Origin: Chloroflexota bacterium | Lineage (GTDB): Bacteria > Chloroflexota > Anaerolineae > Anaerolineales > Villigracilaceae | Assembly: GCA_016219545.1 (NCBI GenBank) | Contig: JACRMH010000023.1 | Coordinates: 1 to 64,000 of the forward strand | Length of the DNA stretch: 64,000 nt | Direction: 5' to 3' | Shown: in pieces, positions 1 to 64,000 of the stretch | How the letters are laid out: every line of letters begins with the position of its first letter | How positions within the stretch are numbered: position 1 is the first letter of the stretch | The notes under the pieces: generated by a model | Seen by the model: the letters and a program-made list of their open reading frames with translations, nothing else | Databases searched by the model: none | What the model was told of the DNA's origin: nothing | Position numbers and translations under genes: made by a program

Positions 1-56
1 AACTCATTGATGAATACATTTACTTTTACAACTATGAGAGGATACAATTGAAAACA

Positions 57-89
57 AGACAGACACCCTACGAAACCAGGTGTCTGTCT
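57..89. terminator. Inverted repeat / possible terminator downstream of the giant HD-GYP gene
   Basis: agacagacacc-N11-ggtgtctgtct perfect 11-bp stem. Confidence 0.5.
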
Positions 90-160
90 ATTTGACCAGG
101 GGGGCTTTCTTTTTGTGTCTTGTTTGATGGGTTCAGTTCACGTTGTCGCCTTCTTTTCTT

Positions 161-3100
161 TTATTTACCTTGTTTTCTCTTCTTTATAGGCTGTGTTTTT
201 CTGGTTTCCTGAATGGATTTAATATGCATCATATTAAGGAAAGCTTCAACTACTTTGGGGTCGAATTGAATTCCTGCATTATCGCGAATGTAATTAACCA
301 CCTTGGGTCTGGCCCATGCCTGGCGGTAGGAGCGGTTTGACATTAATGCATCCCATACATCCACGACCGCAAAGATGCGTGCGGGGAGTGGAATTTCTTC
401 TCCTTTTAGTCCTTGCGGGTAGCCAGTTCCGTCCCACCATTCGTGGTGGGAGTATGGAATGTCGAGAGCCGGGCGCAGGAATGAAATAGGGTACAGCAGA
501 TCGAATGCATATTGCGGGTGCTTGCGTAGTTCTATCGTATCTTGTTCTGTGAGCGCCTCTTGTTTATGGAGGATTTCGTTGGGAACGCCCATCTTTCCGA
601 TGTCGTGGAGGAGTACACCGCGGCGTATGTGAGTTAATTCAGATTTGGAAAGGCCCATTTGCCGGGCCAGTTCCAAGGTCAGATCTGTGACGCGCTGGGT
701 ATGTCCGTGTGTTTCCTTATCCCGCAGTTCAAGGGCCTTTCCCCATCCAGCCAGGGTTGTGTCATAGGCTTGAATAAGTTCAAGGTTGGACTTTTGTAGA
801 TTCTCAAATAATTGTGTGTTGTCAATTGCGGCGGCGGCATGCAAGGCAAATATCTGGGCAAGGTCGGCAGCTTTTTGATCAAATGAGCCGGGTTCCAAAC
901 ATCCCAACGTGATAAACCCGATGACTTCGCCATGCGAAGCTAATGGGATTCCCAACCAACCTCGGACGTAGTCTGTGCCGGCCCATCCTTCATAGCGGAT
1001 GTCATTCCGGGCATCATCAAGTATCAATGGTCTCTGTGTGTGTTTTATGATCGCTAATAGTTTATTATCAGATGGGAAGATTTGATTAAGCAGCGCTTTG
1101 TCATTATTAAAGCCTTGCGCGGCCACGATGCGGACGAATTCATCTTCTAGAAGCATCATGGTTCCGATATCGAAGGGGACAACCTGCCTGAGTGCGATCA
1201 AGATCGTTTCCAATACTTCCTGTGGATCAAGCGAAGACGTTATGGCAGTAGCCGCAACTCTCAGGTTTTCCGCCTCGCGGCGGCGTCTGCGCTCCACTTC
1301 AAGGAGGCGCGCATTTTCGATGGCTGTGGCTGCCTGGTGTGCGAAGGTCTGTGCAGCGACCGCGTCATTTTGTCCGAACGCATTGGGAGTGCGGCTGTCT
1401 ATGTTGATATAGCCGATCACCTGTCCGCGCGCGATCAAGGGAATCCCCATCCATCCACGTGTGTAGTTTGAATCTCCCCATTTCTCAAAGCGAGGGTCGT
1501 TCTGGCAATCTTCAATGATCAACGGCTTGCCGGTTTGATTAATGGTTTGACAGAGAACATTATCGGACGGGAAGATTTGATTCAGCGCATTTTCAGGAAA
1601 TGGAAGTCCCTTTTCGGCAGTGATGCGGATCTGATTTCCTTCGATTTCCAAAATCGAGGCGCTGTCGTAGGGAGTGATCTTATACAGCCAATCCAGGATC
1701 GCATTATATAAAGAAGGCAGATCAAGCAGGTTTGCAAGCGTAGTGGTTGCACGCATGACCGTTTCCGCTTCCCGACGTCGGCGCTGTTCCAGTTCGAACA
1801 AGCGTGCGTTTTCGATGGCCACAGCCGCTTGTTGAGCAAGGCTGCTTAGGAAGTCAAGGTCGCTGGATCTAAATTCGTTCTCCGGTCCTGTGCGCCAAAC
1901 CACCAGCAGGCCGGTTAATTGATCCTTTGAAAGGACTGGCACACCCAAAATGTGTCCAAACGGATCATCGTCGGTGCCTTTGATGGTGATGCCGCGCGGA
2001 TCTCCGAGAGTATCGTTGACGATTTCACCGAATTTTTGAAAGGCAATATTACCCAAAATCCCGACCCCCACTTCAAGCGGATCGTTCTTAACCTGTTCTG
2101 AATCCTCGCCGACCGCAGATATTGCCCGTAGAAGATTCCCTTCAGAAAGATAAACCGCACTTGTCTCGCCTTTCAACAATTCCTGGGCATATCTTGCGAT
2201 TCGGTTCAAAACCAGATCAAGCTGTAGTGTGGATGAAATATCGCGTCCCACTTCTGCAATCGCAGTGGCTTCCTGGGCCCGCCTTGTCGTCTCCTGGAAC
2301 AAACGCGCGGACTCGATTGAAATGGAAGCTTGGTGGGCGATGCTTACGAGAAAATTCAATTCAGACTTATCGAATAATCCGTTTGACTTTAATCTCCATG
2401 CGTTGATCGCTCCAATGGATTTGCCATGCAGGATCAGAGGTGCTGACATCATGGTGTCAAGTTCGGCGTCTTCCTTGCGCGTTCCCGGCACCGTTTTTCT
2501 GCGTGTGTCCTTGGACATATCGTCCACAATTTCCGGTTTACCGTCCGCGATAATGTTGCCGGTAATGCCTTCACCGATCTTGATGGTGCGTGACTTGAGT
2601 TCTTTTTCGTACGCGCCTTGGACGGTAACTACTTTTATGGTTTCGCCATCCTCCTGAAGTAGGTAGAAGGCCACCGTCCCGGCATGTAAAAGCGAAAGGG
2701 CGCGTTCTGCGATCTTATCAAGGGCGGGCAAAACTTCACGAGTGATGGCAATTTCATTCGCAAGACTTGCTATCGCTTCGATGATGGTGGACCGGCGGTT
2801 TTCCTCAAGAAATAAGCGTGCGTTTTCAATGGCAACCGCGGCCTGGTTGGCAAATGTCTGCGCGATCAGGGCGTGATCCTGGGTAAAAAAGCAGGGTATG
2901 CGACTATCTAAATTTAAGAACCCTGTCAACTTTCCCCGTGAAAACAATGGAACACTCATCCAGCCGCGGATATATTCCGTGCCTGCCCTCTTTTCGAAAG
3001 CAGGATCACTTTGAGCATTGGCAATGATCACAGGCTCTCGTATTTTTTCGAAGCCACCCCATTTTTCAAAATCAGCAATGTGCTTTTGCCCAATTAAATG

Positions 3101-5815
3101 TTCAGGTATACCACGCCCTGCAACAATTTCGAATTTGCCTTGAATGATCATCTCGATGGACGTGCTATCGTAATGCACTAATTCGGCAAGGGAGTCAAAG
3201 ATGATCTCAAAGAGTTGTTTGAGTTCAATGGATGAAGTTAAAGCTTCTGTCGCTTTCCGTAATATCTCAGACTGTTTCCGGCGGCGCTTTTCAGCATCGA
3301 ATAAACGCGCATTCTCAATGGCAATTGAGACGTGATTAGCGATGACAAGCCCAAGCTCTGCATCCTGCTCGGTGAAATGATTTGTCTGATAACTATCCAA
3401 GGTGATCATTCCGATCACGACTTCCTTGGCGACCAATGGAATTCCAAGAAAAGAACGCAGACTTTTGTGTTCCTCTGTAATTTTATAACGAGGTTCAAGG
3501 AGCGTATCATTTGCAATGATGGTCTTCTTTTCCCTGATAACGTAATCATTGAGGGGAAACTCACTCAGCTTAAAATGTCCATGCTGTGTGAATAATGTCG
3601 CCTCCAGCCCGGTGGCAACCAGAATATTTAACTGATCCCCTTCCAGGAGCTGGATGGTTCCTGAGTTGGATGGGATCACTTTCAGAAGTTGATCAAGTAT
3701 GGATTGCAGAACCTGATTCAGGTCCAGTGATGATGCGGCTGTTCGCATAATGTCCAGAATTGCCGCTTCTCTCTGACGTTGTACATGCTCTGCCTTAAAT
3801 AGTCTCAGTTTCTCTATGGCAGTCCCCAGCCCGGATGCAATGGTGTTTAATAATTGCTCGTCTTTTTCATCAAAAGCATTCTCGGTCCTGCTTTCAACGT
3901 TGAACACTCCAATGATGCGATCCTGTACCCAAAAAGGAACGCATAACTCTGATTTGATGTCTGTTGCAATTTCAATGTAATCAGGATCGTTGGCAATATT
4001 GCCGACGCAAATTGTTTTGCCTAAAACGACAGACCTGCCGGTAATTCCTTCTGTGACAGGAAAGCCGTCCTTCCAGTTTTCTATATTTCCGCCAATATGC
4101 GATGGGTGCGGAATTAGTTCCCGCTTCGCATCATCCAACAAAAGCACACCGCATACTTCCTTGAATATATTGGAGGTGATGCGAATGGTTTGTTCGATGA
4201 TCTCATCCTCGGTATCGCTTTGTGCTCCGGCAATGGCTGTTGCGTGGAGGACGGTCAATTCTTTAAGCTGACGATCCAGTATTGTCTCGGCCCGTTTGCG
4301 CTCGGTAATATCCTGTGCAACGGCAATAATGACATCCTGTCCAAAATAGGTGCCTTTTGAAAGGGAAACCGTTTTTGGAAATATCTGACCGTTGCTTCGA
4401 ATTCCCCAAAATTCAAATTCCTGAGGTTCCCCTTTGAAAGCACGCTCGGTCATTTTGATCAATCTAATTAGATCGTTTTTCCCCGGTGCGCTAATGGATT
4501 CTGGTGTTTTCCCAATAAAAAATTCCCGCGGATATCCGTACATCTTAACTGCACCATTGTTAACATCAAGGAACCGCCCTGCTTTGTCCTGGATATAGAT
4601 TGCCTGGGTGACACTGTTGAACAATTCCTGATAACTGTTTTCATTTGACTTTAAAGTTTCCTGGGCCTCTTTTTGAGCGGTAATGTCAAGCATGATCCCA
4701 TGCCAATAGTGCGGGTTGCCATTTTGGTCGTGGACAAGATGCGCATCCTCCTTGATCCACACGTAGCGGCCGTCTTTTCTTTTCAGCCGATATTCAACTT
4801 GAAAGGGTGCGCCCGTTTTGTTGGTGCGTTGATCTTCCGCGAGGATCATCTCGCGGTCATCAGGATGCAGGCTGGTCTCCCAAATATTATTTAAGGCATT
4901 CCATTCCTCAGGTGTATATCCGAGCACATCTTTGATACGCGGGCTCATGTAAAGACTTTTTTCTTCATTAAAGTAGTCATCCAGAAATACGATGCCGGGC
5001 AGACTTTCCAAAAGCTCCTTGTATTTCCTCTCACTGGCTTCAATTGCCAGTTCGGCCTGCTTTTGTTCTGTGATATCGGTGAGGAAGCCTTCAAAATACA
5101 GGACTTCGCCGTTTTCATTTTTTACCGCACGGGCATTGGTGGATGTCCATATGCCAGAACCGTCTTTTCTAAGGTTCTGGGCTTCAAATTTGACAACTGA
5201 CCCCTTGAGTAATAATTCCTCGACGAAAGCTCTGCGAGATTCGTGGTTGATGTGGATCTGCCCGCTGACATTTGTCACGGAATGGAGCATGTCGTCAGGA
5301 GACTCGTAACCAAAAATTTTTGCCATGGCAGGGTTGACGCTAATAAAAAACCCGTCAATTGACGACTGGAATATTCCCTCAATTGCATTTTCGAAAATAT
5401 TGCGATATCTGTTGTTGCTTTCACGCAGGGCGAGTTTTTGTTTTTCAATTTGGGTTTGTGCGCGGGCATTTTGCAGGACAATCGGCAATCTCAGCAGATA
5501 ATCGCTTTGTTTGACTACGTAGTCAGAGGCGCCAGCTTTTAATGCGGCAATGGCAGTTTTAATATCTTCCTGGTTTGTAATGAGAACGATCGCGGTCGTT
5601 ATCCCCTGTTCACGCACTTTTGTGATTACATCCAGTCCTGTCCCGTCGGGCAGACGGTGATCACTTAAAATAACATCATACTCGTTGGATTTGAGGAGGG
5701 AAAAAGCTTCTTGAATATTTTCGGCTGTATGCAAATCAAGCTCAGGTTCGTTGTCAAGCGAACGCCGTGTTAATTCAATATGGGCTGAATCGTCTTCTAT
5801 ATAGAGGATTTTCAT
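161..5815 (-). CDS. Giant multidomain signalling protein: REC, three PAS, about seven tandem GAF, C-terminal HD-GYP (cyclic-di-GMP phosphodiesterase-type)
   Basis: 1884-aa ORF; REC N-terminus (MKILYIEDD..DVILSDHRLPDGTG), PAS blocks (YRNIFENAIEGIF.., YKELLESLPGIVF.., YQELFNSVTQAIYI..), repeated GAF boundaries (AIENARLF..RRR), HD-GYP signature (HTQRVTDL..HDIGKMGVP..HHEWWDGTGYPQGLKGEEIP). Confidence 0.92.
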   Translation of the reverse strand: MKILYIEDDSAHIELTRRSLDNEPELDLHTAENIQEAFSLLKSNEYDVILSDHRLPDGTGLDVITKVREQGITTAIVLITNQEDIKTAIAALKAGASDYVVKQSDYLLRLPIVLQNARAQTQIEKQKLALRESNNRYRNIFENAIEGIFQSSIDGFFISVNPAMAKIFGYESPDDMLHSVTNVSGQIHINHESRRAFVEELLLKGSVVKFEAQNLRKDGSGIWTSTNARAVKNENGEVLYFEGFLTDITEQKQAELAIEASERKYKELLESLPGIVFLDDYFNEEKSLYMSPRIKDVLGYTPEEWNALNNIWETSLHPDDREMILAEDQRTNKTGAPFQVEYRLKRKDGRYVWIKEDAHLVHDQNGNPHYWHGIMLDITAQKEAQETLKSNENSYQELFNSVTQAIYIQDKAGRFLDVNNGAVKMYGYPREFFIGKTPESISAPGKNDLIRLIKMTERAFKGEPQEFEFWGIRSNGQIFPKTVSLSKGTYFGQDVIIAVAQDITERKRAETILDRQLKELTVLHATAIAGAQSDTEDEIIEQTIRITSNIFKEVCGVLLLDDAKRELIPHPSHIGGNIENWKDGFPVTEGITGRSVVLGKTICVGNIANDPDYIEIATDIKSELCVPFWVQDRIIGVFNVESRTENAFDEKDEQLLNTIASGLGTAIEKLRLFKAEHVQRQREAAILDIMRTAASSLDLNQVLQSILDQLLKVIPSNSGTIQLLEGDQLNILVATGLEATLFTQHGHFKLSEFPLNDYVIREKKTIIANDTLLEPRYKITEEHKSLRSFLGIPLVAKEVVIGMITLDSYQTNHFTEQDAELGLVIANHVSIAIENARLFDAEKRRRKQSEILRKATEALTSSIELKQLFEIIFDSLAELVHYDSTSIEMIIQGKFEIVAGRGIPEHLIGQKHIADFEKWGGFEKIREPVIIANAQSDPAFEKRAGTEYIRGWMSVPLFSRGKLTGFLNLDSRIPCFFTQDHALIAQTFANQAAVAIENARLFLEENRRSTIIEAIASLANEIAITREVLPALDKIAERALSLLHAGTVAFYLLQEDGETIKVVTVQGAYEKELKSRTIKIGEGITGNIIADGKPEIVDDMSKDTRRKTVPGTRKEDAELDTMMSAPLILHGKSIGAINAWRLKSNGLFDKSELNFLVSIAHQASISIESARLFQETTRRAQEATAIAEVGRDISSTLQLDLVLNRIARYAQELLKGETSAVYLSEGNLLRAISAVGEDSEQVKNDPLEVGVGILGNIAFQKFGEIVNDTLGDPRGITIKGTDDDPFGHILGVPVLSKDQLTGLLVVWRTGPENEFRSSDLDFLSSLAQQAAVAIENARLFELEQRRRREAETVMRATTTLANLLDLPSLYNAILDWLYKITPYDSASILEIEGNQIRITAEKGLPFPENALNQIFPSDNVLCQTINQTGKPLIIEDCQNDPRFEKWGDSNYTRGWMGIPLIARGQVIGYINIDSRTPNAFGQNDAVAAQTFAHQAATAIENARLLEVERRRRREAENLRVAATAITSSLDPQEVLETILIALRQVVPFDIGTMMLLEDEFVRIVAAQGFNNDKALLNQIFPSDNKLLAIIKHTQRPLILDDARNDIRYEGWAGTDYVRGWLGIPLASHGEVIGFITLGCLEPGSFDQKAADLAQIFALHAAAAIDNTQLFENLQKSNLELIQAYDTTLAGWGKALELRDKETHGHTQRVTDLTLELARQMGLSKSELTHIRRGVLLHDIGKMGVPNEILHKQEALTEQDTIELRKHPQYAFDLLYPISFLRPALDIPYSHHEWWDGTGYPQGLKGEEIPLPARIFAVVDVWDALMSNRSYRQAWARPKVVNYIRDNAGIQFDPKVVEAFLNMMHIKSIQETRKTQPIKKRKQGK

Positions 5816-5899
5816 AGCTTGAGTATTCTAATTATAGGGCATTCCGCCAAAAGTTGCATTGCCAGTAGTAGCCAGCGGCCAAGTCGTTCAATGAAAAAT

Positions 5900-5926
5900 A
5901 AAAACGAACCTTTATGGTTCGTTTTT
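5900..5926 (-). terminator. Rho-independent terminator 3' of the tRNA cluster
   Basis: aaaaacgaacc-tttat-ggttcgttttt hairpin directly after tRNA-Cys on the minus strand. Confidence 0.7.
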
Positions 5927-5932
5927 ATTTAG

Positions 5933-6003
5933 AGGCGTCGGCGAGATTCGAACCCGCGATGAGGATTTTGCAGACCCTTGCCTTACCACTTGGCCACGAC
6001 GCC
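5933..6003 (-). tRNA. tRNA-Cys(GCA)
   Basis: Cloverleaf on minus strand GGCGTCG..CTGCAAA..GGTTCGAATC..CGACGCCT; anticodon GCA, U73. Confidence 0.93.
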
Positions 6004-6064
6004 TTACTAAAAAATAAAAAAGATTGAAGATTGAAATTGATTCCAATCCGCAATCTTTTTGTTG

Positions 6065-6136
6065 AGCGGGCGATGGGATTCGAACCCACGACCTTCTCCT
6101 TGGCAAGGAGACGTACTACCACTGTACTACGCCCGC
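6065..6136 (-). tRNA. tRNA-Gly(GCC)
   Basis: Minus strand GCGGGCGTAGTACAGTGGTAGTACGTCTCCTTGCCAAGGAG..GGTTCGAATCCCATCGCCCGCT; anticodon GCC. Confidence 0.95.
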
Positions 6137-6165
6137 AGATTACGGCCTTTTTATCTGACCGAGAG

Positions 6166-6238
6166 TGCCGAGACCCAGGATCGGACTGGGGACACCGCGA
6201 TTTTCAGTCGCGTGCTCTACCAACTGAGCTATCTCGGC
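6166..6238 (-). tRNA. tRNA-Phe(GAA)
   Basis: Minus strand GCCGAGATAGCTCAGTTGGTAGAGCACGCGACTGAAAATCGCG..; anticodon GAA. Confidence 0.95.
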
Positions 6239-6372
6239 GAGGTATGTCTTTTTGTTAAGCGTGCGTGATTTTACACGCACTTATATGTATTGTCAAGAAA
6301 GCATTTGCAATTGGAAAATTCTGATTGGATTAGCCATCGAGTCAAATAAAAATTCGAATGTATAATCTTTTC

Positions 6373-6654
6373 ATGGATGACATAAAAGTATTATTTCGCG
6401 TTCATGCAGTTCAACGGTTGTTTGAGAGGGAAATTTCTGCAAAGAAGGTTCGTCAAGCTTTGGAGAATGAGGATGTGGTCGAAGATTATTCCGAGGAAAT
6501 GCCGGAGCCAAGTCGCTTGCTCCTGGGGTTTCAGGGCAAGCGTCCATTCCATGTGGTAACTTCAGAAAATCCGGAAGAAAAAATAGTTACCGTTGTTACA
6601 GTTTATATTCCCGATCCCAATAAATGGAAAAAGGATTATCGGAGTCGAAGGTAA
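6373..6654 (+). CDS. DUF4258-like small protein (toxin-like partner of the YgiT-type gene)
   Basis: MDDIKVLFRVHAVQRLFEREISAKKVRQALENEDVVEDYSEEMPEPSRLLLGFQGKRPFHVV; overlaps or abuts the downstream zinc-finger gene. Start chosen as the internal Met of the 6358 ORF. Confidence 0.65.
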   Translation: MDDIKVLFRVHAVQRLFEREISAKKVRQALENEDVVEDYSEEMPEPSRLLLGFQGKRPFHVVTSENPEEKIVTVVTVYIPDPNKWKKDYRSRR

Positions 6655-6662
6655 GCGTATTT

Positions 6663-6902
6663 ATGAATTGTGTAATTTGCAGGCGGCCCGAAATCGCAGC
6701 AGGTTTTACATCCATCGCTTTTGAGCGCGATGAGGTGACACTTGTCATAAATTCCGTACCGACTCAGATCTGCCGTAATTGCGGCGAAGCGTATCTCGAG
6801 GAAGATATCAACATCCATCTACTGGGCCTTGTTGAAGAAATTGTGGAGGAAGGTATCACTCACGGGGAATATGATTATACCGAGCTTGTAGATAAAAAAT
6901 GA
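6663..6902 (+). CDS. YgiT-type zinc finger protein (antitoxin-like)
   Basis: MNCVICRRPEI..CRNCGEAYLEEDIN: paired CxxC motifs typical of the YgiT/MqsA N-terminal zinc domain. Confidence 0.75.
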   Translation: MNCVICRRPEIAAGFTSIAFERDEVTLVINSVPTQICRNCGEAYLEEDINIHLLGLVEEIVEEGITHGEYDYTELVDKK

Positions 6903-9349
6903 AACGACGCATTATTCTCTTTCTCTTCATATTTTTAACCGCCTGTGCACCGACTCAGATGCCGGTGTCGCCGACACAAGTTTCTGTGGACTCTCCGTTT
7001 GACGGTCAATGGCGGGGGACAGGTTCTACTCCTGATGGCAAGATATTTAAATTATTCCTCTCGGTCCAAAACTCAGCACTGACAGGGTTGATCTATAACT
7101 TTGATGGATCGAATGGCATTCCCTGTACCGCTATTGCTTATGGGCAGATCCCCGCCGCCAGTCAGCCGGAGATAATAAACAATGCGATCCGATCCAAACT
7201 GGGGGATGATCTAACTTTTTCAGCATCCTTCGATTCCGATTTGAATTTATCAGGGAACCTCATAATTCATTGGGTGGGTCATCAAGCCAGTTGTAATGGT
7301 GATTATGATGTGACTTGGTCCGCAACGAAACAAGCCCCGCCAATTCCACAGTCAACGAACAAGCCAAATCCAGATGCGCCGAATCCATTGGAAACCCTCA
7401 TTCAGATCCTTGTTTTTGGGTTATCAAACGGCGCAGTACTGGCACTTAACGCCATTGGTGTGACTTTGATCTACAGCGCCGTCCGCACATTGAACCTTGC
7501 TCATGGTGATGTCTTTGCTTTGTGTACTGCGCTGGTTACATCCATTATTAATATCATCGGTATAAAGCAGGATTGGCCGCCGGCCCAGATCGCCATCGCA
7601 CTTGTCTTTGTGTTATGCGCGGCCATGGGACTCGGCGCATTGTTAAGCGTGGGCGTGGAGCGCCTTGCCTTTTCTCCTTTCCGCGGTCATTCACGCCTGG
7701 CGCCGTTGATCGCGACGCTCGGGCTTTCATTTATTCTCTTTCAAGGCGCGCTGGTTTGGCGTACCTTTCAAGGTTCGTGGATCGTGGGCGAGCATCGCAG
7801 TGTGCCGGGTTTGCCCGAGGTTCCAACGGATGGAATCCCATCTTTATTACCCGAGATCAATCTCGTAAAAACTTTTGGATTGCCTTTCAATATCATCATC
7901 CGTTTTAGCGATGTCTTTGTTATTTTGATGGCATTGGGTATGGTAGCCTTCGCGACATGGTTTATTTTCAAAACCCACACTGGAAAATCCATCCGCGCTT
8001 TATCGCAGAACTCCCAACTGGCAGAGCTGATCGGTGTCAATATCAATCAAACCATTCGGCGAGCCTTTGCCTTGGGTGGGGCGTTTGCAGGCGCGGCTGG
8101 TTTTATTTTTGCCTTGTATTATTCTCGTCCGTTTGGAAGTCATGGCGCACAAAGCGGACTTTTCGCATTCATGGCGGCGTTGCTTGGAGGGATCGGGAAT
8201 CCGGTCGGTGCGTTGGTAAGTGGATTATTGATCGGAGTAGTGTCCTCGTTGAGTGATTACTATCTCACCGCACAGTGGACTCCCGCTTTATTACTGACTT
8301 TACTTGTGGTCCTTTTTGCATGGAAGCCAACCGGTTTTGGCGGCGAAGGCGAATCAGAATCAGTTACAGTGCGCGATTCAATTATTTTGACGGCACCCGC
8401 TCAAAGGTCAGGTGCGAAGCGTTGGTTTGTCATCCTGATAATATCGCTTGCGGTCATTCCCCTCGTATTCCACAGCGGGCAGATCATCCTGCGCCTTGCC
8501 TTGATTTTTATTTTACTGACGCTGGGGTTGAATCTTTCACTCGGCATTGCCGGCACTCTTGACTTGGGCTTTGCCGCAAGTTTTGGGCTTGCCGCTTATG
8601 TCACGGCGCTGGTCACTTCAAAATTTGATGTTCTACTGATGTTGTTGATTGGCGCAGGCATGGGAGCTTTTCTGGGTTTGCTAAAAGGATTTTTTGCACA
8701 ACGCTTGCGGAGTGACTTTTTTGCAGTCGCAACCCTTGCGCTTGGATTACTCGTTCGGCAGATCATCATCAATCTGGATTTTACCGGCGGCATGGGCGGG
8801 ATCGGCGCGATCAGCCCGCCTCATTTTCTTAACCTCGAGCTGGTCAGCCCAACTCAAAAATATTATCTTGTCTTTGGGCTGGTTCTTCTCGCCGCGTGGA
8901 TGAGTTATCGGCTGATTACATCCCGCACCGGCCGCGCATGGATCGCCTTGAGCGAAGACGAGACCGCGGCATCGTCTGTGGGTGTTAATGTTTCCCGCTC
9001 CCGTGTGCTTGCTCTGACCTTGAGTTCTGCAATGGCGGGAATAGCCGGCGCATTATATGCAAGCACTCTTTCTTATGTTGAACCTGACCTGATGGCCTTC
9101 CATGTTTCAAGTATGATCCTAACGATGGTCATTCTTGGCGGGGCGGGCAACGTAAGCGGTGCGTTTGTTGGTGCGCTGGCGATCATCCTCTACGATAAAT
9201 CCATTATCCCCCAGCTTGCAGACTGGCTCGCATTAATATGGCCGAAGGGCGCTTTCATAGGCTCTGTGCCGGATATTCGAGGCGCTTCTTTTTTCAATTT
9301 CGGGATTGTCTTATATCTGACAGTTCTTCTGCGCGCGCGAAGAAAATAG
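6899..9349 (+). CDS. Fused branched-chain amino-acid-type ABC permease (LivH-LivM fusion) with N-terminal lipoprotein-like extracytoplasmic domain
   Basis: Lipobox LTACAP, about 130-aa soluble domain, then LivH-like segment (FGLSNGAVLALNAIGVTLIYSAVRTLNLAHGD) and LivM-like segment (LTLGLNLSLGIAGTLDLGFAASFGLAAYVTAL). Confidence 0.85.
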   Translation: MKRRIILFLFIFLTACAPTQMPVSPTQVSVDSPFDGQWRGTGSTPDGKIFKLFLSVQNSALTGLIYNFDGSNGIPCTAIAYGQIPAASQPEIINNAIRSKLGDDLTFSASFDSDLNLSGNLIIHWVGHQASCNGDYDVTWSATKQAPPIPQSTNKPNPDAPNPLETLIQILVFGLSNGAVLALNAIGVTLIYSAVRTLNLAHGDVFALCTALVTSIINIIGIKQDWPPAQIAIALVFVLCAAMGLGALLSVGVERLAFSPFRGHSRLAPLIATLGLSFILFQGALVWRTFQGSWIVGEHRSVPGLPEVPTDGIPSLLPEINLVKTFGLPFNIIIRFSDVFVILMALGMVAFATWFIFKTHTGKSIRALSQNSQLAELIGVNINQTIRRAFALGGAFAGAAGFIFALYYSRPFGSHGAQSGLFAFMAALLGGIGNPVGALVSGLLIGVVSSLSDYYLTAQWTPALLLTLLVVLFAWKPTGFGGEGESESVTVRDSIILTAPAQRSGAKRWFVILIISLAVIPLVFHSGQIILRLALIFILLTLGLNLSLGIAGTLDLGFAASFGLAAYVTALVTSKFDVLLMLLIGAGMGAFLGLLKGFFAQRLRSDFFAVATLALGLLVRQIIINLDFTGGMGGIGAISPPHFLNLELVSPTQKYYLVFGLVLLAAWMSYRLITSRTGRAWIALSEDETAASSVGVNVSRSRVLALTLSSAMAGIAGALYASTLSYVEPDLMAFHVSSMILTMVILGGAGNVSGAFVGALAIILYDKSIIPQLADWLALIWPKGAFIGSVPDIRGASFFNFGIVLYLTVLLRARRK

Positions 9350-9362
9350 TATTTATGGCGCT

Positions 9363-11069
9363 TTACAAACTAAACGGCAGGATCGCTTCGAGCATTTTAT
9401 GGAACAGGTCCAGATTGTTGATTAACAAGCCTGTCAAAAAGATAAGTATTATCGCCTGGAACCATTTTTTGTTGGCGAGGCCTTCGTAAGAAATACCAAA
9501 GAAAAATATCAAAGCATAAGTCCAGTCGGGGGAATAAAGAATTGGATCGTCACCGTAGTTCATGTGAAGTATGAAATTGAACAGGATATTTGCCAAAAGC
9601 GCCATTTGGAGTGCGGCCTGTTTTGGGGTTTTTAATAGGGTCCGCGTGAAAAAGAAAAATGCCAGGACCAAAGAAGCGAACCATAACCGCGCCCATATCT
9701 TTCCGAAATCGCTGTAGGCTGCATGATCGTAATGCCCATGAGTTTTGAATATAGTGTAAAAACAAGGAAATGTACATTTTGCCTTTTTTAGAAGAATCAA
9801 AGGGTGAGGTGCGACAACATTCATGAGGAAGATATTTCGCGTGAGTACATTTGCGCGGCTGACGATCATGGGAGTTTCCTCAGTGAAGATGCTAAAGCTA
9901 TATTCTTGTTCGCCGACCAAATTGGACGGAATATAAAAGGGTTCGCTGGTGGGGTAGAAGATGTGCTGTGCAAACACCAGGATGGTTGCAATACCTAAAA
10001 CCAGCGTGACATATTTAACAACTTTTTTTATATCAGGGTTTAGAAAAAAATACCCGATGCAAATTTGGGCAAAATTTGTAATGGTGATCCCAAAGGATAA
10101 TATTCCTGCTAATACTTGTCCTTTAAGAGACTGCTTCTCTGAAATAAGTAATAATAAAAAGCCAATAAGGGCTGCCGCGGAAAAGATATATGATTCAAGG
10201 AATACACTCAGTATTAAATGGGAGCTGGATATTCCAAGGAGGGAGGCAATGAGCAGTGAGTATGTCGTGTTGTCAGTTCTTTTCTTGAAAAATAGCCAGG
10301 TGAAATAGACGCATACGCCGCCAAAGATCGAAGTTAGCAAATGCGCTGAATAAACCTCATTTCCATTCAGCGCAAATGAAATCAGCCATGCAAGCGGCCG
10401 AAATATAAAAAATGCCAGCGGATGAACGGCTCTTAATGGGATCAGGTTATCGACCCGGGCCGTTATAAGATTTATCCACGTTAGACTATCAGTGTCGAAG
10501 TAGTTATCCATTTGCTGGATGCTCGTGGACCTGAAGGCTGTTGACAGGAGGAAGGTCGAGACTGTTATGGCAGAAGCAAGCAATAGCCCGGGAAGATTCT
10601 TTCTTATTCCGCCCGCAGTTTCCGATGTCTGCCACTCGATCCACTTTGCACTTTGGGCGGCAAATAGAGTCAGTCCTGAAGATATTGTGATGGTGATGGA
10701 AAAAGTCAGGAACAACTTGCGGTTCGGTAGAAAGAGGTCGGTAGGAAAAATCGATGGGTATTGAAGAAGGATTCCCGCAGTTAAAATGACCAGAACGATG
10801 CTGAGCGCTAAAACTAAAAAGGATATAAAGTATGTTGATGGCGAGTCTATTAATTTGATGGTTAATTTTGTGAAAATAAAATCCAAAACCAAAATAATGA
10901 ATGCGTTTAATGTAATTGTCACAATAACAAACTGCCATAGTTCAGGATAGAAATTTCCCAGAAAACCCACCCCGAAGAATGTTGCGACCCCGCTAAGTAT
11001 TAATATAACTGCAAAACGGACCCAATAAACTTGTGGGGTGGAAAAAAATTGTACAGTCTTTGTTACCAT
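9363..11069 (-). CDS. Polytopic membrane protein, possibly a glycosyltransferase-like protein
   Basis: 568-aa ORF with many hydrophobic segments; no catalytic motif identified with certainty. Confidence 0.6.
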   Translation of the reverse strand: MVTKTVQFFSTPQVYWVRFAVILILSGVATFFGVGFLGNFYPELWQFVIVTITLNAFIILVLDFIFTKLTIKLIDSPSTYFISFLVLALSIVLVILTAGILLQYPSIFPTDLFLPNRKLFLTFSITITISSGLTLFAAQSAKWIEWQTSETAGGIRKNLPGLLLASAITVSTFLLSTAFRSTSIQQMDNYFDTDSLTWINLITARVDNLIPLRAVHPLAFFIFRPLAWLISFALNGNEVYSAHLLTSIFGGVCVYFTWLFFKKRTDNTTYSLLIASLLGISSSHLILSVFLESYIFSAAALIGFLLLLISEKQSLKGQVLAGILSFGITITNFAQICIGYFFLNPDIKKVVKYVTLVLGIATILVFAQHIFYPTSEPFYIPSNLVGEQEYSFSIFTEETPMIVSRANVLTRNIFLMNVVAPHPLILLKKAKCTFPCFYTIFKTHGHYDHAAYSDFGKIWARLWFASLVLAFFFFTRTLLKTPKQAALQMALLANILFNFILHMNYGDDPILYSPDWTYALIFFFGISYEGLANKKWFQAIILIFLTGLLINNLDLFHKMLEAILPFSL

Positions 11070-11215
11070 TTTTACTGCGATCCCTTTGGGTTTAAATTTT
11101 GTCTCTTGTGCTGGCCAATTCTCTATGGCTTGAAAATTACTCGCTATATCTTACCTTTCTTTTTCGTTTACCAATAACATTTTTAAGAAAATCATGGAAA
11201 ATCCCCGCCAAAGAC

Positions 11216-11244
11216 TTGACTTTCCTTTCAGCCTGCAATAAAAT
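11216..11244 (+). promoter_or_regulatory. Sigma70-like promoter for the RIO-kinase leader
   Basis: TTGACT (11216-11221) - 17 nt - TAAAAT (11239-11244). Confidence 0.6.
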
Positions 11245-11283
11245 CCGACCAATACATCTCATTTTGAAAGGAGGCCCGTAAAC

Positions 11284-11346
11284 ATGAAAGTCAGCATATT
11301 ATCTGTCACACTTGTTTTCAACGCGCCTTCTGAAGGGTTGTTGTAG
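11284..11346 (+). CDS. Candidate 20-aa leader peptide MKVSILSVTLVFNAPSEGLL
   Basis: AAAGGAGG Shine-Dalgarno directly upstream of ATG 11284; TAG stop at 11344-11346; below the ORF-track length cutoff. Confidence 0.5.
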   Translation: MKVSILSVTLVFNAPSEGLL

Positions 11347-11377
11347 TAACGATTTAGGTCGTATCTATTTGCAAAGC

Positions 11378-11408
11378 AACCGCAGGCGCGCCTCGCCCTG
11401 CGGTTTTT
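11378..11408 (+). terminator. Intrinsic terminator 1 in the RIO-kinase leader
   Basis: aaccgcagg-N10-cctgcggtt followed by a T-run. Confidence 0.65.
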
Positions 11409-11417
11409 GATTCTTAT

Positions 11418-11444
11418 ACCGCAGGATCGAATCCCGCGGTTTTT
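11418..11444 (+). terminator. Intrinsic terminator 2 in the RIO-kinase leader
   Basis: accgcagg-atcgaatc-ccgcggt (one mismatch) followed by tttt. Confidence 0.55.
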
Positions 11445-11494
11445 ATCTTGCGGGGAGATTGTTTTATGACCATTCAAAATAAGGTTTCTATAAA

Positions 11495-12508
11495 ATGAGC
11501 AAGAATAAATTACTTGAGTTTTACGAAGAACTTGATGAATCTAGCAATGACGAGACCGAGTCCCTGCCAAAGCGGCTTTCCCAAAAGCGCGAGTCCAAAA
11601 AGCAGGTGGCGGATGCAAGGCTATTTGTCCGTGCCCAGGAGATCTCACGCGAATTTAAATTTACTTACAAAGCGGCCCGATTCGAAGAAGCATGGTTACT
11701 GGATTCGCTGGTGGAGATCGCCCAACACCAGTGGATCTCGGATGTGCTTCGCAAGGTGAAAGGTGGTAAGGAAGCCTCGGTTTATCTTTGCAAGTCCGGT
11801 ACTGCGGTGGATGCATCATTGGTTGCCGTTAAAGTCTATCGTCCACGTTCCCTTCGCAACCTGAAGAATGATCAGCAATACCGAGTCGGTCGTGTGGACC
11901 TGGATGCGGATGGAAACGCTCTTGTCAAAAGTGGAGATGTCCACGCCATTCAGAAACGCACAAACTACGGCGAAGGGCTCCGCCATCAATCCTGGATAGC
12001 TTATGAATTCAGGACTCTCGAAACCCTTTATGATGTGGGTGTGGATGTGCCGAAGCCTTATGCCATGGAAAAGAACTCCATTCTAATGGGCTATGTCGGC
12101 GACTTGGAGTCTGCTGCTCCAGCCCTTGTTTCGATCTCTCTTAACCCGGATGAAGCGCAGCGTTTGTATGAGCGCGTCGTCTACAACATTGACTTGATGT
12201 TGAAACATAACTGCATTCACGGCGATCTTTCAGCTTATAACATCTTGTATTGGAATGGCGATATTACCCTGATAGATTTTCCGCAAGTCGTTCTGCCTGA
12301 ATCCAACCCATCCTCATGGAATATCTTCCTGCGCGATGTGACCCGCACCTGTCAGTATTTTTCTGTGCAAGGGGTGAATTGCGATGGGCGTAAACTCGCC
12401 GCCGACTTGTGGACCTCGCATGGACATAAGATCGTGAAAGAGCTAGACCCAAAATATCTTGATGCGGAATTGCCCGAAGACCGACAAGTTTGGGAAAAAC
12501 AGAAATAA
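11495..12508 (+). CDS. RIO1-type serine protein kinase
   Basis: RIO-family motifs: GKEASVYLC.., AVKVYRPRSLRNLKNDQQYR, IHGDLSAYNILYWNGDITLIDFPQVV. Confidence 0.9.
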   Translation: MSKNKLLEFYEELDESSNDETESLPKRLSQKRESKKQVADARLFVRAQEISREFKFTYKAARFEEAWLLDSLVEIAQHQWISDVLRKVKGGKEASVYLCKSGTAVDASLVAVKVYRPRSLRNLKNDQQYRVGRVDLDADGNALVKSGDVHAIQKRTNYGEGLRHQSWIAYEFRTLETLYDVGVDVPKPYAMEKNSILMGYVGDLESAAPALVSISLNPDEAQRLYERVVYNIDLMLKHNCIHGDLSAYNILYWNGDITLIDFPQVVLPESNPSSWNIFLRDVTRTCQYFSVQGVNCDGRKLAADLWTSHGHKIVKELDPKYLDAELPEDRQVWEKQK

Positions 12509-12511
12509 GAT

Positions 12512-12547
12512 AAGAGAGTCCGAAGCCCCCTGACTTCGGACTCTCTT
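12512..12547 (+). terminator. Strong intrinsic terminator after the RIO kinase gene
   Basis: aagagagtccgaag-N8-cttcggactctctt, then T. Confidence 0.8.
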
Positions 12548-12588
12548 TAGGACTGTTGCTGTAAAATTGGACTCAGGAGACCGCACTT

Positions 12589-13962
12589 ATGAACAACGTC
12601 CGCCCGCACTTGTCAATGATGACAGAGGAACAGATACAGGAAGCGAGTGGGAATGTTTTGAGGGTGTTAAGTGAAACAGGCGTCCGCGTCGATTCGCCTG
12701 AGATCCTTAAATTGTTGGAGCGCAAACTTAATCTTAAATCACAAGACCGCATCATCAAATTCCCGCCTGAAGTCGTGGAAGATGCAATCAAGTCTGCACC
12801 AAAAACCATTGATATTTATGACCGCCGTGGTGAACATAAGTTGAAACTTGGGGAGGACCGTTTAAGTTTTGGTGTGGGCGTGACGGCTTTGTTTTACCAA
12901 AATCCGATTGATGAAAAACTGGACCTGTTCAAACGAAAAAACTTTCAAGACCTTGTACGGCTTGGCTCATCATTGCCTTTATATGACGTGATTTCCACTG
13001 TCGGAATTATCCGCGATGTGCCGGAAGAATTAAGTGACCTGATCGGTTCACTCGAACATATTGCAAACACCACCAAACCGTTGGTTTTGCTGGTCTCCGA
13101 TGAAAATAAATTTCCCGCAGTATTGAACATGTACGAAAAACTTCACGGCGACCTTGGCACGAAGCCTTTCATCATTCCTTATTTCAACCCCGTCAGTCCA
13201 TTGGTGATGAATGCTGGCACCGTGGATAAAATGAAAATTTCCATTGAGCGCGGACTGCCGATCATCTTTTCGAATTACAGCATGGCGGGCGCGTCCACTC
13301 CGCTTACGCCCGCCGGCACGTTGACCCTCCTCATGGCAGAACTTCTTGCGGGGCTTGTCATCAGCCAGACCATCAAGAAAGGCGCGCCGATCCTGCTTGG
13401 TATGTTGCCTGTTTATTTTGACATGCGCACCATGCTCAATTTTTATGATCCGCAAAGCGTGCTTATCAGCGTGGCCTGTTCCGAAATGATGAAGCATTAT
13501 GGCATCCCGCATTGCTCAACCTCAGGAAGTGGAACAGGCTCGGGCATGGACTTGATCGCGGCTGACACATATTGGATGAACACCCTTGGCTCGAAGTCCA
13601 TCTCGCCAACCACCATCGTCCACGTCCACGAGATCATTGACCAGGCCTTGAGGTTCGCGAACGGCTTCCAACTCGATGATGTTAACTCTGCGATAAGCGA
13701 AATTCACAATGTTGGACCCGGGCGCAGTTTCTTAAGTCAGCCCTCGACGTTGAAGAATTACAAAAAGGGATATTACGTCAGTAATGTCTATCCACGCTAC
13801 AGCATGGAGAAATGGCAATCAGCCGGTGAACCCCCAGCCCGTCAGGTCTTGCGTGAAAAGACCCAGGACTTGCTCGCCAGTTTACCCGTCCCCGCCGACC
13901 ATGATGATCTGATGGGGCAGGGCGAAGAATTCATTGAGCGCGAAATTTCATCCGTTAAATGA
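12589..13962 (+). CDS. Trimethylamine methyltransferase (MttB) superfamily protein, non-pyrrolysine
   Basis: 457-aa ORF resembling MttB/MtgB-like corrinoid methyltransferases (RPHLSMMTEEQIQEASGNVLRVLSETGVRVDSPEI..); no in-frame TAG. Confidence 0.8.
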   Translation: MNNVRPHLSMMTEEQIQEASGNVLRVLSETGVRVDSPEILKLLERKLNLKSQDRIIKFPPEVVEDAIKSAPKTIDIYDRRGEHKLKLGEDRLSFGVGVTALFYQNPIDEKLDLFKRKNFQDLVRLGSSLPLYDVISTVGIIRDVPEELSDLIGSLEHIANTTKPLVLLVSDENKFPAVLNMYEKLHGDLGTKPFIIPYFNPVSPLVMNAGTVDKMKISIERGLPIIFSNYSMAGASTPLTPAGTLTLLMAELLAGLVISQTIKKGAPILLGMLPVYFDMRTMLNFYDPQSVLISVACSEMMKHYGIPHCSTSGSGTGSGMDLIAADTYWMNTLGSKSISPTTIVHVHEIIDQALRFANGFQLDDVNSAISEIHNVGPGRSFLSQPSTLKNYKKGYYVSNVYPRYSMEKWQSAGEPPARQVLREKTQDLLASLPVPADHDDLMGQGEEFIEREISSVK

Positions 13963-14115
13963 GCCTGAATTGTCTGCCCAATCAAAAATCATAGATTTCC
14001 TCTTTTTCTCTGGTAAAATATGCCCCTGTGATTTCAGCCCGCAAGGCGTGTGTCCCTTTCACACATCCTCTCTTGCCTGCCTGAGACATAAAATAAACTT
14101 AAGGAGTAAGTCAAC

Positions 14116-14457
14116 ATGGTAAGAATTCGTTTACGTCGTATTGGTCTCAAAGGCCAACCCACGTACCGCATCATCGCCGCGGATAAGGAAGCTCCACGCG
14201 ATGGTCGCTTTTTGGAAATTTTGGGCGTGTACAACCCGCGCACCAATCCCGCCACCATTCACATCAAGGAAGACCGCGTTTTCCATTGGATGAAGAACGG
14301 CGCATTGCCGACCGAATCTGTAGCGCAGATCTTCAAGTCCTCCGGCACACAGGCTCGTTTTGACCGCCTCAAGAAAGGCGAAGCTCTCGAAGTCCTCGTT
14401 GCTGAAGCCGCAGAAGCAGAAGTCAAACGTGCCGCCCCGGCCCGCACAAATAAATAG
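14116..14457 (+). CDS. rpsP: 30S ribosomal protein S16
   Basis: MVRIRLRRIGLKGQPTYRIIAADKEAPRDGRFLEILGVYNPRTNP. Confidence 0.98.
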   Translation: MVRIRLRRIGLKGQPTYRIIAADKEAPRDGRFLEILGVYNPRTNPATIHIKEDRVFHWMKNGALPTESVAQIFKSSGTQARFDRLKKGEALEVLVAEAAEAEVKRAAPARTNK

Positions 14458-14470
14458 AAATACTAAAAGT

Positions 14471-14549
14471 ATTCACCACAGAGAGCACAGAGTCCACAGA
14501 GGTTTATAAAAGATTTTCTCCGTGATCTTCGTGATCTCTGTGGTGAAAT
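14471..14549. repeat. Interspersed palindromic repeat built of 9-bp units (CACCACAGAG..CTCTGTGGTG type)
   Basis: accacagag/agcacagag/tccacagag .. ctccgtgat/cttcgtgat/ctctgtggt; second family member at about 38970-39028. Confidence 0.7.
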
Positions 14550-14576
14550 AGTTCTTCCACACAAGGCAAGGCAGTT

Positions 14577-14810
14577 ATGAAAGACCTCATTGAATTTATC
14601 GCCAAATCCCTCGTAGAACATCCCGAAGAAGTGCAAGTGCGCCAGAACGGGGGTGGCTCACGTGTACGCATCGAACTCAACGTTTCAAAAGACGACATGG
14701 GGCGTGTGATCGGTAAAGGCGGGAAGGTGGCGAATTCCATTCGCACCCTGCTCCGAGTGGCAGCCGAGCGCGAAGGCAAACAAGCCACGCTCGACGTGAT
14801 GGAACCCTAA
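14577..14810 (+). CDS. khpA: KH-domain RNA-binding protein (KhpA/YlqC family)
   Basis: MKDLIEFIAKSLVEHPEEVQVRQ..DDMGRVIGKGGKVANSIRTLLRVAA between rpsP and rimM. Confidence 0.92.
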   Translation: MKDLIEFIAKSLVEHPEEVQVRQNGGGSRVRIELNVSKDDMGRVIGKGGKVANSIRTLLRVAAEREGKQATLDVMEP

Positions 14811-15349
14811 TGCCAGCAAAACAGAAAGAATCAGGCTCGCCGGCAGGCGAGTCTGTCTATTTAGTAATTGGTTATCTGCGCCGGTCGCACGGTGTTCGCG
14901 GCGAGATCATCATGGACTTGCACACCGATTTCCCCCAACGTATTAAATCAGGAAGAAAAGTTTTGATTGGTGAGAAACATCAGCCGCTTACCTTCGATAC
15001 TGTCCGTTCGCATAATGACGGCTTGCTCGTTAGTTTTCGCGGCATTGACACATCGGAAGATGCAAGCAAACTCCGCAATCAGTGGGTGTATGTCATAGCA
15101 GCCGAAGTCCCTCCGTTGCCAGAAGGTCAGCATTACCAATATGAATTAATTGACTTGGATGTCGTGGATGAAGACGGGACTCCACTTGGCAAGTTGGTTG
15201 AAATTTTGGAAACTGGCGCCAATGATGTTTACGTTGTTCGAGATGACTCTGGCAAGGAGATTCTTCTCCCCGCCATTCCTTCGGTCATTCTGGACCTGAA
15301 TATGGATTCTCGTATCCTGAAAGTTCATCTGCTCGACGGCCTGGTTTAA
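14810..15349 (+). CDS. rimM: Ribosome maturation factor RimM
   Basis: GYLRRSHGVRGEIIMDLHTDFPQRI..LLPAIPSVILDLNMDSRILKVHLLDGL; synteny. Confidence 0.93.
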   Translation: MPAKQKESGSPAGESVYLVIGYLRRSHGVRGEIIMDLHTDFPQRIKSGRKVLIGEKHQPLTFDTVRSHNDGLLVSFRGIDTSEDASKLRNQWVYVIAAEVPPLPEGQHYQYELIDLDVVDEDGTPLGKLVEILETGANDVYVVRDDSGKEILLPAIPSVILDLNMDSRILKVHLLDGLV

Positions 15350-15354
15350 ACTCC

Positions 15355-15490
15355 CTTAATCCCGTAGGGATGTAATGATTATAACAATCAGTCATGCTAG
15401 ATTCGAAAATCCCGAAGGGATGACATAGCTTTTTCACCCCTTCGGGGTTTTGAGAACATCATAACTGCAATTCATCCCTCGGGGTTATAG
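15355..15490. repeat. Cluster of short inverted repeats (aatcccgAAGGGATGa / cacccCTTCGGGGtttt type)
   Basis: Four related arms between rimM and dprA: aatcccgtagggatg, aatcccgaagggatg, caccccttcggggtttt, attcatccctcggggtt. Confidence 0.65.
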
Positions 15491-15511
15491 TGTTCGTGGT
15501 AAAACTGGCTT

Positions 15512-16618
15512 ATGGACGATAAAAAATATTGGGTTGGGTTTAATCTCATCAAAGGCATTGGCGCAGTACGAATGCAAGGGTTGATCGCATACTTCGGCGA
15601 CCTGCAAACTGCCTGGGGTGCTGACTCTGTCAGTTTGGCAGAAGCAGGTCTCGGCGCGAAAGTGATCGAACGTGTGCTCGCGGCGCGTCAAAATGTTAAC
15701 CTTGACCAAGTCTGGGCGAAGATCGAATCACAGGGGATAAAAATCCTGACATGGCAGGATGAAGCATACCCATCAAGATTAAAAGAGATTGACCAACCGC
15801 CGCCAGTGATGTATATTCGCGGCGAATATTTGCCCGATGACCTGTTCGCGGTGGCTATCGTTGGCACGCGCCGGGTGACGCCGTATGGCAGGCAGATCGC
15901 TGAAGAGATTTCATCGTTCCTTGCATCGAACGGTATCACGGTCATTAGCGGTCTCGCGCGCGGCGTGGATGCCATTGCACATCAAACTGCGTTGAAGTCC
16001 GGCGGACGCACGATTGGCGTGCTGGGTTCTGGTGTGGATAAAATTTATCCGCCTGAACATTTGAAGATGGCCGAGCAAATGATGGAGCGCGGGGCAATCG
16101 TTAGCGATTATGCGCCGGGAACGCCGCCGGATGCTTCAAATTTTCCGCCGCGCAATCGCATCATTTCTGGTTTATCATTGGCGGTCGTTGTCGTAGAAGC
16201 CGGTGAGACCAGCGGCGCGTTGATCACGGCCGAGTTTGCCGCGGAACAGGGACGTGAAGTATTTGCCGTGCCAGGGAGTATACTTGCGCCTCAAAGTAAA
16301 GGCACGAATAAGTTGATACAGAACGGCGCTCAGTCATTATTGAGTATCAACGATCTGATGCAGGCTTTGGACTTTACCCGTATCGGTGAGCATAAGGCCG
16401 CGCGCAAGCTGATTCCAGCCGATGAAACCGAAGCGCGTGTATTGAATGTGCTTGGAGGCGAACCTTTGCATGTGGATGAAATTCGCAGTCAAGCCGATTT
16501 GCCGATTGAAAGAGTTTCTGCTACACTCGCGTTGATGGAGTTGAAAGGCATGGTGCGTCAGGTGGGCGGCATGAATTATGTTGCGGTGCGCGAAGAGCAA
16601 GGTGATTACAAAACTTAA
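15512..16618 (+). CDS. dprA: DNA-protecting protein DprA
   Basis: VAIVGTRRVTPYGRQIAEEISS..ISGLARGVDAIAHQTAL..NFPPRNRIISGLS motifs. Confidence 0.95.
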   Translation: MDDKKYWVGFNLIKGIGAVRMQGLIAYFGDLQTAWGADSVSLAEAGLGAKVIERVLAARQNVNLDQVWAKIESQGIKILTWQDEAYPSRLKEIDQPPPVMYIRGEYLPDDLFAVAIVGTRRVTPYGRQIAEEISSFLASNGITVISGLARGVDAIAHQTALKSGGRTIGVLGSGVDKIYPPEHLKMAEQMMERGAIVSDYAPGTPPDASNFPPRNRIISGLSLAVVVVEAGETSGALITAEFAAEQGREVFAVPGSILAPQSKGTNKLIQNGAQSLLSINDLMQALDFTRIGEHKAARKLIPADETEARVLNVLGGEPLHVDEIRSQADLPIERVSATLALMELKGMVRQVGGMNYVAVREEQGDYKT

Positions 16619-16658
16619 GGAGTAGTTTGCGAGTTGATAATTCGCGAAACTTATAAAT

Positions 16659-17753
16659 TTGATGGAACATAATTATGCAGTCATCATGGCGGGTGGAGGC
16701 GGGACTCGTCTGTGGCCGGTTTCGAGAAAAGAACGCCCGAAGCAATTGCTTCCTTTGATCGGGCAGGAGACGCTCTTTCAAAGCACGGTGAGACGCTTGG
16801 AGAATTTATTTCCTTTTGAGCGTATCCTGGTCGTAACTGTGGAGGAGCAGGCACGCGAGATGCGTTTGCAAGTGCCGGAGATTCCCGAAGAAAATTATCT
16901 GATCGAAACAGCGCCGCGCGGAACGGCTTCTGTAGTGGGGTTGGCTGCCGCTGTGCTTTTTAAGCGCGACCCGAACGCAAAGATGGCAATCCTGCCTTCG
17001 GACCATTTCATTCGCAACCGTGACCTGTTCCATTATCTTCTCAAGGCTGCATTCGATGTGGCCGACAATGGATTTTTGGTAACGCTGGGCATCACACCTA
17101 CCCAGCCCTCAACAGCTTATGGCTATATCCAACAGAGCGAGCCGTTGAATGGTCAATATAAATATCCCACGTATAGTGTGAAGCGCTTTATCGAAAAACC
17201 CGACGAAAAAACTGCGCAGCAATTACTTCGCACAGGCGATCACTCATGGAATAGCGGCATGTTCATCTGGCGCGCAGACACGATCTTGAGTGAAATTGAC
17301 AAGCAGATGCCTGAGCTTGGTACAGCCTTGAAGAATATCGCCTCTGTATGGGGAACGGAGTCGCAGGATAAAGTGTTGAATGAAAACTGGTCCGACTTGA
17401 AAGTTGAGACCGTGGACTATGGCATCATGGAAAAAGCGGAGCGGGTTGCTGTTCTGCCTGCAGGCGGTTTGGGTTGGAGCGATGTTGGGATGTGGTCATC
17501 CTTATTTGAAGTGCTTTTGCCCGACATGGATGGTAATATTGCAACGAACAGCAGCTTGCACCTTGCGTATGAAACTCACAACTCGCTTATTTATGGTGGC
17601 AGCAGTGAACGCTTGATCGTGACCATTGGCGTGGATGATATGGTTATCGTTGATACAGGCGACGTATTGATGATCTGCAAGACTGACCAGTCGCAAAAAG
17701 TAAAAGATGTAGTTGGACATTTGAAGAAACATAATCAGGAAAAATATTTATAA
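16659..17753 (+). CDS. manC: Mannose-1-phosphate guanylyltransferase
   Basis: AVIMAGGGGTRLWPVSRKERPKQLLPL; FIEKPDEKTA.. nucleotidyltransferase motifs. Confidence 0.9.
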   Translation: MMEHNYAVIMAGGGGTRLWPVSRKERPKQLLPLIGQETLFQSTVRRLENLFPFERILVVTVEEQAREMRLQVPEIPEENYLIETAPRGTASVVGLAAAVLFKRDPNAKMAILPSDHFIRNRDLFHYLLKAAFDVADNGFLVTLGITPTQPSTAYGYIQQSEPLNGQYKYPTYSVKRFIEKPDEKTAQQLLRTGDHSWNSGMFIWRADTILSEIDKQMPELGTALKNIASVWGTESQDKVLNENWSDLKVETVDYGIMEKAERVAVLPAGGLGWSDVGMWSSLFEVLLPDMDGNIATNSSLHLAYETHNSLIYGGSSERLIVTIGVDDMVIVDTGDVLMICKTDQSQKVKDVVGHLKKHNQEKYL

Positions 17754-17758
17754 CTTAT

Positions 17759-17868
17759 GTCGTTGCGAGGAGGTGCTCTTCCCGACGACACTTGCGCCGT
17801 ACGCCAGTGCGGTGAGCAACCTCAAGTTAGAAGGGAAGATTGCTTCGCAAAGTACGCTCGCAATGACA
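17759..17868. repeat. Interspersed repeat with GTCRTTGCGAGG..CGCAATGAC inverted ends
   Basis: gtcgttgcgagg ... gaagattgcttcgcaaagtacgctcgcaatgac; smaller relative at 24774-24817. Confidence 0.65.
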
Positions 17869-17887
17869 TGGCTAAAAAGGAAAATTG

Positions 17888-20197
17888 ATGGAAGCTTATT
17901 GTATGAAGTGCAAGACAAAACGCGAGATGAAAGACCCGGTCGCAGGGTTTAATGCGAAGTCGTCTCCCGTTACCATAGCAGTCTGCCCAGTCTGTGGCAC
18001 GAAACTCTACCGCATGGGCAGGACAGATGCGCATGTGGATATGGTCGCGCCTCCCAAACCCGAAAAAGTGATCGTTCGTGAAGGTAAATTGGTTATCGTG
18101 GAATCTCCCGCCAAAGCAAAAACTGTCGGGCGTTTTCTTGGCAAAGGTTATACAGTCCGCGCATCGGTGGGGCATGTGCGCGACCTGCTCAAGTCACAAC
18201 TTTCTGTGGATGTGGATAATAACTTCGAGCCGAAGTACCGCGTACCAAACGAAAAGAAAGATGTCGTTAAAGAGATCAAGAAACTTGCCTCAACTGCGAG
18301 TGAGATCTTCCTCGCGACCGATCCCGACCGCGAAGGTGAATCCATTTCGTGGCATTTGGCTGAAGCCGCGCAGATAGATATGGAGCGCACCAAGCGCGTG
18401 GTTTTCCACGAAATTACTGCGCCGGCGGTAGCGGAAGCGTTTGCGCATCCACGTGAGATCAACATGGACCTGGTCAATGCGCAGCAGGCGCGCCGCGTGC
18501 TGGATCGTTTGGTGGGTTATAGCATCAGTCCCATTTTGTGGGAGAAGGTGCGCGGACGTCTGTCAGCGGGACGGGTGCAATCGGTGGCACTCAGGCTGAT
18601 TGTCGAGCGTGAACGTGAAATTGACGAGTTCAAACCTGTCGAGTATTGGTCCATTCATGGCGAGTTCAAGCATGGGAGTCTGAAATCCTCCTTCCTTGCC
18701 AAGTTGGCGCGCATTGACGATAAAGACCCCGAACTCGCCAACGAAAGTATAGTCAAGCCGATTTTGATTGACATGGAAACCGCTAAATACTCGGTGACGA
18801 AAGTCAAACGCGGCGAACGCAGACGCAAACCGTCAGCGCCTTTTACGACATCTACTTTACAACAGGAAGCATCGCGCAAACTCGGGTTTACTGCCAAACG
18901 CACCATGGGATTGGCGCAGGGATTATATGAAGGTCAGGATGTGGGGGAGGGCGGCACGACAGGTCTTATCACCTATATGCGTACTGACTCGATGAACGTT
19001 TCCACCATCGCGCAACAAGAAGCGCGTGAATATGTGATTGGAAAATATGGCAATGATTATTTGCCATCTGAGTCTCCAATCTATAAGACCAAATCCGCGA
19101 ACGCGCAGGAAGCGCATGAAGCTATTCGCCCAACTTCGGCGATGCGCGACCCGGAAAAAGTAAAAGATTATCTCGACCCTGCCATGTTCAAACTGTATCG
19201 TTTGATCTGGCAGAGATTTGTCGCTTCGCAAATGGAACAGGCTGTTTTCGATACATTGCAGGTGGAAGTCACGGGCAAGACGAAAGACCATGAATATCTC
19301 TTGCGCGCTTCTGGCTCGGCGGTGAAATTCCCCGGCTTTTTGGTTGTCTATGAAGAAGCCAAGAATGAAGATATTAAGACAGAAGAAGACGAAGAGAATG
19401 TAAAGATCCCTGTAGGTATTGCGGAAGGACAAAGCCAGGAATTGGTGCGCCTCATTCCCGAACAACATTTTACGCAGCCGCCGCCGCGTTTCTCAGAGGC
19501 CTCATTGGTGCAGGCATTGGAAGAAAACGGCATCGGACGGCCCTCCACGTATGCGCCGACGATCTCAACGATCCACCAGCGCGGTTATGTGGAGCGCGTG
19601 GACAAGCGCCTGATCCCAACGGATACTGGGTTGCAGGTCAATGATCTGATGGTGGAATATTTTCCAGAAGTGGTGGATTTTAATTTCACCGCCCACATGG
19701 AAGAAGACCTCGATAAGATCGCAGATGGCGAAATGATATGGACCGATGCGATACGCGAATTCTATACACCCTTTGCGGAAGATATCAAAAAGGCGCAGGC
19801 AGAAATGCCTGTCACCAAGAGCGGACCTGAACCGATTGGTCGCTCATGCCCAACATGCGGAAAGGAACTCGTCATTCGTTATGGGCGTTTTGGAAAATTC
19901 ATTTCATGCAGCGGCTTCCCTGATTGTCGTTACACCGAGCCGTGGCTGTTGAAGATCGGCGTGAACTGTCCCACCGATGGCGGCGAATTAGTTGAACGCA
20001 AGACCCGCAAGGGACGCACTTTCTTTGGCTGTGTTAATTACCCGAATTGCGATTTCACTTCATGGAAGAAGCCGCTCGCCAAGCCCTGCCCCAAATGCGG
20101 CGGCATGTTGGTGGTTGCCAACAAACGTGAAGCGCAATGTATCAAGTGTTCTGAATCCTTCCTGCTGGAAGAGATCATGCCCGAAAGCGTTGAATAA
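17888..20197 (+). CDS. topA: DNA topoisomerase I with N-terminal zinc-ribbon (DUF5679-like) extension
   Basis: N-terminal MEAYCMKCKTKREM..CPVCGTKLYRMG; then TOPRIM (KLVIVESPAKAKTVGRFLG), catalytic GLITYMRTDS, C-terminal C4 zinc fingers. Confidence 0.95.
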   Translation: MEAYCMKCKTKREMKDPVAGFNAKSSPVTIAVCPVCGTKLYRMGRTDAHVDMVAPPKPEKVIVREGKLVIVESPAKAKTVGRFLGKGYTVRASVGHVRDLLKSQLSVDVDNNFEPKYRVPNEKKDVVKEIKKLASTASEIFLATDPDREGESISWHLAEAAQIDMERTKRVVFHEITAPAVAEAFAHPREINMDLVNAQQARRVLDRLVGYSISPILWEKVRGRLSAGRVQSVALRLIVEREREIDEFKPVEYWSIHGEFKHGSLKSSFLAKLARIDDKDPELANESIVKPILIDMETAKYSVTKVKRGERRRKPSAPFTTSTLQQEASRKLGFTAKRTMGLAQGLYEGQDVGEGGTTGLITYMRTDSMNVSTIAQQEAREYVIGKYGNDYLPSESPIYKTKSANAQEAHEAIRPTSAMRDPEKVKDYLDPAMFKLYRLIWQRFVASQMEQAVFDTLQVEVTGKTKDHEYLLRASGSAVKFPGFLVVYEEAKNEDIKTEEDEENVKIPVGIAEGQSQELVRLIPEQHFTQPPPRFSEASLVQALEENGIGRPSTYAPTISTIHQRGYVERVDKRLIPTDTGLQVNDLMVEYFPEVVDFNFTAHMEEDLDKIADGEMIWTDAIREFYTPFAEDIKKAQAEMPVTKSGPEPIGRSCPTCGKELVIRYGRFGKFISCSGFPDCRYTEPWLLKIGVNCPTDGGELVERKTRKGRTFFGCVNYPNCDFTSWKKPLAKPCPKCGGMLVVANKREAQCIKCSESFLLEEIMPESVE

Positions 20198-20273
20198 AAA
20201 GTAATGCGAGATTTCACTCGCAGAGCTTCAAAAAAAGCGACATAAACGTCGCGGCACTATAACGGAGAAAAAA

Positions 20274-20456
20274 ATGCACTTTATACCCAATCTTTATCTT
20301 GACCCTGGTTCTGGGAGTATCCTGATCCAAATCGCAATCGCTGTCCTTTTGGGGTTAGGCGTTGCCCTGCGCGCTTCGTGGGGTTCGATCAAAAAACTTT
20401 TTGGTGTTAAACCCAAGCAGGAAGAAGACGACGATTCGGAAAATGTCCAAAGCTGA
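20274..20456 (+). CDS. Small single-TM protein with YLDPGSGS motif
   Basis: 60 aa, MHFIPNLYLDPGSGSILIQIAIAVLLGLGVALRASWGS; overlaps the next ORF start. Confidence 0.75.
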   Translation: MHFIPNLYLDPGSGSILIQIAIAVLLGLGVALRASWGSIKKLFGVKPKQEEDDDSENVQS

Positions 20457-21822
20457 ACAGCTCTCCGCTTCTTTTCGTGACCCGAGCGGGTTCCTGTTTA
20501 CTGACAAAGGAATCCTGTACCGACAGATCAACCGCGCCTATTCCAACGATTACGCGCGGTTGATAGATTCTGGGTTGTATGGGAGATTGGTCAAGGCCAA
20601 CTTGCTGATCCCGCATGTTGAGTCGGACCAGTTGCCGGCTAAGTCAGAAGCGGCATTTAAAGTTATCCAGCCTGAACGAGTCCCTTTCATCTCTTATCCT
20701 TATGAATGGTCATTCAGTCAGTTGAAAGACGCAGCTTTGGCGACTTTGTCAATCCAAAAACGTGCGTTGAAATTGGACATGTCATTGAAGGATGCCAGCG
20801 CCTATAACATCCAATTTGTGCGCGGCAAGGCGACCTTGATCGATACGCTTTCTTTTGAGGCATACAAAGAAGGGCAACCGTGGGTGGCCTATAAACAATT
20901 TTGCCAGCACTTCCTCGCGCCGTTAGCGTTGATGAGTTATCGCGATGTGCGTTTGAGTCAATTAATGCGTGTGTATATTGACGGCGTACCGCTTGACCTT
21001 GCAAGTGAATTATTGCCTGCAAAGACTAAATTCAATTTTGGACTGCTCACACATATCCACATCCATGCCAGCGCACAAAAAAGATATTCCGACAAAGCGG
21101 TAGCGCCGCGTGCAATGGGCATGAACAAACAGGCATTGACAGGGTTGATAGAAAGTCTTGAAAATACAATTAACAAATTAACCTGGAAACCTGCCGGTAC
21201 CGAATGGGGTGATTACTACGAAAATACGAATTACACCGATTCGGCTTTTGAACATAAGAAAGTGCTTGTGCGCGAATGGTCGGTTGAGAAGAACCCCGCC
21301 TTGGTCTGGGACCTCGGTGGGAATACCGGAGTGTTCAGCCGCGAAGCTGCTTCGTCGGGTGCATTCACTGTTTCCTTTGATATTGACCCGGCTGCGGTGG
21401 AACAGAATTATCGAACTGTAAGATCAAATAAAGAGCAGAATGTACTGCCTTTGATTTTAGACCTGACCAACCCAAGCCCATCGCTCGGCTGGGATAACCG
21501 TGAGCGTGATTCCTTCGGTGCACGCGGTCCCGTAGACATGGCACTGGCGCTGGCCATCATTCATCACCTTGCCATTTCAAACAATGTTCCATTACCGCAG
21601 TTGGCAGACTTTTTTGCAGCGCGCTGTACATGGCTGGTGATCGAGTTTGTGCCCAAGTCGGATTCACAGGTGAAGAAGCTGCTGGCTTCACGCGAGGATA
21701 TTTTCCCGAATTACACCCGCGAGGGATTTGAGGCGGCGTTCGGCTCTCGTTTTAAAATACACAAGGCGGAGGCGGTACGTGATTCGGAGCGAACCTTGTA
21801 TTTAATGGAAGTACGGTCATAA
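20443..21822 (+). CDS. Class I SAM-dependent methyltransferase-like protein
   Basis: ALVWDLGGNTGVFSREAASSGAFTVSFDIDPAAVEQNY SAM-binding motif; start at MSKAEQLSASFRD. Confidence 0.75.
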   Translation: MSKAEQLSASFRDPSGFLFTDKGILYRQINRAYSNDYARLIDSGLYGRLVKANLLIPHVESDQLPAKSEAAFKVIQPERVPFISYPYEWSFSQLKDAALATLSIQKRALKLDMSLKDASAYNIQFVRGKATLIDTLSFEAYKEGQPWVAYKQFCQHFLAPLALMSYRDVRLSQLMRVYIDGVPLDLASELLPAKTKFNFGLLTHIHIHASAQKRYSDKAVAPRAMGMNKQALTGLIESLENTINKLTWKPAGTEWGDYYENTNYTDSAFEHKKVLVREWSVEKNPALVWDLGGNTGVFSREAASSGAFTVSFDIDPAAVEQNYRTVRSNKEQNVLPLILDLTNPSPSLGWDNRERDSFGARGPVDMALALAIIHHLAISNNVPLPQLADFFAARCTWLVIEFVPKSDSQVKKLLASREDIFPNYTREGFEAAFGSRFKIHKAEAVRDSERTLYLMEVRS

Positions 21823-21890
21823 ATTACCATATAAGGCAGTTGCATTAGGATGTATAATCAGGAAAACGAAACTGGACAAAGGAGTCTCTT

Positions 21891-22898
21891 ATGGATTTTA
21901 TAGTAGCCTTAATTAAAAAATTACCCCTAGTCCCAATTGCCTTGTTCATTGTAGGAATTATCCTGGGGTTATTGGTTGGGTGGGTGGTCGCGCCTGTAAA
22001 GTTCGTGGATGCCACACCTTCCTATTTACGTGCGGATTTGCAGGAAGATTATCTGCGTATGGCGATTGACTCCTACAGCATTAATCCCAATCCAAATTTG
22101 GCCGTTCAGCGCTGGAATGATCTTGGGGCGGGGGCGAATGAAGCTTTGCAGAAAATCCAGTCTAATCCTGGGACGATTAACCAAGCGGCTCTCAATTCGT
22201 ATGCCGAATTGGTTCGAAATGCGACAATTGCAAACGGACAGTCGCCCACTGGAACTGCGAGCGGTTCGTCAATGACCAAGACCGCACTGATCATTTTTGC
22301 ATCAGTTTTGGTGCTGGGCGTGGCGGCAGCAAGCGCTTTTTACCTTTACAGACTATTAGGAAAACGCGGCAGTGGTGAAGTGACAACCACCATGCAGGCC
22401 GTTGAGATCAACCGCCATGCCGAGAAGACTGATTTTGAAGTGATGGGATTGGTCAAGCCGATCATGCAGACCATGAGCACTTACCTGATCGGTGATGATT
22501 TGTATGATGAATTGTTTGAAATTAACCCGCCGTCCGGCGGCAAGTCTTTGGGACAGTATGGGGTGGGAATCTCGAAGGATATCGGAGTTGGCGGCCCACC
22601 GAAGAAGGTCACTGCTTTTGAGGTCTGGTTATTTGATCACAATGATCTTAAAACCGCCACAAAGGTTTTGATGTCGAGACATGCTTATAACGACCCTGAG
22701 ATCCGTGGGCAACTTGAACCCAAAGGCGAGTTGATACTCATTGAACCTCAGGCGAAGATCCTTTTGGAAACAGACACCTTGCAACTGCTCGGAACTGTCA
22801 TTGACCTTGAGTATGGCAAAGGTCCGCAGCCGACAGATAGTTATTTTGAACGCATCACAATTGAGTTCGCTGTGTGGCCAAGGCAACAAGCTTCGTAG
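21891..22898 (+). CDS. Two-TM membrane protein of unknown function
   Basis: 335-aa ORF with TM segments near residues 12-35 and about 130-150. Confidence 0.75.
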   Translation: MDFIVALIKKLPLVPIALFIVGIILGLLVGWVVAPVKFVDATPSYLRADLQEDYLRMAIDSYSINPNPNLAVQRWNDLGAGANEALQKIQSNPGTINQAALNSYAELVRNATIANGQSPTGTASGSSMTKTALIIFASVLVLGVAAASAFYLYRLLGKRGSGEVTTTMQAVEINRHAEKTDFEVMGLVKPIMQTMSTYLIGDDLYDELFEINPPSGGKSLGQYGVGISKDIGVGGPPKKVTAFEVWLFDHNDLKTATKVLMSRHAYNDPEIRGQLEPKGELILIEPQAKILLETDTLQLLGTVIDLEYGKGPQPTDSYFERITIEFAVWPRQQAS

Positions 22899-22901
22899 TA
22901 T

Positions 22902-22943
22902 AAAAAGAGACCGCCTCGAAATTAAACGAGGCGGTCTCTTTTT
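22902..22943. terminator. Bidirectional intrinsic terminator between convergent genes
   Basis: aaaaagagaccgcctcg-aaattaaa-cgaggcggtctcttttt. Confidence 0.9.
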
Positions 22944-22965
22944 ATTAACTTTTTTATAACCGGTC

Positions 22966-23430
22966 TTATTCGATTTTCAAAACCTTGAATTTGATCGTTC
23001 CGCCGGGGGTTTCAGCTTCGGCAATGTCGCCGACTTTTTTATCCATCAGGGCGCGCCCGATGGGGGATTCGTAGGAGATCCTGCCTTTTCGTGGGTCCGC
23101 TTCCGTCGGACCGACAAGATGATAAGTCTCGATATCTTCCTGCCCTTCCTGGATGGTGACGTGTGAACCGACAAAGACGGTGTCCTTGTTTGAATTCTCT
23201 TGAATGATGGTGGCGTTGCGCAGGATCGCTTCAAGTTCCTGAATGCGTCCTTCTAGAAAGCCCTGGTCTTCCTTGGCCTTGTGATAATCTGCATTCTCTG
23301 AGAGGTCGCCCATTTGAATGGCAGAACGCAGGCGTTGTGAAAGCTCCTCGCGTTTTGGACCCTTCAATTCCTGTAATTCAGCTTGAAGTTTTGCCTCCCC
23401 TTCGAATGTAAGGTAATTAGCTTGATTCAT
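22966..23430 (-). CDS. greA: Transcription elongation factor GreA
   Basis: YLTFEGEAKLQAELQELKGPKREELSQRLRSAIQMGDLSENADYHKAKEDQGFLEGRI. Confidence 0.97.
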   Translation of the reverse strand: MNQANYLTFEGEAKLQAELQELKGPKREELSQRLRSAIQMGDLSENADYHKAKEDQGFLEGRIQELEAILRNATIIQENSNKDTVFVGSHVTIQEGQEDIETYHLVGPTEADPRKGRISYESPIGRALMDKKVGDIAEAETPGGTIKFKVLKIE

Positions 23431-23514
23431 ATTGTGCGTTCCTCTTAAGAGATGGTTTTTTGATTGACGAAAGGGGGCGGATATTTTCCGTTTCCCCTTT
23501 TTTTGAAAAACAAG

Positions 23515-24666
23515 TTACGGCTTTTCAAAGGGATTGAATAACTTTTGATGTTCCTCAATGGCATAGCGGTCTGTCATGCCGGCAATGTAATCGCAGATCG
23601 TTCTTTCCAGTCCGCGTTTCTCGATGAAGAATTGGACATGGTCTGGAAGCATGGCCGGCTCGGCGCGATAAGCATGGAACAATTCCGAAATATTCCGCTC
23701 AGCCTTGACCTGCATCCTGACCACGCGAAAGTGGCGGTACAGCTTCTTATAGAGCAGGTCTTTCAGCTCGCGGTTGCGGCGCTGCATCTCTTCACTATAA
23801 CCGATGATGTTGTGTTTTAGTTTTTGAACATCCAGCGCAGACTTCACCTTGCTGTCTTTGATGCGTTCTTCTGTGGCTTGCAGCATATCCGAGACCATCA
23901 GCCCAACCAGTTGACGGATCATGCGGTGGCGTTCCATGTCATTGAGAATTGGTCCGCGCCAGTTATAGGTTTCGCACAGGATCTCCCAGAGGGCAATGCC
24001 TTCCAGCAATTGCGGACTGATCATGCCGGACCTCAAGCCATCGTCAAGATCGTGGGTCGTGTAGGCAAGCTCATCTGCAACATTGGCGATCTGTGTTTCC
24101 AAATTGCCGCGCAGTTCGGGACTGAATTCGCGGGCATCGGAAATATCATATTCCGATTCATGCTTGACCATTCCTTCGCGCACTTCCCAGGTGAGGTTCA
24201 AACCGGGGAATTCAGGGTAGCGCTGTTCCAGTTCAGTGACGATACGTAACGACTGTTTGTTATGGTCGAAGCCGCCATAATCTTTCATCAGCCGCGCAAG
24301 GGCGATCTCGCCTGAATGTCCGAAAGGGGAGTGACCGAGATCATGTGCCAGGCAGATCGTCTCGACGAGGTCTTCGTTCGCACCCAAGGCGCGGGCCAAT
24401 GTCCGGCCGATCTGAGCAACTTCCAGTGTGTGAGTGAGGCGCGTCCGGAAGTAGTCCCCTTCAAAATTGATGAAGACCTGAGTCTTGTATTCCAATCTGC
24501 GGAATGCGGTGGTATGCAGGATGCGGTCACGGTCACGCTGGAAGGAGGTGCGGTAATCGGGTTCGCCATCCAGATAGGCGCGGCCTTTCGAGTCCCTGCT
24601 CCGCATTGCATAGGAGGCAAGGCTTTTATCTTCGATCTCTTCAAGTTTTTGACGATTAAAGAACAT
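23515..24666 (-). CDS. dgt: Deoxyguanosinetriphosphate triphosphohydrolase-like protein (HD domain)
   Basis: RTSFQRDRDRILHTTAFRRLEYKTQVF..THTLEVAQIGRTLARAL..CLAHDLGHSPFGHSGE. Confidence 0.92.
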   Translation of the reverse strand: MFFNRQKLEEIEDKSLASYAMRSRDSKGRAYLDGEPDYRTSFQRDRDRILHTTAFRRLEYKTQVFINFEGDYFRTRLTHTLEVAQIGRTLARALGANEDLVETICLAHDLGHSPFGHSGEIALARLMKDYGGFDHNKQSLRIVTELEQRYPEFPGLNLTWEVREGMVKHESEYDISDAREFSPELRGNLETQIANVADELAYTTHDLDDGLRSGMISPQLLEGIALWEILCETYNWRGPILNDMERHRMIRQLVGLMVSDMLQATEERIKDSKVKSALDVQKLKHNIIGYSEEMQRRNRELKDLLYKKLYRHFRVVRMQVKAERNISELFHAYRAEPAMLPDHVQFFIEKRGLERTICDYIAGMTDRYAIEEHQKLFNPFEKP

Positions 24667-24773
24667 GGCTGCCTTTTACTGGGAATGCATTTATGACAAA
24701 ACCAGAACTATGATTTTATGCTATGTTTCTGTCGGTGATTTTGGAAAATGATGCAACCAGCGGTAGACGAAAC

Positions 24774-24817
24774 TGTCATTGCGCCCTTTGAATTTTCTCA
24801 GGTTCTACGCAATGACA
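24774..24817. repeat. Short TGTCATTGCG..CGCAATGACA inverted repeat
   Basis: Ends match the 17759-17868 family. Confidence 0.6.
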
Positions 24818-24822
24818 TTTTG

Positions 24823-24906
24823 TGGGGCGAGAGGGGGTCGAACCCTCACAGTATCGCTACCGACGGATTTTAAGTCCGTTGCGTCTGCCTATTCCGCCAT
24901 CGCCCC
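24823..24906 (-). tRNA. tRNA-Leu(TAA)
   Basis: Minus strand GGGGCGATGGCGGAATAGGCAGACGCAACGGACTTAAAATCCGTCGGTAGCG..GGGTTCGACCCCC..CGCCCCA; long variable arm; anticodon UAA. Confidence 0.95.
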
Positions 24907-24981
24907 AAGCGACTGCTATTCTACTATAAATTTCTTTTCTGCTGTGTGAAAATTTTCAGGCTCTTTGAGCATGAATATGAT

Positions 24982-25014
24982 ATTGTAGGGGCGGGGTCAT
25001 CCCGCCCCTACAAT
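24982..25014. repeat. 33-bp GC-rich palindrome (ATTGTAGGGGCGGGgtcatCCCGCCCCTACAAT)
   Basis: 14-bp perfect arms, 5-nt loop; overlaps the 3' end of the HAD CDS. Confidence 0.9.
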
Positions 25015-25686
25015 TGATTGCCATACAGCAACTTTATTTTGCTCACTCAAGACGCTTTGCAGTTCGCTCATATTCTCAAATGGGACCGCGCCCGCCTTGC
25101 GCAGGGACTCCTTCGGTGTGAATGCGGCGTGACCATATACTTTCATCCCCGCACGGACTCCTGCGGTGACGCCGGGTACGCTGTCTTCAATTACGATGCA
25201 GCGGGCGGGCGGTACATTGAAGGCTTTTGCCGCGGCGAGGTAAACATCCGGCGCGGGTTTGGGGTGCGGGACTTCCAATCCGCTGAAGACGGCGTTGACA
25301 AAGTATTTTGTGAGATTTGAGATTTTCAAACGAAGCATGATCTCTTCGCGGCTTCCATTGGATGCGAGGCATATCGGCACGGATAAACTCTCGATCAATT
25401 CCCGTACCCCTGCAACAGGGCTGAGTTCACGCTCGGTCAAAGCTATGAGACGTTCGTTGAAGGCCGGCAGAAAATCTGCGGGCGGAGTCCAATTCAATTT
25501 TTGAGAAGTGACTTCCAGCCTGTGATAAATGGCTACGCCGGAAAATTCCCGCTGATGTTCTTCGAGGTTGACGGGATGCCCATACTCGCGGAGCATTTCC
25601 ACAAAGACCCGGTTGGCAAGCGGTTCGCTGTCTACCAGTACGCCGTCACAATCGAAGATGACAAGGTCGAAGGGTGTTGTTTTCAT
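24997..25686 (-). CDS. HAD-superfamily hydrolase (beta-phosphoglucomutase-like)
   Basis: FDLVIFDCDGVLVDSEPLANRVF..LASNGSREEI..HPKPAPDVYLAAAKAFNVPPARCIVIEDSVPGV. Confidence 0.9.
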   Translation of the reverse strand: MKTTPFDLVIFDCDGVLVDSEPLANRVFVEMLREYGHPVNLEEHQREFSGVAIYHRLEVTSQKLNWTPPADFLPAFNERLIALTERELSPVAGVRELIESLSVPICLASNGSREEIMLRLKISNLTKYFVNAVFSGLEVPHPKPAPDVYLAAAKAFNVPPARCIVIEDSVPGVTAGVRAGMKVYGHAAFTPKESLRKAGAVPFENMSELQSVLSEQNKVAVWQSIVGAG

Positions 25687-25734
25687 AGGAGCGGGGATTA
25701 TACATGAAACCCCACTCATGATGTCATTGCAAAG

Positions 25735-25793
25735 GCTGGTGGTTGAGTAGCCGCGCTCTTGTTTTTCGCGGCGTATCGAAACCCAGCCTGAAG
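25735..25793. repeat. Interspersed imperfect palindrome (TGGTGGTTGAGTAGCC..CGTATCGAAACC)
   Basis: Related copies at about 37788-37845 and 39517-39565. Confidence 0.6.
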
Positions 25794-25803
25794 CAATCCA
25801 GAA

Positions 25804-26133
25804 TTAATCCACGATAAAAAGTTTTGCGCCGGTGGTTGTGTGCGAACGATGCGGCTCGGCATTGTCAGCGACTTGATAACTGGTTCCCGGAGTTAGGACA
25901 AACTTCCTACCATCCTTAAGCTCGGTGTGCAATTCACCTTCAAGACAGAATAGGATATGTCCTTTCTCACACCAGTGGTCCGCCAGATAGCCTGCACTAT
26001 ATTCCACCATACGCACGCGGAGCGTATCAAATTGCTGAGTCCGCCAGAGCGCCATGCCTGTTTCACCTTTATGTTCAGTGGGGACGATCTCCGCCCAGTT
26101 CGTGATTCCGAAAGGGATGTTTTTCATATCCAT
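25804..26133 (-). CDS. Small cupin-fold protein (DHCW-motif cupin type)
   Basis: 110-aa protein; YLADHWCEKGHILFCLEGELHTELKDGRKFVLTPGTSYQV. Confidence 0.8.
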   Translation of the reverse strand: MDMKNIPFGITNWAEIVPTEHKGETGMALWRTQQFDTLRVRMVEYSAGYLADHWCEKGHILFCLEGELHTELKDGRKFVLTPGTSYQVADNAEPHRSHTTTGAKLFIVD

Positions 26134-26211
26134 GATGTTCCTCCAAATGTCAAATTATTTACACCCCATTATAAAGTCCATTCACCAGGGCACCCTGTTT
26201 CCCCATAAACA

Positions 26212-26240
26212 AAGATCTCCTGTTGAGAGCAGGAGATGTC
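26212..26240 (-). terminator. Terminator of the AIPR gene
   Basis: atctcctg-N7-caggagat hairpin followed by T-rich sequence on the minus strand. Confidence 0.6.
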
Positions 26241-26255
26241 TTAGTGATTTGGTGA

Positions 26256-27950
26256 TTATATTAATTCATCAATTTTTTCTCGTAAGTCTTTGCATTTTGT
26301 GTAATTTCTGAACAATTGATGAATTAACGCAGTTGGGTAAGCTGACTCCGCAAGTTCGTAAGTTTTTTGTGTAGCCGATTCTATAATATTTGAAAGGTTG
26401 TTATTGAAAAAAGAATCAAAGTCAGCTACCGGATTCATTAATATTTCAGCTGGCACTTTATTAATCACTACATGAAGAATGAAGTAATTTCCGTAAGTGT
26501 ATACAGCTCGTTCTCTACTTGTTTTATTTGACCTTAGCTCGCTTAAAAATTTCGAAACCGCTCTATATATCTTAATACATCTCCAAAGTTTGTGAACTTT
26601 AAGTTGCTCATTAAACAAATCTTTGTAAGGCACTTTTGATATATCATCCCAGAGTCTTCCTATTTCACGTTTGGCAGTTACTGAGTGCGCGGTTTCCTTG
26701 CTAGCGCAGGCTAGAGCAACCGTTGCCTCTTCTAAGCTACAGTTGTTCTCATCAAAGGGAATGACTTCATCTGTTCTTTTATAATGATAATTTATTCCTG
26801 AAAGCAATAGTTCAGTTTTCAATCTTTGTTGTTCTTGGTCAAGCGTTACGAAGTCTCTTTTTTCAATCTTGTTTTGGGTGTTGGAAGATATTGTGATTCT
26901 GTTACCAAAATTTTCAGGAGAATTCTCAAGAGGAATTAAACGAACAAAAACCTTTGCACTTTGAAGTTTGTCAGGAAATTTATCAAGTGCTATGCCCAAA
27001 CTACCCACAGTTTGAGCGCCATTGATGATTGATAAGCTCTTACAGTCAAAAAGCCCTGTTGTTTTGCCAACTGTTCTTGCAGGCAGTGGTTTGATACTCT
27101 TACATAAAATTGTGACGCCGTTGTTAAAGTAAATAAAATTTTCTGGTTCGTTTTCTATAGTTCGTAGTATTCCCGAATTTATATCTGATAAACCTATGAA
27201 GTTTCTAATGTTTTCTGCAAACAACTTTTTTCGGTTATTTTTCCATAAGACAGCCAGATCATATGCGGAAATTTGTCCGTAATAGGCATTGTATGGTTCA
27301 TCAATAGTTCCCCAATTCGAGAGAGAGATTTCGCTTTCTATTGGCTTGCCAGCAAGTATCGTATTTAATGAATCGTGCATAGATTTCAGATTGAAATCCG
27401 AGAAAAAAGCCCATTCGGTTGATTCATTCAAGAAAGCGACTAAGTCATTAATAATTCTTTGGTTGTGAATTGCAAAGCCTTTGCCCGTGTATGAAAGTAT
27501 GATATTGAGCTTTATTTGACTTTCACCAAATGCCTCTTTTATGATGGCTAGTTTATTCTGAACCTTTTTATTGAATCTTTCATACTTTTCTTCAATCAAT
27601 TCAGTAATCCCGCTAGTAAATTTTCTCATTTCACCAGTGTCTGGTTCGCCAGTACCATCGTCAATCTTTTTAGATTGCACAAGATACAAGATATTTTGTT
27701 GCTCATCGTAATAAATAGCGTCAATTCCGTTATCGTTATAATCGTCGGTAATTGAATTTGCTGAGTCTTCAATTGAGGATGAGGCTATGATGTGCAAAGC
27801 ATAAGCAGCTAATGCCCTTGAATAAAATTGTTTCTTGATTTCTTCAGGGTTAATTGCTTTTATGTCAGTAAGGTCAATCTTGTCTGTAAACAAATTATCC
27901 AGAGCTTGTTTTATGTGGTTTACTTGAATTCTTGACATCATTGCCTCCAA
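26256..27950 (-). CDS. AIPR-family protein (abortive infection phage resistance)
   Basis: 564 aa; NIRNFIGLSDINSGILRTIENEPENFIYFNNGVTILCKSI..LSIINGAQTVGSLGIAL motifs typical of the AIPR family. Confidence 0.85.
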   Translation of the reverse strand: MEAMMSRIQVNHIKQALDNLFTDKIDLTDIKAINPEEIKKQFYSRALAAYALHIIASSSIEDSANSITDDYNDNGIDAIYYDEQQNILYLVQSKKIDDGTGEPDTGEMRKFTSGITELIEEKYERFNKKVQNKLAIIKEAFGESQIKLNIILSYTGKGFAIHNQRIINDLVAFLNESTEWAFFSDFNLKSMHDSLNTILAGKPIESEISLSNWGTIDEPYNAYYGQISAYDLAVLWKNNRKKLFAENIRNFIGLSDINSGILRTIENEPENFIYFNNGVTILCKSIKPLPARTVGKTTGLFDCKSLSIINGAQTVGSLGIALDKFPDKLQSAKVFVRLIPLENSPENFGNRITISSNTQNKIEKRDFVTLDQEQQRLKTELLLSGINYHYKRTDEVIPFDENNCSLEEATVALACASKETAHSVTAKREIGRLWDDISKVPYKDLFNEQLKVHKLWRCIKIYRAVSKFLSELRSNKTSRERAVYTYGNYFILHVVINKVPAEILMNPVADFDSFFNNNLSNIIESATQKTYELAESAYPTALIHQLFRNYTKCKDLREKIDELI

Positions 27951-28070
27951 AATTAAAGAATTAATTTATTATACCTGTTCCTTTTTTTAAAAAGCTCTTT
28001 CATCCCTTATAATTGACCTCGCCAATCAAAAATAGTAAATCCAAAATCGAAATTTCCCCCAAGAGCCGCT

Positions 28071-29609
28071 ATGACAACCCTCATCGAATGTATCCCGAAT
28101 TTCTCCGAAGCACGCCGACCTGAAATTATTGACCAGATCGTCGCCGCCATTCAATCGGTCAGCGAAGTGAAACTGCTGGACCGTTCCTCCGACTTCGACC
28201 ACAATCGCACGGTGTTGACCTTTGCCGGTTCCCCTGCCGGAGTGGAGGAGGCCGCCTTCCGCGCCATCAAGATTGCAGCTGAATTGATAAACCTCGATCA
28301 GCATACAGGCGCGCATCCGCGCATTGGGGCGACGGATGTCTGTCCCTTCGTGCCGCTCTCCGATGCCACGATGGCTGACTGTATTGCCATTGCCCAAAGG
28401 TTGGGTAAGCGCGTTGGAAGCGAACTCAGCATCCCGGTCTATTTGTATGAGGCGGCTGCCACTCGCGCGGAAAATACTAACCTTGAAAATATTCGCAAAG
28501 GTCAGTATGAAGGACTCAAACTTGAGATCGAATCTGACCCAAACCGCAAACCGGATTTTGGTCCCAGCAAACTTGGCACAGCCGGGGCCACCGTCATCGG
28601 TGCGCGCAATCCGCTGGTTGCCTTCAATGTGTATCTCACCACCGACGATGTGACCATTGCGAAGAAGATCGCCAAGTCCATTCGTCACTCAACCGGCGGG
28701 CTTCGTTATGTGAAGGGACTTGGCTTGCTCGTGGATGGGCGCGCGCAGGTCTCGATGAACCTCACCAATTTCCGCGAGACGCCCGTTGCGCGCGTGGTGG
28801 AGACCATTCGGCGCGAAGCCAAGCGCTACGGCGTTGGCATTCATCACAGTGAACTCGTTGGATTGATTCCCCAAGAGGCTTTGGTGGATGCGGCTGTCTG
28901 GTACACCCAACTGGATCAATTTGATAAGGAACAGATTTTGGAGACGCGCCTCTTCGACAGTGGACCGCAGACCGCAGACGGTCAATCCGCGCCGAAACCT
29001 GCTTCTTTCATAGACGAATTAGCCGCCCCGACTCCCACTCCCGGCGGCGGTTCTGCCGGAGCCTTTGCAGGTGCAATGGCAGCAGGACTTGTCTCGATGG
29101 TTGCGGGGTTAACCATCGGCAAAAAGAAATATGCCGAAGTGGAAGCCGAGATGCAAGCCATCCGCGTGGTGGCGGAGAACCTGCGTGCAGAACTCACCCA
29201 AGCCGTGGATGATGATGCCGCGTCCTTTGAAGTGGTGATGGCGACTTTCAAATTACCCAAGGATACTGAAGAACAAAAGTCCACGCGCAATGCCGCTATT
29301 ATTCAGGCGACACTTAACGCCGCTCACATCCCCTTGAATGTCTCAGAGGATGCAGTCAAAGTAATGGGACTCGCTCTTAAATGTGCCAAACACGGCAACG
29401 TGAACGCCATCAGTGACTCGATGTCTGGCTTTGCCATGGCGCGCGCGGCACTCACTGCCGCAGGCTATAACGTCCGCATCAATGTCCACTCCCTCGAAGA
29501 CAAGTCCGCTGGCGATAAGATGCTCAAGGAATTGGCCGATCTGGAAAAAGAAGCGGATAAGCTTGAAAAAGAAATTCGCAAGGTCATGAAGGATCGCGGC
29601 GGAATATAA
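28071..29609 (+). CDS. ftcD: Glutamate formimidoyltransferase / formimidotetrahydrofolate cyclodeaminase fusion
   Basis: N-terminal TTLIECIPNFSEARRPEIIDQIV; C-terminal cyclodeaminase FIDELAAPTPTPGGGSAGAFAGAMAAGLVSMVAGLTIGKKKYA. Confidence 0.93.
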   Translation: MTTLIECIPNFSEARRPEIIDQIVAAIQSVSEVKLLDRSSDFDHNRTVLTFAGSPAGVEEAAFRAIKIAAELINLDQHTGAHPRIGATDVCPFVPLSDATMADCIAIAQRLGKRVGSELSIPVYLYEAAATRAENTNLENIRKGQYEGLKLEIESDPNRKPDFGPSKLGTAGATVIGARNPLVAFNVYLTTDDVTIAKKIAKSIRHSTGGLRYVKGLGLLVDGRAQVSMNLTNFRETPVARVVETIRREAKRYGVGIHHSELVGLIPQEALVDAAVWYTQLDQFDKEQILETRLFDSGPQTADGQSAPKPASFIDELAAPTPTPGGGSAGAFAGAMAAGLVSMVAGLTIGKKKYAEVEAEMQAIRVVAENLRAELTQAVDDDAASFEVVMATFKLPKDTEEQKSTRNAAIIQATLNAAHIPLNVSEDAVKVMGLALKCAKHGNVNAISDSMSGFAMARAALTAAGYNVRINVHSLEDKSAGDKMLKELADLEKEADKLEKEIRKVMKDRGGI

Positions 29610-29618
29610 ACTCCTGAG

Positions 29619-29826
29619 TCAACTCTGATGTCAATAATTCACATTACGCAGTGTCGTTCTGAGCGGAGCGAAGAACCTCTACGCTTATCTCAGAGACCCT
29701 CACCGCACAAGCGTGCGGCGCACACTTGCCCTGGCGGGCAGTGCCAGGGAGTGTCACTATCGCTCAGGGAGTCACGATAATGTGCGTAAGTTGAGTTAAT
29801 GAGTACTACTTTGATATCAGAGTTGA
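29619..29826. repeat. MITE-like nested inverted-repeat element filling the intergenic gap
   Basis: tcaactctgatgtcaa (29619-29634) vs ttgatatcagagttga (29811-29826), 15/16 match; inner GTCGTTCTGAGC..GCTCAGGGAGTCACG arms. Confidence 0.65.
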
Positions 29827-29833
29827 ATGTCTA

Positions 29834-30790
29834 ATGAAAAATAATGTAGCTATTGTAGTTGCATGGCTTTTTCTGCTTACTTCCTGCGCCCCAGTTGATT
29901 TGACCTCTGTCCCAGAATTGGAAGTGACGATTCCGCCGAACCCTTCAGTCACTGGTACTTTTTCTCCCACACCTGAACTTGTATTTACCCCAACTCTCGC
30001 GCCGACGGGGACGCCTATCCCATGTGACCCGGCACTGTCGGACTATTGCATCGTTGACGGGAAATTTATCTTTCAAAATCCACTGGGGCAGGGGAGCGAA
30101 TTGAGAATTGCCCGCAGCTATTCTTACGGCTCAACAGATGAAGGCAGGCGAGACCCGCATCGCGGGGTAGACATTGCCAGCACCGAAAGTACGCCTGTCT
30201 ATGCCGCTGGAGCAGGTGAGGTGGTCTTTGCTGGGGCAGATGATAAAACCAAATTCGCCGCCTGGAAATATTACTACGGCAATGTAGTAGTGATCCAACA
30301 CGCTGAAGGTTTGTATACGCTTTATGGACACCTTTCTAAAATTCTCGTGTCTTCCGGCGCTCATGTTGAAGAGGGTGACCTGATCGGCGCCGTTGGGCAT
30401 ACAGGCGTGGCCACGGGCAGTCATTTACACTTCGAGGTCCGCAAAGGCAGTGACTTTACCGACCAATTGTCCACTTGTAACCCTGAACTATGGCTTGTTC
30501 CTGAAGACGGCAAGGGGACAGTATCAATTACATTAAACACCAGTTATAAAGGTAAATTTCCGCGTCCATTTCAGTTGACGGAGTTAATCGAAGGAACTGG
30601 CGGTATTCCTAAAATTTATTACCTGACCAGTTACGCAAAAGGGTTTGATAACAACCAGGAGGATGTGGCAATGAGCGGGCTTGCTCCCGGTCAATACCAG
30701 ATCGAATATTCCGATTCCATCGGGCTGCACAATCAGGTCATAAGGATCGAGGCCGGAAAACTCACTTTGGTCGTTCTGGATGTAAAGTAA
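29834..30790 (+). CDS. Lipoprotein M23-family peptidase
   Basis: Lipobox LLTSCAP; PHRGVDIASTESTPVYAAGAGEVVFAG..GNVVVIQHAEGLYTLYGHLSK..GHTGVATGSHLHFEV. Confidence 0.93.
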   Translation: MKNNVAIVVAWLFLLTSCAPVDLTSVPELEVTIPPNPSVTGTFSPTPELVFTPTLAPTGTPIPCDPALSDYCIVDGKFIFQNPLGQGSELRIARSYSYGSTDEGRRDPHRGVDIASTESTPVYAAGAGEVVFAGADDKTKFAAWKYYYGNVVVIQHAEGLYTLYGHLSKILVSSGAHVEEGDLIGAVGHTGVATGSHLHFEVRKGSDFTDQLSTCNPELWLVPEDGKGTVSITLNTSYKGKFPRPFQLTELIEGTGGIPKIYYLTSYAKGFDNNQEDVAMSGLAPGQYQIEYSDSIGLHNQVIRIEAGKLTLVVLDVK

Positions 30791-30901
30791 ATCACCATAT
30801 ACAGATTGACATTGAAAAGGTATGCGGTAATTGGAATTATGTGAACAGGAAGCAGTAATAAACCGCCTCCTGTTGTTTTCTTAATAGGAAGGAGTCCTGT
30901 G

Positions 30902-31981
30902 ATGAAAAAAACTTTATTGGTTTTGGTAAATATTATCCTCTTTATAACTGCCTGCGCAACACAAACTGCCATACCCGCTAATACATCCGTTCCACTTACC
31001 GAAACTGCGACGGCTACAAATACATTTATTCCCACATCGGTCCTTACAGCCACACTTGTCCCGCCACTCCCGACTGCAACACCCATCCCTCACCCGATGA
31101 GCATTCTTGCCATGCGAGCGGGTAATTATCCGGGCAGTGAGATCACCATCGTAAAGGAATTAAACAAAGGATCAAACTACCGTCGTTATTATGCTTATTA
31201 TCTTTCAGAGGGATTGAAAATCTACGCGTTATTGACCATCCCGGAGGGTGACACGCCCGAAGGCGGCTGGCCCGCCATTGTGTTCAATCACGGATATATT
31301 CCACCCAATGTATACCGCACAACAGAAAGATATATTGCGTATGTGGATGAAATCGCAAAAGCGGGCTACGTTGTCTTTCGAATTGATTATCGCGGGCACG
31401 ACGCATCCGAAGGCGAAGCGACAGGCGCGTATGGCAGCCCCGGTTATCAAATTGATGTTTTGAATGCAGTTGCATCCATTAAGCAATTGCCCGAAGTGAA
31501 TCCCGATAAGATTGGCATGTGGGGACATTCCATGGGCGGCTATCTCACACTGCGCGTGATGGTTATTTCAAACGATATAAAAGTTGGGGTGATTTGGGCA
31601 GGTGTTGTCGCTTCCTATACTGACCTGCTTTATAACTGGCGGCGCACTGGCTCATTCACGCCATCGCCCAGTTCGCGCGGGGTTGGCTGGCGTATAGCAT
31701 GGATCGAAGAATTCGGCACACCCGAAGATAACCCTGTATTTTGGGATTCTGTTTCGGCCACATCCTATCTCGCCGATCTTTCTGGACCGTTGGAACTGCA
31801 CCACGGAACCGAAGATGAAGATGTCCCTTTGGAGTTTTCCATCCGCCTTGCTGAGCAGGCGCGCAATGCAGGTCAAATCGCCGACTTGTATACTTACGAA
31901 GGCGATAACCATAATATTTCTAAAAACTTCTCAACCGCCATGCAGCGGACCATTGCCTTCTTTGATTTGGTTTTGAAATAA
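30902..31981 (+). CDS. Lipoprotein alpha/beta hydrolase (S9/dienelactone hydrolase-like)
   Basis: Lipobox FITACAT; WGHSMGGYLTLRVM nucleophile elbow; HHGTEDEDVP; GDNHNIS. Confidence 0.9.
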   Translation: MKKTLLVLVNIILFITACATQTAIPANTSVPLTETATATNTFIPTSVLTATLVPPLPTATPIPHPMSILAMRAGNYPGSEITIVKELNKGSNYRRYYAYYLSEGLKIYALLTIPEGDTPEGGWPAIVFNHGYIPPNVYRTTERYIAYVDEIAKAGYVVFRIDYRGHDASEGEATGAYGSPGYQIDVLNAVASIKQLPEVNPDKIGMWGHSMGGYLTLRVMVISNDIKVGVIWAGVVASYTDLLYNWRRTGSFTPSPSSRGVGWRIAWIEEFGTPEDNPVFWDSVSATSYLADLSGPLELHHGTEDEDVPLEFSIRLAEQARNAGQIADLYTYEGDNHNISKNFSTAMQRTIAFFDLVLK

Positions 31982-31998
31982 TCAGTAGGTTAATTAAC

Positions 31999-32144
31999 GT
32001 CAATAATGGATAAGCAAAAAACATAAATGTGTCGCCCTGAGGGAGCGTGCTGTTCGCGACCGAAGGGTCTCCGAGCGAGATACGAGATGCTTCGCGCCTG
32101 AGGAACGGCGCTCAGCAAGACACAGAAACATTATCCATTATTAA
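31999..32144. repeat. MITE-like nested inverted repeat between convergent genes
   Basis: aataatggataa (32002-32013) and ttatccattatt (32131-32142) perfect 12-bp arms; inner gtcgccctgag..ctcagcaagacac. Confidence 0.6.
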
Positions 32145-32146
32145 CA

Positions 32147-34123
32147 TTATTCATCAAAATGCAGGATCGCTAGATTGCCATCGAATGATTTTGCGAGATG
32201 TTCGGGCATTTGTCCCAATGTGTCTGCCACGCGTTTGCGGGAGCCAAAGCCTGGCAATACGATAAAGCTGCTGATTGCTTCGTGTTCGAGTTTCTCGGGT
32301 TTGAGATGTCCTTTGAGCGCTTCAAGTTCAATAAAATGGTCAGCATTTGCAACTGCGATCAAGGCTTCGAATGTCTGCATATAACTCGAATCCGTGCGGA
32401 CTAACAACGGCACATTCAAGGCTTTTGCGAGGATAATATTTGCCTCCAACATACGGCGCAAAATGATTGGCGGGACAGTTTTGGCAGGGACTAAAAATAA
32501 AACTCGCTGCATGCTGTTCAATGGCAATTCAAGTTTGCCGATCATGACAGGCGTATCCGAACCCCAGATGACTTCATCCAAAACAGAGCCGAGCACGTTT
32601 TCGCGCAATGTCCGTTTTCCGCGCCAGCCCATGAGAATGAGCGAGGCGTTCTTTTCATGGGCGGTTTGCAGGATGCCTTGCGCATGTGATGAGGCCAAGC
32701 GCGGGATCATTTCGATCTCAGTTTCCGGGTCATTCATCAGGTCAGAGACGCGCCCAAGCAAATCCTTGTGAAGCGTAAAACTGCCGTCCCTGTCCTTGTC
32801 CATGACCGCATCACGCGCCACGCTGACGGCAAGCACCTTTCCTTTGGTTGAGTTCGCCAGCAAACTCGCAAGGGAGATGAGTCCCATGGATTGTTTCGAG
32901 TCAGCGATAGGAACGAGGATGCGCCCGAAGAGAGGCAAAACTTCCTCGTCTGCTTCAACAGTTTTCAGGTCAGGGGCGAAGCGCTGGACAATTAATGGGG
33001 AAGTAATTGAAGTAAGGAGGATCATCAAGATAGCGGCATTGAAGAGGGTGGAGTCAAAAAGTCCGGTTTCCAGGCCAATCACCAAAGTTGGGATGGTCAC
33101 GGCGGCTTGTGCGTGGGAAAGGCCGTAAACGGTCCAGAATTCTGATTTGGTGTATTTATAGATTTTTGCGGTGATCCATGCGGCGATAAATTTGGAAGCA
33201 TAGGCGACAATGGAAACGCCGACGGCAATGGCAATCGTTTTTGGACTCTTGAGAAAGGTGAGCGGATCGGTGATGAGACCGCTATAAAGAAGAAAGACAG
33301 GTATGAAAAATGATTCGCCGATGAAAAGAACGTGGCTGTTAACGGGGCTGTGACGCGGCAGCATGGAGTTGACCGCCAGCCCCGCAAGGAATGCGCCCAC
33401 AACTTCATGCACACCGATGAGTTCCGCAAGGAAGGCGGAAATAAAAAGCACGACGATGACGAATTGAAATTCAACCGCGCGGCCCGTAAGTTTTTGAAAG
33501 ATAAATTTGCCGACGCGGGGCAGCCCAAAGATGATAACAGCGGTGAAGATCAGAAGCATCACGAGCAACTGAATAAAATAGCTGACTGTGATCCCTCCGC
33601 CTGATTTTGCACCCAGCACAACTGCGAGAACAATGAATGCGCCAATGTCTGTGAGGACCGTTGCGCCGGTTGTGACGGCAATTGCCTCATTGCGGGTCAC
33701 GCCGAATTTTGTCAGGATGGGAAATGCGATCAAAGTGTGTGAGGCAAAGGCGGAGCCAAGTAGGATCATTCCCAGCCAGTCGAGTCCGAGGATGTATCCA
33801 AGCGCCATGCCCATCAGTTGCGGACATATAAATGTGATCAGCCCGAAGACTAGGGCGCGTGTACGGACGCGCATAAATTGGTTAATATCAACTTCAAGCC
33901 CTGCGCTAAACATGAGATAGACAAGCCCGATGGTGGCAAGGAATTGAATGCGGTCACTATCCTGCATGAGCCCAAATCCGTGCGGCCCGATCAACATACC
34001 GCCGATGATGATGCCGATAATGCCGGGCAGTTTCAGCCTCTCAGAAAGGAGCGGCGTGATGAGGATGATGGTCATTGCAAGCAGGAAGAAACCGACCGGT
34101 TTGTTTAAGAGTTCAAGAAGCAT
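32147..34123 (-). CDS. CPA2-family Na+(K+)/H+ antiporter with C-terminal universal-stress-like domains
   Basis: LSERLKLPGIIGIIIGGMLIGPHGFG; multi-TM N-terminal half; C-terminal ILVPIADSKQSMGLISLASLLA..ASLILMGWRGKRTLRENVLGSVLDEVI. Confidence 0.9.
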   Translation of the reverse strand: MLLELLNKPVGFFLLAMTIILITPLLSERLKLPGIIGIIIGGMLIGPHGFGLMQDSDRIQFLATIGLVYLMFSAGLEVDINQFMRVRTRALVFGLITFICPQLMGMALGYILGLDWLGMILLGSAFASHTLIAFPILTKFGVTRNEAIAVTTGATVLTDIGAFIVLAVVLGAKSGGGITVSYFIQLLVMLLIFTAVIIFGLPRVGKFIFQKLTGRAVEFQFVIVVLFISAFLAELIGVHEVVGAFLAGLAVNSMLPRHSPVNSHVLFIGESFFIPVFLLYSGLITDPLTFLKSPKTIAIAVGVSIVAYASKFIAAWITAKIYKYTKSEFWTVYGLSHAQAAVTIPTLVIGLETGLFDSTLFNAAILMILLTSITSPLIVQRFAPDLKTVEADEEVLPLFGRILVPIADSKQSMGLISLASLLANSTKGKVLAVSVARDAVMDKDRDGSFTLHKDLLGRVSDLMNDPETEIEMIPRLASSHAQGILQTAHEKNASLILMGWRGKRTLRENVLGSVLDEVIWGSDTPVMIGKLELPLNSMQRVLFLVPAKTVPPIILRRMLEANIILAKALNVPLLVRTDSSYMQTFEALIAVANADHFIELEALKGHLKPEKLEHEAISSFIVLPGFGSRKRVADTLGQMPEHLAKSFDGNLAILHFDE

Positions 34124-34188
34124 GAAGGAGACCTTTTGAAGGATGAATTATTAGGGAAGAGAGGAATGTAAAACCATTGCGCACCCTT

Positions 34189-35079
34189 TTATTTGAGGCT
34201 GGATTTTAACTGAGCAATGTGGTCAGGGGTCGTGCCACAGCATCCGCCCACTATTTTGACGGGCCATTGCGAGGCATGTTCGCAATAGGCATTCGGGTTT
34301 TCAGAATCAGTATTGACCCAGCCTACCTTTTCATCGGCATAACCAATATTGCCATAAGCGATCAGGGGAAAATCCCTGCCACATGCTGTTTGTAATTCAG
34401 CGAGCGGCTTGGCGAGGGTGGGGGTTGGTCCGCAGTTGACCCCGATGGCGCAAATGCCAAGCGGAAGTAATTGACTTGCCGCCTCGGTGAGCGTTTCGCT
34501 CGAAAGGATTCTGCCATCACAGTCATAGACAAAACTGACAACCACGGGAGTGCCTGTGATCGTGGCAAGTCTCGCCATGATAACGGCTTCACGGATCGTG
34601 TTGATGGTTTCGATCAGGATCAAGTCCACTCCGCATTCGACGAGGTGATGAACGCGCTCGGAGTGCTCAGCGCGAAGTTCATCATCTGGTGGGACAAGAT
34701 CTGGACGATAACAATCTTCGAGAGTGGAAATGGAGCCTGCTACGAAATGCGGCTTGTCTGATGGAACATTGGCAATTGCAGCGCGGGCAATATTCACTGC
34801 GCGGCGTGTAAGTTCCAAGGCACGGTCAGCGTTGCCACTGAGAGCCAGCGCGCGGCGATGCGTGCGGAAAGTATTCGTGGTGATAATATCTGCGCCTGCG
34901 CGAAGATAGTCTTCATGGATCTGTTGCAGGATTTTTGCATCACGATCATTCATTAGCGCGTTGGCAGACCAGAGCGGCAGTCCTGTATCCACGCCGCGGC
35001 GGTTGAGTTCGGTGCCGGTTGCGCCATCGAGAATGAGTTGATGAGACTGAAGCGCTGAAAGAAAGGATGTTGTATTCAT
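34189..35079 (-). CDS. Homocysteine S-methyltransferase family protein
   Basis: LILDGATGTELNRRGVDTGLPLWSANAL..DIITTNTF..GVNCGPTP..KIVGGCCGTTPDHI zinc-ligand motifs. Confidence 0.93.
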   Translation of the reverse strand: MNTTSFLSALQSHQLILDGATGTELNRRGVDTGLPLWSANALMNDRDAKILQQIHEDYLRAGADIITTNTFRTHRRALALSGNADRALELTRRAVNIARAAIANVPSDKPHFVAGSISTLEDCYRPDLVPPDDELRAEHSERVHHLVECGVDLILIETINTIREAVIMARLATITGTPVVVSFVYDCDGRILSSETLTEAASQLLPLGICAIGVNCGPTPTLAKPLAELQTACGRDFPLIAYGNIGYADEKVGWVNTDSENPNAYCEHASQWPVKIVGGCCGTTPDHIAQLKSSLK

Positions 35080-35460
35080 CTATAGGAAGATCGAATCTGA
35101 GCCGTCCACCGCGCCGCTGAATTGATATCTTTCCAGGACCGCTTCGATGATCCTTGTGTTCTCGGGCGAAACCTCGGTAAATTCAAAACCGATATCGAAA
35201 TATTTCGGGCTTTCATCCTGCCGGCACCAGGCCACTCGAGCAGGGATGAGGATGTGTGTGGTCGTTAAATCTGGCGTATCCTCGGGGAATGCAATTTGGA
35301 TGGAAAACTGGAGATTGACATCCAGCGCTTTTTCACCAGTGACCATTGCGCCCTTCAAGGTGAGGTCAACAATGTAGCCAAGAAGTCTCTTTTGCTGGGC
35401 TTCAAATACCGGCGTGAAAGCCATTAACTTTTTGCGTGATTCTTTTCTGGCGTGAGTCAT
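35080..35460 (-). CDS. PilZ-domain-like protein
   Basis: MTHARKESRKKLMAFTPVFEAQQKRLLGYIVDLTLKGAMVTG..FDIGFEF; SD gcaaaaggag before the internal ATG. Confidence 0.75.
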   Translation of the reverse strand: MTHARKESRKKLMAFTPVFEAQQKRLLGYIVDLTLKGAMVTGEKALDVNLQFSIQIAFPEDTPDLTTTHILIPARVAWCRQDESPKYFDIGFEFTEVSPENTRIIEAVLERYQFSGAVDGSDSIFL

Positions 35461-35499
35461 CGTATGCTCCTTTTGCTTATAGGCCAAGCTACAAATTGA

Positions 35500-36807
35500 T
35501 TATAGCAACACAACGTCCACAATTTCACCTGCGCTCAATCCGTTTGCGTCGGGGTGGATGCGCAAGAGTCCGTTGGCGGAAGCAAGCGTAAATATCAAAT
35601 TGCTTTTTCCAAAGATCGGTTCAGCCATGTAACTGGTCACTGACGACTGACCAACGTTTACTAACTTCACCGGCCACCAATCTTCACGCCCCGCTTGCGA
35701 TGGAAGGTTCACGGTTAATTTTGCCTGCACGGTAGCTTTGGGTTTTGGCAGCGCGCCTAATAATTTTTCGATGACGGGCACGACGAATAAATATCCATTC
35801 ACCAATGCGCTGACGGGATTGCCCGGAAGCCCGATCACTGCTTTGTGATTACACACACCCAAAATAGTCGGCTTGCCCGGGCGCGTGTTGATGCCATGCA
35901 CGAGCACACCGGGTTCGCCCAGTGTGCGGATGACTTCGGCGGTCATGTCTCTGGTGGATGCGGATGAGCCTGCGGTGATGATGACCATGTCACATGCGGA
36001 GAGCGCCTTCGCCGCCGCTTCTCTCAGGACCTGAAAGCTGTCACTAAAAATCCCATAGCGGACTGCTTCCCCGCCAGCTTTTTCGACCAGCGCCCCGAGT
36101 GTATATGAATTAATATCTCGCACTTGTCCGGGACGCGGCGTTTGGCTTGGGTCAATCACTTCATCGCCGGTGGAGATCAAGCCAACACGCGGTTTTCTGG
36201 CAACTTGAATAGATGTGAATCCCAACGCCATCAACCCGCCAATTTCTGCGGGGCGGATGAGAGTCCCTTTTGGAATGACCAATTGATCTTGAGCTACATC
36301 CTCGCCAACGCGGATGACATTCTCGCCTTCGGCTACAGATTTGAAGATTTCGATTTCGGTTTGTGTAGGGACGAGGTCACCTCGCCCCTTTTCGTTCATC
36401 AAACCTGGGCGGGGAGACCCCACCCCTACGATATGTTGTGTATATTCGATCATCACGACCGCATTTGCACCATCCGGCAGCATCCCGCCGGTGTGGATCA
36501 ATGCGCATTGACCTGCGCCGATTACAAAGGATGGAGTATCTCCCATTGGCACTTCACCGATCAATGTCAGATATGCGGGCAAAGAGTCTGTCGCTCCAAA
36601 AGTATCTTTTGCGTGGAGGGCGTAACCGTCCACGGTGGTGCGGGGGAAGTCTGGTAGTGGGTGGGGGGCAAATATGTCCGCCGCGGTAAAGCGCCCGAGA
36701 GCGTGGACCATGTCTATTGATTCAGAGGCAATGACCGGCTGGGAGAGATGCGAGAGCAGGAGAGTCCGCGCTTCGTCGGGGGGGAGGAGGGTCAGGAATT
36801 CAGGCAT
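35500..36807 (-). CDS. moeA: Molybdopterin molybdotransferase MoeA
   Basis: PDFPRTTVDGYALHAKDT..GQVRDINSYTL..GGEAVRYGIFSDS..TRPGKPTILG..GLPGNPVSALV. Confidence 0.94.
   Translation of the reverse strand: MPEFLTLLPPDEARTLLLSHLSQPVIASESIDMVHALGRFTAADIFAPHPLPDFPRTTVDGYALHAKDTFGATDSLPAYLTLIGEVPMGDTPSFVIGAGQCALIHTGGMLPDGANAVVMIEYTQHIVGVGSPRPGLMNEKGRGDLVPTQTEIEIFKSVAEGENVIRVGEDVAQDQLVIPKGTLIRPAEIGGLMALGFTSIQVARKPRVGLISTGDEVIDPSQTPRPGQVRDINSYTLGALVEKAGGEAVRYGIFSDSFQVLREAAAKALSACDMVIITAGSSASTRDMTAEVIRTLGEPGVLVHGINTRPGKPTILGVCNHKAVIGLPGNPVSALVNGYLFVVPVIEKLLGALPKPKATVQAKLTVNLPSQAGREDWWPVKLVNVGQSSVTSYMAEPIFGKSNLIFTLASANGLLRIHPDANGLSAGEIVDVVLL
36364..36429. repeat. 66-bp GC-rich inverted-repeat element in frame inside moeA
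   Basis: gtagggacgaggtcacctcgcccc..gggcggggagaccccacccctac; encodes VGVGSPRPGLMNEKGRGDLVPT; 66 nt = 22 codons. Confidence 0.75.
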
Positions 36808-36814
36808 GAGAGTC

Positions 36815-36842
36815 GGTCAAAGGTTGAAGGTCAAAGGTTGAA
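36815..36842. repeat. 7-bp tandem tract (ggtcaaa ggttgaa ggtcaaa ggttgaa)
   Basis: Four consecutive heptamers immediately upstream of the moeA start. Confidence 0.85.
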
Positions 36843-36844
36843 AG

Positions 36845-37702
36845 TTAGCGAAGCCAGAAGGTTAGGGTCAAAAAATAAGTTGTTAAGCCAAACACGGCGA
36901 GGGCGGTGACATTAAGAAGTACCCAGTTCGGTTTGCCGCCGAGTGAGATGTGACGCAGAAGCAGGATTTGTAAGATGGCAAAGGGAAGGGTTAGAAATGC
37001 GGGCCAGAGAATGGAATAACCGAGGATCGGCGCAAGGGCGAAGATCACGTATGCCAGCGCAATGAGGCTGTGATGTAGCGGGACGGCGCGTTCCCAAGTG
37101 AGAAGGCGTAGAAGGGTGGCGCGTTGATATTTCTCGTCTGATGGAAAGGAAATAAAGTTAAGGATAAGGAAATATGCGAGGGCAAGCGCGGTGAGCGGAA
37201 TGATGATAAAGACGAGCAAGCGATGATTTTCTTTGGCTTGTAGAAGAAAACCAATGGATGGGATGACATAAGCGATATGCGTGGCAAGGGTTAGTTCGCC
37301 GAAGCCGCGCTCAAGCAGTCGGACGGGGGGGATGGCATAAAGAATGATAAGGATGAAGGATGAAAGCAGAAGGATGAAAGCAGAAAGAGCGAGTGACTGA
37401 TTAATGTAGAGAAGATAGATAATAAAGGCGGCGACTGTCAGCGTAGCAATTGAGATGTAGAGTGCATTGTTGCGGATCGTCTCTTTTTGTTTGGGAGTCT
37501 CGTTTTCAAGGAGTGGTTCATTGTGCGGCCGAAAAACTTCAGCAAGCAGGAACATGCTTAATTGTGCGAGAATAACGCCTGTCAGCCCTAGCCAAAATGC
37601 GGCAACGTTAAGTGGCTTGCCAAGATAGGCAGGGATGCTGGCGCCGAGAGTATAGGTCAGCGCGGCGAGGAGGAGGTGGAGGGGATGGGTGAGTTTTATC
37701 AA
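36845..37702 (-). CDS. UbiA prenyltransferase-like membrane protein (Asp motifs appear degenerate)
   Basis: Polytopic 285-aa protein; UbiA-like layout, PPVRLLERGFGELTLATHIAYVIPSIGF. Confidence 0.6.
   Translation of the reverse strand: MIKLTHPLHLLLAALTYTLGASIPAYLGKPLNVAAFWLGLTGVILAQLSMFLLAEVFRPHNEPLLENETPKQKETIRNNALYISIATLTVAAFIIYLLYINQSLALSAFILLLSSFILIILYAIPPVRLLERGFGELTLATHIAYVIPSIGFLLQAKENHRLLVFIIIPLTALALAYFLILNFISFPSDEKYQRATLLRLLTWERAVPLHHSLIALAYVIFALAPILGYSILWPAFLTLPFAILQILLLRHISLGGKPNWVLLNVTALAVFGLTTYFLTLTFWLR
37351..37385. repeat. 7-bp tandem tract inside CDS (ggatgaa ggatgaa agcagaa ggatgaa agcagaa)
   Basis: Five heptamers; encodes part of AFILLLSSFIL. Confidence 0.85.
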
Positions 37703-37710
37703 GGCGGTTA

Positions 37711-37745
37711 TCAGTCGTCAGCTATCAGTAATCAGTCGTCAGTGG
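37711..37745. repeat. 7-bp tandem tract (tcagtcg tcagcta tcagtaa tcagtcg tcagtgg)
   Basis: Five heptamers in the intergenic region. Confidence 0.9.
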
Positions 37746-37752
37746 ATGAACA

Positions 37753-37773
37753 GTAAAAAGGGAAAAGTAAAAA
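37753..37773. repeat. 7-bp tandem tract (gtaaaaa gggaaaa gtaaaaa)
   Basis: Three heptamers, intergenic. Confidence 0.75.
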
Positions 37774-37787
37774 GTTTGTGGTCAACT

Positions 37788-37845
37788 CCGCTGGTTGAGT
37801 AGCCCTGAGCGTTCTTTGCGAAGGGTGTATCGAAACCACCGGAGG
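37788..37845. repeat. Interspersed imperfect palindrome (TGGTTGAGTAGCC..GTATCGAAACCACC)
   Basis: ctggttgagtagccctgagcg..cgaagggtgtatcgaaaccaccgg; same family as 25735 and 39517. Confidence 0.65.
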
Positions 37846-38958
37846 TTAGATACATTTCGAGAGATACTCTTCCAGTCGTTCAACGGCTTGCGGAAGATTC
37901 TTTCTTCCAAGCCCTAATCTAAAATGATTATTGGATTCGTCGTACATCGTGCCGGGGAGAAGCAGAACGCCAGCCTGTTTGACAAGTTTATCGCAGAAGT
38001 CTTCAACATCGCCTTTGAGGAGACGCGGAAATCCCATTGAGCCAGCTTGCGGACGAGTCCAAGTGAAAAGGGAGGAGTAAGAAGTAAAAAGAGAATCAAT
38101 GATGGTGAGATTATGTTTGATGATCTTAAGGTTTCGCTCAGCCAGTTGTGTGCGATGACGCATGGCAACTTCGGCAAGAAATTCACTCGGTGCAGAGTTG
38201 CAGATGGTGGTGTAATCTTTGAGCGCAGCCATGCTTTCGTAGACTTTTTTATTCTTAGTGGCAACCCAGCCGATCCGCAGACCGGCAAGCCCATAAGTTT
38301 TGGAGGTGACACCGAGCGAAACAGCATGGTCGCCCAAATCACAAGCGGCGGGGAGTTTATCTGCGGGGTTGTATTCTGATTCGCGGTAAACCTCATCAGA
38401 GAAGAGCAGCAGACCATTTTCCTGCGCGAATTTGTTCAGTGCATCAAAGTCCGCGCGGGACATGAGGTAGCCAGTGGGGTTGTGCGGCGTATTGACGACA
38501 ATGACCTTCGTGTTTGGTCTGACTAATTTTTTCAACTCCTCAAGGTCAAGCGCCCAATTGTTTTCCTCGCGTGCCTGCCAGGGAGTCACGTCACAGCCGA
38601 TACCGCGTGCCACTTCGGCGAGAGATTGATAGCCGGGTGTGTGCACAATGACATGATCGTCCGCTGTCAACATTGCGTGCATGAAAAGATAGATGGCTGC
38701 TCCTGCACCGGTATGGACAAGGATATGTTCAGGCTGGACGCTGGTGTAAAGATTGCAAATCTCTTTACGCAAGGCAGGATTACCCTGCGATTCAGTATAG
38801 CCAAGCCACACATTTTGAAATTTATCCGCCGCGCCTTCTTCAAAGGCAAGTAAGTCCGCGATGGGCATGGCTTCACAGTCTGAGGAGCAGAGCAGGAATT
38901 CGGTGTTGAATTCGTATTTGGCGAAGTAGCGTTCAAGTTTGAAGGGAGGCAGATGCAT
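37846..38958 (-). CDS. PLP-dependent class I/II aminotransferase
   Basis: VIVVNTPHNPTGYLMSRADFD; LLFSDEVYRES; SLGVTSKTYGLAGLRIGW. Confidence 0.92.
   Translation of the reverse strand: MHLPPFKLERYFAKYEFNTEFLLCSSDCEAMPIADLLAFEEGAADKFQNVWLGYTESQGNPALRKEICNLYTSVQPEHILVHTGAGAAIYLFMHAMLTADDHVIVHTPGYQSLAEVARGIGCDVTPWQAREENNWALDLEELKKLVRPNTKVIVVNTPHNPTGYLMSRADFDALNKFAQENGLLLFSDEVYRESEYNPADKLPAACDLGDHAVSLGVTSKTYGLAGLRIGWVATKNKKVYESMAALKDYTTICNSAPSEFLAEVAMRHRTQLAERNLKIIKHNLTIIDSLFTSYSSLFTWTRPQAGSMGFPRLLKGDVEDFCDKLVKQAGVLLLPGTMYDESNNHFRLGLGRKNLPQAVERLEEYLSKCI
38063..38090. repeat. 7-bp periodic tract inside CDS (gtgaaaa gggagga gtaagaa gtaaaaa)
   Basis: Four heptamers; encodes FTSYSSLFT. Confidence 0.7.
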
Positions 38959-38967
38959 ATAAAACCT

Positions 38968-39028
38968 TTTTTTACCACGAAGGTCACAAAGATACACAAA
39001 GGAAAACCTTCGTGTACCTTTGTGGTTA
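38968..39028. repeat. Interspersed palindromic repeat (TTTACCACGAAGGTCACAAAG..CTTTGTGGTTAA)
   Basis: accacgaag/gtcacaaag .. ccttcgtgtacctttgtggt; same general 9-bp style as 14471-14549. Confidence 0.7.
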
Positions 39029-39496
39029 AGAAATAACTTTTTTCAGATCGCGATAATGGAGTTGATTGTGCAGGTACAACATCTTAATCATTTCGCGGAT
39101 CGTAGTTAATTCAAGAAATGGATGGCGGCCTTTAATTTCAAGTTCAGATTCCTGCAAGCCGGAAACCCATGCAATTGAATTGGCGCGTATGGATTTATAT
39201 TGCTCCAGCAATTCGGCGGGTGAGAATTCCTTTGTCTTTTGCTGCTGGGACTCGTTGTAGCGGTCAACGGAAAAATCGTCCGGCGAACCGGCTCCGCCCT
39301 GACGGATGGACTCGAATAATTTGATAAGTCCACGCTCGGAGGTGACGAAGTGTGAAAGCACGCTGCGGACTGTCCATGTTGTGCCTTCGGTGTAGACTTC
39401 GGCTTGCCACTGATCCTCTTTCAGGTTGGAAAAGTTGGCGATGAATTTATCTCCTTCGGATTTTAGTTTTTCTGCAAGTTCAGCGATCTCGGACAT
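39026..39496 (-). CDS. DinB-family protein
   Basis: MSEIAELAEKLKSEGDKFIANFSNLKEDQWQAEVYTEGTTWTVRSVLSHFVTSERGLI..HNQLHYRDL. Confidence 0.85.
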   Translation of the reverse strand: MSEIAELAEKLKSEGDKFIANFSNLKEDQWQAEVYTEGTTWTVRSVLSHFVTSERGLIKLFESIRQGGAGSPDDFSVDRYNESQQQKTKEFSPAELLEQYKSIRANSIAWVSGLQESELEIKGRHPFLELTTIREMIKMLYLHNQLHYRDLKKVIS

Positions 39497-39516
39497 AAGC
39501 TCTCCTTTAAAGTTGT

Positions 39517-39565
39517 GGTCTCGATACGCCTTTCGAAGGCCACTCGAGGCTACTCGACCACCAAG
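39517..39565. repeat. Interspersed imperfect palindrome (TGGTCTCGATACGCC..GGCTACTCGACCACCA)
   Basis: Reverse orientation of the TGGTTGAGTAGCC..GTATCGAAACC family. Confidence 0.65.
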
Positions 39566-39569
39566 GTAT

Positions 39570-40310
39570 TTATATAAGTGAATATCCGCCGTCAACGATG
39601 ATGGTCTGCCCGGTAATATACTCGTTCCTGATCAGAAATTCGAGAGTGGATGTGATTTCATCGAGCGTGGCGGCACGTTTGAGCGGAAGGCGGTTGACAA
39701 GTTTATCCCACTCTTCGGGTGTGACCACATCCGAAGGCAGGATCAAGCCGGGGGCGATGGCGTTGACGCGAATGTTTGGGGCAAGGGATCGCGCCAGCAA
39801 CTTGGTCAATGACTCTAACGCGGCTTTGCTAACCGTGTAGGAAGGATAGCGGCTCCATGATTTTTGCGCGGCGATATCTGAAACGTTGACAATGAGTCCG
39901 CCCGCTGTCATTCGTTTGGCGGATTCTTGTGCGAGAAGAAATGGCGCACGCAGGTTAAGGTCGAGAGCGGAGTCCCAATCTTTTAGTTCAAGGTCTTGTG
40001 GGTTTCCAACGGGCATGATGGCGGCGGAGTTGATAAGCAAGTTGAAAGTTGAAAATTGAAAGTTGAAAGAATCGAGAACAAAAAATAGGGATTTGATTTG
40101 TTCCGGCTGGGTTAAGTCGGCTTGGATAAGGTGCGCTTTGACGCCAAGCGATTCAACTTCGCTTTTGGTTTGGGCGGCTTGTTCTTCGGCGGTGTGATAA
40201 TGAAGAAGAAGGTCATAACCCATGCGGGCAAGTGACAGTGCAAACGCTCTGCCAAGTCTGTGCGCAGACCCGGTAACAAGTGCGAGGGAAGGTATTCCAG
40301 ATTCGTTCAT
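39570..40310 (-). CDS. Short-chain dehydrogenase/reductase
   Basis: ALVTGSAHRLGRAFALSLARMG; YPSYTVSKAALESLTKLLARSLAPNIRVNAIAPGLI. Confidence 0.93.
   Translation of the reverse strand: MNESGIPSLALVTGSAHRLGRAFALSLARMGYDLLLHYHTAEEQAAQTKSEVESLGVKAHLIQADLTQPEQIKSLFFVLDSFNFQFSTFNLLINSAAIMPVGNPQDLELKDWDSALDLNLRAPFLLAQESAKRMTAGGLIVNVSDIAAQKSWSRYPSYTVSKAALESLTKLLARSLAPNIRVNAIAPGLILPSDVVTPEEWDKLVNRLPLKRAATLDEITSTLEFLIRNEYITGQTIIVDGGYSLI
40041..40068. repeat. 7-bp tandem tract inside CDS (gttgaaa gttgaaa attgaaa gttgaaa)
   Basis: Four heptamers; encodes FNFQFSTFNL. Confidence 0.9.
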
Positions 40311-40383
40311 AAAGAATTCTGATGATTATACCTGTCGCGCCATGCGCGGAAGACCTCTATTTTCTTTCAATGTGCGCGATGAA

Positions 40384-41541
40384 TTATTTCAACTTTCCCC
40401 ATAAACCATAGCCTTCATTTCTTCTCTTCTCGCGCCGTTCATGCTGTTCGTGGATTTGCTCCACGTGATCCATTTTTTCTTCAATTGCGGCTTCAAGCCA
40501 TAGGCGTCCCTTTTCTGCCGTGGCATGACTTCCCGCGCCATACGCACCGGTTTTCGAGTCGTCATCCCATGGTGGATTCGCCACGAGAGAGCCGCCTTCG
40601 ATCCAGTCCATGTAGTAGTCAGGCGTGGCGACAAAATCAGTTTCGTCTACAACTCTTTCCATGTGACATAGGTCCGGGCGCAGGTGAAGCAAATAGGACG
40701 TTTCGAGTTCGCAGGCATGACCCATGCCGCCTATCGGTGATGTTCGATATTTTTCCAAGGCTGCCGCGCCAATGGAGCCGGATGTATGCAGGAAAGCCGT
40801 GGCACAAAAAATTCTGCGATGACGTTCGCCTGCGTATTTTACGATGTTCACTAAAAATGATGTGTTGCCGCCATGTCCGCTCATGAAGTAGAAGCGGTCA
40901 AACCCGCGTGCGGCGAGAATGTCTATGACCGCCAGCCAGAAATCCTCGAAGGCGCGCCCGCCGGCATTGAGAGTCGCGGCAAAGGATGAGCGATGTGTGC
41001 TGACACCGTACGGCATGACCGGAAAAGACCAACAGCGTGTAGGCGTTTTGGCAGATGTGCCTTGAGCGATTGAGTCAATAATGAGGGTGTCTACTGAGAG
41101 GGGGAGGTGGAATCCATGTTGCTCTGTGTGACCAATGGGAATTAGAATCACTTTGCCGCGCTCGGAATCAGGTGGCAGAAAAGTTGTCGTTGCGGGAATG
41201 TGAGGTTGAAAGATGAAAGAAGAAAGATGAAAAGCGGATTGAGGGTCGAGTCCCTGAGGCGCGAGGCAATATACCCGTGTGAAACCGTCGTCGCGCAGAC
41301 TGTCTAGCAGGTTTGCCACAACCTGAAAGAAAATCGGCTCCGGCAAGGCGAGTCCACTGCCACGCCAACCGAACGGGACGGCTGGCAGGAGTCCGATGCG
41401 GGGCGGATTGCTCAATTGGTCAGCAAGCAGTTCCAGGTCATAGCCTGAACCGAGCGGGAGGACAAGCGGCGTGTCGCGCGGAAGTTCGGCAACCTCCGGC
41501 CAAGTCAATTCATCATAATTAAATATACTTCGTGTAGGCAT
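40384..41541 (-). CDS. Creatininase-family protein
   Basis: VILIPIGHTEQHGFHLPLSVDTLI; FYFMSGHGGNTSFL; MGHACELETSYLLHLRPDL. Confidence 0.88.
   Translation of the reverse strand: MPTRSIFNYDELTWPEVAELPRDTPLVLPLGSGYDLELLADQLSNPPRIGLLPAVPFGWRGSGLALPEPIFFQVVANLLDSLRDDGFTRVYCLAPQGLDPQSAFHLSSFIFQPHIPATTTFLPPDSERGKVILIPIGHTEQHGFHLPLSVDTLIIDSIAQGTSAKTPTRCWSFPVMPYGVSTHRSSFAATLNAGGRAFEDFWLAVIDILAARGFDRFYFMSGHGGNTSFLVNIVKYAGERHRRIFCATAFLHTSGSIGAAALEKYRTSPIGGMGHACELETSYLLHLRPDLCHMERVVDETDFVATPDYYMDWIEGGSLVANPPWDDDSKTGAYGAGSHATAEKGRLWLEAAIEEKMDHVEQIHEQHERREKRRNEGYGLWGKLK
41205..41232. repeat. 7-bp tandem tract inside CDS (gttgaaa gatgaaa gaagaaa gatgaaa)
   Basis: Four heptamers; encodes FHLSSFIFQ. Confidence 0.85.
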
Positions 41542-41585
41542 AATAGGACTAACCTTTTTTTTCTTATAAAACACCGAAAAGAAAC

Positions 41586-41807
41586 CTAAGCTTCAATATC
41601 ATTCAACAACGCGCGCAAGGCGGACAACTCTTCTTTCGAGAGGGTAACGCCTTTGCCCATCTTTTCATGGTCAGCCGACCAATCGCGCAGATCGTATTTG
41701 GGTTCGCGGTCGTTCCAACTGATGAGGTTGAGTTCCTTCGCCCAGCCGGATGAAGAGGTGGACAGTGTGCCGATCTTTTTTGTGATTTCAAATTTTATTT
41801 CAGACAT
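41586..41807 (-). CDS. PC4/YdbC-type ssDNA-binding transcriptional coactivator-like protein
   Basis: MSEIKFEITKKIGTLSTSSSGWAKELNLISWNDREPKYDLRDWS..MGKGVTLSKEELSALRALL. Confidence 0.8.
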   Translation of the reverse strand: MSEIKFEITKKIGTLSTSSSGWAKELNLISWNDREPKYDLRDWSADHEKMGKGVTLSKEELSALRALLNDIEA

Positions 41808-41829
41808 TTTGATTCTCCTTCCAAGTTTT

Positions 41830-41924
41830 AGACCCTAAGGGTTTTCTTGGCTATCAATCGCCTTGATATGCCAAACCGTCCTGCCAGACGTGACGAAGAT
41901 TAACGAAAGAAACCCTTAGGGTCT
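41830..41924. repeat. 95-bp element A of the AGACCCTAAGGGTTT family
   Basis: agaccctaagggttttcttg ... cgaaagaaacccttagggtct; same length as element B. Confidence 0.85.
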
Positions 41925-41928
41925 GTTT

Positions 41929-44397
41929 TTACCCTTCCCACACCCTTTCAATCACCTTCTTGACCTTCTCTTCATAAATCCGAATCAACTCCCGATTGCC
42001 GCGGACAATGGCGCGCTCGGTCTCGATGCGGGCGACGATTTCGCGCTGGATTTTCAGCGGTGGTAGGGGAATTTCCCGCTCATACACCGTGCCCTGAGAT
42101 ATTGAGGGCTGTCCACCTTGTTTTGCATATTGATTTAGATTTAATGAAGTCAAAAGATGATATAAATATGTTTGGTCGATTTTAAGTAAATATTCAGTTA
42201 CGAATAATGCATTATCTGTAATCCAGGATTGTGGCATCGTCAAATGGACTACACCACAATATGCACCTACTCGCCCAATAATAAGAGTTTCCTTTTCTGT
42301 AAAAAATTCGTTGTGGTAGCCTGTAATACCATTGCCACCATAAACAGGATACTCGCCTTCCTCGCGGTCTTTTTCTGAAAGGGATTTTCCACTTGATAGT
42401 TTGAATACATTTTCTAACTTTACTTTTTCCCATTCATCTACACCTTCAGGTAAAAGCTCATCAAGTTCAAGTTCAATGTCTGGTTTCCAGCCTTCGACGA
42501 CCTGACGTGCACCGTCTATGATGCGCTGGTAGGCGGCGATTTCGTCCACGAGTTGACGCTGGATTTCGAGCGGTGGCAGGGGGATTTGGAGATTTCTGAT
42601 AACCGATTGCGAAATATTTGGCTGTGCTCCACCGCTGCTAATAGACACCAAGTAATCAGTTTGGCTTTTCAGTAAAAGATAAAGAAATTCTGGAATAAAT
42701 TTATCGTTAGGGAAGACGCCACAAATTGCTTGATTGGTAGTGGCTTCAATTTTCAATATGCCAACTTGTCCAGCAGTTGCTCCATACATTGCAACCAAAA
42801 CAGTGTTAACTGGAAATATCTTTGCTGATGAATTCTTCAAGCCGAGTTCAGTAATTTTTTCTTCGGCGTTATAAACAAATCCTTGGGCAACTTCTCCACT
42901 TTTTAGCCACGGTATTGTGCCATTTTCATAATATTCGTTTTTGCTTCGTAATGGTGTGCCGCCAGATGATGTTTCGCAAATATCACCTAATTTCACCATT
43001 GGGTGTGTTTGCTTTCCGATTCGAATTACTTCGCGGTAACGGTCAGCGCTGAGGTTGTAGTCACTCTCTTCCAGTTTAGAAATTGAAACCAGTAAAGCCG
43101 AATCAGTTTTGGGGGCGAAAGAAGCGGTTTTTCCATCCTGTATACAAACCCTAAAGGTCTCTAAGACCTTTAGGGTTTCTGGTAAATCATTCTTGTCAAT
43201 CGGGCGGCGTTGCGCGCCCAGATCAAATCCGTCGTTTTCGACTTTGACGAACAGAACCTTATCGGTCTTTTTGGCGAGGCTCTTATCCAAAAACAGAATG
43301 GAAGTCTTGACACCTGAGTATGGATTGAACGTGCCCGCAGGCAGAGAGACCACCGCCCATAGGAAATTATTCTCGATCAGATATTTGCGTAATTGCTTGT
43401 ACGCCCCCGCCGATTGAAAGATAATGCCCTCAGGCACGATGATGGCGGCGCGTCCGTTAGGCGTGAGATGCTCCGCCATGTAATCCACGAACAGCACTTC
43501 ACTGCGGTTCGACTGCACCGAAAACTTTTTGTGCGGCATGATGCCGCCCTTTGGCGACATGAACGGCGGGTTGGCAAGGATCACATCGGCGTACTCGTTC
43601 CAGCGTTCCTCGCTGGCGAGCGAATCGTATTCGTGGATCTGCGGTTTGACGAAGCCATGCAAATACAGGTTGACGAGCGAGAGCCGCACCATATCGGGCG
43701 AGATATCATAGCCCGTGAAGTTCTCGTATATCTTTTGTTTTTCTTGTGTAGTTAGAGGTTTAGACCCTAAGGGTTTTAAGAAACCCTTAGGGTCTTGATT
43801 ATTGTTATTGAGGATGTGCTTGTACGCCGAAATCAGAAAGCCAGCCGTGCCACATGCGGGATCAAGCACCGTCTCGTTCTTTTTTGGATCGACCACCTGC
43901 ACCATGAAATCGATGATGTGATGCGGCGTGCGGAATTGTCCCGCGTCTCCCTGCGACCCGAGAACTGATAGCAGATATTCGAAAGCATCTCCCAACTTTT
44001 CAGAGTGGTCGTACGTGAAGTCGTTGATGGTCTTGAGAAAGAGTTTCAGCGTTTCGGGGTCACGGTACGGCAGATAGGCATTCTTGAAGATATTCCGAAA
44101 GAGTTCGGGCAGGTTCGCGTTCTGGCTCATGCGCGTGATGGCTTCGCCGTACAGATTCAACATCTCCACGCCGCCCATGCGCGGGTTGAATATCTCGCCC
44201 CAGCCGTACTTCTTGAACTCACCCTTGAAGAAACTCGCCTTCCCGCCCATCTCGATGGATTGCCTGTCCATGTCATCCATGAACTTATAGATCAACGCAA
44301 TCGTAATCTGCTCCACCTGGCTCTTCGGGTCGGGCACCTTGCCCACCAGAATGTCGCGGGCAGAGTCAATACGGCGTTTCGTTTCGGAATCTAACAT
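41929..44397 (-). CDS. Type I restriction-modification methyltransferase fused to specificity subunit (HsdM-HsdS fusion)
   Basis: HsdM: DAFEYLLSVLGSQGDAGQFRTPHHIIDFMVQVVDPKKNETVLDPACGTAGFL, VILANPPFMSP; HsdS: two TRD halves each with a conserved linker (IPLPPLEIQRQLVDEI.., IPLPPLKIQREIVARI..). Confidence 0.93.
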   Translation of the reverse strand: MLDSETKRRIDSARDILVGKVPDPKSQVEQITIALIYKFMDDMDRQSIEMGGKASFFKGEFKKYGWGEIFNPRMGGVEMLNLYGEAITRMSQNANLPELFRNIFKNAYLPYRDPETLKLFLKTINDFTYDHSEKLGDAFEYLLSVLGSQGDAGQFRTPHHIIDFMVQVVDPKKNETVLDPACGTAGFLISAYKHILNNNNQDPKGFLKPLGSKPLTTQEKQKIYENFTGYDISPDMVRLSLVNLYLHGFVKPQIHEYDSLASEERWNEYADVILANPPFMSPKGGIMPHKKFSVQSNRSEVLFVDYMAEHLTPNGRAAIIVPEGIIFQSAGAYKQLRKYLIENNFLWAVVSLPAGTFNPYSGVKTSILFLDKSLAKKTDKVLFVKVENDGFDLGAQRRPIDKNDLPETLKVLETFRVCIQDGKTASFAPKTDSALLVSISKLEESDYNLSADRYREVIRIGKQTHPMVKLGDICETSSGGTPLRSKNEYYENGTIPWLKSGEVAQGFVYNAEEKITELGLKNSSAKIFPVNTVLVAMYGATAGQVGILKIEATTNQAICGVFPNDKFIPEFLYLLLKSQTDYLVSISSGGAQPNISQSVIRNLQIPLPPLEIQRQLVDEIAAYQRIIDGARQVVEGWKPDIELELDELLPEGVDEWEKVKLENVFKLSSGKSLSEKDREEGEYPVYGGNGITGYHNEFFTEKETLIIGRVGAYCGVVHLTMPQSWITDNALFVTEYLLKIDQTYLYHLLTSLNLNQYAKQGGQPSISQGTVYEREIPLPPLKIQREIVARIETERAIVRGNRELIRIYEEKVKKVIERVWEG
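43146..43178. repeat. 33-bp palindrome in CDS (AAACCCTAAAGGTCTctaAGACCTTTAGGGTTT)
   Basis: Perfect 15-bp arms; in frame in HsdM-S, encodes TLKVLETFRV. Confidence 0.9.
43762..43795. repeat. 34-bp palindrome in CDS (AGACCCTAAGGGTTTTAAGAAACCCTTAGGGTCT)
   Basis: 15-bp arms; in frame in HsdM-S, encodes DPKGFLKPLGS. Confidence 0.9.
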
Positions 44398-44421
44398 TAT
44401 GCTCCTGGTTATCTGGTTATT

Positions 44422-44454
44422 AGACCCTAAGGGTTTTTAAAACCCTTAGGGTCT
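44422..44454. repeat. 33-bp palindrome on the 3' side of the RAYT gene
   Basis: agaccctaagggtttttaaaacccttagggtct. Confidence 0.92.
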
Positions 44455-44471
44455 TTATTGTTATTTATATT

Positions 44472-45170
44472 TTAATCGTAATCATCTTCCGCAAACCATT
44501 TGGCTTGCCCGTCTGTCACCCATTCACTATGAAGTGACAAATACTCTTCCTTCGTCCCAAACCACTTCATCACTTCACCGCGATTGATCACAGTGGATTT
44601 TTCGTTCAGAATTATCCCATAGGATGAATATTTCCAGTCACGGAAGTCTTTCACAAATCCATGCTTCTGTGGGTTTTGATGAATATAGGCAATCACATTC
44701 CAAAACTGACGATCAGAGGTAATTGGCACGCGCCCGAATGGATGTTGAAATAAACTGCCTGTTCTTCCATAAGCCTTATTGATGGTTTTGGCATAAGCGT
44801 TGAAGAAATTTGAGAATTGGTCGCTAACGTATTTAGACCCTAAGGGTTTTCTTGTCCGACTCATTTCCTCGTTTGCAAGACTCCCTTGCCCCACATCACG
44901 ATTGTTCACGGAAGAAACCCTTAGGGTCTCTTTATCGAGGGTCTTTTTATATTCAAGAATCTCCTCTTCCGATTTCACCCTCAAATCCACATGGAAGTGA
45001 TTCCGCAACATGCAATATGCAAACGTATCTGCGACGGACGAGATATGTTTTTCATACAATTTCATGAAGAGATCGTAATTCCGCTCTTCAACGAAAATAT
45101 TCTCGCCATTCACGCCGCGATTGTAGATATGATAATAGGTGTCGTAGAGTAAAGGTGATGGACTGGTCAT
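44472..45170 (-). mobile_element. REP-associated tyrosine (Y1/HUH) transposase gene (RAYT)
   Basis: YYHIYNRGVNGENIFVEERNYDLF; HUH motif NHFHVDLRV; FSNFFNAYAKTINKAYGRTGSLFQHPFGRVPI; YIHQNPQKHGFV; DWKYSSY. Confidence 0.9.
44835..44929. repeat. 95-bp element B of the AGACCCTAAGGGTTT family, inside the RAYT CDS
   Basis: agaccctaagggttttcttg ... cacggaagaaacccttagggtct; same ends and length as element A. Confidence 0.85.
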
Positions 45171-45185
45171 ATTATTTCAAGTTAT

Positions 45186-45218
45186 AACCCCTAAGGGTCT
45201 TTAAGACCCTTAGGGGTT
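45186..45218. repeat. 33-bp palindrome on the 5' side of the RAYT gene
   Basis: aacccctaagggtctttaagacccttaggggtt. Confidence 0.92.
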
Positions 45219-45228
45219 CGTTATCAAG

Positions 45229-47772
45229 TTAGGTAAACTGATTAAACGACACGTAATCTTTGATGTACTCAATAATCTTATTCCGCAATTCTATTGTTAA
45301 ACTGCGCAAGAACTCACCGCCAGCGTGGCTGCCCATGATATAGGCAAAGTTGCCATCATCCACTTGCATTCTAAAATCATGGTCAAGCACATAAGTCATG
45401 AAGAAATTCTTTGCAGGTGTGAATTGCTTCTCGTCGGGCATGTAACGACTGTCGAACTTATCGAATTCCTCATCCAGCATTTCATCCTTGGATTTGAAAT
45501 AGCCCTTCAACCCAAAGATCACTTCCACAATCTCACGCAAGGTCACGCGGCGGTCAATGCTCAAGGATTTGCGTAACTTCTCAAGATTGAAGAACTCCTC
45601 GGGCTTGTCGAAGATATTATCCTCAATATGCTTGATGATGGCTTCCATATCGCCAGCTTCGGCTTTTTCGACAGCAAATCCATCCTTCTTAATCTGTTCC
45701 TCGAACTTCTGGAAGTACATCCTATCCACGCGCATGCCTTCGGGACCGATGTGCGTTTCTCGAATGGCATTGAGCGCGTCAGCACGCTTGCTCTCGTAGG
45801 CATCGTAAGTGATGCCTGCTCCACCGCCTGTGTCTGTGCCAACGGCGCCAGCCCCGCTGCCGCTTTTGATCTTGGGTAGGTGTAAAACTTCGTTGTAATT
45901 GAAATCCTCTTCAAAGTATTCACAGTTGGCGAAGAAATCGAACAACTTGAATTGCTCTTTTTGCTTTGAGCCTACATTCTTCTTCCATGCCATATCAGAG
46001 ATTTGGTCACTGAAATCATGCTTGCGCGTGCCGCGTCCCTTGATCTGGATAAAGTCAGTCGGTGAGAATACAGGGCGCATCAATGCCAAGTTGAGAATAT
46101 CGGGGCAGTCATAGCCAGTGGTCATCATGCCCACAGTCACGCAGATGCGGGTCTTCCCTGTTTTATAGCTCTCAATGAAATTCGCTGAACCAGATAGGTT
46201 GTTATTTGAGAAGTTCATGGCAAATTGCTGGGCGTCCTGTATCCATGATGTCACCTGAACGGCAAAATCAGATTGATATTTGCCTTGGAACATCTTGTCC
46301 GCGATCTCATTCAACAGTTGCGTGATTTTGGTGGCGTGGTTCTGGCTTACGCAAAACACAATCCCCTTGCCGATTTCATCGCTGATTGGGTCGCGCAAGG
46401 CATTTTTCAGGAAGGTCTCACAAAAGACCCGATTCGTATCATCTGAGAAGAAGGACTTTTCAAAATCCTTCTTGATGAAGGTTTCCTCCACTTCTTCGCT
46501 TTCGTCTTCTTCCGTGGGCATGAGCACGGCATAGCCTTCATCGGAAAGCATCTGTGCGGTAATGTCCGTGCGTGCATCCACGACAACCGGATTGATGAGA
46601 AAGCCTTCCTTGACTCCATCCAATAGTGAATAGCGATAAGTGGGTACGCCGTTTTCACAGCCAAAGGTTTTATACGTATCCATCAAAACACGCCGTTCCC
46701 ATTCACGCGGGGTGTTCTGATTTTCAGGGTCAAAGTTCTTTAGGTAATCTTTCGGCGTGGCGGTCAAGCCGAGTTTGTAACCGATGAAATACTCGAACAC
46801 GGCGCGGCTGTTTCCGCCAATACTACGATGCGCTTCATCTGAAATCACCAGATCAAAATCATCAGGTGAGAAAACACGCTTGTATTTATTCTTGGACATG
46901 AAAGACTGAATGGTTGAAACGACTATTTCGGCTTTGCGCCAATCATCACGGTTTTCTTTATAAACTGCGGTTTGATAATCGTTTTTAAGCAGGATGTTGA
47001 AAGCTTTTTTGGCTTGATTTTCCAGTTCGAGCCTGTCTACCAAAAACAAAACGCGCCGTGCGTTGCCGGTCCGCAGAAACAACTTGATTACGGCGGCAGA
47101 TACGAGCGTTTTCCCTGTCCCTGTTGCCATTTCAAACAGAAAGCGATCTTTGCCTTTCTTTACATTATCCTGAATGGATCTAACTGCTTTGAGTTGATAT
47201 TCACGCAGAAAACGAAGTCCGTTATTCTGAACGAATTGTCCGCGCGTGCTTTCAGAAATCCATGAAGGGTCAGATTTGTAATCGGGCTTTTGAGTTGAAA
47301 CGATATAGTCCCTGTCTACGACTTCGCGCATCAGGTTTCGTGGGTTGGGAGCGAATTTGGAATAACTCTCAAAGGAATCAGGAGAAGGAAATTTTGTTAT
47401 CGGTTGTGGGTTGCCGCGTTGCAAATCCCAGAAATAATGAGAATTGCCATTGGAGAGAATAATAAAACGGCAATGCTGGGACTGGGCATACTTGCGCGCC
47501 TGTTCTTTCCCCGCCAGTGCATGTTTATCTTCTGATTTTGCTTCAAGGACGATGAAGGGAAATCCCTTTTTATCCAGCAAAAGGAAATCAATAAAGCCGT
47601 CTTTGGTTGTCTCAAAGTTTTCGCCAAGCGTACCAATATGGCTCTCGGTGATTTTGACATTATTCTCAAGGACAATATTTGCCTTGCCCTCGGCATTGTC
47701 AAAAAACTTCCAGCCTGCTTCCTTTAGCAACTCATTGATTTTGATTCTAGCTTTGGCTTCTTTTTGCGCCAT
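45229..47772 (-). CDS. hsdR: Type I restriction endonuclease subunit R (HsdR)
   Basis: FIVLEAKSEDKHALAGKEQARKYA (nuclease-type motif); FEMATGTGKTLVSAAVIKLFL; VISDEAHRSIGG; MMTTGYDCPDILNLALMRPVFSPTDFIQIKGRGTR. Confidence 0.93.
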   Translation of the reverse strand: MAQKEAKARIKINELLKEAGWKFFDNAEGKANIVLENNVKITESHIGTLGENFETTKDGFIDFLLLDKKGFPFIVLEAKSEDKHALAGKEQARKYAQSQHCRFIILSNGNSHYFWDLQRGNPQPITKFPSPDSFESYSKFAPNPRNLMREVVDRDYIVSTQKPDYKSDPSWISESTRGQFVQNNGLRFLREYQLKAVRSIQDNVKKGKDRFLFEMATGTGKTLVSAAVIKLFLRTGNARRVLFLVDRLELENQAKKAFNILLKNDYQTAVYKENRDDWRKAEIVVSTIQSFMSKNKYKRVFSPDDFDLVISDEAHRSIGGNSRAVFEYFIGYKLGLTATPKDYLKNFDPENQNTPREWERRVLMDTYKTFGCENGVPTYRYSLLDGVKEGFLINPVVVDARTDITAQMLSDEGYAVLMPTEEDESEEVEETFIKKDFEKSFFSDDTNRVFCETFLKNALRDPISDEIGKGIVFCVSQNHATKITQLLNEIADKMFQGKYQSDFAVQVTSWIQDAQQFAMNFSNNNLSGSANFIESYKTGKTRICVTVGMMTTGYDCPDILNLALMRPVFSPTDFIQIKGRGTRKHDFSDQISDMAWKKNVGSKQKEQFKLFDFFANCEYFEEDFNYNEVLHLPKIKSGSGAGAVGTDTGGGAGITYDAYESKRADALNAIRETHIGPEGMRVDRMYFQKFEEQIKKDGFAVEKAEAGDMEAIIKHIEDNIFDKPEEFFNLEKLRKSLSIDRRVTLREIVEVIFGLKGYFKSKDEMLDEEFDKFDSRYMPDEKQFTPAKNFFMTYVLDHDFRMQVDDGNFAYIMGSHAGGEFLRSLTIELRNKIIEYIKDYVSFNQFT

Positions 47773-47876
47773 AAATCCTCACCGTAATAAACAGATCCAC
47801 TTACATGGCTCATTGGTGCAACTTGTATTGTCCAAGTATACTCTTTCCAATCCTGGCGTTATGATGCTTGGCGCTT

Positions 47877-49736
47877 TCACTTCGGCAGTAAATACCAATC
47901 GAGGAATCTCTCCATTCTTTCATACACATCCAATAAATTTTCGCGGCGTAAAAATCCGTGCAGCTCATCGTCATAGGTTTTATATTCGAAGTTCTTGCCT
48001 TCACGGCGCAAGGCTTCAACCCATTCTTCACTGGCTTCGGGCGGGACAATCGTATCGAGTAAGCCATGCAGGATCAACATTGGCTTTTGAACATTCTTCG
48101 CCTCGGCGATGGGGGAGCCTTTAAGATAGATGCCGAGATTCTCAGCCGGATGACCTAAAAAGATTTCTGTATAAAGCCGCAGACGTTTTTCACATTGCGC
48201 CCACGAACTGACCAGATTTGAATCGCCATACTTCATCACGCCGCACGCAAAAAGATATTCCGGGTCGCGCGCCAGGGAGCAGGCTGTCATGTAGCCGCCA
48301 TAACTTCCACCGGCAATGCCAATGCGGTCTGGCTTCACATCTTTGAATGTCTGCAAAAATTTTGCGCCATGCAGACAATCCTGCGTATCGCCGACGCCCC
48401 AGTCGTTGTAATTAGCGCGCTCGAATTCCTGCCCATAGCCTGTCGAGCCGCGATAATTTGGCGCGAGGTAGGTGTATCCCTTCGCCGTAAAATATTGCGC
48501 GAGTTCGTCCCAGCCATAAACGTATTGATCCTTCGGTCCGCCGTGCGGATATAAGATCGCCGATCCATTTGATTTTTCGGGGCGGAATAAAAAGGCGGGA
48601 ATTTCAAGTCCGTCAAAACTTTTATAGGAGACCGTTTCCGGCATCGCCATTTTATTTAGCGTAGCGGCCAGCGCCGGCGGATTTGAAAAAGTGAGTTGGG
48701 TCACTTTTTTGCCCGGCAATTCCATGCGATAAAGGTCAGGTGGAAGTATGGGACTCTCGAACTCGAATGTGATATAGGATTCGTCCTGCGCCCAATTCGG
48801 ATTCGAGTGAAGTCCCGGCTCGCTTCTTAATTCTGACATTTGGCCTGATTCTGTTTCTATGAGCATTAACTCAAACGAGCCGCTCCTGTTCAACACCACC
48901 AACAATTGATTCCCCGAAGGCGACCATTCATATTGAAAAACATCGTGTCCCGTCTTGGTGAGTTGATGCAAGCCTTCGCCATCCGGCTTGATGAGGTAAA
49001 GTTCTTCTCGTCCGCTTTCCTGCGAGACGAAGGAGATCCATTTTCCATCTGGTGACCACTTCGGCGAAAGCGCGCGCGTGGACGGTTTTCCATATAAAGT
49101 AGTTTGTTTCCCCGTTGCAATTTCAAGCAATACAATATCGAGTCGATTCAAATCATCGAAGCGGCGCAGGTTGAAAACAATTAATTTTCCATCTGGTGAT
49201 GGGCGTGCATCCCAATGGTCGCCGATGGCGTCTGTGGTCAATGCGCGCGGCCAGTCGCCTTCGTAATTGGTAAGTAGTAATTGATCTGCCTCGTTTCTTT
49301 CAACGGTTACGATCAGTCCGCTAGAGTCTGGCATCCAGCGCGGACCGCTTGCGGTGGCGGCAAAGTCTGTGATCTTTTTGGGCAGTCCGCCTGTGCGCGG
49401 GACAATATGAACATGTCCATTAATTCCAAATGCCAGCCATTCGCCATTTGGAGACCATGCCGGAATCTCATCGTCCCAATATGCCGCCAATGGACGATCA
49501 GTTGTGATGCGCGCGAGCCAGCCGCCATTTGCAGGCATGGTGAAAACATCGGAGAGTGTCTCGCCGTCTTTGATGCAGGCGATCTGTCCCTGAGAAGAAA
49601 GCGCATGAGACCGAATCCGCTCAAGGGAAGTGAGAAGCGAGAGGTTCCATCCTTCAGGAGCTTTGATGTCGGGTCGCTTTAGGGAAGGCCAGCCATTCCG
49701 TTCGTATTTTTCAGTGAGTTTGATCGAGTTGTCCAT
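47877..49736 (-). CDS. S9-family (prolyl oligopeptidase/acylaminoacyl) peptidase with beta-propeller
   Basis: WSPDGKWISFVS repeats; ILYPHGGPKDQ; GIAGGSYGGYMTACSL; LHGLLDTIVPPEAS. Confidence 0.93.
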   Translation of the reverse strand: MDNSIKLTEKYERNGWPSLKRPDIKAPEGWNLSLLTSLERIRSHALSSQGQIACIKDGETLSDVFTMPANGGWLARITTDRPLAAYWDDEIPAWSPNGEWLAFGINGHVHIVPRTGGLPKKITDFAATASGPRWMPDSSGLIVTVERNEADQLLLTNYEGDWPRALTTDAIGDHWDARPSPDGKLIVFNLRRFDDLNRLDIVLLEIATGKQTTLYGKPSTRALSPKWSPDGKWISFVSQESGREELYLIKPDGEGLHQLTKTGHDVFQYEWSPSGNQLLVVLNRSGSFELMLIETESGQMSELRSEPGLHSNPNWAQDESYITFEFESPILPPDLYRMELPGKKVTQLTFSNPPALAATLNKMAMPETVSYKSFDGLEIPAFLFRPEKSNGSAILYPHGGPKDQYVYGWDELAQYFTAKGYTYLAPNYRGSTGYGQEFERANYNDWGVGDTQDCLHGAKFLQTFKDVKPDRIGIAGGSYGGYMTACSLARDPEYLFACGVMKYGDSNLVSSWAQCEKRLRLYTEIFLGHPAENLGIYLKGSPIAEAKNVQKPMLILHGLLDTIVPPEASEEWVEALRREGKNFEYKTYDDELHGFLRRENLLDVYERMERFLDWYLLPK

Positions 49737-49838
49737 GTCTTCGTATCCTATACCTTAAAAGAAAAAGTGTCCATTGACGCCATTTTTTAGCTATGCTATC
49801 CTCTCTATTATATCGAATGAGCATGGACATCATCGAAC

Positions 49839-50666
49839 ATGGATAACGTACCGCATCAAACGAAGACCCTCATGCCCATTGGCGGGAATGAGAATTGGGA
49901 TGACCCCGTTGTCTTGCGCGAGTTCGTGAACCGTGCAGGCGGTAAAAAAGCGGACATTGTTATCTTCACACAACCATCCATTTTAAAAACAACGGGTCGG
50001 GATTACGCTCGCCTCTTTCTGGACCTCGGAGCTGGCTCGGCAAAAAGTTTGAATTTTCGTACCCGTGAGAATGCGGACTTGAAAGAGTCCATCAAAGCTG
50101 TTAGATCGGCCAGTGGAATTTTTATTTCCGGCGGAACACAAATGCGCCTGCCCGCAGTCATTGGCGGGACGAAACTTGAAGCGGCAGTGTTGAATGCCTA
50201 TCAACGCGGAGTGGTCATTGGCGGAACGAGCGCAGGCGCGGCCGTCATGTCTAATGTAATGATCGCTAATGGAAAAGGCGGCGCAACTCCGCGCGAACGG
50301 ATCGCTCAATTTGCTCCCGGTTTGGGGCTGACAGATAAGATCGTTTTTGACCAACACTTCCGTCAGCGTGACAGGCTGGGGAGATTGTTATATGTGATCG
50401 CAGCCCATCCCGGCTTATTAGGGGTTGGTATCGATGAGAATACGGCCGCTATTGTTGATGATGAGGCGAAGATCACTGTCATTGGAACAGGAGCAGTGAC
50501 CGTTGTAGACGGAAGCGGGATCACAGCCTCGAATGTTGCCGAGGTGGAGCATGGCGGACCGGTCGCGGTGGGCAATGTCCGCATTAATGTATTGACCAGC
50601 GGATGTTCGTACAATATAAAAACCCGCAGGGCAAAAATACCCATGCCCGAATTACAGAGTGAGTAG
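49839..50666 (+). CDS. Cyanophycinase-like S51 peptidase
   Basis: MPIGGNENWDDPVVLREFVNRAGG; IFISGGTQMRL; VIGGTSAGAAVMSNVMI. Confidence 0.88.
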   Translation: MDNVPHQTKTLMPIGGNENWDDPVVLREFVNRAGGKKADIVIFTQPSILKTTGRDYARLFLDLGAGSAKSLNFRTRENADLKESIKAVRSASGIFISGGTQMRLPAVIGGTKLEAAVLNAYQRGVVIGGTSAGAAVMSNVMIANGKGGATPRERIAQFAPGLGLTDKIVFDQHFRQRDRLGRLLYVIAAHPGLLGVGIDENTAAIVDDEAKITVIGTGAVTVVDGSGITASNVAEVEHGGPVAVGNVRINVLTSGCSYNIKTRRAKIPMPELQSE

Positions 50667-50719
50667 CGTGTGGCGCGCAGTGTTCACATGTTAACCAAAT
50701 CAAAAAAGGAGAAGAGAAA

Positions 50720-52339
50720 ATGAAACATCTGAAGTTTGTTGTGTTCGTGATGGTAATTGCCATGCTGATACTTTCGGCATGCGGCGGCGGAAACGCTACC
50801 GATAAGAAAGTGGCAACTTTCATTTTTACCCAGGAGTTCGACAATTTGAACCCGCTGTATACAAACCAGTGGTTCACGGCGATCACCTACCAAATGTGGA
50901 ATTGCTATGCCTGGAACTATGATGACAAGAATGAGCCTGTGCCTGTGTTGGTGAAGGAAATGCCCACCACCGAAAACGGCGGCATTTCAGCCGATGGCAA
51001 GACAATCACATTCAAACTACGTGATGATATCGTCTGGTCTGACGGCAAGCCGATCACAGCGGATGACTTTGTCTTCACCTATAACATGACGATGGACCCG
51101 AACAACACGGTCTCCACTCAAAGCCCCTATGATCAGATCGCAAGCATCGAAGCCGCTGATCCACAGACCGTTGTTGTTACCTTCAGCGAAGTCTATGCTC
51201 CATGGGCGGCTACCATGTGGAAGGGTCTCCTGCCCCAGCATGTACTCCAGCCTGTCTTTGAAAAAGACGGCAACCTGAACTCTGCCGAATATAATCGCAA
51301 GCCGATGGTAGGCTGCGGTCCCTTCAATTTTGCGGAATGGGAAGCCGGTTCATTTGCGCGCTTTGTGGCGAATGACAAATATTGGCTGGGTCGTCCCAAG
51401 CTGGATGAGATCACCATCCGCTTCGTCCCTGACGATGCTTCGCAGATCGCGGCGCTTAAATCAGGCGAAGGCGACCTCGGTACATTCATCGCCTATTCTG
51501 ATATCCCCGCTCTTGAAGAAGCCGGTATTCAAATGTTCACAGCTTTTTCCGGGTACAACGAAGGTCTCTATTTAAATCTCGGTGAAAAGGGACATCCTGC
51601 CTTAAAGGATCAGGGCGTCCGCCAGGCTCTGGCTTATGCCACTGACCGCGAGTCGCTCGTCAAAGACCTCTTGCTTGGGCGTACCGGCGTTGCCGCCACT
51701 TATTGGGACAACACGCCCTTCGTGGACCCGTCCATTAAGCCCTATCCTTATGATGCAGCCAAAGCGAACGAATTACTCGATGCCGCCGGATGGATGGACA
51801 GCAATGGCGATGGCACCCGCGATAAGGATGGTGTTGAACTCGTGCTGAAGTACGGAACAACCACCCGCGAGATCCGCAAGGAAATTCAAGCAGTCTTCCA
51901 ACAGCAGCTTCTTGAAGTGGGCATTGGCACTGAATTGATCAATGCTGAAAACTTCTTCGATGGTTATGCCGAAGGTGGTCCCGCCGCGACCGGCGCTTTG
52001 GATATTTACGAATACTCCACCAGCGCCAACTTCCCCGATCCGCATACTTCCGAGTGGTATTGCAGCAACATCCCAACGGATGAAGCCCCGGATGGCACCA
52101 ACTGGCAGGCCGTCTGCGACACGAATCTCGAAGCCCTCTTTGATCAGGAAAGCACTCAGGTGGATGCCGCTGCCCGCCAGGCAACCTTCAACCAGATCTC
52201 CAAGATGATCTTTGATCAAGGCTATTGGATCGGCATCTACTGGGATCCCGATATTTGGGCCGTCAATTCACGCCTGATCAATGTCAAACTTTCGGGCGCA
52301 ACCGCTTTCTACAACATCATGGAATGGGACCTCAAGTAA
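50720..52339 (+). CDS. Peptide ABC transporter substrate-binding lipoprotein (SBP family 5), system 1
   Basis: Lipobox LSACGG; LRDDIVWSDGKPITADDFVFTYNM. Confidence 0.93.
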   Translation: MKHLKFVVFVMVIAMLILSACGGGNATDKKVATFIFTQEFDNLNPLYTNQWFTAITYQMWNCYAWNYDDKNEPVPVLVKEMPTTENGGISADGKTITFKLRDDIVWSDGKPITADDFVFTYNMTMDPNNTVSTQSPYDQIASIEAADPQTVVVTFSEVYAPWAATMWKGLLPQHVLQPVFEKDGNLNSAEYNRKPMVGCGPFNFAEWEAGSFARFVANDKYWLGRPKLDEITIRFVPDDASQIAALKSGEGDLGTFIAYSDIPALEEAGIQMFTAFSGYNEGLYLNLGEKGHPALKDQGVRQALAYATDRESLVKDLLLGRTGVAATYWDNTPFVDPSIKPYPYDAAKANELLDAAGWMDSNGDGTRDKDGVELVLKYGTTTREIRKEIQAVFQQQLLEVGIGTELINAENFFDGYAEGGPAATGALDIYEYSTSANFPDPHTSEWYCSNIPTDEAPDGTNWQAVCDTNLEALFDQESTQVDAAARQATFNQISKMIFDQGYWIGIYWDPDIWAVNSRLINVKLSGATAFYNIMEWDLK

Positions 52340-52362
52340 TAAGTTAATCAAGTAAAATCGCA

Positions 52363-52397
52363 AAGGGGTTCTGTAAATTCCTTTTACAGAACCCCTT
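52363..52397 (+). terminator. Intercistronic hairpin between SBP and permease genes
   Basis: aaggggttctgtaaa-N5-tttacagaacccctt followed by cttttctt. Confidence 0.75.
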
Positions 52398-52403
52398 CTT
52401 TTC

Positions 52404-53453
52404 TTGAAGGAGACCTCCATGACAAGATATATTATCCGTCGCTTGTTACAAGCCATCCCATTATTATTGATCGTCAGTTTGATCCTGTTCGTCTTGATGC
52501 AAAATGCCACGGACCCCTTGGCAACCATGGGCGGACGTACCCCTACCAAACCTGAAGATCGCCAACGTCTCACGCGACAATTGGGGCTGGATAAACCGGT
52601 CTATGTTCAATATTTCTATTGGCTAGTGGGCAACGATTGGACGAAAGTTGACCTGGATGGCGATGGCACTGCCGAGACTCCCGGCACACGTCACGGCGTC
52701 CTGCGCGGCGACTTCGGGACGTCCATTGTTCAAACCGGCAGACCCGTCACAACGGTCATTTTTGAACGTCTGCCGAACACCTTGATCCTCATGCTCACTT
52801 CTGAATTCGTGATCGTTCTTGGCGCTTTATTTGTGGGAATCTATTCGGCACTTCGACAGTATTCATTATTCGATAATATTCTGACAGCAATTTTATTTAT
52901 TGGGTATTCAATGCCCATCTTTTTTGTTGCACTTTCCTCCATGTATATTTTTTCGATCAATTTTCAACGCTGGGGATTGCCGCATCTTCCAACTGTGGGA
53001 ATGTTCGACCCAAAGGTGGGAAAAACCACAGGACAGATTCTTGTGCACATGATCCTGCCTGTGTTCAGCATTGCCTTCATCAGTTTTGCGGCATACAGCC
53101 GTTATATTCGCAGTACCATGCTGGAAGTGCTCGGACAGGATTACATCCGCACGGCACGCTCCAAGGGATTGCCCAAACGGGAGGTCACATACATTCACGC
53201 ATTGAAAAATGCATCCCTGCCGATTGTGACCATCGTCGGTCTGGACCTGCCCTTATTGCTTGGAGGCGCAGTCGTTACAGAACGCATCTTTGCATGGCCC
53301 GGAATGGGCCGGCTTTTTATTGACGGAATTGACCGCGGCGATACACCGGTAGTAATGGGCATATTTATGCTGATCGCTGTTGCAGTGGTGATCTTCCAGA
53401 TCATCACCGATATTGTGTATGCGTGGCTTGATCCGCGAATTCGATTCGATTAA
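52404..53453 (+). CDS. Peptide ABC transporter permease (DppB-like), system 1
   Basis: IIRRLLQAIPLLLIVSLILFVLM; EVLGQDYIRTARSKGLPKREVTYIHALKNASLPIVT. Confidence 0.93.
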   Translation: MKETSMTRYIIRRLLQAIPLLLIVSLILFVLMQNATDPLATMGGRTPTKPEDRQRLTRQLGLDKPVYVQYFYWLVGNDWTKVDLDGDGTAETPGTRHGVLRGDFGTSIVQTGRPVTTVIFERLPNTLILMLTSEFVIVLGALFVGIYSALRQYSLFDNILTAILFIGYSMPIFFVALSSMYIFSINFQRWGLPHLPTVGMFDPKVGKTTGQILVHMILPVFSIAFISFAAYSRYIRSTMLEVLGQDYIRTARSKGLPKREVTYIHALKNASLPIVTIVGLDLPLLLGGAVVTERIFAWPGMGRLFIDGIDRGDTPVVMGIFMLIAVAVVIFQIITDIVYAWLDPRIRFD

Positions 53454-53472
53454 CAGGAGATTGGAGTCTACT

Positions 53473-54414
53473 ATGACAACTCAGGTGAATACCCCAATAA
53501 CTGTTGCGGAAGTCGAAGCGCCGCCCCTCTCGCTTGGCAACCTCACTTGGCGGCGATTTCGCCGCCATAAAATGGCCATCTTCGGCGCTGTCGTCCTTAT
53601 CCTGCTGACCTTTTACTCCTTCGGCGGCGCGCTCTTCTTTACTGAAAAGTATTCCAACTATACAAACACCAAGGAGCGCTTGCAGTCCCCCAACGCCAAG
53701 CATCCATTTGGCACGGATACGGTCGGGCGCGATATTCTTGCCCGCACAATTTATGGCGGACAAATTTCCATTTTGATCGGCATCACAGCGGCTTTTGTGG
53801 AAGTCATGATCGGCATTTTGATCGGCGCCATCGCTGGTTATTTCGGCGGAAATATTGATGCAGTCCTGATGCGCTTTACAGAAGCCATGCTCAACATACC
53901 TCAATTGCTATTGTTGATCGTCATGTCCAAGTTCTTCTCAGGGAATGTGCCGAATATAAACATCCTCGGGCGTGAACTGAGCGGAAGCGTGATCGTCATC
54001 ATCCTCATCATTGGCGTAACAAGCTGGCCCTATTTGGCGCGCATTGTGCGTGCTGAATTCTTGTCCATCAAGGAACGCGAATTCATTCTCGCGGCGCGTG
54101 CTACAGGCACATCAAGTTGGGAGATCATCTTCAAGCATATTTTGCCAAACAGCATTGCGCCCATCGTCGTCTCTGCAACATTAGGTGTGGCCGGTGCGAT
54201 CTCGCTTGAAGCTTATGTCAGCTTTTTGGGCATGGGCGTCCGTGCGCCTACGGCCACATGGGGCAACATGCTCGAAAACGCGTATCGTTATATCGAGACC
54301 GCTTACTGGCTTTGGCTTTTCCCCGGTCTGTTAATTGTACTGATCACATTAAGCATTAACTTCCTCGGGGATGGATTACGCGACGCGCTTGATCCACGCA
54401 GCCGGACGGTGTAA
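53473..54414 (+). CDS. Peptide ABC transporter permease (DppC-like), system 1
   Basis: RRFRRHKMAIFGAVVLILL; HPFGTDTVGRDILARTIYGGQISILIG; start MTTQVNTPI. Confidence 0.93.
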   Translation: MTTQVNTPITVAEVEAPPLSLGNLTWRRFRRHKMAIFGAVVLILLTFYSFGGALFFTEKYSNYTNTKERLQSPNAKHPFGTDTVGRDILARTIYGGQISILIGITAAFVEVMIGILIGAIAGYFGGNIDAVLMRFTEAMLNIPQLLLLIVMSKFFSGNVPNINILGRELSGSVIVIILIIGVTSWPYLARIVRAEFLSIKEREFILAARATGTSSWEIIFKHILPNSIAPIVVSATLGVAGAISLEAYVSFLGMGVRAPTATWGNMLENAYRYIETAYWLWLFPGLLIVLITLSINFLGDGLRDALDPRSRTV

Positions 54415-54416
54415 TC

Positions 54417-55412
54417 ATGGATGCGATTCATACTTTTCTTGAAGTAAAGGATCTAAAGACCCGCTTCCATACGCCCGAGGGAACTGTGTACGCAGTCAAT
54501 GGGGTTTCGTTTACGCTGAAAGAGGGTGAAACCCTGGCCGTGGTCGGCGAAAGTGGATGCGGTAAATCGGTGACGATGATGTCGATTCTGCGGCTCATCT
54601 CCATTCCTCCGGGAGAAATTGTCAGCGGGGAAGTGACCTATCGTGACAGAAACCTGCTCAAGTTAAGTGAGAGCGAGATGGAACATGTGCGTGGCAAGGA
54701 AGTCGCCATGATTTTTCAGGACCCGATGACCAGTCTCAATCCTGTTTTAACCGTGGGCCGCCAGCTTACCGAAACTTTACGCACTCATACCAATATGGAT
54801 GAAGAGCAGTCCCGTCAGCGTGCTGTCACGTTGTTGGAGTGGGTTGGGATTCCAGATGCGGGCAAACGGCTCACCGATTATCCACATCAATTTTCCGGCG
54901 GTATGCGTCAGCGCGTGATGATCGCGATGGCTTTGGCTTGCACTCCCAGCCTGCTCATCGCAGACGAACCCACTACTGCTTTGGACGTCACCATTCAAGC
55001 GCAGATCATCGAGTTGGTGAAAAAATTAAAACAAGATGTAGGCATGGCGATGATCTGGATCACACATGATCTTGGCGTGGTGGCCGGAATTGCAGATCGA
55101 GTCATCGTGATGTACGCCGGATTTATTGTTGAAGAAGCCGAGGTCGATGATCTATATGACAGTCCCCTTCATCCTTACACAACTGCTCTGCTTCAAGCCT
55201 TACCGCGTGCGGACCGCCGCCGTGATAAGAATTTAAAATCAATTCAGGGCGTGCCGCCGAATTTGTTGGCTGAACCGCGCGGGTGTCCATTCGCTCCGCG
55301 CTGTGAATTCGTGAAAGAACGCTGCGTAAACGAAAATCCTTTATTGATCGAAACCGAAAATAGACATAAAGTTGCCTGCTGGGTTAACGTGAAGACAGGA
55401 GCCTTGCGATGA
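54417..55412 (+). CDS. Peptide ABC transporter ATP-binding protein (DppD-like), system 1
   Basis: VVGESGCGKSVTMMSIL; QFSGGMRQRVMIAMALAC; LLIADEPTTALDVTIQAQI. Confidence 0.95.
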   Translation: MDAIHTFLEVKDLKTRFHTPEGTVYAVNGVSFTLKEGETLAVVGESGCGKSVTMMSILRLISIPPGEIVSGEVTYRDRNLLKLSESEMEHVRGKEVAMIFQDPMTSLNPVLTVGRQLTETLRTHTNMDEEQSRQRAVTLLEWVGIPDAGKRLTDYPHQFSGGMRQRVMIAMALACTPSLLIADEPTTALDVTIQAQIIELVKKLKQDVGMAMIWITHDLGVVAGIADRVIVMYAGFIVEEAEVDDLYDSPLHPYTTALLQALPRADRRRDKNLKSIQGVPPNLLAEPRGCPFAPRCEFVKERCVNENPLLIETENRHKVACWVNVKTGALR

Positions 55413-56392
55413 CCGAACCATTGGTGCATGTAGAAAACCTGACAAAACATTTTCCCATTACGCGTGGAATTGTCATCGAGCGCGTGGTGGGTGCGGTGCG
55501 CGCCGTGGATGGGATCTCCTTCGATATTCAAAAAGGTGAAACGCTGGGGTTGGTTGGCGAAAGCGGCTGCGGCAAGACAACTGCCGGCCGAACCTTGTTG
55601 GGGTTGTATAAAGCTACGTCCGGCAAAACGATCATTGACAGCCACAGTGTCCATAACGCCAAGGGCAGTGAATTGATGCACATCCGCCGCAAAGCGCAGA
55701 TGATCTTCCAAGACCCATATGCTTCGCTCAATCCGCGTTGGACGGTGAACGCCATCGTCAGCGAACCTTTGCGCGTGCATAAACTCATCACCAATCAACA
55801 GCAGCGTGATGCACGCGTGAAGGAATTATTGGAATTGGTCGGGCTGAATGCGCGTCATATCAACCGTTTCCCGCACGAATTCTCCGGCGGACAACGTCAA
55901 CGCATTGGCATTGCGCGCGCGCTGTCGTCCGACCCAAAATTCATCGTCTGCGATGAGCCCATCTCCGCCCTGGATGTCTCCATTCAGGCGCAGGTGGTAA
56001 ACCTGCTCGAGAAACTGCAGGATCAACTTGGCCTCACCTATCTATTCGTCGCGCATGACCTTAGCATGGTGCGCCACATTTGCGACCGGGTGGCGGTCAT
56101 GTATTTGGGCGTGATCGTTGAAATCGCCGAACGCAACGAACTTTACGAGAAACCGCTTCATCCATACACACAAGCATTGCTCTCTGCTGTGCCCGTGCCC
56201 GATCCACGCAAAGAGCGGGTGCGGAAGCGGACTATTCTGGTGGGGGATGTGCCCAGCCCGATCAACCCTCCTTCGGGTTGCCGCTTTCATCCGCGCTGTC
56301 CGGTGGCTATTGAAAAATGCAAAACCCAGGTCCCAGAGTGGCGCGAGGCGGTCTCTCAGCATTGGGTGGCTTGTCATTTGGTGAACGGCTGA
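55409..56392 (+). CDS. Peptide ABC transporter ATP-binding protein (DppF-like), system 1
   Basis: LVGESGCGKTTAGRTLLGL; EFSGGQRQRIGIARALSSDPKFIVCDEPISALDVSIQ. Confidence 0.95.
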   Translation: MTEPLVHVENLTKHFPITRGIVIERVVGAVRAVDGISFDIQKGETLGLVGESGCGKTTAGRTLLGLYKATSGKTIIDSHSVHNAKGSELMHIRRKAQMIFQDPYASLNPRWTVNAIVSEPLRVHKLITNQQQRDARVKELLELVGLNARHINRFPHEFSGGQRQRIGIARALSSDPKFIVCDEPISALDVSIQAQVVNLLEKLQDQLGLTYLFVAHDLSMVRHICDRVAVMYLGVIVEIAERNELYEKPLHPYTQALLSAVPVPDPRKERVRKRTILVGDVPSPINPPSGCRFHPRCPVAIEKCKTQVPEWREAVSQHWVACHLVNG

Positions 56393-56494
56393 ATTTACTT
56401 TCCCGAAACTTGAAATTACAGTAAAATCCCAGCCAGTGAATATTCCCTCTTTGCGTTCAAAACGCACTCACGTTATTCGTAACGATTGACAATA

Positions 56495-56527
56495 TGCGCC
56501 ATGCCAGTTGAGTCCTGTCATGGCGCA
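56495..56527 (+). terminator. Hairpin with T-rich tail between systems 1 and 2
   Basis: tgcgccatg-N15-catggcgca then cttgtttt. Confidence 0.5.
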
Positions 56528-56572
56528 CTTGTTTTGGGAATCCGACAATTCATATTCGACAGAGGAGGAAGT

Positions 56573-58273
56573 ATGAAACAGAAACTTTTGTATGTTGTGA
56601 TCATTGCAGCCCTGGTTCTTTCTGCCTGCGGTGGAGGCGGGGCCAAACAACCGGCCATTGTCCGCATCGGCTGGTCGAATGGACCTGATTCATTGAACCC
56701 GGGCATTGCCTGGCTGGAAGAGGCTTATACGATCTATGAATTGGTCTATGACTCCATGTATGACTTGAATTTGGATGGTACTTTCAAATTAAGCCTGGCT
56801 GATAGTGTCAGCGCTTCTGCTGATGGCACAGTCTATACATACAAGATCAAGAAGGGAATTAAGTGGCATGATGGTCAGCCCTTCACTGCAAAAGACATTG
56901 CCTTCAGTTACACTCTTTATAAAGATCACACTGATTTCCCAACCCTCAACTCCTATACGGAACATTTTGTATCGAGTGAAGCACCAGATGATACAACCCT
57001 TGTGCTGACCCTTGACCAGTCCATTCCAAACATTGAGAGCCGCTTGATCTTCCTTTACATTTTGCCGGAACACATCTGGAAAGACCATACGGGTAAACCA
57101 TCTGAGGCTTCGGAAGATTCTTCATTGCCAACCCCCACTCCTGAACCGAATCAGTCTGCAGAATTTGAAAATATCGAAATGATCGGCACCGGCCCGTTCA
57201 AAATGAAAGAATACCAACCCAATGAGTTCATTGATCTGGCGGTGAACACAGAATATTATGGCGGCCGCGCAAAAGTGGATGAAGTGATCTTTCAGGTGTT
57301 CAGCAGTCCAGATGTTTTGGTGCAAGCCATCAAGACCGGGCAAGTGGATATGATCACGGAGCTTCCAAACACCAGCGTGGAATCTCTCAAGACGGCGGAG
57401 AATGTAAAGGTCGCGGTGGGTGCGCCCTTCGCTCCAAACCTGGCCGACATTATTATCAATCAGGTCGCGCCTGAAAATTGTCCCTCCGAAGCGGATGGAG
57501 GTGTTTGTAGTGGACATCCCGCTCTAATGGACAAGCAGGTTCGCCTTGCTCTGGCTTATGCCACCGACAAGAAGAAATTGATCGACGTGGTTCTCGTTGG
57601 ATATGGCACGCCCGGCATTGCCCTGATCCCTGATGGCATGGGCGAGTGGTTCAACAGTTCCATCAAGGATTTTGAATTTGATGTGGCAAAAGCCAATAAG
57701 GTTTTGGACGACGCCGGCTATAAAGATGCAAATGGGGATGGCATTCGTGACATGCCCGATGGCTCGAAGCCGCTGACCTTCCGCATGAATTGGCCTACCA
57801 GCAGCATTGTCGGACCTCGCATGGCTGAATTGCTCGGCGACATGTGGAAACAGATCGGCATCACCCTTGAGCCTCAAGCTGTGGAAGACGATGCATTGAC
57901 CGCCAAGTGCTGCCCCGCCCTCGATTATGACATTATAATCTGGGGTTGGGTCGCTGACCCTGACCCGGCCACTTTGCTGATCATCCCTGCAACCGACCAG
58001 ATCGTTACCGGCTACAACGAGACCGGTTTCTCCAGTCCGCGCTACGATGAGCTCTATGTTCAACAGGGCACGGAACTCGACCATGCCAAGCGCGTCCAAA
58101 TGGTTTGGGAAATGCAGCAAATCGTGCATGATGAAGTGGTATATATCATCCCGTTCTACTATCAGCAGGTACAAGCCTATCGCACAGACAGGTTCAAGGG
58201 CTGGCTCGATAGTGAGATCAAGCTTGCTTTGGAAGACCCAACTTCCATCATGGTGATCGAACCTGTAAAATAA
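56573..58273 (+). CDS. Peptide ABC transporter substrate-binding lipoprotein (SBP family 5), system 2
   Basis: MKQKLLYVVIIAALVLSACGGGG; SD gaggagg; IKWHDGQPFTAKDIAFSYTL. Confidence 0.93.
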   Translation: MKQKLLYVVIIAALVLSACGGGGAKQPAIVRIGWSNGPDSLNPGIAWLEEAYTIYELVYDSMYDLNLDGTFKLSLADSVSASADGTVYTYKIKKGIKWHDGQPFTAKDIAFSYTLYKDHTDFPTLNSYTEHFVSSEAPDDTTLVLTLDQSIPNIESRLIFLYILPEHIWKDHTGKPSEASEDSSLPTPTPEPNQSAEFENIEMIGTGPFKMKEYQPNEFIDLAVNTEYYGGRAKVDEVIFQVFSSPDVLVQAIKTGQVDMITELPNTSVESLKTAENVKVAVGAPFAPNLADIIINQVAPENCPSEADGGVCSGHPALMDKQVRLALAYATDKKKLIDVVLVGYGTPGIALIPDGMGEWFNSSIKDFEFDVAKANKVLDDAGYKDANGDGIRDMPDGSKPLTFRMNWPTSSIVGPRMAELLGDMWKQIGITLEPQAVEDDALTAKCCPALDYDIIIWGWVADPDPATLLIIPATDQIVTGYNETGFSSPRYDELYVQQGTELDHAKRVQMVWEMQQIVHDEVVYIIPFYYQQVQAYRTDRFKGWLDSEIKLALEDPTSIMVIEPVK

Positions 58274-58280
58274 ATTTTTT

Positions 58281-58313
58281 GTTGTAGAGGCGGGGTGACC
58301 CCGCCTCTACAAC
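58281..58313. repeat. 33-bp GC-rich palindrome (GTTGTAGAGGCGGGGtgaCCCCGCCTCTACAAC)
   Basis: 15-bp perfect arms; same family as 24982-25014 and 36364-36429. Confidence 0.95.
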
Positions 58314-58342
58314 ACGGAACATTTCCCTTGCAACGCTGGCGC

Positions 58343-59356
58343 ATGTTACTCAAACGATTTGGCTGGGCGCTTTTCACTATTCTCTTCGTAGTGGTATTAA
58401 ATTTTTTTCTATTCCGAGTTCTGCCAGGCGACCCCGCCCGGCAGGGCATTCGCGACCCCCGCCTAACACCCGAGACAATACAGGCTATTCGAGTCAGGTT
58501 CGGGTTGGATAAGCCCATCATCAATTGTTTTGAATCGCTAAACCCGGTTAAAGTCGGGTCATGTGGGGTCAACCCGCTGGATACGCAATTCTTCATTTAC
58601 GTAAAGAATTTGCTTAAAGGCGATCTGGGGCAATCGTTTTATTACAACCGTCCCGTAAAAGATATTTTAGGCGAACGCTTGTGGAATACGATCCTGCTTA
58701 TTGGTGCGGGACAAATTCTGGCAATATTGATCGGTGTAGTATTTGGGCTCTTCGCCGCATGGAAGGCACGGACTGCCATTGATTATGCGGCTTTGATCTC
58801 AGGGCTGGTGGCGTGGAGTCTGCCGACTTTTTGGCTTGCCATCATTTTATTATTCTGGGGCACCAATCATGGGTTACCGATTGGCGGAAAGGCAACGCCC
58901 GGCATGAGTTCCTATCCATTCATGCAGCAAATGGGCGACCTCTTACAGCACTTATTTCTTCCAACTCTGGCATACACCATAATTTATATGGGCGAGTATA
59001 TGCTCATTATGCGTTCCAGTCTGCTGGATGTTCTTGCAGAAGATTATATTCTTGCCGCAAAAGCCAAGGGACTATCGGCCTTCCAGATCCTGAAAGACCA
59101 CGCGTTGAAAAATTCCATGCTTCCGCTCGTGACTCTTATAGCCATCAATCTTGGTTTTACTGTGGGAGGCGCGGTCCAAATTGAGACAGTCTTCTCGTGG
59201 CCCGGCTTGGGCGGTGCCATCTTTGAAGCTGTAGGCAGGAAGGATTACCCTCTCCTGCAAGGCGGATTTTTATTGATCGCAATCAGCGTCATCCTGGCGA
59301 ACTTCATCGCTGACTTGACCTATTCATACCTTGACCCCAGAGTGCAGGCGGACTGA
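58343..59356 (+). CDS. Peptide ABC transporter permease (DppB-like), system 2
   Basis: LLKRFGWALFTILFVVVLNFFLFRVLPGDPARQGI; DVLAEDYILAAKAKGLSAFQILKDHALKNSMLPLVT; start at the internal Met is uncertain. Confidence 0.9.
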   Translation: MLLKRFGWALFTILFVVVLNFFLFRVLPGDPARQGIRDPRLTPETIQAIRVRFGLDKPIINCFESLNPVKVGSCGVNPLDTQFFIYVKNLLKGDLGQSFYYNRPVKDILGERLWNTILLIGAGQILAILIGVVFGLFAAWKARTAIDYAALISGLVAWSLPTFWLAIILLFWGTNHGLPIGGKATPGMSSYPFMQQMGDLLQHLFLPTLAYTIIYMGEYMLIMRSSLLDVLAEDYILAAKAKGLSAFQILKDHALKNSMLPLVTLIAINLGFTVGGAVQIETVFSWPGLGGAIFEAVGRKDYPLLQGGFLLIAISVILANFIADLTYSYLDPRVQAD

Positions 59357-59358
59357 CC

Positions 59359-61266
59359 ATGAACCTGACTCCCATTGTCAACAAGACAAATTCTCAAGTA
59401 AGCGTTTTTTGGAAATCCCTGCGCCGCAATCCCATGGGGTTGGTTGGTCTTGCGATGCTGATAGCGATCCTCGCTGTGGCAGTCTTTGCCCCATTAATTG
59501 CGCCCGTTCATACGGCTGAGATCACCAGCAAGGATATTTACAATGCCCCAAACAGTACACACTGGTTAGGCACGGACGATGCAGGCAACGATGTGCTTGC
59601 CAATTTTATCCTCGGCTCGCGCGTCTCATTGATCGTCGGTTTTTTTGCAGCTTTCATTTCGATAGTTATCGGCGGCCTGATCGGCATCATCGCAGGCTTT
59701 TACGGTGGGCGCGTGGAAAACACCCTCATGCGTATCACCGACATTATGCTGGTCATCCCAGACCTGCCATTGATGGTCGTGATCATCGCGTTGACCAAAC
59801 CTTCCCTGTTCAACATTATTTTCGTGATCGGCATTTTCGGCTGGACGACCACCGCCCGCGTTGTCCGTTCGCAAACTTTGGCAGTTAAATCCCGCAAGTT
59901 CGTCTTGCGCGCAAGGGCTATTGGCGCAGGCAATATGCACATAATTCGTCATCACATCCTTCCGCTTGTGCTTCCCATCCTTGTCGTGCAGGCCGTGTTG
60001 ACAGTTTCCTCCGCGATCCTCAACGAATCTACTTTAAGTTTTCTCGGACTCGGTGACCCAACTGCGCCTTCATGGGGGCAGATGCTTAACTTCGCATTCA
60101 GCCGCGGAGCCATGTCCACTGGAGCTTGGTGGGCATTGGTAGTCCCGGGCTTTGGCATTGTCTGGGTGGTGTTGGGGCTGACTCTCTTCGGGCAGGGACT
60201 TGAGCAGGTACTAAACCCAAGGCTGGATACACACCACTTAATGCCGGGCAGGCCTGTCGTCCAGAGTGAAACGGCGCAGCTTCCATCATCCGAAAAAATT
60301 CTTTTGGATGTCAGAAATCTATCCATCAATTATATAAACGATGACAAAGCCCCGGCACGCGCCGTGGAAAATGTAAGCTTCACTTTGAAGGAAGGTGAAT
60401 TGATCGGGCTGGTCGGTGAAAGCGGATGCGGAAAGACAACGCTGATGTTGGCTCTTCTGCGGCTGCTTCCTGCTGCCGGACAAATTGTCAACGGGAAAGT
60501 TTTCTTCAACGGCAAAGACCTGACCGCGCTCAATGAAGACGAGATCAATGCCGTGCGCTGGAAGGAAATTTCGATTGTGTTCCAAGGCGCGATGAATGCG
60601 CTCAACCCTGTGCGGACGGTGGGGGATCAGATCGCCGAAGCGATCATCAAACACATGCCCGGCTTTCCGCATGACCTGCGTTTGCAGGAACGCGTGGTTG
60701 AACTGCTTGAATTGGTGGGCATTGCTGCCGACCATAAAGACCATTACCCGCATCAATATTCAGGTGGAATGCGCCAGCGCGCCATGATCGCGATGGCATT
60801 GGCTTGCAATCCGCAGGTCATTATTGCTGATGAGCCAACGACTGCTTTGGATGTAATGATCCAGGCGCAGATCTTGGAACTGCTCGACAGCCTGCGCAAA
60901 AAACTTGGCCTTGCCATTATTTTTGTGACACATGATCTTGGCGTGGTTGCTGAAATGTGCGACCACGTCTTGGTCATGTACGGCGGTGTGACCGCTGAGT
61001 ATGCGGATGTGGACACCATTTATAACGAAGCGCGTCATCCCTACACACAGGAATTGCTCAAAGCGTTTCCCGACCTGACCAAGCCCAAGAAAAAACTATC
61101 CTCCATTCCTGGTTATCCGCCCAGGCTCGATGCCCTTCCCGCAGGCTGCCGCTTTGCGCCGCGCTGTCCACGCGTATACGCGCGCTGCCATACGGAACAA
61201 CCCATCCTTTATAAATTAAGTGACAACCACATCGCAAGCTGTCATCTTCTTGAGGCTTCAAAATGA
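59359..61266 (+). CDS. Fused peptide ABC transporter permease-ATPase (DppC-DppD fusion), system 2
   Basis: Residues 1 to about 300 DppC-like (THWLGTDDAGNDVLANFILGSRVSLIVG); about 310-635 ATPase (LVGESGCGKTTLMLALLRLL, YSGGMRQRAMIAMALACNPQVIIADEPTTALD); no intervening stop. Confidence 0.94.
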   Translation: MNLTPIVNKTNSQVSVFWKSLRRNPMGLVGLAMLIAILAVAVFAPLIAPVHTAEITSKDIYNAPNSTHWLGTDDAGNDVLANFILGSRVSLIVGFFAAFISIVIGGLIGIIAGFYGGRVENTLMRITDIMLVIPDLPLMVVIIALTKPSLFNIIFVIGIFGWTTTARVVRSQTLAVKSRKFVLRARAIGAGNMHIIRHHILPLVLPILVVQAVLTVSSAILNESTLSFLGLGDPTAPSWGQMLNFAFSRGAMSTGAWWALVVPGFGIVWVVLGLTLFGQGLEQVLNPRLDTHHLMPGRPVVQSETAQLPSSEKILLDVRNLSINYINDDKAPARAVENVSFTLKEGELIGLVGESGCGKTTLMLALLRLLPAAGQIVNGKVFFNGKDLTALNEDEINAVRWKEISIVFQGAMNALNPVRTVGDQIAEAIIKHMPGFPHDLRLQERVVELLELVGIAADHKDHYPHQYSGGMRQRAMIAMALACNPQVIIADEPTTALDVMIQAQILELLDSLRKKLGLAIIFVTHDLGVVAEMCDHVLVMYGGVTAEYADVDTIYNEARHPYTQELLKAFPDLTKPKKKLSSIPGYPPRLDALPAGCRFAPRCPRVYARCHTEQPILYKLSDNHIASCHLLEASK

Positions 61267-62255
61267 GCAAGGATCACTTTCTGGAAATTCGCGGATTAAA
61301 AAAATACTTCGACGCCGACCGCCCATCTTTGCGCTTCGCGTCGCGTGAAATGCGCCACGTCCATGCGGTGGATGGCGTTGACCTTAGCCTTCAACACAGC
61401 GAAGTGATCGCATTGGTTGGTGAGAGTGGCTGCGGAAAATCAACGCTCGCGCTTTTGCTGATGGGTTTGGAAGAATCCACCGCAGGGACGATCTCATTTG
61501 AAGGCCGCGACATCACTCATTTGAAAGAGCATGAACGTAAAGGCCTGCGGCGCAAAATTCAAATGGTGTTTCAAGACCCGTACGAATCATTGAATCCCAC
61601 GCAGAATATCGAAGAGATCATCAACGAACCTTTGCTGGTACATGGCATCGGCAAAAACAAACAGGATCGCGACCAGCGTGTCAAAAAAGCGCTTGAAGAT
61701 TCGGGCTTGAAACCCGCCGATGTTTATCTTCAACGTTTTCCACATGAACTCTCCGGCGGACAACGTCAGCGCGTCGTCATCGCGGCGGCACTGGTGTTGG
61801 AACCTGAGATCCTCCTCGCTGATGAACCCGTCTCCATGTTAGATGTTTCCATCCGCGCTGAGATCATCAACTTGCTGGCCGAACTACGCATCACGCGCAA
61901 GATCGCCGTCATTTTCATCACACACGATCTTGGCTCGGTGGGTTTCTTTGCAGACCGCGTGGCGGTCATGTACCTTGGGCGTATCGTTGAAATTGGCACC
62001 ATGCTTGAAGTTTTGGAAAAGCCCCAGCATCCATACACAAAGGCGTTGCTCTCCGTCATCCCCGTTCCGAATCCGCGCTTGCGGCGTGAACGTATCATTC
62101 TGCAGGGTGAAACTCCCAACCCTATTGATGTTCCAACGGGCTGTCGTTTTCATCCGCGCTGCCCGGTTGCGATGTGGACTTGCAAAGCCAGTGACCCGCC
62201 ATTCACAACTCTAAGTAAAACCCATCAGGCAGCTTGTTTGCTTTTGGTAAAGTAG
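61263..62255 (+). CDS. Peptide ABC transporter ATP-binding protein (DppF-like), system 2
   Basis: LVGESGCGKSTLALLLMGLE; ELSGGQRQRVVIAAALVLEPEILLADEPVSMLD. Confidence 0.95.
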   Translation: MSKDHFLEIRGLKKYFDADRPSLRFASREMRHVHAVDGVDLSLQHSEVIALVGESGCGKSTLALLLMGLEESTAGTISFEGRDITHLKEHERKGLRRKIQMVFQDPYESLNPTQNIEEIINEPLLVHGIGKNKQDRDQRVKKALEDSGLKPADVYLQRFPHELSGGQRQRVVIAAALVLEPEILLADEPVSMLDVSIRAEIINLLAELRITRKIAVIFITHDLGSVGFFADRVAVMYLGRIVEIGTMLEVLEKPQHPYTKALLSVIPVPNPRLRRERIILQGETPNPIDVPTGCRFHPRCPVAMWTCKASDPPFTTLSKTHQAACLLLVK

Positions 62256-62261
62256 CGCGAC

Positions 62262-63032
62262 ATGGATATTACAAGTTTACAAAACCCAAGAGTTAAATAC
62301 ATAGTCAAACTCCGCGAGGACAAACGTCAACGTAAACTCGATGGGCTGATGCTTGTAGAAGGCCGTGATGAGTTGACTCTGGCCCTCAGCGCCGGACTCA
62401 AGCCGCAGTCGCTTCTGACCGCGCCCGAGCTTGATCCGGCTTCGATGGACGTTTCCTCCTTTGAAGTGACCACTGTTACCCGCGCCGTGTTCGAGAAAAT
62501 TTCGTATCGCGATAACCCCGATGGCTGGCTGGGAATTTTTCCCATCCCAAAATCGTCGCTCGACGAGTTGAAACTGAGCGCATCGCCTTTGATTATTGTC
62601 GCCGAGTCCGTGGAGAAGCCGGGCAATTTGGGTGCGATCCTGCGCACAGCGGATGCGGCTCATGTAGATGCCCTTCTCGTCTGTGACCCGCGCGTGGACT
62701 TGTGGAATCCAAACGTAGTCCGTGCATCACGCGGGACGATCTTCACCGTACCCACCGTCGAGGTTGATTCGCAAAATGCGCTGGCATTCCTCAGGTCAGG
62801 AAAGATGCGTGTGCTTGCAGCCACGCCGTCTGCTGAAGTGTCTTATACTGATGTGGACATGAAAGAATCCATCGCGATAGCAGTCGGCACCGAAGATGAA
62901 GGGCTGACGGATTTCTGGATGCAGAATGCGGATATCAAAGTAAAAATTCCCATGCTGGGAAAAGTCAATTCGCTGAACGTATCCATTGCAACAGCGCTGA
63001 TTACCTATGAAGCTGTGAGGCAGAGAAAATAA
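62262..63032 (+). CDS. TrmH/SpoU-family RNA methyltransferase
   Basis: IIVAESVEKPGNLGAILRTADAAHVDALLVCDPRVDLWNPNVVRASRGTIFTVP; IAVGTEDEGLTDFW; KIPMLGKVNSLNVSIATALITYEA. Confidence 0.94.
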   Translation: MDITSLQNPRVKYIVKLREDKRQRKLDGLMLVEGRDELTLALSAGLKPQSLLTAPELDPASMDVSSFEVTTVTRAVFEKISYRDNPDGWLGIFPIPKSSLDELKLSASPLIIVAESVEKPGNLGAILRTADAAHVDALLVCDPRVDLWNPNVVRASRGTIFTVPTVEVDSQNALAFLRSGKMRVLAATPSAEVSYTDVDMKESIAIAVGTEDEGLTDFWMQNADIKVKIPMLGKVNSLNVSIATALITYEAVRQRK

Positions 63033-63033
63033 A

Positions 63034-63981
63034 ATGAAAGCATTGTGGCTTGAAAACCAGAAACTGGAATTAAGAGAAGTTCCAAAACCAGACCGCCCAA
63101 ATGAAGCATTGATACGGATTCGAAAGGCTGGCATTTGCAGCACCGACCTTGAAATGGTAAAGGGATATTATCCTTTCACGGGTATTCCCGGTCATGAGTT
63201 TGTTGGCGAAGTGGTGGATGCACCAGATAGATCATGGATCGGTCAGCGGGTGGTGGGGGAGATCAATGTTGTTTGCGGTACGTGCGAGTCCTGTCTGAAC
63301 GAACGCCCAACCCATTGTGAGAACCGTACTGTGCTTGGGATCTCCAACCGAAATGGGGTCTTCGCTGAATACACAACCCTGCCTTTGGAAAATTTATACC
63401 GCGTGCCCGATTCTGTTTCAGATGAAATGGCGATATTTACCGAGCCGCTCGCCGCCGCATTGGAAATTCAACAACAGATTCAGATCGAACAGGCCGACCG
63501 CGTGCTTCTGGTGGGCGCAGGCAGGCTGGGACAATTGATCGCCCAGACTCTTGCTCTTGCAGGTTGTAATTTGCACGTATTGGCGCGTCATCCATTTCAA
63601 CAAAATCTATTAACCGCACGCGGGATTAATTTGATCTCTGAGGCAGAAATCAATTCTGGCAAATGGGATATTGTGATCGAAGCGACCGGCTCGCCGGATG
63701 GATTCAATCTCGCACGGAAGGCAGTCCGCCCGCGTGGAACGATGGTGTTGAAATCTACGTATGAAGGGGAAATGAGCGTAAACATTTCATCCATTGTTGT
63801 GGATGAAATCACAGTACTTGGCTCGCGCTGTGGCCCATTCGAATCCGCTTTGCAGTTACTGGAAAGCGGCGCTGTAGATCCATCTGTATTGATGACCGCA
63901 AAATATAGTCTGGGAGAGGTTATAGAGGCTTTCAAGCATGCCAGCCAGCCGGGCGTTTTAAAGATTTATATTGAAATGTGA
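63034..63981 (+). CDS. Zinc-dependent alcohol dehydrogenase family (MDR) protein
   Basis: KAGICSTDLEMVKGYYPFTGIPGHEFVGEVV; CGTCESCLNERPTHCENRTVLGI; VLLVGAGRLGQLIAQTLALAG. Confidence 0.93.
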   Translation: MKALWLENQKLELREVPKPDRPNEALIRIRKAGICSTDLEMVKGYYPFTGIPGHEFVGEVVDAPDRSWIGQRVVGEINVVCGTCESCLNERPTHCENRTVLGISNRNGVFAEYTTLPLENLYRVPDSVSDEMAIFTEPLAAALEIQQQIQIEQADRVLLVGAGRLGQLIAQTLALAGCNLHVLARHPFQQNLLTARGINLISEAEINSGKWDIVIEATGSPDGFNLARKAVRPRGTMVLKSTYEGEMSVNISSIVVDEITVLGSRCGPFESALQLLESGAVDPSVLMTAKYSLGEVIEAFKHASQPGVLKIYIEM

Positions 63982-64000
63982 ATAAGGTCTCAGCCCAACA

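Follow-up and report, generated by a model that had tools for sequence, protein, structure and literature searches.

RAYTs are usually regarded as domesticated genes. A RAYT gene lying between the genes of a type I restriction-modification (R-M) operon raises the question of whether it is a mobile element that has settled there, a working part of the defence system, or cargo travelling with it. We addressed this question in a stretch of 64,000 nucleotides from a Chloroflexota genome (hereafter the window), in which Pfam found HsdR, HsdM and HsdS domains all in one operon, identifying it as type I R-M. An earlier note on this DNA had described a RAYT reading frame on the minus strand between hsdR and an hsdM-hsdS fusion (hsdMS), co-oriented with both, and its coordinates were borne out; the two 33-bp palindromes that it had placed around the gene matched letter for letter, with arms 100% complementary (Table 1). 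As argued below, the locus is probably a type I R-M operon that hosts a REPtron-like cassette, made up of a RAYT and the palindromes cognate to it; we infer that the transposase recognizes palindrome half-sites and copies them preferentially nearby.

Table 1. Features of the RAYT-hsd locus (positions in the window).
Feature	Position	Strand	Evidence
Putative mobile cassette palindrome-RAYT-palindrome	44422..45218	-	main blastn match to unrelated hsd operons L085, L086
RAYT, HUH/Y1 transposase, TnpA-REP family, 232 aa	44472..45170	-	NCBIfam NF047646, 4er8 profile and fold
E4, 33-bp palindrome, tag CTAAG, 3' of RAYT	44422..44454	.	16-nt arms, ssDNA fold
E6, 33-bp palindrome, tag CTAAG, 5' of RAYT	45186..45218	.	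16-nt arms, ssDNA fold
E5, 95-bp long-form doublet within RAYT ORF, in frame	44835..44929	.	
E3, 34-bp palindrome within hsdMS, in frame, encodes QDPKGFLKPLGS	43762..43795	.	
E2, 33-bp palindrome, tag CTAAA, within hsdMS, in frame, encodes ETLKVLETFRV	43146..43178	.	
E1, 95-bp long-form doublet directly 3' of hsdMS	41830..41924	.	
hsdR, type I restriction subunit	45229..47772	-	ResIII, HSDR_N; NF046051 E 3.4e-70, below cut-off
hsdM-hsdS fusion (hsdMS)	41929..44397	-	N6_Mtase E 1.6e-56, Methylase_S E 7e-50
Small PC4-like (PF02229) gene, 3' end of inserted segment	41586..41807	-	

The window protein is a RAYT by both sequence and fold. It matched NCBIfam model NF047646 with an E value of 4.6e-12 (46 bits, under the curated 80-bit cut-off) and, in a profile search of PDB sequences, E. 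coli TnpA-REP (4er8) with 2.5e-4, while Pfam returned nothing for it at 1e-3 and just a sub-threshold SduA_N at E values up to 10. A Foldseek search with the AlphaFold2 model (mean pLDDT 88.6) gave the same E. coli protein as the best PDB match (E 8.9e-7). The HUH motif occupies residues 58-60 (H58-F-H60), and H58, H60, Y162 and N166 were invariant in 53 aligned relatives. Y162, the predicted catalytic tyrosine, and N166 align with Y115 and N119 of 4er8; in the alignment to 4er8, guide-binding residues of the E. coli protein are replaced, among them W94 and E100 (F141 and R147 here).

The two flanking palindromes belong to a larger set, as the earlier note had overlooked four related units (E1, E2, E3 and E5), and the window holds 25 occurrences of the half-site AGACCCTAAGGGT with at most two mismatches, where shuffling predicts 0.54. 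The short unit of 33 bp consists of an AGACC-X5-GGTYT arm, three bases and the reverse complement of the arm, each half-site having a short stem and a small loop. X5, which varies by locus, acts as a tag, the versions found including CTAAG, CTAAA, TGACA, TGCCA, TGGAA and TCACA. In the long form, of about 95 bp, the same half-sites enclose about 65 nt, and in the CTAAR-tagged clade this interior is alike in internal and intergenic copies. Arms start with AGACC or AACCC, with GTAG and GTGG absent at either foot. Folded as single strands, the two flanking palindromes reach -15.4 and -16.2 kcal/mol, with z scores between about -5.5 and -5.9. The quasi-palindrome described earlier within each arm is real, but the alternative cruciform built on it is weak: a lone half-site reaches only about -2.2 kcal/mol, and the two-hairpin form therefore falls far short of the single long hairpin in stability.

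Strong hairpins located at gene junctions, with T-rich tails after E3 and E4 on the plus strand, might simply terminate transcription of the operon or stabilize its mRNA. We rejected termination, considering that these tails lie on the antisense strand. Moreover, two copies lie in the hsdMS coding sequence and one in the RAYT gene, internal and flanking tags agree across phyla (see below), and Rfam gave no match to the palindromes, so that either role is extremely improbable.

We also counted the hairpin across genomes. In the window's own genome (4.15 Mb, an 88% complete assembly), AGACCCTAAGGGTTT was found solely in the RAYT-hsd operon. A palindrome family confined to the operon, as this count suggested, was overturned by a wider pattern restricted to short-spaced palindromes, which found 15 copies, 11 of them elsewhere (10 CTAAA and one CTAAG); together with the inverted pair E4 and E6, these dispersed copies give the gene the surroundings by which RAYT/TnpA-REP genes are recognized. 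A pattern leaving X5 free was run on 22 genomes and gave 0 to 129 copies per genome. It imposed no relation between the two X5 segments, yet at the places listed these were nearly always reverse complements of each other. Abundance of the family in genomes lacking a RAYT of this clade, which the earlier note had held to speak against its reading, was found in part: three genomes (G007, G135 and G169) are rich in palindromes, with 17-24 CTAAR palindromes each, and gave no RAYT match even by profile, which may reflect orphan families or an unseen enzyme. As REP families without their RAYT are already known (PMC3733652), such genomes weaken a one-to-one link, not the cassette. Other genomes showed further arrangements. 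Regularly spaced arrays of TGACA palindromes surround the RAYT in three Thiotrichaceae loci (L146, L147 and L150), and the genomes of L146 and L147, the two in which palindromes were counted, have over 100 each. Same-clade RAYTs of Bacteroidota (L132, L127 and L133) are accompanied by quite different palindromes, e.g. AACGTCGGGGAGG..., and in L132 and L133 these divergent palindromes again have a matching internal copy.

At a larger scale, the genes for an S9 peptidase and a creatininase that flank the window operon are 6.3 kb apart here and 6-66 bp apart in 9 congeners, and in most other congeners examined a small unrelated gene lies between them. Judged from these neighbours, the entire hsdR-RAYT-hsdMS segment is an insertion between genes that are close together in congeners. 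The PC4-like gene, not seen between the S9 peptidase and creatininase genes in congeners, belongs to the inserted segment. This segment does not have palindromes at both ends, and its arrival therefore did not have to depend on the RAYT. In one genome (G308, locus L175) the same site holds a different insertion of 5.2 kb, with repeated RHS-like fragments recognized by eye.

Within the operon, a smaller unit could be delimited. In two unrelated operons (L085 and L086), the main blastn similarity to the window covered 45215-44421 and 45219-44416, i.e. from palindrome to palindrome; other blastn hits were palindrome copies, and the hsd genes were without DNA match. The locus had been called an autonomous transposase-plus-palindrome unit. 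The cassette is supported by these limits, but its autonomy is not, as no transposition event was observed, and neither target-site duplication nor strain-level movement was seen at the RAYT cassettes examined. The palindromes are conserved as parts of the cassette, and conservation alone does not make them transposon ends.

The earlier note also saw the RAYT as a colonizer of the operon, and related hsd operons indeed include RAYT-free variants. Among orthologous hsdR-hsdMS operons, four carry a RAYT (the window, G301, G324 and G378) and six do not; the hsdR-hsdMS gap is 56-57 bp in G318 and G407, without RAYT, and is also empty in G364 and G421. Two of the RAYT-bearing operons were apparently reached twice, G324 being L084 and G301 being L088. 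Compared with the window, G324 has a RAYT 90.7% identical but an HsdR only 60.7% identical, and G301 a RAYT 74.8% identical but an HsdR 81.4% identical. In G027, a RAYT 82% identical to the window's sits in an operon with just 28% identity in HsdR, and the orthologous operon of that genome (HsdR 82%) is RAYT-free. By these identities, the relationships of RAYT and HsdR are in conflict.

Alternatively, homologous recombination might carry the RAYT between operons as a passive passenger of a variable hsd slot, its palindromes coming from palindrome-rich donors without any local copying. At the hsdR-hsdMS junction, G380 (L203) has AbiEii-like genes and G027 (L204) a TIR-domain gene and, after it, an IS3-like element, all named from their translations; this junction may therefore be a general insertion slot. 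The similarity between the window and L084 goes past the cassette, from 45271 to 42979; in the closest operons the cassette may have been swapped by recombination, and the lack of target-site duplication would fit as well. However, cassettes also occur where the hsd genes have diverged too far for recombination between flanks, and RAYT-free orthologues are nearly palindrome-free. Passive transport is therefore an unlikely account of the locus.

We then asked how often RAYTs of this clade are found beside hsd genes. A RAYT profile scan with one genome per species gave 80 loci, in which hsd neighbours were called with iterated HsdM, HsdS and HsdR profiles. As listed, 22 of the 80 loci have hsd genes beside the RAYT, including L117, where an opposite-strand hsdR at 2.4 kb from the RAYT is probably unrelated. 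In the set of 83 related RAYT genes, which includes the window's, 24 were labelled as having hsd within about 2.5 kb and 59 were not, some of the latter labels stemming from short contigs; when at least 2 kb was available on both sides, hsd genes lay within 2.5 kb of the RAYT in 16/51. Orientation was the same in 55 cases and opposite in one (L117), and the junctions occupied were HsdS|HsdR, HsdR|HsdM, HsdM|HsdS and HsdR|HsdS. Class genomes contain about 1.2 N6_Mtase matches each (71 in 61 genomes), so that chance proximity would be well under 1%, against the 16/51 observed; the corresponding binomial p of 2.7e-26 ignores kinship and is a guide only. Around non-hsd RAYTs, no Pfam family matched more than 3 of the 77 neighbours, which include a few other methyltransferases. 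Cassettes of this RAYT clade thus turn up repeatedly in hsd operons from four phyla, mostly in Chloroflexota and also in Armatimonadota, Bacteroidota and Thermodesulfobacteriota. The hsd label requires 14 changes on the RAYT tree, at least 7 of them forced by well-supported branches. Most loci come from metagenome assemblies, G027 being a single contig. In viral contigs and a phage collection we found no RAYT of the window clade, and on plasmids a single match of 31%. Our search of open-licence PMC papers found no report of an association of RAYTs with type I R-M systems.

One palindrome lies inside the RAYT gene itself. The stretch encoded by E5 is a predicted linker from the HUH strand to the next core helix, with pLDDT of about 50-65 at residues 81-110. 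Among related RAYT genes, 53 entries with internal doublets were listed, in frame between the HUH and Tyr motifs; these include duplicates of one gene reached via two loci (L057/L123, L061/L140 and L066/L136), and in L109 the position was mis-called. Of the two frames in which the doublets are translated, one accounts for 33 entries and the other for 20; the tag TGGAA occurs in both, as does CTAAA if L054 is counted. Two frames, even for one tag, argue that it is the DNA that is being preserved, rather than the peptide. Internal and flanking tags agreed in 24 of the 25 genes with scorable tags (permutation mean 2.4, maximum 9 in 10,000); related genes in this set are not independent, yet many different tags are represented, and the agreement holds across phyla. 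As tags were called with a fixed grammar, presence values are lower bounds: 30 genes had no detected tag, and long forms and palindromes without AGACC were missed. In one Armatimonadota operon (L111:4596-6806), two adjacent RAYT genes carry different tags, GACTC and GCAGC, each found inside and flanking its own gene. We dropped the internal palindrome as a new discovery: in-frame REP insertions in the transposase gene, between HUH and Tyr, are typical of subclass 2.4 (Quentin 2018, PMC6006769), and our result is therefore an extension of that work.

Palindromes also lie inside and beside the hsd genes. Those beyond the RAYT's own numbered 3, 2, 2 and 2 in the four RAYT-bearing orthologous operons and 1, 0, 0, 0, 0 and 0 in the six RAYT-free ones, the hsdMS end of G407 being absent from its contig (Mann-Whitney p 0.004, Fisher p 0.024); as this comparison of ten operons is small and the operons are related, the p values are only a guide. 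Around the RAYT genes, palindromes with the RAYT's own tag had a density of 1.12 per 10 kb at hsd loci versus 0.23 at non-hsd loci, about fivefold. Near hsd-borne RAYTs, 28/34 own-tag palindromes were in or at hsd genes, and hsdM, hsdR and hsdS all harbour them. Individual copies vary between operons: the homologue of hsdMS in L084 lacks E3, the place of E2 is taken in L088 by tandem half-sites, and the E2 palindrome is retained in the RAYT-free operon of G318. This last case, together with the palindrome-rich genomes without RAYT hit, indicates that palindromes can persist without an adjacent RAYT. Palindrome-rich donors of hsd operons could also raise the local density, so that local copying is what we infer from these counts.

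Short duplicates of the hsdS 3' end were seen downstream of the operon in L084 (8622-8947) and L085 (5363-5521), the latter between two long-form elements, and also beside the operons of G318, G364, G027, G378 and G324 (L218, L220, L226, L223 and L225), with or without RAYT. As such fragments also accompany RAYT-free operons, we abandoned the idea that the RAYT has a part in duplicating hsdS ends.

These observations bear on another explanation, in which the R-M system has adopted the RAYT to rearrange or diversify hsd genes via the palindromes, to nick incoming ssDNA, or to regulate the operon by hairpins. The strict co-orientation and tight spacing of RAYT and hsd genes, their recurrence together in four phyla, the palindromes within hsdM, hsdR and hsdS, and the long-form elements adjoining the duplicated hsdS 3' end in L085 would all agree with such a role. 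However, orthologous operons without RAYT look intact, the hsdS fragments beside RAYT-free operons (G318, G364 and G027) are unexplained by a RAYT, and the majority of the clade's genes have no hsd label (59/83); an adopted function is accordingly quite doubtful. It is similarly improbable that the RAYTs of this clade are working R-M partners whose transposase and hairpins alter hsd genes from within by moving hairpin-coded linkers or specificity segments; if this were true, a domesticated transposase would be diversifying a defence system.

The reading that we prefer, a cassette lodged in the operon, can be put as a mechanism. The RAYT would recognize 15-nt half-sites, AGACC-X5-GGTYT with their short stem and small loop, in single-stranded DNA and act on inverted doublets of these, in the 33-bp short form or the long form of about 95 bp. 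It may copy the doublets preferentially nearby, and copies that preserve the frame in linkers of Hsd proteins would survive. The frequent horizontal gain of hsd operons, and their retention under selection, would allow the cassette itself to persist. With cassettes that switch partners among unrelated restriction operons, empty sites, matching tags and hairpins within genes, this RAYT clade offers natural experiments on RAYT-hairpin specificity and local copying. Defence operons would be a habitat for minimal mobile elements, which bears on how RAYTs spread and persist.

Finally, we compared the window family with known systems. Like REPtrons and RAYTs (Nunvar 2010, PMC2817692; Di Nocera 2013, PMC3733652), it has an HUH/Y1 protein related to TnpA-REP, cognate inverted flanking palindromes and dispersed copies; it differs by having no GTAG foot, by double hairpins with a 5-nt tag, by its home in hsd operons and by palindromes in hsd genes. 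The missing GTAG foot excludes canonical GTAG REPs and not the wider family, as subclasses without GTAG have been described (PMC6006769). Subclass 2.4, or RAYT group 4 (Quentin 2018, PMC6006769), shares with it the in-frame internal REP, an insert of variable sequence or length that separates strand 3 from helix C, and a scattered distribution over phyla. In that subclass, however, the feet are GT[AG]G, as opposed to the AGACC outer arm in the window, and W94 and E100 are replaced in the window protein (F141 and R147). Without GT[AG]G feet, the window family is not filed under subclass 2.4. TIRYT (PMC3733652) and subclass 2.6 (PMC6006769) are also RAYT-like genes with palindromic flanks lacking GTAG, and double palindromic TIRs and atypical structures are reported for them; the text consulted mentions neither an internal cognate copy nor an R-M association, both of which are seen in the window family. 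REPINs (Bertels and Rainey 2011, PMC3116915) are likewise mobile units of two inverted half-sites, but of another sequence, whereas the window elements have a spacer of 3-4 nt or about 65 nt and copies inside coding genes. Rickettsia palindromic elements (PMC3733652) also lie in frame within protein-coding genes; the window family differs from these in having a transposase gene with tag-matched flanking palindromes.
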